Below are positions 1 through 44,768 of a DNA stretch of 44,768 nt, in pieces; within the stretch, counting starts at the first letter, position 1; every line of letters starts with the position of its first letter. The DNA lies in NCBI GenBank assembly GCA_018824145.1, contig JAHJHC010000033.1, forward strand, positions 1-44,768. The letters run 5' to 3'. The position numbers and the translations under genes are program-made. The notes beneath the pieces were generated by a model that saw only the letters and a program-made list of their open reading frames with translations, was not told the DNA's origin and made no database searches. Source of the stretch: Candidatus Omnitrophota bacterium (GTDB lineage Bacteria > Omnitrophota > Gorgyraeia > Gorgyraeales > Gorgyraeaceae).

Positions 1-1
1 G

Positions 2-886
2 ATTTCGCGCATGACGAAAGAATATATTTTAGATATCTTTGAAGAACAGGCTGATAGCGGAGTGGATTTCTTTACTGTCCATTGCGGAGTGACACAGGAA
101 ACGCTTACCCGTCTAAAAAGACAAAAGAGACTCATGAATATGGTCTCCAGGGGCGGCGCAATACTTACGGAATGGATGCTAGCAAATAAACGAGAGAATC
201 CTTTATATGAATATTTTGACGATATTATCAGGATAGCGAAAAAATATGACGTGACTTTAAGTCTCGGGGACGGTATGAGACCGGGGACGTTGATAGATGC
301 AACTGACAGGCCCCAGTTACAGGAGCTTATTATACTGGGAGAGCTGGCAGATAGGGCAAGAAAGCAAAATGTCCAGATAATAATAGAAGGCCCGGGTCAT
401 ATACCGATCGACCAGATAGAATCGAATGTGCTTATAGAGAAAAAGATGTGTAATAATGCGCCTTTTTATGTATTAGGCCCTCTTGTAACAGATGTTGCGC
501 CCGGATATGACCACATTGTAGGTGCGATAGGCGGTGCCCTGGCAGCCTCCTACGGCGCGGATTTTCTGTGCTATGTCACACCTTCGGAACACCTGGGATT
601 ACCTGACGAGAAAGACGTGAAAAATGGGGTGATAGCTTCGAGGATCGCTGCCCATGCAGCTGATATAGCTAAAGGGGTACCCGGTGCTTTAAACTGGGAT
701 AGAGCGATGTCCAAATGCCGTTTAAACAGGGACTGGAAGGGACAGATAGAAAAATCAATGGATCCCGCGAAACCCATTAATTATAGAAAGAGGTCTTTAT
801 CCAAGACCAAAGATGTCTGCACTATGTGCAGCAACTTTTGTTCGATGAAAATCACGGAAAGGAGTTTAAAAAATAAAAATGAGTAA
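2..886 (+). CDS. thiC: Phosphomethylpyrimidine synthase ThiC, 3' part (5' end outside window)
   Basis: ThiC converts aminoimidazole ribotide to the HMP-phosphate pyrimidine of thiamine, using SAM and a [4Fe-4S] cluster. The frame is open from the left edge, so the Met at base 11 is not claimed as the start; about 294 residues are visible. Family signatures are SLGDGMRPG, EGPGHIPIDQI, PLVTDVAPGYDHI and YVTPSEHLGLP. The C-terminal cysteines (Cys270, Cys273, Cys277 counting from base 11) are spaced CX2CX3C, one residue tighter than the CX2CX4C usually quoted for ThiC. The stop overlaps the start of the PfkB kinase by 8 bases. A ThiC paralogue such as BzaF (hydroxybenzimidazole synthase) cannot be excluded from this fragment, but ThiC is the simpler reading. 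Confidence 0.95.
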   Translation: MSRMTKEYILDIFEEQADSGVDFFTVHCGVTQETLTRLKRQKRLMNMVSRGGAILTEWMLANKRENPLYEYFDDIIRIAKKYDVTLSLGDGMRPGTLIDATDRPQLQELIILGELADRARKQNVQIIIEGPGHIPIDQIESNVLIEKKMCNNAPFYVLGPLVTDVAPGYDHIVGAIGGALAASYGADFLCYVTPSEHLGLPDEKDVKNGVIASRIAAHAADIAKGVPGALNWDRAMSKCRLNRDWKGQIEKSMDPAKPINYRKRSLSKTKDVCTMCSNFCSMKITERSLKNKNE

Positions 887-1784
887 GATGCTTGTGATAG
901 GTTCGGTTGCATTAGATACCGTCATTACTCCTGTAGGAACCTCAGAAGATATACTCGGGGGTTCAGCTACTTATTTTTCTATAAGCGCAAGTTTTTTTAC
1001 ACCGCTCAACCTTGTAGCCACGGTCGGGATGGACTTTCCTGATTGTCACAGGTCTCTTATAAAAGGATTTGGCGTAAACATCAAAGGCCTTGAGACAAAA
1101 AAAGGAAAGACCTTTCGCTGGACAGGGTCGTATAAGGAAGATATGAACTGCGCAAAGACATTAGATACCCAGTTGAATGTATTCGCTGATTTCAGGCCTC
1201 TGATCCCGAAAGAATGCAAGAATAGCAAATATATTTTCCTTGCCAATATAGATCCTGACCTGCAGTTGCATATACTAAAATGCTTCGGAGACAACAAATT
1301 TGTAGGTTGTGATTCCATGAATTACTGGATACAAAATAAACCCTGCGCATTAAAGAAATTGGTAAAGAAGGGCACGTTTGTGTTTTTAAATGACGCTGAG
1401 GCAAAACTCTTCTCCGGAGAATCTAATATTATAAAAGCCGGACGGTATCTCCTTTCGCTGGGGCCCAGATTTGCAATAATAAAAAGGGGCGAATATGGCG
1501 CTATCCTGTTCGCTAAGGACAAGGTCTTATGTTTGACTACAGCTTACCCGTTAGAAAATGTCTGTGACCCTACCGGCGCAGGCGATACATTTGCAGGCGG
1601 ATTCATGGGATATCTGGCAAAGATGAATAGAGTAAACGATCAGGTCGTGCAAAAGGCCTTATTATACGGTTCTGTAATGGCATCATTCGCTGTCGAAGAT
1701 TTCGGTGTAAATAGATTCCTGAAGCTGAAAAAACAGGATATAGAAAAGAGATATAATAGATTTAAGAAGCTGACTGTAGTTTGA
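879..1784 (+). CDS. PfkB/ribokinase-family carbohydrate kinase
   Basis: This 301-residue protein carries the PfkB C-terminal signature DPTGAGDTFAGG (residues about 229-240), with Asp236 as the expected catalytic base and GAGD as the anion hole. The N-terminal Gly-rich substrate-side segment is ILGGSATYFSISAS. Length is normal for the ribokinase family. It overlaps thiC by 8 bases and is probably co-transcribed with it. A role in pyrimidine or thiamine salvage is therefore possible, but PfkB proteins phosphorylate many sugars and nucleosides and the substrate cannot be read from sequence. AGGAG at 860-864 is rather far from the 879 ATG; the ATG at 888 is an alternative start. Confidence 0.88.
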   Translation: MSKMLVIGSVALDTVITPVGTSEDILGGSATYFSISASFFTPLNLVATVGMDFPDCHRSLIKGFGVNIKGLETKKGKTFRWTGSYKEDMNCAKTLDTQLNVFADFRPLIPKECKNSKYIFLANIDPDLQLHILKCFGDNKFVGCDSMNYWIQNKPCALKKLVKKGTFVFLNDAEAKLFSGESNIIKAGRYLLSLGPRFAIIKRGEYGAILFAKDKVLCLTTAYPLENVCDPTGAGDTFAGGFMGYLAKMNRVNDQVVQKALLYGSVMASFAVEDFGVNRFLKLKKQDIEKRYNRFKKLTVV

Positions 1785-1804
1785 AGTTTGAGGGAGGTCC
1801 TTCG

Positions 1805-1817
1805 CCGCCCGAGGCGG
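1805..1817. repeat. Short palindromic GC-rich repeat, CCGCCTGAGGCGG type
   Basis: The sequence CCGCCCGAGGCGG is a near-perfect palindrome. Related copies lie at 14828-14842 and 16631-16647. It lies between the PfkB kinase and the tRNA gene and has no T-run, so it is not a typical terminator on its own. Confidence 0.6.
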
Positions 1818-1863
1818 ATCAGGATCAAATTTGCTTCGCAGGAATATTCAGCGTATGTAGAAC

Positions 1864-1937
1864 GCGGGTGTAGTTCAGTGGTAGAACACGAGCTTCCCAA
1901 GCTCGCAGCGTGGGTTCGATTCCCATCACCCGCTCCA
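1864..1937 (+). tRNA. tRNA-Gly, anticodon CCC
   Basis: A full cloverleaf can be drawn. The acceptor GCGGGTG (1864-1870) pairs with CACCCGC (1927-1933), the D stem is GTTC/GAAC, and the anticodon stem CGAGC/GCTCG holds the loop TTCCCAA, giving anticodon CCC. The T arm is GTGGG-TTCGATT-CCCAT. The discriminator base is T1934 and the 3' CCA (1935-1937) is encoded. The following bases contain an inverted copy of the T arm (see 1912-1969). Confidence 0.97.
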
Positions 1938-1969
1938 GTGCTTGCTTAGATCAGATGGGAATCGGACCC
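1912..1969. repeat. Inverted copy of the tRNA T arm, 16-base arms
   Basis: Bases 1912-1927, the T-arm region of tRNA-Gly, are complementary to 1954-1969 over 16 positions, with only one G-T pair at T1916/G1965. The spacer is 26 bases and includes the encoded CCA. In an unprocessed precursor this pairing would compete with T-arm folding. It may be a remnant of an inverted tRNA fragment, a scar of integration, or a downstream hairpin. A weak A/G-rich tract follows rather than a T-run. Confidence 0.7.
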
Positions 1970-1992
1970 AAAAAAGGGGTTATAGGGGAAAA

Positions 1993-2292
1993 ATGAAACT
2001 TATCAAGAGATTTATGAGAAATTTATTTTTATCCGATCCTGCAGCAGTCTTCTACGCAGCCGTCAAATGCTCTGACTGCGGTGAAGAAATAAATGTGAGG
2101 ATCGAGAGCTCAACTGATTTTCAGATAGCGTATAATGCGCATAACGCAGCTCATTGCTACACGATAAAAAAAGAAATTATAGGAAAGACCTGTTTTAACC
2201 TTATGGAATTGACTCTTGCATTGACAAAAAATGCAAAGGTCTTGTTTGTCGATACCAAGGCCTGTGAGTTTCTTAAATTCGATAAAGAGTAG
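1993..2292 (+). CDS. Small conserved-looking protein with one CxxC (unknown)
   Basis: I do not recognise this 99-residue protein. The start chosen is ATG 1993, preceded by AGGGGAAAA. The upstream in-frame ATG at 1942 would translate the tRNA-derived inverted repeat and is unlikely. The N-terminus MKLIKRFMRNLFL is basic and hydrophobic. A CSDCGEE segment suggests half a zinc-binding knuckle, and a later Cys-rich stretch (HCYTIKKEIIGKTCF) may supply further ligands. It ends 5 bases before the ATPase gene at 2298, so the two are probably co-transcribed and possibly functionally linked. Confidence 0.6.
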   Translation: MKLIKRFMRNLFLSDPAAVFYAAVKCSDCGEEINVRIESSTDFQIAYNAHNAAHCYTIKKEIIGKTCFNLMELTLALTKNAKVLFVDTKACEFLKFDKE

Positions 2293-2297
2293 GGACC

Positions 2298-3920
2298 GTG
2301 TTTTACAATAGGCCAGATTTACTTAATATTATAGTGAATCGCATCAATTCCTTTTCCGAGGGATACCGGCAGAACATAGCTGTTATAGGCGAACCTTGTT
2401 CGGGCAAGACCACCCTTATAAAAGAGATCCTGTCTTCGGATAAATTAAAAAAGGAATCTATAATACCTATATATCTCGAGATAAAGATAGAGCCGTTCGA
2501 ATTCTGTGCCAAGAGATTTATAAAATCAGCCATTTTCCAGCTCCTGCAATCAGATCCTCTTTTGACAGCTCCGCATGATACAGTGCTTTTGATAGAAGAC
2601 TTGAAAAGGACTTACCCCAAGACCGGTCAGACTTGCATAAGGGTCCTGCAGGATATAGAAAAGAACAAATTCGATGAGGCTTATTCGTTTATGTTGGATA
2701 TTCCCGCGGCGATATTCGAGGAATCCAAGAAAAGATGTGTCCTTATCCTGGACGAGTTCCATAATCTGGATAATTTTATGTTAAAGCATTCTTTTGCGAC
2801 ACTTGCTAAAAAGATAATGATCCAGAAAGATAGCATGTATCTTTTATTGAGCTCCAGAAATACGATGTCTCACCGCATCCTTAATGAAAAACTATCCATG
2901 CTTTTTGGTAATTTCGAAAAGATATACATCCCTCCTTTTGATGTGGTCTCATCCAGGGCCTTTATCCAGGGCAACATATGCGGTACGAGTTTTCCTCATG
3001 TCTACCTTGACTTTATATCATCCTTCACTGGTAGCAGGCCTTTTTATATGCAGCAGATATGTGATGAGATCGAGAGGGTCGTTTTTTCAAAAAAGGCCGA
3101 GCCTAATGATTATGCCGGTCTTATAGAATCCGCATTCACAAGGGCGATCTTTAAGAAATCAGGTGTGATAAATCAATACTTCTCAGGGTTCCTTCTTAAA
3201 ATATCCGAAGGCAAATTGCTGTCGAAATCCGTATCGGCTCTCCTTGCGCTTTCTTCCGAAAACAAGAAACAACATGATATTGCCAGATCAGCCAATTTAC
3301 AAGTGCGGGATGTATCCAAGATATTGAATAAGCTTATTGAAATGGATGTCGTTATACGTAACGGCTCGTTGTACAGGTTCAGGGATAAGTTATTCTCTTT
3401 TTGGCTCAGGGCCTGTTACATGAAAAGGATCATGTCTTTTAGTATAGACCAGTGTATGGAGGAGGGTTCTTTTAAAAAAGAAGTGTTGAATATGCTCAAT
3501 ACATTCATGCAGGAATTCGAAAAGGAACTTTACTCCAGGATCATCGACCTTTTCAGGTTGTTTAAAAATGACGTGATACAACTAAACGGGAAAAAACATA
3601 AGTTTTGCACGTTTGACAATATCCAAAAATTAGAAGAAGACGGGGCCTGTAATAGTATAAATATATTGGCTACGAGTGGTAAGCTTAGGTGGTTGTGGAC
3701 TATCAAGAAAGAGTATGTGACTGAAAATGACGTTACCCAGATAATAGGAGTCGGCAGAAAAGGCCCGCGTAACAATAATATCAACAGGAACATCCTTGTT
3801 TCCCTGGCAGGCATAGATGAAAATGCGTATCTTATGGCAAAAGAGGCAAGGTTTTGGGTCTGGGAGCTGGAGAACCTCAATACGTTGATGGAATTATACG
3901 GTAAACCGCATATCGTTTAG
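2298..3920 (+). CDS. AAA/STAND-type ATPase (PF01637-like) with winged-helix and C-terminal DUF234-like region
   Basis: This 540-residue P-loop ATPase starts at GTG 2298. Walker A is GEPCSGKTT (about residues 32-40) and Walker B is CVLILDEFHNLD (about 149-160). The middle segment after a helical sensor region looks like a winged helix (ARSANLQVRDVSKILNKLIEMDVV), followed by YRFRDKLFSFWLR, the motif typical of the archaeal-type ATPase/DUF234 proteins. Such proteins are ATPases of poorly known function found widely in archaea and anaerobic bacteria. It follows the 99-residue protein with a 5-base gap and precedes the phosphoesterase by 8 bases. Function beyond ATP binding is not inferable. Confidence 0.8.
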   Translation: MFYNRPDLLNIIVNRINSFSEGYRQNIAVIGEPCSGKTTLIKEILSSDKLKKESIIPIYLEIKIEPFEFCAKRFIKSAIFQLLQSDPLLTAPHDTVLLIEDLKRTYPKTGQTCIRVLQDIEKNKFDEAYSFMLDIPAAIFEESKKRCVLILDEFHNLDNFMLKHSFATLAKKIMIQKDSMYLLLSSRNTMSHRILNEKLSMLFGNFEKIYIPPFDVVSSRAFIQGNICGTSFPHVYLDFISSFTGSRPFYMQQICDEIERVVFSKKAEPNDYAGLIESAFTRAIFKKSGVINQYFSGFLLKISEGKLLSKSVSALLALSSENKKQHDIARSANLQVRDVSKILNKLIEMDVVIRNGSLYRFRDKLFSFWLRACYMKRIMSFSIDQCMEEGSFKKEVLNMLNTFMQEFEKELYSRIIDLFRLFKNDVIQLNGKKHKFCTFDNIQKLEEDGACNSINILATSGKLRWLWTIKKEYVTENDVTQIIGVGRKGPRNNNINRNILVSLAGIDENAYLMAKEARFWVWELENLNTLMELYGKPHIV

Positions 3921-3928
3921 AGGCAGAG

Positions 3929-4423
3929 ATGAAGATAGGCGTTGTATCTGATACGCATGTACCTGAGAAGAGTTGTGAATTACCGGCTGAACTTTTGGAT
4001 GTGCTCAAAGGTTGCAATCTGATAGTCCATGCGGGTGACCTGGTAGACATATGCGTCCTTGAAGACCTGCAAAAGATCTCGAAAGTAGAGGCCGTATACG
4101 GTAACATGGATTCTCAAAAAGTGAGGGCAGTGTTGCCGGATAAGAAAACATTAAAGGTAGACGGCAAAAAATTATGCCTTATGCACGGGTCTGGGAAACC
4201 TGATAACCTGATAGGGCTCTTAAAAGAGGAGTTTTTTTCGCAGAAACCAGACATCATAGTATTCGGACATTCTCATATGCCTATGAATGAGTATATAGAA
4301 GGTATATTGTTCTTTAACCCCGGGAGCGCAACAGACACTGTTTTTTCACCATATAGATCTTATGGTATCATAGAGATCGTTAAAGAGAAGATAGACGCAA
4401 AGATACATAAACTATCGAAGTAG
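3929..4423 (+). CDS. YfcE/MJ0936-type metallophosphoesterase
   Basis: This 164-residue protein has the calcineurin-like metallophosphoesterase metal-site motifs in order: SDTH near the N-terminus, HAGD, GNMD (the usual GNxD/H), LMHG and FGHSHMP. Length and motif spacing fit the YfcE/MJ0936 phosphodiesterase subgroup, which cleaves small phosphodiester model substrates with Mn2+ or Ni2+; physiological substrates are mostly unknown. It lies 8 bases after the ATPase gene, with AGAGGCAGAG just upstream as a ribosome binding site. A cytosolic location is expected, as no signal peptide is seen. Confidence 0.92.
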   Translation: MKIGVVSDTHVPEKSCELPAELLDVLKGCNLIVHAGDLVDICVLEDLQKISKVEAVYGNMDSQKVRAVLPDKKTLKVDGKKLCLMHGSGKPDNLIGLLKEEFFSQKPDIIVFGHSHMPMNEYIEGILFFNPGSATDTVFSPYRSYGIIEIVKEKIDAKIHKLSK

Positions 4424-4454
4424 TTGCCCGATTTATTGGGCCTTAGAGGTGACC

Positions 4455-4913
4455 ATGGACAGGCTTTGGGCTCCCTGGAGAAGCGGATTTGTAAGGAAAA
4501 AGAAAAAAGGGAGATGCATATTTTGTTTGAAGAAGAAAGACGGTAAGGATAGGTTTATAATAAAAAAGACTAAATTCTCGGTTGCCCTATTGAACATATA
4601 CCCGTATAATAATGGACATATAATGGTCAGCCCGCTCAAGCATGTTAAGGACCTAAAGGCGCTTAAGGACAAAGAGCTTCTTGACCTTATGAAGTTGGTA
4701 CTAGAGATGCAGTCCTTGCTGGAGAAGAGATTAAGGGCTCAAGGATTCAATATCGGTATCAATGTCGGCAGTGTGGGCGGTGCAGGGTATAATGACCATG
4801 TACATATACATATAGTGCCCAGGTGGCCTGGCGATACTAATTTTATGCCGGTTATCAGCCGTACAAAGGTAATACCGCAGTCGTTAAAGGAATTATATAA
4901 GGTGCTTACTTAG
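4455..4913 (+). CDS. HIT-family nucleotide hydrolase/transferase
   Basis: The protein has the histidine triad HVHIHIVPRWPGD followed by TNF, the form seen in Ap4A phosphorylase-like/HIT proteins. An N-terminal CIFC zinc-type pair and MDRLWAPWR start are typical of this bacterial subgroup. I chose ATG 4455 (MDRLWAPW) over the in-frame GTG 4449 because homologues characteristically begin there and AGAGGTGA lies just upstream. The length of about 152 residues is normal. HIT proteins act on nucleotide phosphoesters or phosphoramidates; the exact substrate is unknown. It is followed 2 bases later by the dGTPase-like gene, so the two are co-transcribed. Confidence 0.92.
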   Translation: MDRLWAPWRSGFVRKKKKGRCIFCLKKKDGKDRFIIKKTKFSVALLNIYPYNNGHIMVSPLKHVKDLKALKDKELLDLMKLVLEMQSLLEKRLRAQGFNIGINVGSVGGAGYNDHVHIHIVPRWPGDTNFMPVISRTKVIPQSLKELYKVLT

Positions 4914-4915
4914 AT

Positions 4916-6070
4916 ATGCTTACTCGTGGAGATATAGAAGAACGGGAATATAAGTATCTTGCTCCTTACGCTATGCACTCTAAGGATACAAAGGGAAGGG
5001 TCTATCGTGAAAAAGAGCCGACATATAGATCCTGTTATCAAAGGGATAGAGATAGAGTCGTGCACTCTGCAGCTTTCCGTAAGCTTGAATATAAGACACA
5101 GGTATTTGTAAATCACGAAGGTGATTATTATAGGACAAGGCTTACTCATACGCTGGAAGTGAGTCAGATCGCAAGGTCGATTGCGAGAGAGATGAGGCTG
5201 AATGAAGATCTTGTGGAGGCTATAGCTCTTTCGCACGACATTGGCCATCCTCCGTTTGGCCACGCAGGAGAAGACGTGTTGGGAGTCTTGATGAAGGACA
5301 GGGGAGGATTCGACCATAATCTGCAAGGATTGAGGGTAGTGGATGAATTAGAAGAGAAGTACCCTGATTTTCCCGGCCTTAACCTAAGCTGGGAGGTAAG
5401 GGAAGGTATTAATAAGCACACCACTATGTTTGATAAGCCGGAGCGGCTTATAGAATTGGAGCCTAAATTATTCCCGCCCCTTGAAACACAGATCGTTGAT
5501 GTCGCTGATGAGATAGCTTACGATAACCATGATATAGATGACGGCCTGACATCAGGCCTCTTAAATGAGGACCAATTATCCGGATTAGAGCTATGGAAGA
5601 CCGCATTGTCGGATATAAAAAAGAAGACTATAAAGCTATCGGATAAGATGCGGAGATACCAGATAATCAGGATCCTCATAGACAAACAGATAAAAGATCT
5701 AGTGGAAAATTCCGAGAAAAATATCAAGGATGCCGGGATTAAAGATGTTGCCCAAGTCAGGGCGCATAAGAAAAAACTTATCTCGTTTTCTAAAAGTATG
5801 CAGACTAAAAGGACCAGGTTCCGTCATTCTTTAATCGAAAATCTATATAAGAATTTCAGGGTGGTCAGGATGTCTGACAAGGCCAAGAGATTTATCACAG
5901 AGCTTTTCGATGTGTATCTGGATAAGCCGGAGCAACTACCGCCTTCTTATCAGGAAAACATCTCTAAATATGGTCTTCATAGGGTGATCTGTGATTATAT
6001 AGCCGGGATGACCGATAGATACGCACTTAACGAATATAAAAAATTATTCGATCCTTATGAAAGAGTCTGA
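4916..6070 (+). CDS. dgt: dGTP triphosphohydrolase-like HD-domain protein
   Basis: This is a 384-residue HD phosphohydrolase of the dGTPase family, which releases triphosphate from dNTPs. The N-terminal segment RDRDRVVHSAAFRKLEYKTQVF is the family hallmark. Metal ligands are visible as His78 (LTHTLEVSQIA), His107-Asp108 (ALSHDIGHPPFGHAGE) and Asp203 (DEIAYDNHDIDDG). Length fits the shorter type-2 family. It begins 2 bases after the HIT gene and its 3' end overlaps the next gene by 14 bases. Specificity for dGTP over other dNTPs cannot be judged from sequence. Confidence 0.93.
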   Translation: MLTRGDIEEREYKYLAPYAMHSKDTKGRVYREKEPTYRSCYQRDRDRVVHSAAFRKLEYKTQVFVNHEGDYYRTRLTHTLEVSQIARSIAREMRLNEDLVEAIALSHDIGHPPFGHAGEDVLGVLMKDRGGFDHNLQGLRVVDELEEKYPDFPGLNLSWEVREGINKHTTMFDKPERLIELEPKLFPPLETQIVDVADEIAYDNHDIDDGLTSGLLNEDQLSGLELWKTALSDIKKKTIKLSDKMRRYQIIRILIDKQIKDLVENSEKNIKDAGIKDVAQVRAHKKKLISFSKSMQTKRTRFRHSLIENLYKNFRVVRMSDKAKRFITELFDVYLDKPEQLPPSYQENISKYGLHRVICDYIAGMTDRYALNEYKKLFDPYERV

Positions 6071-7505
6071 CAAAAAAGAATTTTTATTGAAATTCTATAA
6101 CTCAAAGCCGATATTATTATTGAGAAATATCCTGACGGAGATAATAGGCGCTAAGGCTAAATGGCTATATTTTGACTCTGAATGTAATCTCGTTAGTGGA
6201 AAGGCAAAGGTCGATACTGACATATCGAAGATTTTAACACGGTTAAGATCCAAGCCATCAAAAGAGATCCAGATCTTTACGTGCCTTTCCGGTAAGATGT
6301 GTCTTTCTATACCTGTTACACAAGGCGATAATCTTTACGGATATATACTGGTCTTTTATTTAAAATGCGAACCTGACAAAAATCATCTTAGTTTCACCCA
6401 AATATTGATAGATACTTCTCTGAAAGAATTCCAAAAGGAACAGGAACTCACAAAGCTGTATGATACCATAAGGCCCAGGGCCATAGCACTTTCTACGATC
6501 CATACGGTTCATAGGCTCTTGACTTCGACTCTCGACATGGATGAATTGATAGAGAGGATCGCCAGACTTACCTTGCAGGTAATGAGGGCTAAATATTGTT
6601 CGATTATGCTTCTGGATGATTCAAAAGATTACTTGCTGCCAAAGGCTGTTATCGATTTAAAGAATAATACTCGGGGTAAAAAAAGGCATAGGAAGATAAA
6701 AGTAGGCAGCTATACCGAAGGCAAAGTCGCTAAGACAGGCAAAACCATCCTACAGCAGAATTTAGTATGTATTCCTCTTATAGAAGAGGACATAATCGGC
6801 GTGCTGGTTGCAAGAGATAAAACTAACAAGACGTCTTTTAATAAATTCGATCTGGAGATACTGCTTACGCTTGCGGAGCAGGCTGTGATCGCTATTGGGA
6901 ATGCCAGGCTGTATGAAGAGCAAGATAAGCTGGCATATGGCAGCATCAAGTCACTAGCAGCGCTTCTGGATGCAAAGTCTCCGAATACATTTACTCATTC
7001 CGAACAGTTTGTGAAGGTCGTCCTTGCTATAGCCGAAGAAATGAGATTACCGAGGGAAGAGATCAGGAATTTGCGTTATGCAGCGCTCCTTCCTGATACG
7101 GGAAAATTCAGCATCCCTGACGAGATATTGAAAAAACAAGGCGGGCTCTCGAGAGAAGAATATAATATCATCAAAAAACAGCATCTTGAGAGTTTGAAGA
7201 TATTGGGCCCTTTGGAATTTTTAAAGCCAGCTGTCCCTATTATCATGTATCACCATGAGAGATATGACGGCACAGGGTATCCTGAGGGATTAAAGGGCCA
7301 GGATATACCTATCGGTGCTAGGATAATGGCAGTTGCTGATGCATTTGAGGCAATGGTCTCATCAAGACCATATAAGGACACTAAAAAGAGTATATCTCAG
7401 GCTATTAAAGAAATAGAACATAATAGCGGTGTACAGTTCGATCCTGGTGTAGTAAATGCCTTTATATCAGTGTCAAAAAAGCCGGAATTCCAAAAATTAT
7501 ATTGA
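6057..7505 (+). CDS. GAF-HD-GYP protein with altered HD motif
   Basis: A 482-residue signalling protein. Residues about 15-105 form an N-terminal sensory domain resembling PocR-type ligand domains, about 150-285 a GAF domain, and about 292-475 an HD-GYP domain of the c-di-GMP phosphodiesterase family. HHERYDGTGYPEGL (399-412) is intact, His314 and Asp428 are present, but the motif normally read as HDIGK is PDTGK, so the metal-binding His is Pro346. This predicts reduced or lost phosphodiesterase activity, with a possible binding or scaffold role. It overlaps dgt by 14 bases and is followed closely by the winged-helix gene. Confidence 0.9.
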   Translation: MKESDKKEFLLKFYNSKPILLLRNILTEIIGAKAKWLYFDSECNLVSGKAKVDTDISKILTRLRSKPSKEIQIFTCLSGKMCLSIPVTQGDNLYGYILVFYLKCEPDKNHLSFTQILIDTSLKEFQKEQELTKLYDTIRPRAIALSTIHTVHRLLTSTLDMDELIERIARLTLQVMRAKYCSIMLLDDSKDYLLPKAVIDLKNNTRGKKRHRKIKVGSYTEGKVAKTGKTILQQNLVCIPLIEEDIIGVLVARDKTNKTSFNKFDLEILLTLAEQAVIAIGNARLYEEQDKLAYGSIKSLAALLDAKSPNTFTHSEQFVKVVLAIAEEMRLPREEIRNLRYAALLPDTGKFSIPDEILKKQGGLSREEYNIIKKQHLESLKILGPLEFLKPAVPIIMYHHERYDGTGYPEGLKGQDIPIGARIMAVADAFEAMVSSRPYKDTKKSISQAIKEIEHNSGVQFDPGVVNAFISVSKKPEFQKLY

Positions 7506-7519
7506 GATAAGCGTATTTT

Positions 7520-7786
7520 ATGGCAAACATCAAACGTCTATTTAAGAATGAGGTGACAAAAAAGATACTGCTCTTTTTTAACGAAAACCCCCAGTCTATC
7601 GATACTGCAAAAGGGATATCTATTTGGGTGGGTTGCGATGCGGATACTACACAGAAATCCTTGGATAAATTGGTTAAAGAGGGGATACTTGTAAATCATA
7701 AAACAAGCTCTATAGATGCATACTCATATACAAATCAAAAAGATATCCTAAAAAAGATCGAGAGACACATAGAAAAGTTACAATAA
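7520..7786 (+). CDS. Small winged-helix protein
   Basis: An 88-residue protein whose whole length fits a winged-helix fold: a helical N-terminus (NEVTKKILLFFNENP), a recognition-type helix (DADTTQKSLDKLVKEGIL), then a short beta wing (VNHKTSSIDAYSYT) and a C-terminal helix. MarR/ArsR-like small regulators and similar domains in Omnitrophota look like this. It starts 14 bases after the HD-GYP gene and ends 12 bases before the SPOR gene, so it is within the same transcription unit. Target DNA or partner is unknown. Confidence 0.7.
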   Translation: MANIKRLFKNEVTKKILLFFNENPQSIDTAKGISIWVGCDADTTQKSLDKLVKEGILVNHKTSSIDAYSYTNQKDILKKIERHIEKLQ

Positions 7787-7798
7787 AGGATCAAGATA

Positions 7799-8344
7799 AT
7801 GAGCACAGGATTTCAGGACAATAAAGAAAGAGACCTGTTTGAGCAGGCCCAAATATCGGATAGAAAGATAAAAAGGAAGACCAGATTCCTTTTGACTCAT
7901 TTAAAAGATAGCGTAGCCGTCTCTTACGAGAATATAGTCTTTCTCGTGATAGCCTTTGTTATGTCTTGTATTGTGTCTTTTTCGCTGGGAGTCGAAAAAG
8001 GGAGGCAGGATATCGGGCATGTGGATCAGCAACGCGAGACCAAGTACAGTAAAGAGGTTTCACAGGTTAAACCGCGGAGATCCAAGGAAGATTTGAGGCC
8101 TGTCGAAGAAAAGGTATCCGGTAATACATATATAGTACAATTAGCTGCCTTTAAGAAAAAAGAGGCGGCACAGCAGGAACTTGAAAAATTGGAGAAAATG
8201 GGATCCAGGGCATATATAAGACAGTCGGGCAGTTATTATCAGCTTTATGTAGGCACCTTTGACAATAAAGAAAAGGCACAAATGATCTTGAAAGAATTAA
8301 AAAATACATATAAGGATTGCTATATTAAAGAAGTAGAGAGATAG
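7799..8344 (+). CDS. Membrane-anchored SPOR-domain protein
   Basis: This 181-residue protein has one transmembrane helix (about residues 45-65, NIVFLVIAFVMSCIVSFSLGV), a charged linker, and a C-terminal SPOR domain (about 111-180, YIVQLAAFKKKEAAQQEL ... YYQLYVGTFDNKEKA). SPOR domains bind denuded glycan strands in septal peptidoglycan. The cytoplasmic N-terminus and periplasmic SPOR topology match FtsN/DedD-like envelope proteins. It is 10 bases upstream of the small basic protein gene. Confidence 0.9.
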   Translation: MSTGFQDNKERDLFEQAQISDRKIKRKTRFLLTHLKDSVAVSYENIVFLVIAFVMSCIVSFSLGVEKGRQDIGHVDQQRETKYSKEVSQVKPRRSKEDLRPVEEKVSGNTYIVQLAAFKKKEAAQQELEKLEKMGSRAYIRQSGSYYQLYVGTFDNKEKAQMILKELKNTYKDCYIKEVER

Positions 8345-8354
8345 GAGGAGTAAA

Positions 8355-8672
8355 ATGTCACAACATCCGAGTTTGAAAAGTTCAAGAGCCGGCAAAAAAT
8401 TAAGGACTGTTTTGAAACGGTACGAAAGGTTTTTTGCCTTAAAAGAAAAAGGCATCTTAAAAGACGATGCCTCTATATTTGGTATGCCGAAACTTAAAAT
8501 AGTGCGTACAAAAATAAGAAAAGAAAAGGCAGCAGAAAAGCCTGAAGATGCACAGGCTGTTGCAGCTGAAAGTGAAGCAACTGCTCCAAAAGGTGCAGCA
8601 GCAAAAGGGACAGCCCAAAAAGGCGCAGTCCCAAAGGCAGCAGGTAAAAAAGAAGAGAAAGATAAGAAGTAG
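8355..8672 (+). CDS. PVC-type small basic protein with Ala/Lys-rich tail
   Basis: Residues 1-50 (MSQHPSLKSSRAGKKLRTVL..., then FGMPKLKIV) resemble the 'small basic protein' family (TIGR04137-type) described from Chlamydiae, Verrucomicrobia and Planctomycetes, where proteins are about 50-65 residues and end near the GLPK motif. Here a further 45 residues follow, rich in Ala, Lys, Pro and Gly with loose repeats of the type PKGA/AKGT/QKGA/PKAA, like the tails of bacterial histone H1-like proteins. The gene has a good ribosome binding site (AGGAG, 8344-8348). The family function is not established; a nucleic-acid-binding role is inferred from charge only. It is a useful lineage marker. Confidence 0.85.
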   Translation: MSQHPSLKSSRAGKKLRTVLKRYERFFALKEKGILKDDASIFGMPKLKIVRTKIRKEKAAEKPEDAQAVAAESEATAPKGAAAKGTAQKGAVPKAAGKKEEKDKK

Positions 8673-8710
8673 ACCTGTTTCCCGTAGTCTCGTCATAACC
8701 GGAGGTATAT

Positions 8711-9247
8711 ATGAAAATCGCAAAAATATTCAGTCTGATATTTTTGTTAACCTTTTTTTTACACAACAGTTTTCTGGCAGCACAAGATGCTGCAGCTACA
8801 GCAAGTGTAGAGGAAGAATTCCCGAAACTGGGCTTTGTAAAAAATAAAGGTGCCAATATAAGGGCAGGGGACAATATAAATTACGAAAGTCTGTGCAAGT
8901 TAGAAAAGGGAGACCCTATTAAGATAATAGGCAAGCGTTACAGCTGGTACAAGATCATATTGCCTAAAAAGGCTCATATATATATTAAAGACGATTACGT
9001 AGACCTGACAGAACAAAAAGGTATCGGCATAGTCAACGCGTCGCGCGTAAACTTAAGGGCTGGTCCTGACACAAAATATTCTATTACGGGCCAGGTCTCA
9101 AAGCCTCAGGAGTTGAATATAGTATCAGAAACTGATGGCTGGTATGCGATAGAGCCGCCTAAAGGAACTACAGGATGGATCAATTCCAGCCAGATAATGT
9201 ATACCCTGGATAGCATAGGTATTGGACGAGACAAAGAGGATAAATGA
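8711..9247 (+). CDS. Secreted protein with two bacterial SH3 domains
   Basis: A 178-residue protein with a signal peptide (MKIAKIFSLIFLLTFFLHN..., cleavage near FLAAQDA). Two SH3b domains follow: residues about 37-98 (GANIRAGDNINYESLCKLEK) and about 104-165 (SRVNLRAGPDTKYSITGQVS ... GWYAIEPPKGTTGWI). SH3b domains bind cell-wall peptides or other ligands, so a periplasmic envelope role is likely. GGAGGT precedes the start. The 3' end overlaps the next gene by 4 bases (ATGA), indicating coupling with the site-2 protease. Confidence 0.9.
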   Translation: MKIAKIFSLIFLLTFFLHNSFLAAQDAAATASVEEEFPKLGFVKNKGANIRAGDNINYESLCKLEKGDPIKIIGKRYSWYKIILPKKAHIYIKDDYVDLTEQKGIGIVNASRVNLRAGPDTKYSITGQVSKPQELNIVSETDGWYAIEPPKGTTGWINSSQIMYTLDSIGIGRDKEDK

Positions 9248-9870
9248 GATTTGTAATAACGCTATCGATTTTTTTCCTTGCAGTGATGATACATGAATAT
9301 GCCCATGGTTGGATCGCATGGAAGCTGGGTGACGCTACAGCTAAATCGCAAGGCCGCCTTACGCTCAATCCTATTGCCCACATCGATCCAGTAGGCACGG
9401 TTCTTCTGCCCCTCATTCTTTTTATAACCCATTTGGTGACCAGGGCGCCTCTTATATTGTTTGGCTGGGCAAAGCCCGTACCTGTAAATTTTCGCAATAT
9501 GCGAAATCCAAAAAGAGATATGATATGGGTGGGATTGGCAGGGCCTACTGCAAACGTACTCTTTGCGGTTCTAATATCTTTTATATTAAAGTCTCCTATA
9601 GTCATGATGAGCCCTTTTTTTACAGCCATCTTGAACGTGGCGATCATATTAAATCTGGTTTTAGCTGTATTTAATATCTTACCTATCCCTCCGCTTGACG
9701 GTTCAAGGGTCCTCATGGGGATATTACCGAGAAAGTTGAGCATGGAGTATGCGAAACTCGAGCCATATGGTTTTATTATTATACTCGGCCTGGTTTATTT
9801 AGGGTTGCTGGGTACTGTCATCTGGCCGCTTGTTATTTTCTTATCCGATTTATTAGGGGCATCGCTATGA
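9244..9870 (+). CDS. Site-2-type intramembrane metalloprotease family (M50)
   Basis: A 208-residue multi-pass membrane protein with the zinc motif HEYAH (His17, Glu18, His21) in the first helix and the distal NILPIPPLDG motif that supplies the third, Asp ligand. At least four hydrophobic helices are visible. No PDZ domain is present, so it belongs to the short M50B group rather than RseP. Substrate is unknown. It overlaps the SH3 gene by 4 bases and aroB by 4 bases. Confidence 0.92.
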   Translation: MRFVITLSIFFLAVMIHEYAHGWIAWKLGDATAKSQGRLTLNPIAHIDPVGTVLLPLILFITHLVTRAPLILFGWAKPVPVNFRNMRNPKRDMIWVGLAGPTANVLFAVLISFILKSPIVMMSPFFTAILNVAIILNLVLAVFNILPIPPLDGSRVLMGILPRKLSMEYAKLEPYGFIIILGLVYLGLLGTVIWPLVIFLSDLLGASL

Positions 9871-10961
9871 AAAAAGCCTGTGTACGTCTTGGTAAAAGAA
9901 GTTACGATATACTGGTCTGTTCGAATGAATTCGATAAGCTGGGCAGGTTTATCCGTCCCTTAAGGGTCGGTACTGACGCTATAATAATAACAAACCCTAA
10001 GATAAAAAGGCTTTTTGCTAAAAGGATCGAGAGGTCTTTTATATCAGCTGGTTTTAATGTCAGGTTCGAAATAGTCCCCGATTCTGAAAAGGCCAAATCA
10101 GAGAGATATTGCAGCAGACTTTTAAACAGCATATCTAAATTTGACGGTTCCCGCCGGAGGGTATTCATAGTAGCTTTAGGCGGCGGTGTGATCGGAGACC
10201 TGGCAGGTTTTGTCGCGAGTATTTATAAAAGGGGTGTGCCGTACATACAAGTCCCGACTACACTGCTGGCGCAGGTGGATTCGGCAATAGGAGGGAAGGT
10301 GGCAATAGACCTCGAGGTCGGAAAGAATCTCGCAGGCGCGTTTTATCAGCCCCGCCTTGTGTTCAGCGATGTGACTTTACTAAAGAGCCTGCCGAAAAAA
10401 GATCTGGTGGCAGGTTTGGCAGAGGTCATTAAATACGGCGTCATAAAATCACCTTCTTTATTCGGCTTTCTAGAAGAAAATCACACCAGGATACTCAAAG
10501 GAGATGGAGATACTCTTAGATATATCGTATATGCATGCAGTACGATAAAGGCAAGGGTTGTAGAAAAAGATGAGCAGGATAATAGAGGCCTCCGTGTCGT
10601 ACTGAATTTCGGCCATACGATCGGCCATGCAATCGAGGCTAGTGCGCATTACAGTAAATCATACAGCCATGGCCAGGCCGTGGGGCTTGGTATGATCTCT
10701 GCATCATTCATTGCAAAAGAGCTCGGTCTATTTGACGCAAGGGCGTATACGAGGCTCAAACTCCTTATAAAAAAATTAGGCCTATTGACTAATCTGAAAA
10801 ACCTGGATGTAAAGGATATATTTCAGGCATTGCAACACGACAAAAAATTTATTCATGGAAAAAACAGGTTTGTGCTTCCTGTAAGGATAGGGAAGACCGT
10901 TGTTAAGGAAAATATCCCGGGTTCGCTGGTAAGAAGGTCTATTTCTCAATTATTCGAATGA
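9867..10961 (+). CDS. aroB: 3-dehydroquinate synthase
   Basis: AroB converts DAHP to 3-dehydroquinate in the shikimate pathway, using NAD+ and a divalent metal. Signatures are ALGGGVIGDLAGFVAS, QVPTTLLAQVDSAIGGK and LNFGHTIGHAIEA, with the metal-binding Glu/His residues retained (AEVIKYG, GHTIGHAIE, SHGQAVGLG). Length of 364 is typical. ATG 9867 overlaps the protease stop by 4 bases, and the gene's own stop overlaps the rnc start. No other aromatic pathway genes are in the window. Confidence 0.97.
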   Translation: MKKACVRLGKRSYDILVCSNEFDKLGRFIRPLRVGTDAIIITNPKIKRLFAKRIERSFISAGFNVRFEIVPDSEKAKSERYCSRLLNSISKFDGSRRRVFIVALGGGVIGDLAGFVASIYKRGVPYIQVPTTLLAQVDSAIGGKVAIDLEVGKNLAGAFYQPRLVFSDVTLLKSLPKKDLVAGLAEVIKYGVIKSPSLFGFLEENHTRILKGDGDTLRYIVYACSTIKARVVEKDEQDNRGLRVVLNFGHTIGHAIEASAHYSKSYSHGQAVGLGMISASFIAKELGLFDARAYTRLKLLIKKLGLLTNLKNLDVKDIFQALQHDKKFIHGKNRFVLPVRIGKTVVKENIPGSLVRRSISQLFE

Positions 10962-11710
10962 TGACCCATAAAATCACAGGGTTAAAAAAAGATAAAGAAC
11001 GGCTGAGGAAACTTAAAAATATAGAAAGATTAATAGGATATCGTTTTAGAAACAAGGCGTTATTAAACCAGGCCCTCGTACATAAGTCCTACGCGAACGA
11101 AAAATACAAATCAAAATTCTACGATAACGAAAGACTGGAATTCCTGGGGGATTCTGTATTAGGCGTTATTGTCAGCAGGATCCTTTACGATGATTGTCCT
11201 CTAGAGGACGAGGGTGTCTTGACGCGCTATAAGTCACAGCTTGTAAGCGGGGCAACGCTTGGCCGTATAGCAAAAGAATATAAGATAGGTGAATATCTGC
11301 TCCTGGGTAAAGGAGAAGAGGTCTCCGGAGGCAGAAGGCATGTCTCCAATCTTTTATGCGCGTTAGAGGCGCTTATAGGCGCAATATATCTTGACGGCGA
11401 TTTAAAAGCGGCGTTTAGATTCATAAACAAGATATTTAGGCAGGAGATACAGCTCGTAAAAGACGGCATGGGGTCAAAGGATTATAAATCAGTGCTGCAA
11501 CAGCTTGTCCTGAAGAAATTCAAGGCCATCCCAACATATAAAATAATCTCAGAAATCGGGCCTGACCATAAGAAACATTTTATCGTAGAGGTCTTGATAT
11601 TAGGTAAGAGATATGGTATAGGTTCGGGACCTAATAAGAAGACTGCCGAGCAGTCCTCAGCCCAGGAAGCCTTTGCCTCGATAGAGAAGATAGAACAGAC
11701 TGATTCTTAG
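10958..11710 (+). CDS. rnc: Ribonuclease III
   Basis: This 250-residue protein has the RNase III signature NERLEFLGDSVLG, the second acidic site (LEALIGAIYLDGD) and a C-terminal double-stranded RNA-binding domain (DYKSVLQQLVLKK through TAEQSSAQEAF). It cleaves dsRNA in rRNA maturation and mRNA or antisense decay, which is relevant to the possible antisense RNA at 25739-25916. A 4-base overlap with aroB gives ATG 10958; the second codon is also ATG. It is convergent with the GspB-like gene, 12 bases apart, with no clear terminator between them. Confidence 0.97.
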   Translation: MMTHKITGLKKDKERLRKLKNIERLIGYRFRNKALLNQALVHKSYANEKYKSKFYDNERLEFLGDSVLGVIVSRILYDDCPLEDEGVLTRYKSQLVSGATLGRIAKEYKIGEYLLLGKGEEVSGGRRHVSNLLCALEALIGAIYLDGDLKAAFRFINKIFRQEIQLVKDGMGSKDYKSVLQQLVLKKFKAIPTYKIISEIGPDHKKHFIVEVLILGKRYGIGSGPNKKTAEQSSAQEAFASIEKIEQTDS

Positions 11711-11722
11711 GGGATGTAAAAC

Positions 11723-12190
11723 TTACCGTAGATCCAGGGTGAATTCCTCACCGTTATCCTTTTCAATCCTTACAAAATCTTTTGCAATAAGTGTGAGTTT
11801 ACCGTCTAGAAGGGGGTCGCCTTGCCTTACTATCCTATTATTTATAATTGCCCATTGCTCTTCAGGCCCGTAGACAATGCCATTTAGTTCAAGGACCCTC
11901 TCGAATTCGATAGACGACAGGTAGTCTTTGCTGAAAAAGTCCTTTTTGTCCCTGATAGAAGGGGAGGATGCAATATTTATCTTTGAAATATAGCTGTATA
12001 AAACAATAGAGCCTAAAAGAGATATTATAAACACTAAGGATGCGATGACTATCACTGTCCATCTTATTTCAGAAGGTTTAGGGCTTACAGCGGAAGTTTT
12101 CTCCTCTTTTACAATGATAGGAGGGAGCTTTTCATTGTTTATTACGGATTCTTTTCTGGCTTTTTTTATGGCATCGTTTATTATACTCAT
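11723..12190 (-). CDS. GspB-like type II secretion accessory protein
   Basis: A 155-residue protein with a short cytoplasmic N-terminus (MSIINDAIKKARKES, typical of these proteins), one transmembrane helix (about 44-68), and a C-terminal domain LNGIVYGPEEQWAIINNRIV...GDPL...I..I of the GspB/ExeB type. In ExeAB, the A ATPase and B protein act together to help the secretin assemble through peptidoglycan. The gene overlaps the GspA-like gene by 4 bases on the same strand, matching the known exeAB arrangement. No secretin is in the window. Confidence 0.85.
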   Translation of the reverse strand: MSIINDAIKKARKESVINNEKLPPIIVKEEKTSAVSPKPSEIRWTVIVIASLVFIISLLGSIVLYSYISKINIASSPSIRDKKDFFSKDYLSSIEFERVLELNGIVYGPEEQWAIINNRIVRQGDPLLDGKLTLIAKDFVRIEKDNGEEFTLDLR

Positions 12191-12999
12191 TCGAATATAC
12201 CCTCGATTTCCCTACAGGATTTTTTTATGATATCACCGTCGATAGTCTTGGTTTCTCCGACATATCCTGCCAGGAGTGCCTTGTCACATATGATATTTAT
12301 CAGGCGCGGCACCCCTCTCGAAAATCTATAGATCTCATCCATGGCATCTTCATTGAAAAAATTATTACCGTAAGAGCCCGCTACATTGAGCCTGTGGGAT
12401 ATATATCCGCCTGTTTCATGTCTATCGAGAGGCGTTATATGGTATCTTATAGTTATTCTTTGTCGAAGCTGAGCCAGTTCTCTGGATGCAAGTTTTTGTT
12501 TTAATTCAGGCTGCCCCACCAGGATGATCTGCAATAATTTCTCTTTTTCTGTCTCCATGTTTGATAATAGACGTATTTGTTCAAGAAGGGTAGGTTTTAG
12601 ATTCTGTGCCTCATCTACTATAAGGAGGACGTTATTGTTATGTTTTAATTGTTCAAGGAGGAATCTATTCAGTTCATTGAGCATGGTGATCTTGTTTTTA
12701 TTCTTCAACTGGATGCCGAAATCCTGCACGATTGCCTGTAAAAGCTGGATCTCGGAAAGATTCGAATTCATGATAAAGGCAGTCTTGGTATGTTCATCGA
12801 GAGAATTCAAAAGTGCCTTGCATATAGTCGTCTTGCCAGTGCCTATCTCTCCCGTGACTTCAAGAAATCCCATGCGCTCTTCGATACCGTATTGCATATT
12901 AGCTATGGCCTCCTGGTGTTTTTTACTAAGGTATAGAAAGCTGGGGTCCGAAGTCACAGTAAAAGGTTTTTCAGTTAAATTATAAAAAGGGAGATACAT
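12187..12999 (-). CDS. GspA/ExeA-like AAA+ ATPase
   Basis: A 270-residue ATPase from the start chosen at 12999 (MYLPFYNLTEKPF, the usual GspA beginning). Walker A is GEIGTGKTT (50-58) and Walker B LLIVDEAQN (Asp129-Glu130). RLLSNMETEKEKLLQIILVGQPEL and the C-terminal lid are typical of ExeA-type ATPases. The frame could extend to 13053 but that would overlap the promoter. AGAGGTG lies about 11 bases upstream of the ATG. ExeA members normally carry a periplasmic peptidoglycan-binding C-terminus; this one ends after the ATPase lid, so it is the short form. Confidence 0.9.
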   Translation of the reverse strand: MYLPFYNLTEKPFTVTSDPSFLYLSKKHQEAIANMQYGIEERMGFLEVTGEIGTGKTTICKALLNSLDEHTKTAFIMNSNLSEIQLLQAIVQDFGIQLKNKNKITMLNELNRFLLEQLKHNNNVLLIVDEAQNLKPTLLEQIRLLSNMETEKEKLLQIILVGQPELKQKLASRELAQLRQRITIRYHITPLDRHETGGYISHRLNVAGSYGNNFFNEDAMDEIYRFSRGVPRLINIICDKALLAGYVGETKTIDGDIIKKSCREIEGIFE

Positions 13000-13024
13000 A
13001 ATATAGATTACACCTCTTAGTGAA

Positions 13025-13053
13025 ATTATAACACTTTTATGAGGCAGTAGCAA
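13025..13053 (-). promoter_or_regulatory. Sigma70-type promoter for the gspA-gspB pair
   Basis: On the minus strand, TTGCTA (13053-13048) and TATAAT (13030-13025) are separated by 17 bases. The expected start near 13018 leaves a leader of about 18 bases carrying AGAGGTG before ATG 12999. Confidence 0.75.
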
Positions 13054-13075
13054 AGGAAAAAACGCCTGGTTATAG

Positions 13076-13324
13076 AGATACTCTCCGAGAAGAGATTGTC
13101 CGCTCAGCTGAAAATTTTCCCGTATAGACTAAGATATCCATACGGGACCGCTTTTTATTCCGCATTTTGGCGGGGGCGGAAAAACTTGCCGACACAAAAA
13201 TTGTGTCGGCTTCGAACAGTTTCCGCCCTTTTTGCCTCATAGAATGTGGCAAAAAAAACCGCCAAAATGCGGAATAAAAGGCTAAATTTTCAATTCGCGG
13301 ACAATCTCTTCTCGGAGAATATCT
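13076..13324. repeat. Large branched palindromic element A
   Basis: This 249-base element has terminal arms 13076-13103 and 13297-13324 that match as inverted repeats at 27 of 28 positions. Inside is a second long stem, 13151-13173 with 13259-13280 (22 pairs, one bulged T). That stem encloses a hairpin GGGCGGAAA/TTTCCGCCC around GCCGACAC/GTGTCGGC (about 13174-13229) and a hairpin TTTTTGCC/GGCAAAAA (about 13230-13256). A side hairpin CCCGTAT/ATACGGG lies at about 13119-13146. No ORF or transposase is inside. It sits between the divergent gspA and PilZ promoters. It may be a MITE-like element or a structured RNA. Confidence 0.85.
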
Positions 13325-13347
13325 ACGATGGTTCATAATCAATATAC

Positions 13348-13375
13348 TTGAATATTATCGATTTATAGTTATACT
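13348..13375 (+). promoter_or_regulatory. Promoter of first PilZ gene
   Basis: TTGAAT (13348-13353) and TATACT (13370-13375) are 16 bases apart. A leader of about 50 bases with GGAGGG at 13421-13426 precedes ATG 13435, so this gene, unlike its neighbours, has a normal ribosome binding site. Confidence 0.6.
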
Positions 13376-13434
13376 ACTATATATAAACGTTGAATGGCTG
13401 AATTGGACGTTATTATACGAGGAGGGCGGAAGAT

Positions 13435-13791
13435 ATGTGGAATGGAATAAATAGAAGGAAGTTTCCCCGGGCTAATTATCCTTGTAAAATCACAATAAGA
13501 AAAAAAGACCAGCCCGACAGCCTGTCGACTCAGACTGAGAATATAGGGATAGGAGGTATCTGTTTAATGCTTACTAAAGACTTAGGGATATTTGCGCCTG
13601 TTGAGATACAACTGGATATTATGGATGGTCAGCCTAATATAGAATCCGAAGGGTCGATTGTCTGGGTAGTAAGTAAGAAACTAGGTAGAGACGTAGCATT
13701 TGACACGGGCATAGAGTTTACAAATTTAAAAAGAGAGGATGAGAGCAGGATAAGTAATGTAGTAGATAATATCCTCAGGGAATCGACGTAG
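13435..13791 (+). CDS. PilZ-domain protein 1
   Basis: This 118-residue protein is a single PilZ domain. The N-terminal RRKFPRA provides the RxxxR c-di-GMP-binding motif, and NIGIGGICL takes the place of the (D/N)xSxxG motif, with Gly where Ser is usual. The remaining strands (VEIQLDIMDG ... GSIVWVV ... FDTGIEFTNL) fit the beta barrel. Stand-alone PilZ proteins bind c-di-GMP and then a partner; the partner is unknown here. It is followed by a second PilZ gene with its own promoter. The Ser-to-Gly change may weaken binding. Confidence 0.9.
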   Translation: MWNGINRRKFPRANYPCKITIRKKDQPDSLSTQTENIGIGGICLMLTKDLGIFAPVEIQLDIMDGQPNIESEGSIVWVVSKKLGRDVAFDTGIEFTNLKREDESRISNVVDNILREST

Positions 13792-13810
13792 ATACACAAG
13801 TCCCTTGGCC

Positions 13811-13839
13811 TTGACAAGAGGCCAATATTGTGCTATTTT
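13811..13839 (+). promoter_or_regulatory. Promoter of second PilZ gene, leaderless arrangement
   Basis: TTGACA (13811-13816) and TATTTT (13834-13839) are 17 bases apart. The ATG at 13847 follows only 7 bases after the -10 box, so transcription would start at or next to the A of the ATG. No Shine-Dalgarno sequence is present. Confidence 0.8.
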
Positions 13840-13846
13840 ATAGATT

Positions 13847-14143
13847 ATGGATCTGGAAAGAAGAGATTCTAAAAGATCAGGGTTTTCTTTTCCCATACGC
13901 TATCAGCTTAAAGGCTCTCAAAGATTCGGGAACACGGTAGGTAAGGATATAAGCGATAGCGGTATGAGATTTATTTCGAACGAATTTTTTCCTCTGGCTA
14001 CACACCTTATCTTTGAAGTCCAACATCCCATGAATCGCCAACTCATGAGAACACTCGGAGAAGTGATGTGGGTTTCAACCTGGCCGTATCACGAAAAATT
14101 TTCCGTAGGCGTGAAATTTCTAAGCTCCCCAATGTCAGTCTGA
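13847..14143 (+). CDS. PilZ-domain protein 2
   Basis: A 98-residue protein consisting of one PilZ domain. RRDSKR near the N-terminus is the RxxxR motif and DISDSGMRF is a canonical DxSxxG motif, so c-di-GMP binding is likely. Later strands (LIFEVQHP, GEVMWVS, FSVGVKFL) fit the fold. The promoter puts the predicted transcription start at the ATG itself. It lies 55 bases after PilZ protein 1 but has its own promoter, so the two may be expressed separately. Confidence 0.9.
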   Translation: MDLERRDSKRSGFSFPIRYQLKGSQRFGNTVGKDISDSGMRFISNEFFPLATHLIFEVQHPMNRQLMRTLGEVMWVSTWPYHEKFSVGVKFLSSPMSV

Positions 14144-14146
14144 AAT

Positions 14147-14156
14147 CCCCCCCCCC
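14147..14156 (+). repeat. Homopolymeric tract of ten C
   Basis: Ten consecutive C bases start three bases after the stop codon of PilZ protein 2, and end 18 bases before the -35 box of the next gene. Long poly-C tracts near promoters are prone to slippage and in other bacteria tune promoter strength. An assembly artefact is also possible. Confidence 0.8.
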
Positions 14157-14174
14157 ATTATTTAAGCAGCCACC

Positions 14175-14203
14175 TTGACAAATCCGTGATCGACATGTAT
14201 ACT
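14175..14203 (+). promoter_or_regulatory. Consensus promoter of the Minf_1886-like gene
   Basis: TTGACA (14175-14180) and TATACT (14198-14203) are 17 bases apart. ATG 14215 begins 12 bases after the -10 box, giving a predicted leader of about 5 bases and no Shine-Dalgarno sequence. Confidence 0.85.
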
Positions 14204-14214
14204 TTTTTTACGTC

Positions 14215-14607
14215 ATGGCTGAGCGAAAAAGTAAGCCCAACATAAATAAGATTTTTGCCTTAATGGATGTGCTCAATAAGGACAAGAGATATAACCCTGA
14301 GTCATATTCTTTTGTCATGTCTGCGCTGGAGTTTACCACCAGGAAGTTAAGGAAAAAAGGTCATGTGACTGGCCTGGAGCTTTTGGTAGGCATAAAGGAG
14401 CATGCCATTGAAAAATTCGGCCCTATGGCACGGACTGTTTTGGAGCATTGGGGAATAAAGACCACCAATGACTTTGGTGAGATTGTATTTAACATGATAG
14501 ACGTAGGCATACTCGGTAAGTCTGACCAGGATTCCAAAGAAGATTTCAATAATAGCTTCGATTTCAAGTCTACTTTTGACAAAGGCTGTAAATATACCAT
14601 CCGGTAG
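14215..14607 (+). CDS. Minf_1886-like conserved PVC protein
   Basis: A 130-residue protein resembling the Minf_1886/TIGR04138 family, conserved in Planctomycetes, Verrucomicrobia and related lineages. Typical segments are RYNPESYSFVMSALEFT, GHVTGLELL, FGPMARTVLEHWGI and DFGEIVFNMIDVGIL followed by SKEDFNN. The family has no known function. It is an isolated gene with a strong promoter and a near-leaderless start, followed by the palindromic element at 14687-14912. The family assignment is from memory of its sequence pattern. Confidence 0.85.
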   Translation: MAERKSKPNINKIFALMDVLNKDKRYNPESYSFVMSALEFTTRKLRKKGHVTGLELLVGIKEHAIEKFGPMARTVLEHWGIKTTNDFGEIVFNMIDVGILGKSDQDSKEDFNNSFDFKSTFDKGCKYTIR

Positions 14608-14686
14608 TATCCAAACAAGCCACCATACCCAATTTTTTTACCGCCTAGCTAAAAACATTGCGCTTTAGCACTACCCTGGTCAGTGG

Positions 14687-14912
14687 GTTTCGGGGCTTCT
14701 TTTGTGCGAACGGGCCCCCGTACCGACATATTAAAATTTTAAGACGTCGATACGGAGCAGGCATGGTGTCTTTTTGCCAGAGGGCTACGGCTGTCTGGCA
14801 CTGGAATGATTTTGCCGTCCGCTACGGTCCGCCTGAGGCGGATCCTTGCTTGCGGACTTTTGCCAAAATCTTCCTGATGTGCCAGACAGCCGTAGCCCTC
14901 TGGCAAAAAGAC
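14687..14912. repeat. Palindromic element B with a perfect 33-bp inverted repeat
   Basis: The left part, 14687-14721, shares a module of about 33 bases with element C (23931-23963). A smaller stem (CCGTA/TACGG and CGAC/GTCG, about 14718-14756) follows. The right part is a long hairpin: 14768-14800 pairs perfectly with 14880-14912 over 33 bases, continues with a bulged stem (GATTTTG/CAAAATC), then GTCCGC/GCGGAC. The loop contains the 15-base palindrome TCCGCCTGAGGCGGA (14828-14842). An 87-codon frame across it is not supported as a gene. The element ends 22 bases before the next promoter. Confidence 0.88.
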
Positions 14913-14934
14913 TCCATTTAGATAAAGATTGTAT

Positions 14935-14963
14935 TTGACGTCAGTGTGTTTTTGGAATACACT
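14935..14963 (+). promoter_or_regulatory. Promoter of M48 protease gene, leaderless arrangement
   Basis: TTGACG (14935-14940) and TACACT (14958-14963) are 17 bases apart. ATG 14972 lies 9 bases after the -10 box, so the transcript should begin within about 2 bases of the start codon. No Shine-Dalgarno sequence is present. Confidence 0.8.
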
Positions 14964-14971
14964 TATTGTAT

Positions 14972-15766
14972 ATGAAAAACATATTGGTGCTTTATATTAT
15001 ATTATTAGGCGTTTTATTATCCGGATGTGTAACACAGGAATATAACACTGCCACCGGTAAACAGGACATTATGTTTGTAAGTACCGAGAAAGAGATCGAT
15101 ATGGGACGGAGTATCGCCAAAAGCATAGAAAATAACCCGGATATTGAATTAGACCCTGACCCTCTAATGACAGAGCGTGTTATAAACGTTGGCAATAGGA
15201 TAGCTTCGGTAGCTGACAGAAAAGAAGTAAACTATACATTTAGGGTAATAGATAAGGATGAGGTCAATGCCTTTGCTTTGCCGGGAGGTTACATCTTCGT
15301 TTACAGGGGGCTGGTAGAAAAGGTCGACTCTGATGATGAATTAGCTTCTATTATAGCCCATGAGATTGCCCATGTTGTTGCAAGGCATTCTATTAAAAGA
15401 CTGCAGGGAGGTCTTGGATATAATATATTACAGATATTAATGGTCGTGTCAGGTACATCCGGAAGAGATGCGGGAAATGTAGACAAGGCGCTCGGCCAGC
15501 TTATGATGTCATATTCCCGAGAGGATGAGGCCCTTGCTGATAGGCTAGCAGTCAGGTATCTAAAAAAAGCAGGTTTTAATCCCTGGGCAATGGTAGACTT
15601 TCTCGAAAAACTTAAAGAGGTTCATAGAGATGCGCCTATAAGGCCTTATACAAGCTACCGATCGCATCCGAATATTGCCGACCGTATCCGTATGGTTAAA
15701 CAGGAACTCTCAGGCGAGGTCGATTTTACAGACTACATGAATAAGCCGGTTGAACAGTTACGTTAA
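14972..15766 (+). CDS. M48-family metalloprotease lipoprotein
   Basis: A 264-residue lipoprotein with signal peptide and lipobox LLSGC (Cys19). The zinc motif HEIAH is at residues 130-134 (ASIIAHEIAHVVARHS), and SREDEALADRLAVRYL supplies the third, Glu ligand. The ending SYRSHPNIADRI is typical of BepA/LoiP-like peptidase M48 proteins. Such proteases police outer-membrane protein assembly in the periplasm. ATG 14972 is preferred to the TTG at 14966 because it fits the signal peptide and the promoter. No TPR region follows, unlike BepA. Confidence 0.93.
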   Translation: MKNILVLYIILLGVLLSGCVTQEYNTATGKQDIMFVSTEKEIDMGRSIAKSIENNPDIELDPDPLMTERVINVGNRIASVADRKEVNYTFRVIDKDEVNAFALPGGYIFVYRGLVEKVDSDDELASIIAHEIAHVVARHSIKRLQGGLGYNILQILMVVSGTSGRDAGNVDKALGQLMMSYSREDEALADRLAVRYLKKAGFNPWAMVDFLEKLKEVHRDAPIRPYTSYRSHPNIADRIRMVKQELSGEVDFTDYMNKPVEQLR

Positions 15767-15778
15767 ACTGTTATTTTA

Positions 15779-15917
15779 CAGTATAGGAAAGTATTCTATA
15801 CTTTCCTATACTGCTGGGTAGGTTTGGAAGGGTGCAGGCACCCTTCCAAAGGGGTGACAGCGGAAAAATGCGACGAAAAGGAGCATTTTGTAGCGTCATA
15901 GGGGCGAAGCCCCTATG
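15779..15917. repeat. Cluster of four hairpins between M48 protease and LOG genes
   Basis: Hairpins in order: 15779-15813 (15-bp perfect stem, loop TTCTA), 15823-15850 (12-bp stem, loop CAGG), about 15865-15889 (AAAAATGC against GCATTTT), and 15897-15917 (9-bp stem, loop GAA). None has a strong T-run, so only the first might aid termination of the protease transcript. No ORF is present. The tail contains a GAGTGAAGCGACGAGG segment of the kind often seen in dispersed bacterial repeats. Confidence 0.75.
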
Positions 15918-15964
15918 AAAAGTTCCGAGGAGTGAAGCGACGAGGTAACTTAAAGGAGGGATGA

Positions 15965-16624
15965 ATGCAGAAGAGGAATGATTTTACAACAGAAGATCCA
16001 TGGCGTATTTTTAGAATTATTTCTGAGTTTGTCGAGGGGTTTGATGAATTGTCCAAAATCGGCCCTGCTGTTACTGTGTTCGGTTCGTCGAGGACAAAAC
16101 CCGGTGATAAATATTACAGTATCGCAGAGAAAACAGCAGCTCTTCTTTCAAAAAATGGGTATTCGATAATCACAGGGGCTGGCCCAGGCATAATGGAAGC
16201 CGCTAATAAAGGCGCTAAAGAAGCAGGAGGCGTCTCAATAGGTTTAAATATACAGGTACCCATAATCCAAAAACCGAATAAATTCATAACAAAGCTTCTG
16301 GACTTTAGATATTTTTTCTGCAGGAAGGTGATGTTTTTAAAATATGCCAAGGCATTTGTTATATTTCCGGGAGGTTTTGGGACAATGGATGAGTTCTTCG
16401 AATCTGTAACACTTATCCAGACAAGAAGGGTAGGGAGTTTTCCTGTTTTTCTCGTAGGCAGCGAATACTGGAAAGGCCTGATTTCTTGGATGAGAGAGGC
16501 TATGTTGAAGAAAGACCGCGTACTAAAAGGTGATCTGGACCTATTTCGTGTTGTAGATACCCCTGAAGAGATATTGGAGAATATAAAGGTTTTTTATTCG
16601 CATCCGAAGAGATCTGGTGTATAA
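15965..16624 (+). CDS. LOG-family protein (TIGR00730-like)
   Basis: A 219-residue Rossmann-fold protein of the LOG (lysine decarboxylase-like) family. PGGFGTMDEFFE carries the PGGxGTxxE motif and GSSRTKPGDKYYSIAE the N-terminal nucleotide-binding part. Members with this motif hydrolyse nucleoside 5'-monophosphates to base and ribose 5-phosphate, including cytokinin activation; others are of unknown role. AGGAGGG precedes ATG 15965 closely. No operon partner is evident. Confidence 0.9.
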   Translation: MQKRNDFTTEDPWRIFRIISEFVEGFDELSKIGPAVTVFGSSRTKPGDKYYSIAEKTAALLSKNGYSIITGAGPGIMEAANKGAKEAGGVSIGLNIQVPIIQKPNKFITKLLDFRYFFCRKVMFLKYAKAFVIFPGGFGTMDEFFESVTLIQTRRVGSFPVFLVGSEYWKGLISWMREAMLKKDRVLKGDLDLFRVVDTPEEILENIKVFYSHPKRSGV

Positions 16625-16630
16625 TAATTT

Positions 16631-16647
16631 GTCCGCCTCAGGCGGAC
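16631..16647. repeat. 17-base perfect palindrome, CCGCCTCAGGCGG type
   Basis: GTCCGCCTCAGGCGGAC is palindromic apart from its central base and belongs with the copies at 1805-1817 and 14828-14842. It sits between the LOG gene and the Lys-rich gene without a T-run. Confidence 0.7.
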
Positions 16648-16672
16648 TCATTAAAAATAACGGAGGTGTTGT

Positions 16673-17101
16673 ATGAAGAAAAAGAAGAAAAGGAGGGAAA
16701 AGCCAGCAAAGAGAAAAGTGGTCAAAAAAACAGCAAAGAAAAAAGCCATAAAAAAGCTAAAGAAAGCTGAAAGGGTTACGAAAAAGAAGAAAGCCCAAAA
16801 GCCGCAAAAGAAGACCGCAAAAAAAAGCATTATTCCTCCCGGGGCGTCTTTGGAAGAGATAGGGGTAGTATCGCACTATTTTCCTAAAGTCGAGGCAGCA
16901 GTAGTAAAATTGACGAAAGGAAGTCTTTCTTTGGGAGATACGATTATCATAAAAGGCCACACCACTGAATTTAAAGAAAAGGTGGATTCTTTGCAACTCG
17001 ATCATGCTTCAATATCAAATGCGTCTACGGGACAGGAAGTAGGTCTAAGGGTCAAATCAAAAGTCAGGGAACATGATGTCGTATATAAATTAATCGTTTA
17101 A
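16673..17101 (+). CDS. EF-Tu domain-2-like protein with Lys-rich N-terminal extension
   Basis: A 142-residue protein in two parts. Residues 1-50 are strongly basic, with KK, KKK and TAKK repeats and no predicted fold, like the tails of AlgP or histone H1-like proteins. Residues about 58-142 (EIGVVSHYFPKVEAAVVKL, GDTIIIKG, QLDHASISNASTGQEVGLRV, DVVYKL) are a translation-factor beta barrel, as in stand-alone 'translation elongation factor-like' proteins. No GTPase domain is present. A ribosome- or RNA-associated role is plausible but unproven. ACGGAGGTG precedes the start. Confidence 0.85.
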   Translation: MKKKKKRREKPAKRKVVKKTAKKKAIKKLKKAERVTKKKKAQKPQKKTAKKSIIPPGASLEEIGVVSHYFPKVEAAVVKLTKGSLSLGDTIIIKGHTTEFKEKVDSLQLDHASISNASTGQEVGLRVKSKVREHDVVYKLIV

Positions 17102-17130
17102 ATTTAGCCAACAATCTTTGAATGGACACC

Positions 17131-17159
17131 TTGAATTTTAAAGTTGGATATGATATAAT
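17131..17159 (+). promoter_or_regulatory. Sigma70 promoter of the structured RNA
   Basis: TTGAAT (17131-17136) and TATAAT (17154-17159) are exactly 17 bases apart. The expected start, about 17167, coincides with the first base of the 13-bp closing stem of the RNA. Confidence 0.85.
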
Positions 17160-17166
17160 ATTTATT

Positions 17167-17252
17167 GAAGCCGATAAAGTTACAAAAATGTGCCTAAGAT
17201 AAGGCAAAGCTGGATCGGGCTATACGATCAATCTTTATCGGCTTCTTTTTTT
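17167..17252 (+). ncRNA. Structured RNA of unknown class, promoter and terminator included
   Basis: About 86 bases. The first 13 (17167-17179) pair perfectly with 17233-17245, which is followed by a run of T (17246-17252), so the closing stem is itself an intrinsic terminator. The enclosed 53 bases form two hairpins: TGCCT/AGGCA (loop AAGATA) and GATCG/CGATC (loop GGCTATA), making a three-way junction with unpaired A-rich and CAAAGCTG strands. It lies just before the FadB-like gene at 17267, so it could be a riboswitch-type attenuator or a free small RNA. It shares AGCCGATAAAG with the 5' end of the c-di-GMP RNA at 25739-25916. I do not recognise the class. Confidence 0.75.
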
Positions 17253-17266
17253 GTGCAACTAGGCAT

Positions 17267-19012
17267 ATGGTAAAATATTACATAGAAGAGAATTTTGGAG
17301 TTATTGAGTTTAATGATCCTGATTCAAAGGTTAATTTGCTCTCAGACGGAAACCTGGAAGTATTAAAAAGCATCATCGATAATTTTATAAAAAATTTCAG
17401 AAAAATCAACATTAAGGCATTATTTTTTATCAGTAAAAAAGAAAACGTTTTTATAGCAGGGGTAGACATCAGGGAGCTATATGATATTCGCACAAAAGAA
17501 TCAGCCCTCCGGATGTGTGAGAAGGGTCAGGAGCTATTCAATAAAATCGAGGATCTTCCTGTCGCGACTTTTGCAATTATAGACGGGGTATGTCTTGGCG
17601 GCGGATTGGAATTAGCCCTTTCTTGCGACTGTATCCTGGCGGTAAAAAGTAGGAAAATTAAAATGGGACTACCAGAAACAAGGCTTGGGATTTATCCAGG
17701 TTTCGGCGGTCCGCATAGATTAGCAGAAAAAATAGGCTGTAAAAAAGCCGACTCGCTTATTAGTACCGGCAATCTTATCGATCTAAAAGAGGCGAGGCGT
17801 TTGAATATAGTCGATAAGATCATCTTGGATTCGGAAAAATACCACTATCAAAAACTTGTAAAGCTTCACAGAAATCACCGTACGGGGATTTCTTTGCCGT
17901 CACGCATTGAACTTGAAAAGAGAGAAAGAGAGGTTTTGTCAGAAAAGATACTTCAGGAACCTGCCAGGAATTCGTTATCCGGATTCCTGCTTGTGAGTAA
18001 ATACAGGAAGTATCCTTGGTTAAAAGCAGGGACCGAAGAGAAACTTCCTATAGAACGTTGTGCAGTAATCGGCGCTGGCACAATGGGTAGAGGTATCGCA
18101 TATCTGATTAGCTCAAAAGGTGGTTTTCCTGTTTCTTTAAGTGATTCAAATAAGAATGTCTTGAAAAAGGCAAAGTCGGGTATTAAGGCTATATATAAAA
18201 ATGCGACGCAAAGAAACATAATGTGTAACGACGAAGCGCAGTTGAAATTCTCAAATATATCTTTTAGTGAAAATCATTTGAAGGATGCGGATATAATCAT
18301 TGAGTCAATAACCGAAGATATTTCTTTAAAGAAGGCTCTTTTTGCGGAATTAGAGTCAAAATTATCACAGGACTGTATACTGGCAACAAACACATCGTGT
18401 ATATCTATCGGGGAATTAGCAGAATCTTTTAAGTTTAGAGAGCGGGCCCTTGGAATGCATTTTTTTAATCCCGCATATAAGATGAAGCTTGTAGAACTTA
18501 TCCCTGCAAGATTCACGAGCCCGGATACTTTACAGGGGGCAATCGGCTTTTTACGCTTATTAGGAAGGATCCCTATAGTAGTAAAGGATAGTCCTGGATT
18601 TCTCGTCAATAGGATATTCTTGCCGTATCTGAATGAGGCGATTTTTATGTTGGAGGAGGGTTTTTTACCTGGAGATATAGAAAGTTCAATGCTTGAATTC
18701 GGCATGCCCATGGGGCCTTTTCAACTTTTAAAGGAGATAGGCTCAGATGTCGTTTATAAAGCGAGCAAGATACTGGAAGATAATTTTGGTAGTAGGATGA
18801 AAGTACCTGGCAGAGTGAAAAAAGATTGTAAACGCAAAGTTTCTTCTGCTGAAGCAATAACAGAACGTCTCTTATTTCCCATGAGAAGAGAAGCAGAATT
18901 ATGTTTGGAAGAGAGTGTCGTAAGTAATCGTGAAATCATCGACCTGGCATTATTGCTTGGAATAGGTTTCCCGAGCTCCAAGAGGATATGGGAAAGTGAT
19001 TCAGGATTGTAA
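17267..19012 (+). CDS. Bifunctional enoyl-CoA hydratase / 3-hydroxyacyl-CoA dehydrogenase (FadB-like)
   Basis: A 581-residue fusion. The N-terminal crotonase domain (about 1-190) keeps both catalytic glutamates: Glu115 in LGGGLELALSCD and Glu137 in GLPETRLGIYPGFGG. The dehydrogenase part begins with the NAD-binding IGAGTMGRGIA (about 268) and contains the HFFNPAYKMKLVELI and DSPGFLVNRI signatures. It is shorter than E. coli FadB (about 715-730 residues), with a reduced C-terminal part. It would carry out two steps of beta-oxidation or its reverse in the cytosol. It lies 15 bases after the T-run of the RNA at 17167-17252 and may be controlled by it. The next gene overlaps its end by 17 bases. 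Confidence 0.93.
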   Translation: MVKYYIEENFGVIEFNDPDSKVNLLSDGNLEVLKSIIDNFIKNFRKINIKALFFISKKENVFIAGVDIRELYDIRTKESALRMCEKGQELFNKIEDLPVATFAIIDGVCLGGGLELALSCDCILAVKSRKIKMGLPETRLGIYPGFGGPHRLAEKIGCKKADSLISTGNLIDLKEARRLNIVDKIILDSEKYHYQKLVKLHRNHRTGISLPSRIELEKREREVLSEKILQEPARNSLSGFLLVSKYRKYPWLKAGTEEKLPIERCAVIGAGTMGRGIAYLISSKGGFPVSLSDSNKNVLKKAKSGIKAIYKNATQRNIMCNDEAQLKFSNISFSENHLKDADIIIESITEDISLKKALFAELESKLSQDCILATNTSCISIGELAESFKFRERALGMHFFNPAYKMKLVELIPARFTSPDTLQGAIGFLRLLGRIPIVVKDSPGFLVNRIFLPYLNEAIFMLEEGFLPGDIESSMLEFGMPMGPFQLLKEIGSDVVYKASKILEDNFGSRMKVPGRVKKDCKRKVSSAEAITERLLFPMRREAELCLEESVVSNREIIDLALLLGIGFPSSKRIWESDSGL

Positions 19013-20540
19013 AGTAGTATCTGTATTGAGCAATGCAAATGTATATGGCAAGGCAGAATATGCAATTAATCTTGCAGTAGCTCTTGCCAAGGTTACAGAG
19101 GCTAAGGTTATGCTTGTTGATATGGCAATGCCCTGCGAGGAAATAGCCAAGATGCTTAAATTAGATAGGTCGGTGCAGGATAATACTATAGTAAATACAA
19201 AATTTGGCATAGACACTATGACTTTAGAAAGATTTGATAAGCAGTGCCTCGTAGAGATAAGAAGTCGTTATCAATATATTGTAATTAACCTTCCAGTTGA
19301 AGTCGATAATTCATTGTACGAGGCAATGGACTATTCGGACGTGATTCATTTCTTTATGGCTTCCATTAAAGATAACCTTGAGGACGGTCATGGATTTTTA
19401 GAGGATTTGATCGAGAAGGTCCCTAAATATGTACTGGAGAAGTTGAAGTTCGTTGTGTATAGGCTGAATGTATTCGATAAGCTTTCCCTAGAGGAGATAT
19501 CCTGGTTGATTAAGCGGGATGTATGGGCCGTTGTGCCTGAGCCGGGTGTCCTGGATGCCTTGATAGATTCAGCGGGTATTCCTATTGTTTTTAAGACTCT
19601 AAACCCGGCATATTCAAAAGCAATTATATATATCGCTAAATCAGAGTCTGACAAACTTCTGGGATTGGCCCTTGGTAGCGGCGCTGCCTTTGGCCTTGCC
19701 CATATAGGCGTCTTAAAAGTTCTAGAGCAGCAGCATATACAGGTAGATATTATATCAGGTTCAAGCATAGGTAGTCTTATAGCTAGTTTATGGGGTCTTG
19801 GTTTTTCTTCGGATAAAATAGAGTATATAGCAATAAGGTTGAAAAATAAACTTAATATCATGAGGCTATTGGATTTTACCGTGCCTATATCGGGTATACT
19901 GGCGGGAAAGAGACTGAAAAGATTTTTAAGGAATATTTTAGGAGAGAAAACATTTGAAGATTTACAAATACCTGTTAAGATAATGGTATATGACCTGGCA
20001 AATAGAGAGACATTGGCTATACAAAGAGGGTCACTTGTGGAAGCGGTGTTTAAGAGTATATCTGTACCGGGTATATTCGAACCCACAGTGGAAAAAGATA
20101 GGGTGATCGTCGATGGGGGGATATCAGACCCTGTACCTGTGGATATACTTTTGAAACACGGCGCAAGAAAGACCATAGCAGTAAATGTCTTGCCTGGCCC
20201 TCAAGATATCTATAAAAGGAATATGTTTTTAAAGAAGAAATCAAAGGAAGAAGAGGATATGATAAGGGAAGCTCCTTTTTATGTCAGATTGGCTGTCCGT
20301 ATAAAGGTCTTTTTCAGGAAGAAGTTTACGCCCAATATATTCGATGTAATTATGACCAGTATGCAGTCTATGGAATATGTTTTGGCTGAAAATAGTTGTA
20401 AAAAAGCAGATATATCGCTGCATCCTGTGCTCCCGGATGCGGCTTCTGTTGATTTCCATCTTGTCAGAGAGTTTATTGCGAAGGGAGAAGAAGAGACGAA
20501 TTCTCATATAGAGAAAATAAATGCACTAGCATTTAACTGA
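18996..20540 (+). CDS. Pseudo-MinD/ParA domain fused to patatin-like phospholipase
   Basis: A 514-residue protein from GTG 18996. Residues about 1-220 follow the MinD/ParA pattern (SNANVYGKAEYAINLAVALA, VMLVDMAMPCEE), but the deviant Walker A KGGxGKT is degraded to NANVYGKAE, so ATP hydrolysis is unlikely. Residues about 221-420 are a patatin lipase: GLALGSGAAFGLAHIGVL oxyanion region, GSSIG with nucleophile Ser257, and the catalytic Asp373 in VDGGISDPVP. The C-terminal 90 residues are unassigned. It may be a membrane-associated lipid hydrolase; the overlap with the FadB-like gene suggests a shared lipid role. Confidence 0.85.
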   Translation: MIQDCKVVSVLSNANVYGKAEYAINLAVALAKVTEAKVMLVDMAMPCEEIAKMLKLDRSVQDNTIVNTKFGIDTMTLERFDKQCLVEIRSRYQYIVINLPVEVDNSLYEAMDYSDVIHFFMASIKDNLEDGHGFLEDLIEKVPKYVLEKLKFVVYRLNVFDKLSLEEISWLIKRDVWAVVPEPGVLDALIDSAGIPIVFKTLNPAYSKAIIYIAKSESDKLLGLALGSGAAFGLAHIGVLKVLEQQHIQVDIISGSSIGSLIASLWGLGFSSDKIEYIAIRLKNKLNIMRLLDFTVPISGILAGKRLKRFLRNILGEKTFEDLQIPVKIMVYDLANRETLAIQRGSLVEAVFKSISVPGIFEPTVEKDRVIVDGGISDPVPVDILLKHGARKTIAVNVLPGPQDIYKRNMFLKKKSKEEEDMIREAPFYVRLAVRIKVFFRKKFTPNIFDVIMTSMQSMEYVLAENSCKKADISLHPVLPDAASVDFHLVREFIAKGEEETNSHIEKINALAFN

Positions 20541-20546
20541 CCGACC

Positions 20547-21704
20547 ATGGATAGCCAGGCCTTAAAAATATTAGTAATAGAATTCAATCCGAAGAATCTG
20601 CTTAAAATAAAGGAGGTTTTTTCTAAGTATTCCTTTGCGTCGCATGAAATCTCCTGGCTGCAGAGAGAAGAGAATATACTAAATAAGGTCGAAGATGAGA
20701 GGTTTGATGCAATCCTTCTTTCTTACGATCTTCCAGGCTCTAAGGCTAACGGCCTCGAGATACTTTCCGATCTGCAATATAAAGATCTTCAGGGCCCTGT
20801 TATAATGATGGCGGATAAAGGTGATGAGGGATTCGCTACCCAGGCAATGCGGGAAGGTGCCTATGATTATGTAATACGCGAAAAGGGATATGAAGACGGT
20901 CTTCCTTTAGTCATTCATAATGCACTTAATTCGTTTCGTGCAGCAAAAGAAAAAGAGAGACTGCAGAGAGAAATAGCAGCTAAAAAAGTAGAGTTAGAAT
21001 CAGCGAACAGAAAATTGAAAGAACTCGATAGAATAAAATCTGATTTTGTCGCAAACGTGGCTCATGAATTCAGGACCCCGCTTACGATCATAAAAGGGAA
21101 TGTGGATCTGGTTATTAAAGGCGGACTGGGGGAGGTAACGCCTGATCAAAGAGAGATGTTAGACGGTGCAGTAAAGGTGGCTAACAGATTGGCTAGACTT
21201 GTGAATGATCTCTTGGATATCTCAAAGATAGAATCAGGAAAGATGAAGTTGAAATTGGAACAGCTAAACATAAATAATATAATAGAAGAGAGTCTATCCG
21301 CCTTTAGTAAGATGATAAAAGATAAGAAGCAGACCCTTAAAAAAGAGCTTGCCAAGGACATGCCGAATATAAACGCGGATATCGATATGATTACCCAGGT
21401 ATTCGTCAATCTTTTGAGTAATGCCATAAAATACAGCCCTGAAGGCGGTACAGTGGCAATAAAAAGCGTCGATCTCGAGAAAGAGATAATGGTAGAGGTT
21501 TCAGATACGGGTGAGGGGATAGCACCTGAAAATACAGACAAAATATTCGATAAATTTACCAGAGTAACCGCCGAAAAGAAAGAAGGCACTGGCCTCGGCC
21601 TTCCTATAGCAAAAGACATCGTTGTCCTTCATAAAGGGAGGATGTGGGTAAAAAGCGAGCTTAAAAAAGGAAGTCAGTTTTATTTTACTTTACCGAAGAC
21701 CTAA
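20547..21704 (+). CDS. Histidine kinase with N-terminal pseudo-receiver
   Basis: A 385-residue cytosolic protein. Residues 1-125 fit a receiver fold, but the phosphoacceptor Asp is Ser59 (AILLSYDLPG) and the upstream acidic pair is reduced to IEFN, so it is unlikely to be phosphorylated. A coiled linker (about 133-163) leads to HisKA with His173 in NVAHEFRTPLT, then the HATPase domain with N box NLLSNAIKY, DTGEGIAPENTD and GTGLGLPIAKD. No dedicated response regulator is adjacent. It follows the patatin gene by 6 bases and precedes cysE by 11 bases, so it is probably in the same transcript. Confidence 0.92.
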   Translation: MDSQALKILVIEFNPKNLLKIKEVFSKYSFASHEISWLQREENILNKVEDERFDAILLSYDLPGSKANGLEILSDLQYKDLQGPVIMMADKGDEGFATQAMREGAYDYVIREKGYEDGLPLVIHNALNSFRAAKEKERLQREIAAKKVELESANRKLKELDRIKSDFVANVAHEFRTPLTIIKGNVDLVIKGGLGEVTPDQREMLDGAVKVANRLARLVNDLLDISKIESGKMKLKLEQLNINNIIEESLSAFSKMIKDKKQTLKKELAKDMPNINADIDMITQVFVNLLSNAIKYSPEGGTVAIKSVDLEKEIMVEVSDTGEGIAPENTDKIFDKFTRVTAEKKEGTGLGLPIAKDIVVLHKGRMWVKSELKKGSQFYFTLPKT

Positions 21705-21715
21705 AAGGAGCTTAG

Positions 21716-22432
21716 ATGGGATTTTTAGATAGAATGAAAGAAGATATAAAGTCAGCTCTTTTGAATGACCCTGCAGCCAAGAATACCCTGGAGATAGTCT
21801 TATGCTATCCGGGCTTACACGCCTTATGGTTTCATAGAGTGTCTCACTTTTTGTATGCAAAGAAGATGTATACTATAGCGCGGGTTATCTCTCATATTGC
21901 CAGATTTCTTACGGGGGTAGAGATACATCCTGGTGCAAAAATAGGAAGGCGTGTTTTTATAGACCATGGCATGGGAATTGTTATCGGCGAGACCGCGGAG
22001 ATAGGAGACGATACACTTCTTTATAAAGGTGTGGTATTAGGTGGCACTAGCCTTAAAAAACAAAAACGCCATCCGACAATAGGAAAGAATGTCGTTATAG
22101 GGTCTAATGCCTGCATTCTCGGTCCTGTTTCAGTAGGCGACGGGGCAAAGATAGGTTCGGGTTCCGTTGTCGTTAAAGATGTGCCGAGTGGCGCGACTGT
22201 CGTAGGAGTTCCTGGCAAGGTAGTAGAGAAGAAGGTCTTAAAAAAGCTGGCCTTGAATTTTGAACATGGAAATCTACCCGATCCTATAGCGGATGTTGTG
22301 AAGATCATGTTAAAAATGCAACATGAATTAGAACAGAGATTGAAGACTCTCGAGAAAGAGCATGACATAAAGGCAAGGGCCATATTCCACGACTATGAAG
22401 AAAAGGCGCAGGAAGAGCTCCCTGAACAATAG
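21716..22432 (+). CDS. cysE: Serine O-acetyltransferase
   Basis: A 238-residue hexapeptide-repeat acyltransferase that makes O-acetylserine for cysteine synthesis. The signature is [18 protein letters not shown], then [13 protein letters not shown] and [13 protein letters not shown], matching the short EpsC-type SAT with a reduced N-terminal helical domain. A C-terminal helical tail of about 55 residues follows the left-handed helix. AAAGGAG precedes the start. No cysteine synthase gene is nearby. Confidence 0.95.
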
Positions 22433-22460
22433 ATATTTACAGAGCTTAGTGCAGAAATAA

Positions 22461-22489
22461 TTGACAAATTCACATCTATGTGATATTAT
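22461..22489 (+). promoter_or_regulatory. Strong promoter of the cold-shock gene
   Basis: TTGACA (22461-22466) and TATTAT (22484-22489) are 17 bases apart. The leader of about 64 bases contains a hairpin (about 22509-22536, CCTTGTT against AACAAGG) before the ribosome binding site AAGGAGG at 22544-22550. A structured leader is common for cold-shock genes. Confidence 0.85.
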
Positions 22490-22559
22490 TGTACAAATTG
22501 AAGTTACCCCTTGTTGAAAATGGTTTTCGAACAAGGTGAATAGAAGGAGGACACAAGCA

Positions 22560-22760
22560 GTGCCAAAAGGAAAAGTAAAATGGTTCGACAATAAAAAAGG
22601 CTACGGCTTTATTACCCCTGAAAATGGCAAGGATGTATTCGTACACCATTCTGCCATACAAGGAGAAGGTTATAAAACTCTGGAAGAAGGCCAAGATGTA
22701 GAATTTGATATTGTTCAAGGACCAAAAGGAGAGCAGGCAGCTAATGTATCTAAGTTGTAA
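22560..22760 (+). CDS. Cold-shock protein (CspA family)
   Basis: A 66-residue single cold-shock domain. RNP1 is KGYGFITPE and RNP2 [15 protein letters not shown] is the usual N-terminal part. It binds single-stranded RNA and DNA. I chose GTG 22560 because AAGGAGG at 22544-22550 is 9 bases upstream and homologues begin with the MPKGKVKWF-type sequence. The frame open from 22536 would read through the Shine-Dalgarno. It is followed by an intrinsic terminator at 22783-22817. Confidence 0.97.
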
Positions 22761-22782
22761 AAACTAGACATAAGCTAGCTTT

Positions 22783-22817
22783 ACCCCCGCATCTTTATAA
22801 GGTGCGGGGGTTTTTTT
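22783..22817 (+). terminator. Intrinsic terminator after the cold-shock gene
   Basis: ACCCCCGCA...TGCGGGGGT forms a GC-rich stem of about nine pairs, followed by a run of seven T (22811-22817). It ends 11 bases before the start of the next gene. Confidence 0.95.
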
Positions 22818-22828
22818 ATGGTAAAATT

Positions 22829-23116
22829 ATGAGTGAGTTTATAAGGGTTTGGAAAAATGTCGATATGCAGGATATTTCATCTCATCTCCTTATTGTCGGA
22901 GAGATCAAAGGAGAATGTTCAGGATGCCGGGCGCTTGGTATAGACTATCGAGAAGCCAAGACCTGCCCTCAATGTAATGCTAGCTTTAAATATATCGCCT
23001 CTAGAACTAAAGAGGTGAAAAGGATAAAGGAAAGGCGTCCGGATCTGATTTTTATAGATTTCGAGGATTATAAAAAGGTATTAGGTAAGATAAAAGCCAG
23101 GGATTTTCTCTCTTAA
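22829..23116 (+). CDS. Small zinc-ribbon protein (unknown function)
   Basis: A 95-residue protein from ATG 22829 (MSEFIRVWKNVDM). The earlier frame opening at 22802 lies in the terminator and is not used. Two CxxC knuckles, CSGCRAL and CPQCNA, about 17 residues apart, form a probable zinc ribbon. The C-terminus (RRPDLIFIDFEDYKKVLGKIKARDFL) is mixed helical. No Shine-Dalgarno is visible, and TAAAAT sits immediately before the ATG. I do not recognise the family; RNA or protein binding is a guess. It is convergent with the glycosyltransferase gene, 9 bases apart. Confidence 0.65.
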   Translation: MSEFIRVWKNVDMQDISSHLLIVGEIKGECSGCRALGIDYREAKTCPQCNASFKYIASRTKEVKRIKERRPDLIFIDFEDYKKVLGKIKARDFLS

Positions 23117-23125
23117 GAGAAGGTT

Positions 23126-23821
23126 TCAGATAAAGGTATATCTGATTATAGCCCACAGGACTTTAAGTGAGTATATTGGACGGAATTTCTTGCCTTCCTT
23201 AAATGACCTTGCCTTATAAGGTATTGCGACTTCCTTGATTTTAAATCCACGCTTTGTGACTTTCGCTGTCAGTTCCGTATCTATGCCGAATCCGTTACAA
23301 GAGAGAGGCAATTCTTTTAATGCCTCTTTTTTGAAGACTTTAAAGCATGTCATTGAATCGGTAAGGTGGATTCCGTATAGTAGATTTATAAGTCCGGTGC
23401 CGACTATATTTGCGACAAGGTTCGCTATCTTCATGTTTTCCGGATGCTTTTTATACATAAATCTTGAGCCGTAGACAACACTGGTGTTTTTTTCCATGAT
23501 CGGCCTTAGAAGTAGGGGATATAGTGAAGGGCTATATTCCAGGTCAGCATCTTGTATCAGTATGATATCTCCGGTTGCAAGAGGCATACCTGAAGCTAGA
23601 GAGGCACCTTTTCCTCGACTTTTTGTGTGGCGGACGACTTTTATCTTTGGCAATATACTTGCGGCCTTTTCTACGGTCTTGTCAGTTGAACCGTCATCTA
23701 TGAGTATAATCTCTTTTTCAGATATTCCAAGAGTAGATAGTTCGACACACTTTATTTCATGTAATATCTGCTGTATAGAACTCTCTTCGTTATACGCCGG
23801 TATCAAAATCGACAGTTTCAT
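23126..23821 (-). CDS. Family 2 glycosyltransferase, polyprenyl-phosphate mannosyl/glucosyltransferase-like
   Basis: A 231-residue soluble GT-A enzyme. SILIPAYNEESSI is the nucleotide-sugar-binding start, IILIDDGSTDKT the first Asp motif, and QDADLEYSP the DxD metal motif. Length and the absence of membrane helices fit the DPM1-like group, which transfers a sugar from a nucleotide donor to polyprenyl phosphate. The product would feed glycan or glycoprotein synthesis at the inner membrane. It has its own leaderless-type promoter and no operon partner. Confidence 0.9.
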   Translation of the reverse strand: MKLSILIPAYNEESSIQQILHEIKCVELSTLGISEKEIILIDDGSTDKTVEKAASILPKIKVVRHTKSRGKGASLASGMPLATGDIILIQDADLEYSPSLYPLLLRPIMEKNTSVVYGSRFMYKKHPENMKIANLVANIVGTGLINLLYGIHLTDSMTCFKVFKKEALKELPLSCNGFGIDTELTAKVTKRGFKIKEVAIPYKARSFKEGKKFRPIYSLKVLWAIIRYTFI

Positions 23822-23828
23822 ATATATG

Positions 23829-23857
23829 ATTATAACGGACTAGCTATTATTTTGCAA
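23829..23857 (-). promoter_or_regulatory. Promoter of the glycosyltransferase gene, leaderless arrangement
   Basis: On the minus strand, TTGCAA (23857-23852) and TATAAT (23834-23829) are 17 bases apart, and ATG 23821 begins after only 7 bases (CATATAT). The same TATAAT-CATATAT-ATG string is found on the plus strand before the AEC transporter at 33549. Confidence 0.8.
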
Positions 23858-23912
23858 CACATTGTCAAATATTAGCTATTATTTTACAATATTTTCGATG
23901 GTGGGTTACGTA

Positions 23913-24132
23913 TAGCACCTAGGATAGCAAGTTTCGGGGCTTCTTTTATGCGAGCGGGCCCCGTTCCAAATTCTAATCGACAGTCAAGTTATTGTTTGTA
24001 TATTACCGCGTGCAACTCTGATAAATTATTCGACGATATTAAAGAATTTGGAACGGAGCGAGCATAAAAACAGAGTAAAATTGCCACGCTGGGGCAATTT
24101 TACGTCCCCGAAACTTGCTATCCTGGGTGCTA
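23913..24132. repeat. Large branched palindromic element C
   Basis: The outer arms 23913-23939 and 24106-24132 are inverted repeats at 26 of 27 positions. Inside, 23961-23974 pairs with 24043-24056 (14 bases, CCGTTCCAAATTCT type) and TTTATGC with GCATAAA. A separate hairpin at 24076-24104 has an 11-bp stem (GTAAAATTGCC/GGCAATTTTAC). No ORF is inside. The left part shares a module with element B. The element lies between the glycosyltransferase and GGDEF promoters. It resembles element A in plan: outer terminal repeats of 27-28 bp enclosing a branched structure. Confidence 0.85.
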
Positions 24133-24163
24133 ATCTAGCCTAAAATGTAGTCATTTTTTCTGA

Positions 24164-24192
24164 TTGACCGAGGGGATATTATATATTATAAT
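24164..24192 (+). promoter_or_regulatory. Promoter of the GGDEF gene, near-leaderless
   Basis: TTGACC (24164-24169) and TATAAT (24187-24192) are 17 bases apart. ATG 24204 follows 11 bases after the -10 box, so the leader should be about 5 bases. There is no Shine-Dalgarno sequence. Confidence 0.85.
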
Positions 24193-24203
24193 ATAGCATT
24201 AAT

Positions 24204-25715
24204 ATGTCGTATATATCACACGAAAATAAGAAAGTTTTATTGGCAGAACATCAGAAGTCTATTTTAGATATATTGGTATATCTTCTAAAGGCATGGGACT
24301 ATGAAGTCATTACTGCTACAAAGGGGGCATCAGTCCTTGAGATAGTCAGACAACAGCAGCCTGATATAATTATTATAGATTATACGCTTCCAGGCATCGA
24401 TGGGTTAATCGATGGGTTAGAGGTATCAAAGGCCCTAAAAGAAGATTTTCTTACCGCACATATCCCTGTAATAATCCTCATAGATAAAAAACACATGAGG
24501 AAGAAGATGCTGGAAATAGAGCAAGGCGTGGATGATTATATTGCTAATCCTCCGGATCCGATAGATCTGGAGGTAAGACTAGAGATGGCATTGCGCCGGA
24601 CTGCATATCAGTTGCATGCGAATGCGTTGACTAAGCTTCCGGGAAATAGACGGATAGAAAAAGTCATTCAAACAAAGATCGAACAAGGCCTGGATTTCTC
24701 TGTAGCGTATTACGACATAGACAATTTTAAATCCTTTAATGACAAATACGGATACATGAAAGGCGATAACCTGATACGACACACAGCTTATATAATCTCG
24801 ACGATAGTAAAGAGATATGGAAATAAAGATGATTTTGTCGGCCATATCGGAGGGGATGATTTCGTCGTAGTTACCACTCCCGAAAATGAGGTGATAATAG
24901 CATCTGAATCGATATCGAACTTCAATAGACTTGCACAGTTTCATTATAGTGTAGAAGACAGGCAAATGGGATATATTACAGTCAAAGACAGAAGGGGAAA
25001 CTTGTTAAATACCCCTCTAGTAAGCATTTCCATAGCAATAGTGAATAATAAGGAGTCTAAGGCGCAGAGTATTGTAGAGATCATGGAGATAGTCAATGAG
25101 GTAAAGCGCTATTTAAAAACGCTCCCAGGCAGTAATTTTTTAATTAATCGCAGGGTATCGGCAAAAAGAGAAAAAGAAGACCTTGATCAAAAAGTCAGCG
25201 TTGAACATAAATCAGTTACAAAATCTACCCGCGGCGTGAAATACAAGCCATTAGGTCAGATATTGCTAGAGTCACAGGTACTGTCTCCTCAGCAACTTGA
25301 AGTCGCCTTGAGTAAACACTGGAGCACTGGTCAGAAAATCGGCACAAGTATTATGGACCTTGGTATGGCAAGTGCTGGGGACATAGCAAGGGCGTTGGAA
25401 CTTCAACTGGATATACCTCACTTCGATCTAAGGAAGTTGAAAAGCGATAAAGAATTGAAGGAACTTATACGTATGATACCATTAGATGTAATGAAAGACC
25501 ACCATATCATACCTGTTGATAAAGAAAAAAATGTAATAAGTCTAGTTATGTTGGATCCCAAAGATTTTAAGGCAATAGATGAAGTGAGAAGTTTGAATAA
25601 TGGATGCAGCATAGTTACTTTTTTTGTCCTTGAGAACGAGTTTAAAGAGATATGGGAAAGGACGATAAAAGAGAATTCGGATATTATCCAAAAGGAAAAG
25701 CAGAATATTGGTTAA
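24204..25715 (+). CDS. REC-GGDEF-MshEN signalling protein
   Basis: A 503-residue protein. Receiver domain, 1-130, with phosphoacceptor Asp59 (IIIIDYTLPG). GGDEF domain, about 140-312: LTKLPGN, YDIDNFKSFNDKYG metal site, and an active-site loop HIGGDDF (216-220) with Asp in place of the usual Glu of GGDEF/GGEEF. C-terminal part, about 348-490, matches the MshEN/T2SSE_N domain (PLGQILLESQ, LSPQQLEVAL, KIGTSIMDLG), a known c-di-GMP-binding module. It probably makes or senses c-di-GMP in response to phosphorylation. A 12-bp tandem duplication at 24396-24419 adds four residues beside the phosphorylation loop. It is tail to tail with the c-di-GMP riboswitch RNA. Confidence 0.9.
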   Translation: MSYISHENKKVLLAEHQKSILDILVYLLKAWDYEVITATKGASVLEIVRQQQPDIIIIDYTLPGIDGLIDGLEVSKALKEDFLTAHIPVIILIDKKHMRKKMLEIEQGVDDYIANPPDPIDLEVRLEMALRRTAYQLHANALTKLPGNRRIEKVIQTKIEQGLDFSVAYYDIDNFKSFNDKYGYMKGDNLIRHTAYIISTIVKRYGNKDDFVGHIGGDDFVVVTTPENEVIIASESISNFNRLAQFHYSVEDRQMGYITVKDRRGNLLNTPLVSISIAIVNNKESKAQSIVEIMEIVNEVKRYLKTLPGSNFLINRRVSAKREKEDLDQKVSVEHKSVTKSTRGVKYKPLGQILLESQVLSPQQLEVALSKHWSTGQKIGTSIMDLGMASAGDIARALELQLDIPHFDLRKLKSDKELKELIRMIPLDVMKDHHIIPVDKEKNVISLVMLDPKDFKAIDEVRSLNNGCSIVTFFVLENEFKEIWERTIKENSDIIQKEKQNIG

Positions 25716-25738
25716 ACTTTTTTCTTGAGGCGATAAAT

Positions 25739-25916
25739 AAAAAAAGCCGATAAAGGCGAGTAGCATCGGCTTTTCATCGCCCGGTAACCCAGCCACCATA
25801 TTACTCGCTGACTGCCTCACTAACTCTTTGTTTTCAAAAGAGTTACGGCTTGTCAGAGTAACGTAGGTCTGTTGGCTTTGCGCCCCCTGATTTCTCAAGG
25901 TTTGCCTTTATCGGCT
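25739..25916 (-). ncRNA. Cyclic di-GMP-I riboswitch (GEMM-I) RNA without a sense-strand gene
   Basis: On the minus strand, the RNA has the class I c-di-GMP core: GGCAAACC, a P2 stem capped by GAAA (TTGA-GAAA-TCAG), then GCGCAAAGCC, then a long extended P3 arm, and GGTGGCTGGGTTACC as the 3' core. Against the Vc2 aptamer, equivalents of G20, A47 and C92 are present, favouring c-di-GMP over cGAMP. The first 13 bases (AGCCGATAAAGGC) are complementary to GCCTTTATCGGCT, which is followed by seven T. A competing shorter stem (AAGCCGAT/ATCGGCTT) can form the terminator. Downstream on this strand lies only the antisense of the GGDEF gene. Precise ends are inferred from the promoter and T-run. Confidence 0.9.
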
Positions 25917-25923
25917 ATAGTAA

Positions 25924-25952
25924 ATTATACCATAGTAACTAACTTTTTTCAA
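25924..25952 (-). promoter_or_regulatory. Sigma70 promoter of the c-di-GMP riboswitch RNA
   Basis: On the minus strand, TTGAAA (25952-25947) and a perfect TATAAT (25929-25924) are 17 bases apart. Transcription should begin at about 25916, the first base of the RNA's pairing arm. Confidence 0.88.
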
Positions 25953-25978
25953 GTACGGATTTCATTGGAGGAAGCCAG

Positions 25979-27031
25979 ATGAGAATATGTAAAATAGCTA
26001 TTATGATGTTGTTATTTTGTCTTATGTTGCTATATTTGGGTGAAAATACAGGGGTTGCTGAACTGCTAGGAGAAGAAGACACCCCAAAACAAAGAGGCCC
26101 TATAAGTATCCGGAACCAAATGCCCCTTTATCTTTTCTATTTACAAATGGTGCCTGACAAGGCAGATGTCACTAAGAGAAATAGATTCACGATAAATGCG
26201 GATTATACTGTCTCAAATATAACCGTAAGCGCCTTTACACCTGTTACCTCACTATACGAAATAGAGATAGACATGGAGGTTTCAAGGGTTACCCTTGATT
26301 TCAGGTATGGGCTTTATGACAATTTGGAGATAGGGTTGGAAGTCCCTTATCTTGACCTATCCAGAGGCTACTTGGATAATCCTATAGAAGCATTCGAGGA
26401 TGGAACAGGTGCGAGAACGCCCCGTTCACGGGAACGTCAAGGCTCATACAATTTCGAATATACTTTTCGATATAATTACAAGTATTACATAAGACAAACG
26501 GAATCTACGGAAGGTTTGGGAGATATCGTGCTCAATGCAAAATATCAATTGTTAAAAGAGGGCCGGTTCTGGCCGAATATTTCCATGAGATCAGCCATAA
26601 AGTTCCCGACTGCAGAAAAAGATGATTTCTTGGGAAGCGGAGAAGTTGACTATGGAGTAGGTTTATTGATAGATAAGGGATTCTTCGGGAGATTGTTTAT
26701 CTATACCGGAGGTAATATTGCCTTCATAGAGAAACCGTCTTTTTTCAGTGAAATAGGTATAGACAAAGAGATTCTTTCATTTCTTTTGGCATTGGAATTT
26801 TTTGTCACAGAAAGATTTTCTTTGGTAACTCAGGTTACGGGAAATACCACACCGTATCCATATAGCAATACAAACCCGTTGGATAATAAGGCGTATGACA
26901 TGGGTGTAGGTTTTAATTATACATGGAAAGAAAAGAGCAATATATCATGGCGGTTCGCAGTTTTCGAAAATATAAGCGCTGCATCTAGTCCTGACGTCAG
27001 CTTGAAAACAGGCCTGAGCTGGAAGTTTTAA
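25979..27031 (+). CDS. DUF3187-like outer-membrane beta-barrel protein
   Basis: A 350-residue protein with an N-terminal signal sequence (MRICKIAIMMLLFCLMLLYLG). GPISIRNQMPLYLFYLQM followed by repeated amphipathic strands (RVTLDFRYGLYDNLEIGLEVPY, DYGVGLLIDKGF) and a C-terminal Phe (GLSWKF) fit an outer-membrane barrel of the DUF3187 type. Its function is unknown. GGAGG lies just upstream of ATG 25979. The gene reads away from the riboswitch RNA, whose promoter lies within 60 bases on the other strand. It is 4 bases upstream of the pseudouridine synthase gene. Confidence 0.85.
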   Translation: MRICKIAIMMLLFCLMLLYLGENTGVAELLGEEDTPKQRGPISIRNQMPLYLFYLQMVPDKADVTKRNRFTINADYTVSNITVSAFTPVTSLYEIEIDMEVSRVTLDFRYGLYDNLEIGLEVPYLDLSRGYLDNPIEAFEDGTGARTPRSRERQGSYNFEYTFRYNYKYYIRQTESTEGLGDIVLNAKYQLLKEGRFWPNISMRSAIKFPTAEKDDFLGSGEVDYGVGLLIDKGFFGRLFIYTGGNIAFIEKPSFFSEIGIDKEILSFLLALEFFVTERFSLVTQVTGNTTPYPYSNTNPLDNKAYDMGVGFNYTWKEKSNISWRFAVFENISAASSPDVSLKTGLSWKF

Positions 27032-27035
27032 AGAT

Positions 27036-27722
27036 ATGCGTTTACAGGTATACCTATCAAAGGCAGGGATCTCTTCGCGCAGGCAGGCGGCCGTTATTAT
27101 AAAATCCGGAAAAATCCGAATAAATGACAGAAGTGTTTCGGAACCTTCTTTTAAGGTGGATCCTGAAAAGGATAAGGTTTATTTAAACAATGAAAGAATA
27201 TTTCCAAGGGAAAAAGTGTATATTATGTTGCATAAACCAGGAGGCGTTACGACAACAAAAAAAGACCCGTATGCAACAATGACTGTCATGGATTGTCTGC
27301 CCCAAAAGTTCAGTCATCTGAACCCTGTAGGGAGATTAGATAAAGATACTACAGGATTGACTTTATTGACTAATGATGGTAAATTAATAAACAAGCTTAC
27401 ACATCCCAGATTTAATATAGAAAAGATATATGTGGTTAAATTAGACAGGAGATTAAAACAAGAAGACAGGGTAAGATTAGAAAAGGGAATTAGGATTGAG
27501 GAAAGATGTACTGCGCCGTGCAGGATAATTCTGGGGGAAAAGAGTAATCTGGAAATAACTTTGCATGAAGGCAGAAAACGCCAGATAAAAAGGATGTTTG
27601 CAAAGTTGGGATATAAGGTCAAGGCTCTAAAAAGGATCAAAGAAGGCGCGTTGGATCTGGGGACATTGCCAACGGGCAGATGGAGATTTTTAACTGAAGA
27701 GGAGTTGGCTAAGATCAGGTAA
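27036..27722 (+). CDS. RsuA/RluB-family rRNA pseudouridine synthase
   Basis: A 228-residue enzyme with an N-terminal S4 RNA-binding domain (MRLQVYLSKAGISSRRQAA) and the catalytic motif GRLDKDTTGLTLLTNDG, the Asp of GRLD being the nucleophile. HEGRKRQIKRMFAKLGYKV is the C-terminal family signature. It converts uridine to pseudouridine in rRNA; the position cannot be told from sequence. It follows the outer-membrane gene by 4 bases and the small membrane protein starts 3 bases after it. Confidence 0.94.
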   Translation: MRLQVYLSKAGISSRRQAAVIIKSGKIRINDRSVSEPSFKVDPEKDKVYLNNERIFPREKVYIMLHKPGGVTTTKKDPYATMTVMDCLPQKFSHLNPVGRLDKDTTGLTLLTNDGKLINKLTHPRFNIEKIYVVKLDRRLKQEDRVRLEKGIRIEERCTAPCRIILGEKSNLEITLHEGRKRQIKRMFAKLGYKVKALKRIKEGALDLGTLPTGRWRFLTEEELAKIR

Positions 27723-27725
27723 CGT

Positions 27726-27923
27726 ATGAAAGCATTTTTTGTGGGTCTATTAATTGTGCTGGCTGTCTTTATCTTATCGGGAATAGGGTTTTTGCTACTC
27801 CCTTTGATTTTTGTGCTGGGATTATTGCTTAGATTTATAGCCAGTATTTTATTTATATTCTTATCTATATGGCTCTTAGGGAAGTTTGTCATCTTCGTAT
27901 GGGAGAACTGGGTTAGAAAATAG
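27726..27923 (+). CDS. Small two-helix membrane protein
   Basis: A 65-residue protein that is almost entirely hydrophobic, with two helices (about 3-32 and 35-55) and a short basic tail (WENWVRK). It begins 3 bases after the pseudouridine synthase stop codon, so it is probably translated from the same mRNA. No family is recognised. Topology and role are not inferable beyond inner-membrane location. Confidence 0.7.
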   Translation: MKAFFVGLLIVLAVFILSGIGFLLLPLIFVLGLLLRFIASILFIFLSIWLLGKFVIFVWENWVRK

Positions 27924-27963
27924 AGGTTGCCTAGCCTTAAGCTGAATATGAGAAGTATCTTAA

Positions 27964-28021
27964 GAGATCCTTCGTCACTTTGTTCCTCAGGATGAAGGGT
28001 CGGGAAAATCTCCGACCCTTC
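27964..28021. repeat. Dispersed GAGATCCTTCG/CAGGATGA repeat plus hairpin
   Basis: 27964-27995 carries a degenerate copy of the repeat found intact and inverted at 43520-43545. It is joined to a 10-bp hairpin, GAAGGGTCGG (27994-28003) with CCGACCCTTC (28012-28021). There is no T-run, so termination for the upstream operon is possible but weak. The remaining sequence of the 27924-28233 gap holds the promoter and leader of the next gene. Confidence 0.65.
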
Positions 28022-28043
28022 AAATAAATTATCGCTATAAGGC

Positions 28044-28071
28044 TTGACAATTCAAAAAGAGAGTGTAAACT
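28044..28071 (+). promoter_or_regulatory. Promoter and long leader of the outer-membrane protein gene
   Basis: TTGACA (28044-28049) and TAAACT (28066-28071) are 16 bases apart. The leader of about 155 bases is AT-rich and can form a stem between CTATCTTTTATAAA (about 28100-28113) and TTTATATAAGATAG (about 28140-28153). AAGGAGG lies 6 bases before ATG 28234. A regulated leader is possible; no known riboswitch was recognised. Confidence 0.65.
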
Positions 28072-28233
28072 ATTAAAATAAGAATTATTCAAAGAAAGGC
28101 TATCTTTTATAAAGCAGAAAGGGGGGATGTAATTTAATATTTATATAAGATAGTTAACATTTAATAAACATATAATGGATTAAATATTAATAGAGAAGTT
28201 TTTTAAAGGGAAAAGTATAAAAGGAGGAATACA

Positions 28234-29025
28234 ATGAGGTATTTATTAGCTGCACTTATAGTACTTGGTTTAAGTGGATTAGCTTATGCTGCTCCTGTAG
28301 GACTTACGTCTGAAGCGGATGCAACAAAGGCTGAGTTATGGGCAGATGAGAATTATGGATTAAGCATAGGGTTTATTGGGGATTTTGTAGATGAAAGAGG
28401 GATTGACGTTGATGGCGGAGAGTTTTCACTGGATGCAATGATTGGAAGGATAGCTTTAAGTATGTATGACAGGTTTAACCTTTATCTTGATTTAGGCAAT
28501 GCTCAGGACATGGAATATACTGCTGAACTGAATAGTCAAAAGGTCGTAGTAAAATATGAGTTTGATGATGAGTTTCTCTGGGGTATTGGTTTAAATGCTC
28601 TTATCATGCGCTGGGACAATGGTTTTGAAATCGGGGCAGGCGCAAGTTATAGGTCAGCAGAGATGACCCTGGATAAGGTTACCATAGATAACATTGCATA
28701 CACCAGGGCTAATATGGATACGTTAAGTGACGGTGAGTTTAAGGAATGGCAGGCAGCACTTGAATGTGCTTGGAGATTAGACTTTCTTACTCCTTACATC
28801 GGTATAAAGTATTCAGATGTAGAGGTAGACGGTGATGTTACTTACGCAGCTGTACGGTATGATGCAAGCGGAAAGAACTCACAGGCAAAAGTCGGTGGTT
28901 TCGCAGGTTTGACGATCACTCCTAAGATAGACGGAGTTCCAAAGAGTGAACAAATAGCGATAAACATAGAAGCCAGATTTATGGATGAAGACGCATTTAA
29001 TGCAGGCATAACCTACAAATTTTAA
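28234..29025 (+). CDS. Outer-membrane beta-barrel protein
   Basis: A 263-residue protein with a clear signal peptide (MRYLLAALIVLGLSGLAYA, cleavage before APVGL). Alternating strands follow (YGLSIGFIGDF, FNLYLDLGNA, FLWGIGLNALIM, FEIGAGASYRSAEM, YIGIKYSDVEV, AFNAGITYKF) and the C-terminus is Phe, as expected for a barrel of about 8-10 strands. It has a strong promoter, long leader, strong ribosome binding site and its own terminator, suggesting an abundant protein. No family name can be given. Confidence 0.85.
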   Translation: MRYLLAALIVLGLSGLAYAAPVGLTSEADATKAELWADENYGLSIGFIGDFVDERGIDVDGGEFSLDAMIGRIALSMYDRFNLYLDLGNAQDMEYTAELNSQKVVVKYEFDDEFLWGIGLNALIMRWDNGFEIGAGASYRSAEMTLDKVTIDNIAYTRANMDTLSDGEFKEWQAALECAWRLDFLTPYIGIKYSDVEVDGDVTYAAVRYDASGKNSQAKVGGFAGLTITPKIDGVPKSEQIAINIEARFMDEDAFNAGITYKF

Positions 29026-29049
29026 GCAGGAAATTATGTGTTAATCCTT

Positions 29050-29097
29050 AAAGCGTAGCGGACCTGAAAAAAGGTCTGCTGCGCTTTTATATTTTTA
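29050..29097 (+). terminator. Intrinsic terminator of the outer-membrane protein gene
   Basis: The 15-base arm 29050-29064 (AAAGCGTAGCGGACC) pairs with 29073-29087 using two G-U pairs, around an A-rich loop, and is followed by TTTTATATTTTT. Confidence 0.9.
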
Positions 29098-29107
29098 GGT
29101 TTATACT

Positions 29108-30169
29108 ATGGGACTAACTGTCATATTAAAAGAAATGATTAAGAAGAAGGCGTCGGATCTTGTCCTTAAAGTAGGCAGTGCTGCTTGTTTAAGGATTGAC
29201 GGCGATCTTTTCAAGGAAGGGGATATTCTTACAGATAAGGATTTGAGCACGATCTTCAATGAAATAATGGATATAAGCCAAAAGCATGCCTTGAAAGAGA
29301 CGAAAGAGTTGGTTTTATGTTTTGAGATCAACGGTATCGGGCGTTTCAGGGCTACTGTATTTCAACAAAGGGGGACACCTGTCCTTGTAATCCGTGCGAT
29401 AAATAGTGAGATCACTACCTTTTCCGAATTAAACTTACCTGCAAAGGTGCTTGAGAACCTATGTAATGAAAAACGGGGTCTTATCTTGATTACTGGGACT
29501 ACTGGTAGCGGAAAATCTACGACTGTAGCAAGCATGATCGATTATATAAATACTAATATGGCCAAACATATCGTGACCCTAGAGGATCCTGTAGAGACTA
29601 CGTTTAAGGATAAAAAATCCATTGTCAATCAGAGAGAGATCAAGGTGGATACAAGCAGTTTTCAAAATGCCCTAGAGTATATCATGCTGCAGACACCGGA
29701 TATAATCTTTATAGGTGATATAAGGACTTCTGACGTCATGTCGACTGCCCTGACAGCTGCCGAAACAGGACAATTGGTAATAGCTAATCTACACACAATC
29801 AATACAACTCATACTATAGAAAGAATAGTCAATTTTTTTCAGCCACACCAACATGCTGAAATCAGAATGCAGCTTTCTTTACTGTTAAAGGGTGTCTTAT
29901 CTTTAAGGCTGGTTCCTTTAAAGGACAAGCAGGGGAGGATGCCTGCATGTGAAGTCCTTATTGCTACACCTACAATAGTCGAATTGATCCGAGAGAATAA
30001 GATCGATGAAATAGAGTATTTTATAAAAGACGGTAGTCTATATGGTATGCAGACCTTTGATCAGTCTTTATTCAATCTATATAAAGACGGATATATAGCA
30101 AAAGAAACAGCGATTTTGTATGCGGAAAGAAAGAATGAAATGGTAATGAACTTAAAAGAACTGCATTGA
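29108..30169 (+). CDS. pilT: PilT/PilU-like type IV pilus retraction ATPase
   Basis: A 353-residue hexameric secretion ATPase. KKASDLVLKVGSAACLRIDG is the usual PilT N-terminus; Walker A is GTTGSGKST (from Gly130); the Asp box is VTLEDPVETTF; Walker B is DIIFIGDIRT (normally GEMRD); the His box is ANLHTINTTHTIERIVNFF. The last motif, FDQSLFNLYKDGYI, is typical of PilT. In place of the AIRNLIRE signature there is VELIRENKI, so it may be closer to PilU. No other pilus genes are adjacent. It couples through a TTGA overlap to the AsmA-like gene. Confidence 0.92.
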   Translation: MGLTVILKEMIKKKASDLVLKVGSAACLRIDGDLFKEGDILTDKDLSTIFNEIMDISQKHALKETKELVLCFEINGIGRFRATVFQQRGTPVLVIRAINSEITTFSELNLPAKVLENLCNEKRGLILITGTTGSGKSTTVASMIDYINTNMAKHIVTLEDPVETTFKDKKSIVNQREIKVDTSSFQNALEYIMLQTPDIIFIGDIRTSDVMSTALTAAETGQLVIANLHTINTTHTIERIVNFFQPHQHAEIRMQLSLLLKGVLSLRLVPLKDKQGRMPACEVLIATPTIVELIRENKIDEIEYFIKDGSLYGMQTFDQSLFNLYKDGYIAKETAILYAERKNEMVMNLKELH

Positions 30170-31896
30170 AGAAATTTCTCGCCTTATTAATCATAATCCT
30201 CATTATCGCTATATTCGGGCTCTTTGTGTTTATATTGACGTTTGACGTGAATCGCTACAAACCCTTATTGGTGGAAAAGATTGAAAATATTATACAGAGA
30301 GACGTAAAGATAGGCAATATATCCTTAAATATCTTTCCTCGCCCAGCTATTGCTATACAGGGCATCTCTATAAAAGATATTGACCAGACATGGGATGATG
30401 TGATTTTAAGGATAGGTTCTATGGATGCAAGGGTAAAAGTCATACCGCTTATAAAGAAAGATATCCAGATAGAAGAGTTGGTTGTGAAAGGATTAGATAT
30501 AACTCTTACAAAAGATTCTATCTCAAGCTTCAGCGCCGTAAATACTGATACGATGCCGGACTTTGACATAAAGATCGACGTTATAGAAGCGGTACTTACG
30601 GATGTATCTTTATACGGCCCTGTATTTATTGATTTAAGGGCTTCGGTTTTTGGCAGAGGTATGGAAAACGTAAGGCTAAAGGCCTTTCTGTATCCCGAGG
30701 TTAAAAACAAAACCCCTTATGTCAAAAATTTCGATATTAGAATAAATCTGGATAAGATCAGTCTAACAAGTGTCATGAATTCATTGGGAATACCTTCCAC
30801 TCAGCAGGTTATTGGAAAAGAAATAGAAGGAGAACTAGTTATACGTTCGGAAGAGATATACTTCGATCCAAGAAAGTTTTACAATTCGAATATATACGTG
30901 GAGCTATCAAACTTCAAGACCGATCTCGTTCCCGTAAAAGACGGCATTAGAGATGTCGAGTTAAAGGCTGAGATGAACAGGGGAGACCTGATCATAGAAA
31001 AATTCTCGGGGACGATAGCAGGTGGGACGTTCTCGGGGCAGGCAGTCGTAGCCGATATCTTCCGTGTACAAAAGTCAGACCTTGATGTTGAATTACAAGG
31101 CTTCGAGATTGCCGATACGTTTGCTGATAGATCTTCTGGAAAACCCTATATAGAAGGGACTCTAAAAGGTAATATAAAGGCCTCGGCCAAGGGATTGACG
31201 CTACAGAAAATAAAGGATACATTGGTGGCAAAAGGCACAGCTCGTCTGGATGGGCCTGTGTTGCGAAACATGAATGTCTTAAAAGTCGTGCTAGACAAGA
31301 TAGACGTCTTACCGGGACTTGTGCAGAAATTAAAACAAAAATTACCTGCTTATTACAAAGAACTGCTTAAGCAAAATCACACGACTTTTAAACCTTCGGA
31401 GGTAGCGTTTAATATAAAAGACGGCAAGGTATTTTTTGAAAAAGATATCACTGTGGAATCTGATGGCTTTTACCTTGTGGGCAATGGCAATTTAGATATA
31501 CACGGCGCTGAATTAGCGAACGGTTTTTCCGATCTATATATAGCGCCGGAGCTTTCGGATGCGTTTATTGACATAGTCAATGAACTCAAGTATCTGAAGA
31601 CAGACAATGGAATGATAAAAATACCCCTTAATATCTATGGTAAATTTCATGATATTTATATAACGCCGGAGCTTAACTATATCATACAAAAACTGGCTGT
31701 TTCAAAAGGCCAGGAATTATTAGAAAGTATTTTCAAAGAAGAAGAACCTGTTCGGGCGGGAAACGAGACTGAACCGAAGATAGATTACGAAGATAAAGAA
31801 GAGTCCCAGCCACAGGAAGAGGCAAGAGAGGCTGAACCTGCCGAAGTCCTTATAAAGACTATTTTTGATATTATCAGCACACCTTCGGGCAAGTAG
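30166..31896 (+). CDS. AsmA-family envelope protein
   Basis: A 576-residue protein from TTG 30166, in a 4-base TTGA overlap with the pilT stop. The N-terminal helix (about 3-26) anchors it in the inner membrane. FDVNRYKPLLVEKIENIIQR and the following GNISLNIFPRPAIAIQGISI are hallmarks of AsmA. The body is a long beta-rich domain, followed by an AsmA_2-like segment (about 340-480, ARLDGPVLRNMNVLKVVLDK). The acidic, Glu-rich tail (about 520-565) is low complexity. AsmA-like proteins are thought to move phospholipids between membranes. Confidence 0.85.
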   Translation: MKKFLALLIIILIIAIFGLFVFILTFDVNRYKPLLVEKIENIIQRDVKIGNISLNIFPRPAIAIQGISIKDIDQTWDDVILRIGSMDARVKVIPLIKKDIQIEELVVKGLDITLTKDSISSFSAVNTDTMPDFDIKIDVIEAVLTDVSLYGPVFIDLRASVFGRGMENVRLKAFLYPEVKNKTPYVKNFDIRINLDKISLTSVMNSLGIPSTQQVIGKEIEGELVIRSEEIYFDPRKFYNSNIYVELSNFKTDLVPVKDGIRDVELKAEMNRGDLIIEKFSGTIAGGTFSGQAVVADIFRVQKSDLDVELQGFEIADTFADRSSGKPYIEGTLKGNIKASAKGLTLQKIKDTLVAKGTARLDGPVLRNMNVLKVVLDKIDVLPGLVQKLKQKLPAYYKELLKQNHTTFKPSEVAFNIKDGKVFFEKDITVESDGFYLVGNGNLDIHGAELANGFSDLYIAPELSDAFIDIVNELKYLKTDNGMIKIPLNIYGKFHDIYITPELNYIIQKLAVSKGQELLESIFKEEEPVRAGNETEPKIDYEDKEESQPQEEAREAEPAEVLIKTIFDIISTPSGK

Positions 31897-31903
31897 CAAA
31901 CCA

Positions 31904-32218
31904 ATGCAGTACGCGATCGTCTTTATTACAACCATAAACAAAAAAGAAGCTGAAAAGATAAGTAAAGCTCTGCTTGATAAACGCATTATAGCGTGCTCAA
32001 ATATAATAGGGGATATAGAGTCCCATTTTTGGTGGAAGGGTAAAAAAGAAAAGGCAAAAGAATGCCTTTTACTTGTCAAAACTTCCATGGCTGCATTTAA
32101 AAAAGTCCTTAAGGTAGTCAAATCATTACATTCTTATGAGGTGCCTGAGATAATAGCAGTTCCCATTATAGCAGGCTACAAACCTTATCTTGAATGGATA
32201 AAGGAGAGCACATCATGA
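31904..32218 (+). CDS. cutA: CutA1-like divalent-cation tolerance protein
   Basis: A 104-residue protein from ATG 31904 (MQYAIVFITTINKKEAEKI). RIIACSNIIGDIESHFWWKGK and SYEVPEIIAVPIIAGYKPYLEWI are the CutA1 signatures. CutA1 forms a PII-like trimer; its cellular role in metal tolerance is uncertain. The gene starts 7 bases after the AsmA-like gene, so it is in the same transcript. The open frame extends upstream to 31865 inside the AsmA gene, but homologues start here. Confidence 0.93.
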   Translation: MQYAIVFITTINKKEAEKISKALLDKRIIACSNIIGDIESHFWWKGKKEKAKECLLLVKTSMAAFKKVLKVVKSLHSYEVPEIIAVPIIAGYKPYLEWIKESTS

Positions 32219-32733
32219 AAAAAAGTATATTTATTCTGCTAATATCTGTTTTTTTGTTTTCAAATCCATGTAAGGCTGATGAAACAGAAGGAGGTATGGG
32301 TATGAAGCTTACCAGTCCTGAGTTTGAAAATAATAGTGTGATTCCAGGGAAATTTACATGCCAGGGAGAAGATGTTAATCCCGCATTACTTATAGAAGGC
32401 GTGCCTGAAAACGCAAAGACTCTTGCCCTGATAGTGGATGACCCTGATGCTCCCATGGGCACATGGATACACTGGGTAGTGTACAATATACCTATTATCT
32501 CACGCATAGAGGAAGATAGTATCCCTGGAAAACAGGGGACAAATGATTTTGGCAGGAACGATTACGGAGGCCCTTGCCCTCCTTCAGGTACGCATCGTTA
32601 TTTTTTTAAAATATATGCACTGGATACAGAGCTCGATCTAAAAGAAGGCATACACAAAAGGGATTTGGAAAACGCAATGGAAGGACACATCATGGATAAG
32701 GCAGAATTGATAGGTCTATATAAGAAAAAGTAA
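32215..32733 (+). CDS. Secreted PEBP/YbhB-YbcL family protein
   Basis: A 172-residue protein from ATG 32215, overlapping the CutA stop by 4 bases and preceded by GGAG. The signal peptide (MKKSIFILLISVFLFSNPCKA) indicates a periplasmic form. The PEBP ligand-site motifs are DDPDAPMGTWIHWVVYNIP and YGGPCPPSGTHRYFFKIYALD. YbhB/YbcL members bind small anionic ligands; function is otherwise unclear. The frame opening at 32194 would add seven residues and spoil the signal peptide. Confidence 0.92.
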   Translation: MKKSIFILLISVFLFSNPCKADETEGGMGMKLTSPEFENNSVIPGKFTCQGEDVNPALLIEGVPENAKTLALIVDDPDAPMGTWIHWVVYNIPIISRIEEDSIPGKQGTNDFGRNDYGGPCPPSGTHRYFFKIYALDTELDLKEGIHKRDLENAMEGHIMDKAELIGLYKKK

Positions 32734-33090
32734 TTAAAATTTCATCCTGAAAGTGAAGAACGCCTGATCCTTCCGAAGTTCAAGCTTACCTTTTATATTA
32801 AAGATCTTCACGCTAATCTTTTCTTCGGTCCTGCTTTTTATTTCATTGGCTTTAAAATAGGGGTAGAAGATATCTAGTCCGAGCATGTTTTTCCATTCTT
32901 CCCTTAACTTTTCTTTTTCTTCTTTTTTATTTATGTAATAAGTATAATTCCTGGTATTGATCCAATCTGAAAATGTCAGGCAGTCCCATTTTATTTTATA
33001 ATCGATATTTAACGAGCCTTCAGCGTAGAGGGGTGTTGTCAGGGTCAATAGACTTACCAGGATAGAAAGATTTTTTGCACGGCAAAACAT
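32734..33090 (-). CDS. Small secreted protein (unknown)
   Basis: A 118-residue protein with a signal peptide (MFCRAKNLSILVSLLTLTTPLYA). The mature part has a beta-strand start (GSLNIDYKIKWDCLTF), a charged helical section (NKKEEKEKLREEWKNMLGLD), and strands ending in FFTFRMKF, with a terminal Phe. It resembles short periplasmic or outer-membrane-associated proteins. No family is recognised. It is tail to tail with the PEBP gene, with stop codons directly adjacent. Confidence 0.6.
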   Translation of the reverse strand: MFCRAKNLSILVSLLTLTTPLYAEGSLNIDYKIKWDCLTFSDWINTRNYTYYINKKEEKEKLREEWKNMLGLDIFYPYFKANEIKSRTEEKISVKIFNIKGKLELRKDQAFFTFRMKF

Positions 33091-33139
33091 TTCTATTCCC
33101 CTGATTAAACTATACCATAATTATTAACGGGAAACCAGG

Positions 33140-33484
33140 TCAGGAAGGAATATTCTTTACCCACTTATTGTAGGCATGCTCTAGTATCGCTGCTTTTACT
33201 TCAGGCGGGATTTTTTTAAATTTAAACCCCACTTCGCATTTCCCTTCAACGGTATTTTTCCACATTACTTCAACGCTTGCGGGAATAAGCTTATTGTCGC
33301 TTGGATCCTGGATTTTAATCGGCAGGTTGGAATTTATCTTGGACTTGAAGTCATCAAAGACAACGCACATGCCTGTCCTGGAAAAATTTTTCAGCAATCC
33401 GGATATGCTTCTTTTATTTTTCTTTATTGCCTCTATTTCTAGGATCACGGAAAATCTCTTAAAATCTCTTTTATCCTCGCGCAT
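33140..33484 (-). CDS. PilZ-domain protein 3
   Basis: A 114-residue single PilZ domain from ATG 33484. KRDFKRF carries the Arg motif and NFSRTGMCVVF the (D/N)xSxxG motif, so c-di-GMP binding is plausible. Later strands (INSNLPIKIQDP, VEVMWKN, CEVGFKF) fit the barrel. The in-frame ATGs at 33490 and 33505 are not preferred: 33490 is next to the -10 box and 33505 would overlap the promoter. The predicted transcription start is at the ATG itself. Confidence 0.88.
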   Translation of the reverse strand: MREDKRDFKRFSVILEIEAIKKNKRSISGLLKNFSRTGMCVVFDDFKSKINSNLPIKIQDPSDNKLIPASVEVMWKNTVEGKCEVGFKFKKIPPEVKAAILEHAYNKWVKNIPS

Positions 33485-33490
33485 ATTCAT

Positions 33491-33541
33491 ATTATACCAT
33501 CTCAAATGTATATTTCAATATTTTTCCGCGTGTGTTATAAT
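33491..33541. promoter_or_regulatory. Divergent promoters sharing one -35 hexamer
   Basis: The sequence TTTCAA at 33513-33518 reads TTGAAA on the minus strand. Plus strand: TTTCAA, 17 bases, TATAAT (33536-33541), then 7 bases to ATG 33549. Minus strand: TTGAAA, 16 bases, TATAAT (33496-33491), then 6 bases to ATG 33484. Both transcripts would be leaderless, and RNA polymerase could not occupy both promoters at once. Confidence 0.8.
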
Positions 33542-33548
33542 CATATAT

Positions 33549-34508
33549 ATGAATATGATAGCTGAATTTTACAGTGGTTACTCTATGGGATACGCTATTT
33601 TAAAGATTTTCTTTATGGTAGCCATCGGGTACATACTTTATACAAAAAGACTGGTTAAAAAAGATGTCACTAAAGGCTTGAGTAATATCCTTATCTGGGT
33701 GTGCATACCGGCTTTAATATTCACTAAAATCACATCTGCATTCGATCCTTATGCCTTCCCGAAATGGTGGGTTTTGCCTATATGTTCGATCGGTATGTCT
33801 CTTGTCGGATTAGGGCTGGGTCATATATTCCAGAGGCCTATGAAGAGCTTTAGCGCTTCCCGTGAATTCACGAGTTCGTGTGCTTTTCAAAACTCCGGTT
33901 ACCTTCCTATGACGCTTGTGGTCTTTGCCTGTTCAGGAGATATGCGCGATAAGCTCCTGGTCTATATATTTTTATTTATCATGGGGTTTAATATTTTTGC
34001 CTGGTCGTTTTTGCCGGCATATCTCTCAAAGGACATTAGAAGGAACTTCAGGCTCAGTGCAATCTTAAACCCGCCTGTCATAGCTACGGGCGTTTCTATC
34101 GCATGGGTCTTTATATTGGGAGAGGGTAAGGTGCATAATGTGATATATGAGCCTTTGATGATGTTGGGCAATGCAACTTTTCCTTTGGCATTGATCGTGC
34201 TGGGTTCATATCTGGCGGAGTATCGTCCTTTCAAGTCGGAGAATTGGAAGGCCCTGGGAATATGCTTACTTACAAAACTCATATTTTTACCCGCTGTAGT
34301 ATTTATTTTGATAAAATATCTGCCGTTAGAGGAATCGCTGAAGTTTTTTATTATGTTAGAGGCTATAATGCCCGTAGCCGTGAGTCTGATCGTCATTGGT
34401 CAATTTGCAAAAGCAGACAATAAATTTTTCAGCGGAGCCATATTTTATTCGCACCTATTAGCTATAGTTACTATTCCGATGTGGCTATTGCTTCTCCGTA
34501 ATAGCTAA
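33549..34508 (+). CDS. Auxin efflux carrier (AEC) family transporter
   Basis: A 319-residue inner-membrane protein with about ten hydrophobic segments in the two five-helix halves typical of the AEC/PF03547 family. Characteristic parts are TKGLSNILIWVCIPALIFTKI in the first half, SSCAFQNSGYLPMTLVVF, and AIMPVAVSLIVIGQFAKAD near the C-terminus. The start is ATG 33549, 7 bases after a TATAAT box. The frame opens upstream at 33294, but that part is antisense to the PilZ gene. Bacterial members move dicarboxylates and similar acids; the substrate is unknown. Confidence 0.88.
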   Translation: MNMIAEFYSGYSMGYAILKIFFMVAIGYILYTKRLVKKDVTKGLSNILIWVCIPALIFTKITSAFDPYAFPKWWVLPICSIGMSLVGLGLGHIFQRPMKSFSASREFTSSCAFQNSGYLPMTLVVFACSGDMRDKLLVYIFLFIMGFNIFAWSFLPAYLSKDIRRNFRLSAILNPPVIATGVSIAWVFILGEGKVHNVIYEPLMMLGNATFPLALIVLGSYLAEYRPFKSENWKALGICLLTKLIFLPAVVFILIKYLPLEESLKFFIMLEAIMPVAVSLIVIGQFAKADNKFFSGAIFYSHLLAIVTIPMWLLLLRNS

Positions 34509-34546
34509 AGAGGATAGATGAGTTATAATTTACTGTGAGGTGACTT

Positions 34547-34954
34547 GTGCTGGGATATCTGATTCTATTATTTACTTTAGTCCCTATTGTAGAATTGGCT
34601 CTTTTGATAAAAGTCGGCCACTATATAGGCCTTGGTAATACCCTGCTTATCGTCATCCTTACAGGGGTAGGAGGCGCTTATTTAGCCAAAAACCAAGGGA
34701 TTAGTACTTTAATTAAGATGCAAAAAGATATAAATGAAGGTATAATGCCTACGGATAAGTTGTTTGACGGCCTTTTGATCCTTAGCGGAGGGATATTACT
34801 ATTGACGCCGGGGCTTATTACTGACGCCATGGGTTTTGTCGGCTTAATCCCATTTACGAGAGATTTGATCAAGAAATGGGTAAAATATAAAATAAAAGAT
34901 ATAATTTCTCAGGGAAAAGTTGTTACAATACATTCCTGGCGCAAGATCGATTAA
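34547..34954 (+). CDS. fxsA: FxsA family membrane protein
   Basis: A 135-residue protein from GTG 34547, with GTGAGGTGA upstream. The pattern LFTLVPIVELALLIKVGHYIG, LIVILTGVGGAYLAKNQG, and LILSGGILLLTPGLITDAMGF is the FxsA/YtzA signature with three to four membrane helices. E. coli FxsA relieves phage T7 exclusion by the F plasmid; the wider family's role is unknown. The C-terminus is basic and cytoplasmic. Confidence 0.92.
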   Translation: MLGYLILLFTLVPIVELALLIKVGHYIGLGNTLLIVILTGVGGAYLAKNQGISTLIKMQKDINEGIMPTDKLFDGLLILSGGILLLTPGLITDAMGFVGLIPFTRDLIKKWVKYKIKDIISQGKVVTIHSWRKID

Positions 34955-34965
34955 GGGAGCAGTAA

Positions 34966-35448
34966 ATGGAAAATAAAAAAATCACAGTCATATTATTAGC
35001 GATCATAGCAGGATTGATTACTGCCGGTTATGCCGTAGGCTTTTTTATTTTTATGGACTATAGACAAAAGACCATATATCTTGATAAGCAGACTCAAGTC
35101 GCCATAGAAAGATTCGAGGCCATAGAAAGCAGCCTGCAAAAGCTCTCCATGAATTTAGAGAATACTATAGATAAGAATAGGCTGCAAAAGGAAGATCTTT
35201 TAGCGGAAATAGAAGTCATAGAGGGAGAAATGCATGATTGGAAAAATGGTTGCGGAACGATTTTATCGGAGATCAAAGGGCAGATAGACGAGTTGGAGAT
35301 CGATAGACTTACAAGGAGGGTAGAGAACATACAGGATGATATCAATAAGTTCAAAACAGAGATACAGGACCTGGATTTAAAGATCGATGATACTAGAAGA
35401 GACGTTAAGTTCAACGTAGACCTGGGCAAGATATCGGTAAAAAAATAA
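34966..35448 (+). CDS. Membrane-anchored coiled-coil protein (unknown)
   Basis: A 160-residue protein with one N-terminal transmembrane helix (about 6-31) followed by a long coiled coil (about 37-150; heptad-rich, for example IERFEAIESSLQKLSMNL and ELEIDRLTRRVENIQDDINK). It has no recognised domain. A single Cys (GCGTIL) interrupts the coil. It starts 11 bases after fxsA and ends 9 bases before the DUF3108-like gene, so it lies in an envelope gene run. It could be a spacer or scaffold in the periplasm. Confidence 0.7.
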   Translation: MENKKITVILLAIIAGLITAGYAVGFFIFMDYRQKTIYLDKQTQVAIERFEAIESSLQKLSMNLENTIDKNRLQKEDLLAEIEVIEGEMHDWKNGCGTILSEIKGQIDELEIDRLTRRVENIQDDINKFKTEIQDLDLKIDDTRRDVKFNVDLGKISVKK

Positions 35449-35457
35449 GGCCATATA

Positions 35458-36264
35458 ATGAAATACGCGACTTTATTGCTTCTTTTAACATTATCCATAC
35501 CGCTTTCTTATATAGCTTCTTCTCCCGCATATTCCGATGAACTCTCAGATGCCTTTATGGAGCAACAAGAGACCGGAAATGGTGTCTGTGTCCACAAGAA
35601 ATCTGCACTCCACAGGTCGGATTTCTCTTTAAACATAGAAAGATTCTCTCGTGACGGGAAGGTGTTTTATGAATTTACCGAACACGGGAAAGGTGATTAC
35701 GGTAAGTATGAAGATGTGATGTGGGATATTACTGCTGAGATGGAGGAGCAAGAAGGCCTTTTGTATACTAACTTTTCCGTTCGTATCATCAGGGATAGAG
35801 ATAATAATATCCTTATTAAGTATGAAAAGAAGTTCGATTATGATAAGGGAAAGATATGCTATGCTGCGACAGACGGAGAGGGCAATATCATCAAGAAAAA
35901 GACCTTTCCCATCAAGGGGGTAACAACAGACAATAATATAATGACGCATTTTTTGAAGGCATTCGTAGCGCACCGTGGCGAGAAAAAATACAGAAGTTTT
36001 TATCTCATTTCAAGCGAGCCGAAGCTTTACAGAATAAATATTAAAATTATAGGGTCAGAGGTTTTAGAATTACCCAGAGGACAGGTAGAGGCTATTAAAA
36101 TAAGGCTTATTCCGGATTTAGGCCTGTTGACCGGCCTATCAGGCGCTGTCATACCACCGACATTTATTTGGTATACAGAAGAAAGCCCTTATGTCTGGTT
36201 GCAATATGAGGGGTTAGAAACCGGTTTAGGCTCTGCTCATATCCTGGTTTATATAACGAGTTAA
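35458..36264 (+). CDS. DUF3108-like secreted protein
   Basis: A 268-residue protein with a signal peptide (MKYATLLLLLTLSIPLSYIASSPAYS). Repeated strands such as SDFSLNIERFSRDGKVFYEF, YRINIKIIGSEVLELPRGQVEAIKIRLIP and FIWYTEESPYVWLQYEGLE match the pattern of DUF3108 proteins, which are periplasmic and lipocalin-like in shape. A role in envelope lipid or polymer handling is possible. Start codon ATG 35458 is 9 bases after the coiled-coil gene. Confidence 0.65.
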   Translation: MKYATLLLLLTLSIPLSYIASSPAYSDELSDAFMEQQETGNGVCVHKKSALHRSDFSLNIERFSRDGKVFYEFTEHGKGDYGKYEDVMWDITAEMEEQEGLLYTNFSVRIIRDRDNNILIKYEKKFDYDKGKICYAATDGEGNIIKKKTFPIKGVTTDNNIMTHFLKAFVAHRGEKKYRSFYLISSEPKLYRINIKIIGSEVLELPRGQVEAIKIRLIPDLGLLTGLSGAVIPPTFIWYTEESPYVWLQYEGLETGLGSAHILVYITS

Positions 36265-36290
36265 GACGATAGATTCAGCTGGAAAGATAT

Positions 36291-36752
36291 ATGAAATATA
36301 AAAGGTCTCAAATATTAATGTTATGGTTTCTTCCACTAATTACCTTGGGTGGGCTGTTTAATCCTATATTAGGTTATCTCGTGTTAGCGATGATGGTCTT
36401 TTTTTTGACGTTATCTTATTTTAAAGGCCGTTTTTGGTGTTGGAACCTATGTCCAAGAGGCGCATTTCTGGATATTATCATGTCCAAGGCCAGCTTTAAA
36501 AAGCCAGTACCTAAAGTTTTTACAAGACATTGGTTCCGCTGGATAATATTTATTTTATTTAGCAGTTTTTTAATGTTTCGTATAATTAGAACAGGCGGAA
36601 ATATAATTGCTATAGGGGCAGTCTTTGTATCGATGTGCATAGTTACGACGATTATTTCAATTGTTTTAGGTGTAGCAACAAGGCATAGGTCATGGTGTAT
36701 GATATGTCCTATGGGAACTTTGCAAGATAAGATCGGCAGGATGTCTAAGTAA
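36291..36752 (+). CDS. Polytopic membrane protein with two CxxxCP motifs (NapH/NosR-like)
   Basis: A 153-residue membrane protein with four or so helices. Two cytoplasmic-type loops carry CWNLCPRGAFLD (about 50-61) and CMICPMGTLQD (about 137-147), the repeated CxxxCP pattern of the NapH/NosR/CcoG membrane domains that pass electrons through the quinone pool. The ferredoxin-type 4Fe-4S clusters found in full NapH proteins are absent. It may be a small redox or thiol relay protein. It starts 26 bases after the previous gene and 9 bases before the next. Confidence 0.75.
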   Translation: MKYKRSQILMLWFLPLITLGGLFNPILGYLVLAMMVFFLTLSYFKGRFWCWNLCPRGAFLDIIMSKASFKKPVPKVFTRHWFRWIIFILFSSFLMFRIIRTGGNIIAIGAVFVSMCIVTTIISIVLGVATRHRSWCMICPMGTLQDKIGRMSK

Positions 36753-36761
36753 AGGAAACTC

Positions 36762-37439
36762 ATGTTGAAATTTATAAAACATACAATAATCATTATCTTA
36801 ATCGGCAGTGTGTTATTTTTCGGCATTAAATTTTACTCAAAATACATGTATGAGAATACTATTTTAAAAGAGGTCATATCCAGACTGCAGGCGGATTCAA
36901 GGATCGCGGAAGTGCTCGTGACAGGCGTCAACTATGATGAGAACATAGGAAAGACCCGTACCACGATCAAATTTTTAGAATATGACGTAAACAGTAGCCC
37001 CCTCGAGCCCAGGTATTTCACCTTTTTAGGGAACATCTTGCAATTTCAGTGCTTAGTGATACGATTTGATGATATTCATATACGTAGCGCTGATAAACTC
37101 CGGGGTAAAAGCGCGTATATCTTTTGGAAGGTGTTTATGCTTGACGGGCCTGATACAGAAGAGTACGAGATAAATAAGATGAATGAGGTTCCCAAAGGGT
37201 ATAAGTTACAGACTGAAAAAGGCTCCTTTGAAAAAGAACTGTGGCGAGACTTTTGGAAATACGCATTGGATTCTAAAGAGCGCAGTAAATCAGGGATAAA
37301 AAATGCCCAGATAGAAGCGCCCGGGACCATGTTTATCCCGGGGATGCTATACACAATAAAAATAGAGCATGACGGCGGGATCAGGATAGATACATCTAAG
37401 CTTCCTGCTATTTTAAAGGGCGAAAAGATACTTGAATAG
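36762..37439 (+). CDS. Membrane-anchored protein of unknown function
   Basis: A 225-residue protein with a single N-terminal helix (about 7-26, HTIIIILIGSVLFFGIKFYS). The rest is a mixed alpha/beta periplasmic domain, with segments such as ADSRIAEVLVTGVNYDENIGK and MFIPGMLYTIKIEHDGGIRID. I do not recognise a family. It starts 9 bases after the CxxxCP protein gene and 12 bases before the small lipoprotein gene, so it belongs to one envelope operon. Confidence 0.65.
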   Translation: MLKFIKHTIIIILIGSVLFFGIKFYSKYMYENTILKEVISRLQADSRIAEVLVTGVNYDENIGKTRTTIKFLEYDVNSSPLEPRYFTFLGNILQFQCLVIRFDDIHIRSADKLRGKSAYIFWKVFMLDGPDTEEYEINKMNEVPKGYKLQTEKGSFEKELWRDFWKYALDSKERSKSGIKNAQIEAPGTMFIPGMLYTIKIEHDGGIRIDTSKLPAILKGEKILE

Positions 37440-37451
37440 AAAGGAAATGGC

Positions 37452-37574
37452 ATGAAGAAGATCACGGTATTTTTATTATTATTATCGATGTTGTTTCTGC
37501 AGGGTTGTATTATTAACAAGCTTTTAGCAACAGCCGTGTCCGGGTATGCTTTATATAAACTGATAGATGAATAG
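37452..37574 (+). CDS. Very small lipoprotein (40 residues)
   Basis: A 40-residue reading frame: MKKITVFLLLLSMLFLQGC followed by IINKLLATAVSGYALYKLIDE. The lipobox LQGC (Cys19) and signal segment are clear, so the mature lipoprotein would have only 22 residues. AAAGGAAATGGC precedes the start. Its end overlaps the porin gene start at 37567 by 8 bases, and it starts 12 bases after the upstream gene, which suggests translational coupling. It is similar in size to the entericidin-like and other small lipoproteins. Function is unknown. Confidence 0.75.
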   Translation: MKKITVFLLLLSMLFLQGCIINKLLATAVSGYALYKLIDE

Positions 37575-38877
37575 AATTAAATATTTAGTTGTGACATTTG
37601 TCCTCATATTTTTACCTATTTCATCGTTTGCGGAAGTTGATCTCAAAACAGGTGCGTATCTGCGTCTTAGACATGAGTATTGGAAGAATATTTTTGATCA
37701 AGAAAACAGCGCCAAAGATAATCGTAATTATTTTAGAGTGAAAAGCTCTTTGTGGGGAAAGTTAGCCTTTAGCGATAAGGTAACTCTATATTCCAAGCTC
37801 ACCGATGAATTTAAAGCGTATGCTTATTATATGCAACCTGGCGGCAAAAAAAGGATGAATTTTGATATTGACGAGGTAGTGTTTGATAATCTTTATTTGG
37901 ATATCAAGAATTTCTTGGATCTGCCTTTAGATTTAAAATTGGGAAGGCAAGACTTTTTATCTACATATGGCGAAGGTTTTTTAATTATGGATGGGACCCC
38001 TTTAGATGGTTCAAGGACTTTTTATTTTAATTCTGCTAAAGCAACATGGCGGATAGATAGTATAAATTCTTTAGATCTTTTATATATTAAGAGTGAAAGA
38101 GAAGATGATACTTTGCCAATTATAAACAAGAAAACACCCCATCAGCAGTTAAATACCAGTGATGAAGAAGCCGGTGTTCTTTATTGGAAAAGGGATTCTG
38201 TGGATAATTTTTCTCTTGAGGGATATTATATTTTTAAAATAGAAGATGATGGAGGGGCTGGATTGCAGGCACAAAAGACTGAACTTAATACAATAGGTTC
38301 CTTCGCTAAATATAGTTTTGAACCTTGGACGTTAAAAGGACAGCTTGCATATCAGTTTGGAGATTATGGCCTTGACGATAGAGAAGGCTTAGGGGGATAT
38401 GTATTTGTGGATAGAAGTTTTAAAGATATTGCATGGTTTCCTGAAGTCAGCGGAGGTTTTATTTATCTCTCAGGTGATGATGCTTCTACTTCTAAGAACG
38501 AAGCATGGGATCCTTTATTTTCTCGTTGGCCATGGATGTCAGAGTTGTATAGCCTTAGTTTTAATGGCGAATCAGGCCTGGATTATTGGACAAATTTACA
38601 GATGTGGAGGTCAAGCCTTGTTTTAAGGCCTACTGATAAAACAAAGTTTTCTTTATGGTATAATTTTTTAATGGCAAATGAAATACCTGCAGGGACTTCG
38701 TTTAGTGTGGATTCAGGAAAAGAGAGAGGACACCTCCCTCAAATGAGGCTAGATTATTCTTTTAATAAGAATATAAATGCTTATATTTTAGCAGAATATT
38801 TTATACCGGGGAATTTTTATAGCGATGAGGCAGATAGCTCACTTTTTTTAAGAACAGAACTGTCATTTAAATTTTGA
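37567..38877 (+). CDS. Alginate-export (AlgE-like) family outer-membrane porin
   Basis: A 436-residue protein with a signal peptide (MNRIKYLVVTFVLIFLPISSFA). The mature part opens with VDLKTGAYLRLRHEYWKN and contains LGRQDFLSTYGEGFLIMDGTPLDGSRTFYFN, typical of the alginate export/AlgE-like porin family (PF13372). Strands follow to the terminal Phe (LSFKF). Codons are noticeably more AT-rich (TTT, TTA, AAT) than in neighbouring genes. It heads a cassette with the binding protein at 38896 and the sensor kinase at 39925. The transported compound is unknown. Confidence 0.88.
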   Translation: MNRIKYLVVTFVLIFLPISSFAEVDLKTGAYLRLRHEYWKNIFDQENSAKDNRNYFRVKSSLWGKLAFSDKVTLYSKLTDEFKAYAYYMQPGGKKRMNFDIDEVVFDNLYLDIKNFLDLPLDLKLGRQDFLSTYGEGFLIMDGTPLDGSRTFYFNSAKATWRIDSINSLDLLYIKSEREDDTLPIINKKTPHQQLNTSDEEAGVLYWKRDSVDNFSLEGYYIFKIEDDGGAGLQAQKTELNTIGSFAKYSFEPWTLKGQLAYQFGDYGLDDREGLGGYVFVDRSFKDIAWFPEVSGGFIYLSGDDASTSKNEAWDPLFSRWPWMSELYSLSFNGESGLDYWTNLQMWRSSLVLRPTDKTKFSLWYNFLMANEIPAGTSFSVDSGKERGHLPQMRLDYSFNKNINAYILAEYFIPGNFYSDEADSSLFLRTELSFKF

Positions 38878-38895
38878 TAAAAAGGAGAATTAAAT

Positions 38896-39918
38896 ATGAA
38901 GAAAGAAATCTTAGATGTAAAAATAAGATTGTGCCTGGCGATAGTGATTGGTTTGGTAATATTGAATGGTTCATTTGCTGACAATGTGTTGAAAGCTGAA
39001 GAAGTTAAAAAAGAATTTAAAATCGGGCTTGCGGTGTTAAAAGATAATATATATTATCATGTTTCGAGGACTGCCTTTGTTAATGTATTAGAAAAAGATA
39101 AGGATATTACAGTGGCATTCAAATTATTAGATGCTTACGGGGATGATGAGGCCTATAGATTGGGTTTGGAGAGACGTTTGAACATAGATAAGGTCGATCT
39201 TGTATTTACTACTGGTACCAGAAGCACATTGCCAGCTATAGAGATTGTTAAAGATAAAGATATTCCGCTTGTTTTTACAGCAGTAGCATCCCCAGTAAAA
39301 AGTGGCATAGTGGAAACTTTAGAGCAGCGTAAAAGTAATGTTACTGGTACACATTGCGGTGTCCCTGCATATCCCCAAGTCATGACCATAAAAAAAATCG
39401 TCCCGAATGTTAAAACAATAGGGATTGTTTATACAAAAGATGAGTCGAATGCAGAAGTTCAAACCGAAGATTTTAAAAAAGCAGCATCTCAATTAGAAAT
39501 TAGAGTTTTGACATCTACGGTATCTAAAGATTGTAAAACAATAGAAGAAGTCGCAGTGGCTACTAGAGAATTGATTGGGAAGGTAGATGTGATTGTAGCA
39601 CATCAAGATACATCAATTTCTCGTTATGGAAAAGGCATGATTGATGAGGCAACAAAAAATAATATACCTACGTATGTTTCATTAGAGCAACTTGTTTCAG
39701 AAGGTGCTACGTTTTCTCTGGGGATAGATTTTGGTGCTATTGGTAGACAGGCCGGAGAACAAGCACTTAGGATACTTAAAGACAATATTTATGCAGGAGA
39801 CATTCCCGTAGGAACAGACAAAAATTACTCTTTAACAATTAATCTTTCTGCTGCTGAAAAGATAGGCCTATCTATTCCTATCCAAGTTTTAAGTTCGGCA
39901 AGTAAACTAATCAGGTAA
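38896..39918 (+). CDS. ABC-type substrate-binding protein, PF04392/COG2984 family
   Basis: A 340-residue protein with an N-terminal signal segment (about 10-30). FKIGLAVLKDNIYYHVSRTAFVNVL opens the first lobe; DLVFTTGTRSTLPAIEIVKDKDIPLVFTAVASPVKSGIV is the hallmark of the ABC_sub_bind family. No permease or ATPase gene is present, and the next gene is a sensor kinase 6 bases away. It therefore probably works as a periplasmic ligand detector for the kinase rather than, or besides, transport. AAAAGGAG precedes the start. Confidence 0.92.
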   Translation: MKKEILDVKIRLCLAIVIGLVILNGSFADNVLKAEEVKKEFKIGLAVLKDNIYYHVSRTAFVNVLEKDKDITVAFKLLDAYGDDEAYRLGLERRLNIDKVDLVFTTGTRSTLPAIEIVKDKDIPLVFTAVASPVKSGIVETLEQRKSNVTGTHCGVPAYPQVMTIKKIVPNVKTIGIVYTKDESNAEVQTEDFKKAASQLEIRVLTSTVSKDCKTIEEVAVATRELIGKVDVIVAHQDTSISRYGKGMIDEATKNNIPTYVSLEQLVSEGATFSLGIDFGAIGRQAGEQALRILKDNIYAGDIPVGTDKNYSLTINLSAAEKIGLSIPIQVLSSASKLIR

Positions 39919-39924
39919 TAGCGT

Positions 39925-41853
39925 ATGAGGATTAATATAAGAGAAAAACTAATATTAATTATTTTAATTATAACTATAGGCCTTACTAGTTTATATACCT
40001 TTTTAAATGTTAAAGCATTTATCGTTTTATATAAAGATGGTATTAAAGAAAAAATATATGCTGAATCATTTTATTTGAATCATACCATGAGACGAGTTAT
40101 TGATATGGGACTTTCTTTAGGCGATCTAAAAGGTGTAAGTTTAGAGTGTCAAGATATTGTAAAACGTACACCGTATTCCCAATATTGTCTTGTTGCAGGC
40201 AACGATGGAGAGATATATTATTCTGCTTTTTCTGAAAAAATAGACTTAAGTCATATTCGCCCAGTAATACAAAAAGCTATTGAAACAGAACATGAAATAG
40301 TTCAATTATATCGTGTATCTCCAAAGACAAGCATATATGATTTTTCTCGACCTATTAAAGATATTAGAGATAAACAAATAGGGGTGATCAGCGTAGGAGT
40401 TGACTCCAAAATTATTAAGCTAAAAGTTTGGCAAATTGTAAGATACTTTATAATTATAGGGCTTCTGTTCATAGTCTTTTCTGTTATTGCAATTTTTGCT
40501 TTGTTTAATGTTAATTTTCTCAATCCTCTAAAGGAATTGATTTCCGGAGTTTCGAAATTCGGAAAGGGAGAACTGGATACCAGGATAGAGTTAAAAAGCG
40601 AAGACGAGATGAATGATCTCGCCGAAGCATTTAATAAAATGGCTGAAAATCTGAGGAAAACCATGGTCTCTGTTGAGGCCATACAAAAGGAACAGGTACG
40701 TTTTAAAGATATTGCTGAAAGCACGGGTGATTGGATCTGGGAGATAGATAAAGAAGGTAAATATATTTATTCCAGCCCTAATGTAGAAAATATCATGGGA
40801 TATAAACCCAAAGAGACTTTAGGTAGATACTGCTATGATTTTTTTCATCCTGATGATAGAGAGGAGTTCAAAAAATTATCAAGCGAGGTTTTTATAAGAA
40901 AAGAGAAAATCGAAGGTTTGGTAACTCGAAACGTAAAGAAAAATGGGGAAATAGTTATTGTTGAAACTACTGGTGTGCCTGTGTTGAAGGAAAACGGGGA
41001 GCTGGTGGCTTATAGAGGTGTGGTTCGAGATATTACCCGACGTAAAAAAGCAGAACAACAACTAAAAGACGCTTACTTGAAACTTCAAAAGACACAATTC
41101 CAACTCATTCAAGCTGGAAAGATGGAGGCAGTAGGTAGGATGGCAAGCGGGGTTGCCCATGAAGTAAAAAATCCTCTAGGAATAATATTGCAAAGTATAA
41201 ATTATCTTGAGAAAAAATTATCCGAAGAAAGAGAAAAGGATATTTTTGACGTTTTGAAGATAGCTAAAAATAATATAATGAGGGCGGATGGCATTATAAG
41301 GGCATTGGTCGATTTTTCAAGGCAAGAAGAGCTGAGTGTGAAGCCAGTAGATATAAATAAGCTATTAAACGACTCTTTGATGTTAGTTGAGTATAGAATG
41401 AAGCAAGAGGATATAATAATCGAAAAAGAAATTACCGAAGGCTTACCAAAAGCCATTATTGACAGAGGAAAGATGGAACAGGTATTTATAAATCTATTGT
41501 TAAATGCAATCGAGGCTATTGGCGAAGGAAAAGGTAAAGTGACTCTCCGCAGTTATGTAAAAAAGCTAACCGAGGTAGGTTATCGTATAGGAAGAAGAAA
41601 AGGTGAAGATTTCTTTGAACTCGGAGAAAAAGTTGTAATAGTAGAAGTAGAAGATTCGGGTTGTGGCATACCAAAAGAGAATCTGGATAAGATATTCGAA
41701 CCTTTCTTTACTAGCAAAGATACAGGTAAAGGAACAGGGCTTGGATTGTCAATTACGAAGAATATCTTAGATATGCATAAAGCTATTATACAAGTAGAAA
41801 GTGAGCTTGGTAAAGGCACCAAATTCATCATTACACTGCAAATAGCAAAGTAA
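39925..41853 (+). CDS. Membrane sensor histidine kinase, HAMP-PAS-HisKA-HATPase
   Basis: A 642-residue kinase. Transmembrane helix 1 is about 8-28, the periplasmic sensor about 30-170, helix 2 about 172-194, HAMP about 195-247, PAS about 262-372 (DWIWEIDKEGKYIYSSPNVENIMGY), and HisKA with His412 in MASGVAHEVKNPLGII. The HATPase domain has NLLLNAIEAIGEGKG, DSGCGIPKENLDKIFEPFFT and GTGLGLSITKNI. No response regulator follows in the window. The upstream substrate-binding protein is the likely ligand partner. AT-rich codon use matches the rest of the cassette. Confidence 0.95.
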   Translation: MRINIREKLILIILIITIGLTSLYTFLNVKAFIVLYKDGIKEKIYAESFYLNHTMRRVIDMGLSLGDLKGVSLECQDIVKRTPYSQYCLVAGNDGEIYYSAFSEKIDLSHIRPVIQKAIETEHEIVQLYRVSPKTSIYDFSRPIKDIRDKQIGVISVGVDSKIIKLKVWQIVRYFIIIGLLFIVFSVIAIFALFNVNFLNPLKELISGVSKFGKGELDTRIELKSEDEMNDLAEAFNKMAENLRKTMVSVEAIQKEQVRFKDIAESTGDWIWEIDKEGKYIYSSPNVENIMGYKPKETLGRYCYDFFHPDDREEFKKLSSEVFIRKEKIEGLVTRNVKKNGEIVIVETTGVPVLKENGELVAYRGVVRDITRRKKAEQQLKDAYLKLQKTQFQLIQAGKMEAVGRMASGVAHEVKNPLGIILQSINYLEKKLSEEREKDIFDVLKIAKNNIMRADGIIRALVDFSRQEELSVKPVDINKLLNDSLMLVEYRMKQEDIIIEKEITEGLPKAIIDRGKMEQVFINLLLNAIEAIGEGKGKVTLRSYVKKLTEVGYRIGRRKGEDFFELGEKVVIVEVEDSGCGIPKENLDKIFEPFFTSKDTGKGTGLGLSITKNILDMHKAIIQVESELGKGTKFIITLQIAK

Positions 41854-42137
41854 AAGAAAAGAGGGAGAAAAACTGGAAACAGAGGCCCTCGAGGTACGGG
41901 AAAAGACAATCTTACTTGAACAAAAATTAATAGAACTTGAAGATCCGTAAAATAAAATCTAAAATCTCTAAAATCGTACCGTTTACGAATTTACCTATCA
42001 AAGTGTTCTGCTTCGCCATGATGCTTACGCTCACGGCTTCGCAGGAACTAGTATCTCTGCGAAGCCAAGCGCGGAAGCTGCTTGGCGTAGCAAGATGTCC
42101 CCAAAATCAAGATTAAAACTGTCCCCTTATTTAAGAT
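41854..42137. other. Intergenic region with coding remnant and inverted repeats
   Basis: A short frame at about 41855-41950 reads as a coiled-coil-like peptide (LETEALEVREKTILLEQKL) ending in a stop, with no start codon; it may be a decayed gene fragment. Inverted repeats follow: GGCTTCGCAG (42035-42044) with CTGCGAAGCC (42057-42066), and GCCAAGC (42064-42070) with GCTTGGC (42080-42086). TGTCCCC occurs at 42096-42102 and 42120-42126, a motif seen near REP-type repeats. No promoter for the MATE gene was clear. Confidence 0.5.
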
Positions 42138-43481
42138 ATGCCTTTAAAAACAGCTCTGAAAAATAAGAACATAAAGTCCATAATGTACGAGGCCTGGTCC
42201 ACGAGCTGGGCAATGGGGCTTATTATGTTCTTTATATTTTTAATCGGGCTTGCTGATGTGTATATAGCCGGCAGGTTTGGCAAAGAGGTCCAGGCAGCAT
42301 ACGGACTTAGCTTTCAGCTTTACTTTATTTTTCTTATAATCTCAATGGGGCTTTCTATAGGAACGGTTTCTGTTGTCTCGCGCCTTTTCACATCAAAAGG
42401 CCACGAAGAAGTAAAGGTAGCCATAAATTCCACGCTTTTAACCGTGATCATAGCAGGATTTTTACTCAGCATTATAGGAGTTCTCTTTGGAGGCACTATA
42501 ATTACTGCCCTCAATGCCCCCCGGGAAATAAAAGAATATGCCGTGAAGTTAATATCAATATATTCTATCGGCATTATTTTTCATTACCTTACCATGAACA
42601 CAAATGCTATCTTAAGGGCATGTAAGGAAATACGTAAGTCTGTTCTGACTATGGGGATAGTGTGTACTTTGAATGTAGGACTTAATTTCTATCTATCTCT
42701 GCATACACCCCTGGGCTTCAAGGGGATAGCTATTTCCACTGTAATCAGCCTACTTATCGGTAGCATGTTGAACATTTACCATGTTATGCGATTTACAAGA
42801 GGTTTGTCCCGTATATGTATTGATATCACAAAAAAGATCGTGCGTATCAGCTGGCCTGCTGGATTATTGCACATATTCTTGCATGTGGGTTCAATGGCCA
42901 TATTTATTATAATAAGTAAACTGCCTCAATATAATGTAGAAACAATGGCTGCCTTTACAAACGGACTTAAGATAGAATCTATGATTTTTTTACCGGCATT
43001 TGCCTTTAGCATGGCAAATTCAGTCGTTGTAGGCAACCTTTTAGGAAAAAAAGAAGAACAAAATGCCTTTGATAGCGGTATTTTAACAGCTCTATTGGGC
43101 CTAGGTATCGTGACTTTGATGACGATAACAGTCATGTTTAATGCACGTACAATAGCAGGTTTCCTGTCTAATAATGAGATTGTAATAGATATATGCACAA
43201 AATATATACTTATAGCGCTTATTGCAGAGCCATTAATGGCCTGGGGTATAATGCTGGCAGGAGGGCTTAATGCCTCAGGAGACACCAGGGGCGTTATGAA
43301 GATCGTTTCGCTAAACCTGTGGCTTTTAAGGATCCCGTTATCGTATCTTCTCGGGATATATTTCAACCTGGGGGCCGTTGCTATTTGGTGGGCGATGAAT
43401 ATTTCAATACTTTTTCAGACAATTTTCTTAACAAAACGCTATTTTTCAAAAAAATGGCTCCTTTTAGCAGAAGATATATAA
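42138..43481 (+). CDS. MATE family efflux transporter
   Basis: A 447-residue inner-membrane protein with twelve hydrophobic segments in two homologous halves. Typical family parts are LIGLADVYIAGRFGKEVQAAYGL, MGLSIGTVSVVSRLF, TMNTNAILRACKEIRKSVL and AGGLNASGDTRGVMKIV. MATE proteins export cationic drugs or polyisoprenoid-linked compounds using Na+ or H+. ATG 42138 lacks a Shine-Dalgarno sequence. The next gene is 92 bases downstream. Substrate cannot be predicted. Confidence 0.92.
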   Translation: MPLKTALKNKNIKSIMYEAWSTSWAMGLIMFFIFLIGLADVYIAGRFGKEVQAAYGLSFQLYFIFLIISMGLSIGTVSVVSRLFTSKGHEEVKVAINSTLLTVIIAGFLLSIIGVLFGGTIITALNAPREIKEYAVKLISIYSIGIIFHYLTMNTNAILRACKEIRKSVLTMGIVCTLNVGLNFYLSLHTPLGFKGIAISTVISLLIGSMLNIYHVMRFTRGLSRICIDITKKIVRISWPAGLLHIFLHVGSMAIFIIISKLPQYNVETMAAFTNGLKIESMIFLPAFAFSMANSVVVGNLLGKKEEQNAFDSGILTALLGLGIVTLMTITVMFNARTIAGFLSNNEIVIDICTKYILIALIAEPLMAWGIMLAGGLNASGDTRGVMKIVSLNLWLLRIPLSYLLGIYFNLGAVAIWWAMNISILFQTIFLTKRYFSKKWLLLAEDI

Positions 43482-43519
43482 CTGACCCCTCGGGGAATTT
43501 TTTCTTCGTATAAAGGGGG

Positions 43520-43545
43520 TCATCCTGAGCGAAGCGAAGGATCTC
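43520..43545. repeat. Dispersed TCATCCTGAGCGAAGCGAAGGATC repeat
   Basis: This 26-base segment (TCATCCTGAG...GGATCTC) has an inverted, partly degenerate partner at 27964-27995. Similar TCATCCTGAG/GAAGCGAAGG segments are common in many bacterial genomes as dispersed intergenic repeats. Confidence 0.75.
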
Positions 43546-43572
43546 TATATATCCTTTAAATAGGGTTTCGAT

Positions 43573-43986
43573 ATGCTATTCAATGTAAGTACCGACAAAG
43601 AAGAAGCCTTAAAGCTAAAGATGGATTCCCTGGGGATAAGAGAATCAGACTTAGAGGAAAACTTTATACGCTCGAGTAAGAAGGGTGGACAAAAGGTCAA
43701 TAAGACGTCTTCTTGTGTATATCTTAAACATAAACCCACAGGCATTGAGGTCAAGTGCCAAAAAGAGCGTTCTCAGGCCTTAAACCGGTTCCTTGCCAGG
43801 CGCATACTCGTTAATAAGATCGAATCACTTATACTTGGTAAAAAATCAGAAGAGCAGGCCAGGATAGAAAAGATAAGGCGCCAGAAACGGAAACGCTCCA
43901 AGAGAGCCAAAGAGAAGATCCTCAGGAATAAAAAAATTCATTCCGAGAAGAAAAAGCTGCGTAAACCGCCTATTCCTGTGATATAA
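43573..43986 (+). CDS. RF-1 domain (GGQ) peptide-release-factor-like protein
   Basis: A 137-residue protein with the peptidyl-tRNA hydrolysis motif GGQ at 38-40 in SSKKGGQKVNKTSSCVYLKH. It lacks the codon-recognition domains of RF1/RF2. The C-terminal 50 residues are very basic (RRQKRKRSKRAKEKILRNKK), as in ArfB/YaeJ, whose tail enters the empty mRNA channel of stalled ribosomes. A ribosome-rescue function is likely. ATG 43573 has no strong Shine-Dalgarno. Length is close to ArfB (about 140). Confidence 0.9.
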   Translation: MLFNVSTDKEEALKLKMDSLGIRESDLEENFIRSSKKGGQKVNKTSSCVYLKHKPTGIEVKCQKERSQALNRFLARRILVNKIESLILGKKSEEQARIEKIRRQKRKRSKRAKEKILRNKKIHSEKKKLRKPPIPVI

Positions 43987-44009
43987 TAAATTAAAATCAA
44001 GGAGGAAAC

Positions 44010-44768
44010 ATGTATAGAGAAAAGATCAAGGTACTGGATTGTACGATCCGCGACGGCGGGCTTATAAATAACCACGATTTTGACCATCGGTTTGTGCAGG
44101 AGGTATATAAGGCAATATCGCAAGCTGGTGTGGATTATATGGAGATAGGGTATAAGAACTCCAAGGAACTTTTTTCTTCCAAGGAATTCGGTTTATGGAA
44201 GTTTTGCGATGATGACGAAATAAGCCGTATCGTTGAGGGTGTAGAGTCAAAAGCAAAGATCTCTGTTATGGTCGATGTCGGCCGTGTAAATATTGACGAC
44301 GTAAAGCCAGCTGCTGAAAGCCCGGTAGATATGATCCGGACTGCCGCGTATGTCAAGGATATTGACAAAGCAATACACATGGCAAATCATTTTTCAGAAA
44401 AAGGCTACGAGACGACTATTAACATCATGGCTATCTCTAAGGATCAAGGCATTGAATTAGATGAGGCTATCTATCAGATAGAAGAAGAAAGCAAAATAGA
44501 TGTAGTTTATATTGTAGACAGCTTTGGTGCGCTTTATCAGGAAAGCGTTGAGGAATTAGTAAAGAGATTTAAAAAAGTAATCAAGAAAAGAGAAGTAGGA
44601 TTTCACGGGCATAATCATCAACAGCTGGCATTCAGTAATACAATCGAGGCAATTATCCATGACGCCAATTATTTAGACGGTACTGTCTATGGTATAGGTA
44701 GGGCTGCAGGGAATTGCCCTCTCGAATTACTAATCGGCTTTTTAAAGAACCCAAAATTTGATATACGC
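44010..44768 (+). CDS. DRE-TIM aldolase (HMGL-like), 5' part, continues beyond window
   Basis: The first 253 residues are visible from ATG 44010, preceded by AAGGAGG at 43999-44005, and no stop occurs before the edge. LDCTIRDGG (Arg14-Asp15) is the DRE-TIM catalytic start and GFHGHNH (199-203) carries the metal-binding His pair. The sequence (VDYMEIGYKN, DSFGALYQESVEEL, GIGRAAGNCPLELLIGFL) is closest to aldolase-catalytic-domain proteins related to 4-hydroxy-2-oxovalerate aldolase. These often sit in surface-polysaccharide loci. TATAAT lies at 43981-43986. Confidence 0.88.
   Translation, partial: MYREKIKVLDCTIRDGGLINNHDFDHRFVQEVYKAISQAGVDYMEIGYKNSKELFSSKEFGLWKFCDDDEISRIVEGVESKAKISVMVDVGRVNIDDVKPAAESPVDMIRTAAYVKDIDKAIHMANHFSEKGYETTINIMAISKDQGIELDEAIYQIEEESKIDVVYIVDSFGALYQESVEELVKRFKKVIKKREVGFHGHNHQQLAFSNTIEAIIHDANYLDGTVYGIGRAAGNCPLELLIGFLKNPKFDIR

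Follow-up and report, generated by a model that had tools for sequence, protein, structure and literature searches.

The closest described system is merRNA of Bdellovibrio bacteriovorus, a 445-nt c-di-GMP riboswitch RNA that has no conserved downstream open reading frame, is massively expressed in attack phase and, in its authors' proposal, serves as a store or reservoir of c-di-GMP; the same authors report no conservation outside Bdellovibrio (PMC3627812). In c-di-GMP-I aptamers generally, the ligand is contacted by the nucleotides that are numbered G20, A47 and C92 in Vc2 (PMC4744006). A survey of antisense-orientated riboswitches finds the strongest antisense tendency among those for c-di-GMP, with 152 cases, and covers antisense-acting examples in which a SAM riboswitch lies over ubiG-mccB-mccA and a cobalamin riboswitch over pocR (PMC9943018). 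For most Omnitrophota a predatory or parasitic way of life is proposed (PMC10066038), in a paper where the words riboswitch and c-di-GMP are absent, and our literature search found no paper joining this phylum with either subject.

The RNA that we describe here lies in a 44,768-nucleotide stretch of Omnitrophota DNA, the window. Judged from its sequence, we consider it probable that this is a stand-alone, end-closed c-di-GMP-I RNA gene, encoding a conserved Omnitrophota ncRNA that would be terminated with or without ligand and would act as a buffer or as a ligand-switched sRNA. Like merRNA, it appears to be a c-di-GMP aptamer housed in a stand-alone ncRNA with no conserved downstream open reading frame, although the assignment to the merRNA type concerns a predicted transcript and is based on the promoter and the stem with U tract at its two ends and on the heterogeneity of its neighbours. 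Unlike the 445-nt merRNA, it is mostly 130-240 nt long, is conserved in many families and possesses a covarying end-helix. It is far more widely conserved than merRNA, and it has a defined, if predicted, terminal-helix switch. The locus comprises the following features, in window coordinates:

25739-25916, minus strand: the whole predicted stand-alone RNA, 178 nt, in the order terminal helix, c-di-GMP-I aptamer, linker, terminal helix, U-tract
25924-25952, minus strand: sigma-70 type promoter, TTGAAA-17-TATAAT with extended TG
25780-25916, minus strand: c-di-GMP-I aptamer (RF01051) with a GAAA-capped P2 and a long P3
25904-25916, minus strand: 5' strand of the terminal helix, AGCCGAUAAAGGC, nucleotides 1-13, overlapping the ligand pocket (nucleotide 11)
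25745-25757, minus strand: 3' strand of the terminal helix, GCCUUUAUCGGCU, nucleotides 160-172, with 13 of 13 pairs in the window
25744-25739, minus strand: U-tract directly after the terminal helix
25741-25774, minus strand: local terminator hairpin AAAAGCCGAU/AUCGGCUUUU, predicted at -12.3 kcal/mol, competing for the same 3' strand
25807-25858, minus strand: distal P3 module, AAGCCGU-stem-AGUGAGGC, with a conserved internal loop common to three families
24204-25715, plus strand: REC-GGDEF-MshEN gene, tail-to-tail with the RNA (Pfam GGDEF 3.4e-16, Response_reg 6.3e-15, MshEN 6.6e-12)
25979-27031, plus strand: gene for a DUF3187 outer-membrane-like protein, divergent from the RNA and a conserved neighbour in the family

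A preliminary description of this DNA had proposed a minus-strand promoter, a complete c-di-GMP-I aptamer and a terminator here, and all three stand. The promoter at 25952-25924 matches 11 of 12 consensus positions and sits 8 nt upstream of the aptamer, with a predicted transcription start near 25916. The aptamer, put to the Rfam model as that description had suggested, aligns over minus-strand positions 25916-25780 with the full length of RF01051 (1-87; score 61.1 bits, gathering score 35, E 1.1e-9), while its score with RF03167, the c-di-GMP-I-GGC model, is 53.3 bits and falls under the cut-off of 59. Its consensus core is matched via GGCAAACC, GCGCAAAGCC and GGGUUACC, and the equivalents of Vc2 G20, A47 and C92 are present, nucleotide 11 being the G20 equivalent in our own alignment. 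The terminator, a stem and U-tract ending at 25739, lies exactly where it had been placed; it is absent from the list of a simple terminator scan because the loop limit of that scan is 8 nt. What had not been described is the 13-bp helix that joins the two ends of the RNA, and this is the conserved part. The plus strand at 25745-25757 reads AGCCGATAAAGGC, so that the 3' strand is the exact complement of the 5' strand at 25916-25904, and the minimum-energy fold of the RNA closes this helix directly against the U-tract. That fold is far more stable than those of shuffled sequences (z -5.5, 0 of 200). The feature is real: a chance match to the aptamer is ruled out by the bit score, the fold z-score and the conservation described below. 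In its aptamer, tetraloop and ligand-contact nucleotides the RNA is like other members of the c-di-GMP-I class (GEMM-I, RF01051) and of RF03167, and it is predicted to bind c-di-GMP; it differs from those riboswitches in that there is no cis-regulated gene here, in that the promoter abuts the aptamer, and in that the pocket's 5' strand forms a helix with the 3' terminus of the same RNA.

Within the window's family the arrangement is constant. The RNA occurs in 15 of its genomes, with aptamer, end-helix and terminator kept in all 15 copies, the local terminator hairpin likewise maintained, and the promoter present wherever the contig reaches. The opposite-strand GGDEF gene is the next gene downstream in every one of the 15, and the divergent DUF3187 gene lies upstream wherever the flank extends that far. 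As the preliminary description had observed, no sense gene follows: none is found for about 1.9 kb in the window, where the nearest gene on the minus strand in that direction encodes a glycosyltransferase (23821-23126) and lies past the GGDEF gene of the plus strand, and none directly follows the RNA in any of the family copies. That description had also considered whether related genomes might show the RNA before a sense gene that is lost or misassembled here, and for this family both explanations are ruled out by the same layout in 15 of 15 separate assemblies; its suggestion that the c-di-GMP-I RNA is free and brings its own promoter and terminator gains support from these copies. The remaining four of the 19 family genomes (G001, G005, G015 and G018) yielded no stand-alone copy, and since all are draft assemblies, loss and assembly gap are indistinguishable. 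The window's genome carries six c-di-GMP-I aptamers in all. A long P3 is not a defining feature, as three family copies with a short P3 keep everything else. The distal module is absent from three family copies and present in the other 12 as well as in families f11 and f42. The module (AAGCCGU-stem-AGUKAGGC) has a constant loop and a variable stem, and somewhat resembles a kink-turn internal loop.

Beyond this family, the stand-alone type was separated from ordinary riboswitches in several ways. Among 125 aptamers from about 60 relatives, an end-helix of 12-14 bp with a U-tract singles out the family copies and a few from other families, and the great majority of the remaining aptamers have a sense gene downstream. 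A covariance model of the full RNA, R1, was built from 14 stand-alone RNAs and scores 147.5 bits (1-145) with the window RNA, itself one of its training sequences. In a class-wide search, 267 of 334 genomes match R1 at E<=0.001, a figure that includes ordinary c-di-GMP-I riboswitches, the strong full-length matches being the stand-alone group. At E<=1e-14 the model finds 64 of 285 genomes across the phylum, all of them in the same class, and 63 of the 64 have exactly one copy. In total the RNA is present in more than 60 other Omnitrophota genomes from about 21 further families, nearly always as one copy. Three features define it, namely a promoter placed to start transcription at about nucleotide 1, an end-helix of 9-13 bp that ties the 5' end, with the G20 equivalent, to the 3' end, and a U-rich tract after the helix; most of the ordinary cis-acting c-di-GMP-I riboswitches in these genomes have none of the three. 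Promoters were counted if they had no more than 3 mismatches in 12 positions and if the last base of the -10 box fell 4-10 nt ahead of nucleotide 1. By this measure 17 of 18 RNAs in a first set (the window's family and four others) have one, as do 53 of 65 RNAs of the wide set outside the window's family; the figure is 6 of 106 among ordinary riboswitches and 3.7% for upstream sequences after shuffling. Promoter spacing in the relatives is the same as in the window, and most copies beyond the family have a U-rich stretch behind the helix. Some of the RNAs, in f2 and f29, score best with RF03167. A stand-alone RNA is very likely, and because the same RNA recurs about once per genome in many families, it is probably free-standing rather than a local antisense switch.

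Two further observations touch on the reach and descent of the RNA. A similar RNA with a consensus promoter and end-helix occurs in an Auribacterota genome (L073, 4500-4800), so the class may reach beyond Omnitrophota. In the window itself, 2.6 kb from the RNA, a 102-aa protein without a Pfam match is encoded at 22802-23116 on the plus strand; it is homologous to the gene immediately after the RNA in f54 and f43, and this homology suggests vertical descent.

The terminal helix shows covariation. In an alignment of 14 sequences it is paired in 97.8% of cells, against 28-52% when slid, and core pairs 3-9 are unbroken in 81 of the 90 copies, which come from 22 families. The 3' strands were placed by best pairing, anchored on these core pairs, and therefore only the columns outside the core test covariation fairly. 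At the six flanking positions of the 90 RNAs, 298 of 354 cells pair where shuffling gives 270.8 on average (p<=0.0002), and restricting each of the 22 families to a single copy leaves the signal in place (median p 0.005). Positions 1, 2, 10 and 13 covary, pair 12 shows no covariation among the 90 RNAs, and compensatory variants include GACC/GGUC and GGCUGAU/AUCAGCC. A change from G to A at the equivalent of Vc2 G20 is linked to cGAMP specificity in GEMM-I aptamers. Two stand-alone copies have A for G at position 11 (L266 2001-2145 and L276 2001-2142): in the first, from genome G272b, an A-U pair replaces G-C, the 3' partner now being U, and in the second, from G119, the pairing as read requires a small bulge. 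The local hairpin is ruled out as the sole terminator, given that the terminal helix is conserved across families and the local arms differ.

How such an RNA might operate can be outlined from folding models, whose energies cover secondary structure only, without ligand or tertiary contacts. In ViennaRNA the closed state of the window RNA has -69.4 kcal/mol, a state that frees nucleotides 10-13 but retains the outer nine pairs has -61.8 kcal/mol, and a state in which the 5' strand is open and the local terminator hairpin forms has -57.3 kcal/mol; all three end in a stem beside the U-tract. Since ligand-free and ligand-compatible states alike have this ending, termination is expected either way, and we infer from the models that the ligand would rearrange a finished RNA and leave termination unaffected. 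Transcription would begin at about the first nucleotide of the RNA; the terminal helix, or the local hairpin that rivals it for the 3' strand, would terminate it in the presence or absence of c-di-GMP; and a discrete RNA of about 175 nt would consequently accumulate. Binding of c-di-GMP would have to open the inner two to four pairs of the helix, while the outer nine could stay. The free RNA would then be a c-di-GMP buffer or a ligand-switched trans-acting RNA and would not control the adjoining gene. Either function is plausible on the sequence, and the use that the cell may make of the free RNA is the least certain part of our analysis.

A narrower version of the same explanation dispenses with buffering and has the RNA pair with distant mRNAs or bind a protein, c-di-GMP exposing or hiding a pairing segment. 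We hold this only tentatively: the predicted competing structures and the conservation of the distal P3 module in three families speak for it, but that module is missing from three family copies, and the sequence outside the aptamer and terminal helix is variable among copies.

Another reading develops the read-through proposal of the preliminary description: c-di-GMP would alter termination at 25739, and the read-through RNA, or RNA polymerase itself, would repress the GGDEF-MshEN gene in a feedback loop. The layout does resemble that of antisense-acting riboswitches, in that transcription through aptamer and terminator heads for the 3' end of a gene that converges on them; GGDEF synteny holds in all 15 family copies, the end of the GGDEF gene overlaps the RNA in several copies, competing stems are predicted, and other c-di-GMP riboswitches have been put forward as antisense-orientated (PMC9943018). 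Yet the same RNA is kept beside unrelated genes in other families, both predicted states end in a stem and U-tract, and the GGDEF stop codon ranges from 24 nt inside the RNA to 74 nt beyond its end, an overlap that is not conserved. Conservation beside the GGDEF gene, which that description had proposed to check, is complete in the 15 copies of the window's family. In the roughly 21 others the neighbours are unrelated, and no GGDEF gene appears near the RNA among the 25 commonest Pfam families of each neighbour list, so that within this scope the association with a GGDEF target is confined to the window's family. Because the GGDEF neighbour is invariant within the family, synteny cannot separate a local effect there; all 15 copies carry GGDDF at the active-site motif, and whether the protein is an active cyclase is uncertain. 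In contrast to the known antisense-acting riboswitches, ligand-dependent read-through finds no support in the folding models here and the antisense neighbour belongs to one family. The read-through proposal is weakened to the point where we regard it as unlikely; the GGDEF gene may be subject to an antisense loop in this one family, which is not a general explanation.

Neighbouring genes elsewhere, called mechanically as the longest open frames, are diverse. For the 74 copies outside the window's family the next gene downstream is sense in 55 and antisense in 19, and as the sense genes are often family-specific, read-through control is possible there. One such gene is GH1 in f3, and a GH1 glycosidase gene follows the RNA in seven copies; other neighbours encode alanine racemase, a CobO-type adenosyltransferase, M48 peptidases, CorA, Thi4, PRA isomerase and others. 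PilZ genes occur near the RNA twice downstream and twice upstream, again among the 25 commonest Pfam families of each list. In f32 (L134 = G049, L255 = G075) an RNA of the stand-alone type sits just upstream of a PilZ-like gene, and a cis role is possible there for that reason. On L276, a cobalamin riboswitch lies near the c-di-GMP RNA on the opposite strand (1711-1910). That the RNA is an ordinary cis riboswitch whose sense gene varies by family and was lost or moved here, leaving a relic or an element controlling the glycosyltransferase 1.9 kb downstream, draws on those 55 copies and on GH1, but it is very improbable, given that aptamer, end-helix and terminator are all kept in the window's family without a sense gene, that downstream genes are unrelated between families, that the neighbours are antisense in f11, f46 and some f38 copies, and that in f2 a second terminator-like hairpin and a TPP riboswitch, thi4's own (L139 2333-2445), part the RNA from this next gene.

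We return, then, to the free, end-closed RNA, and lean somewhat towards its fullest form: lineage-wide, one-per-genome c-di-GMP-sensing RNA genes in which the 5' strand of the ligand pocket, with the specificity nucleotide G20, is base-paired to the 3' end of the same molecule, so that c-di-GMP would toggle a closed ncRNA and not a neighbouring gene. If this is true, an ncRNA would be switched by c-di-GMP in bacteria that are proposed predators or parasites, as Bdellovibrio is, a parallel in lifestyle that is suggestive only. A riboswitch is almost always taken to control the gene that follows it, and some of those catalogued as antisense-acting from where they lie may be free RNAs. The idea of an RNA as effector or reservoir of c-di-GMP rests, in the literature searched, on one species, that of merRNA; an aptamer kept as an independent RNA gene over many Omnitrophota families indicates that here, too, the RNA itself may be the effector or reservoir of the second messenger.
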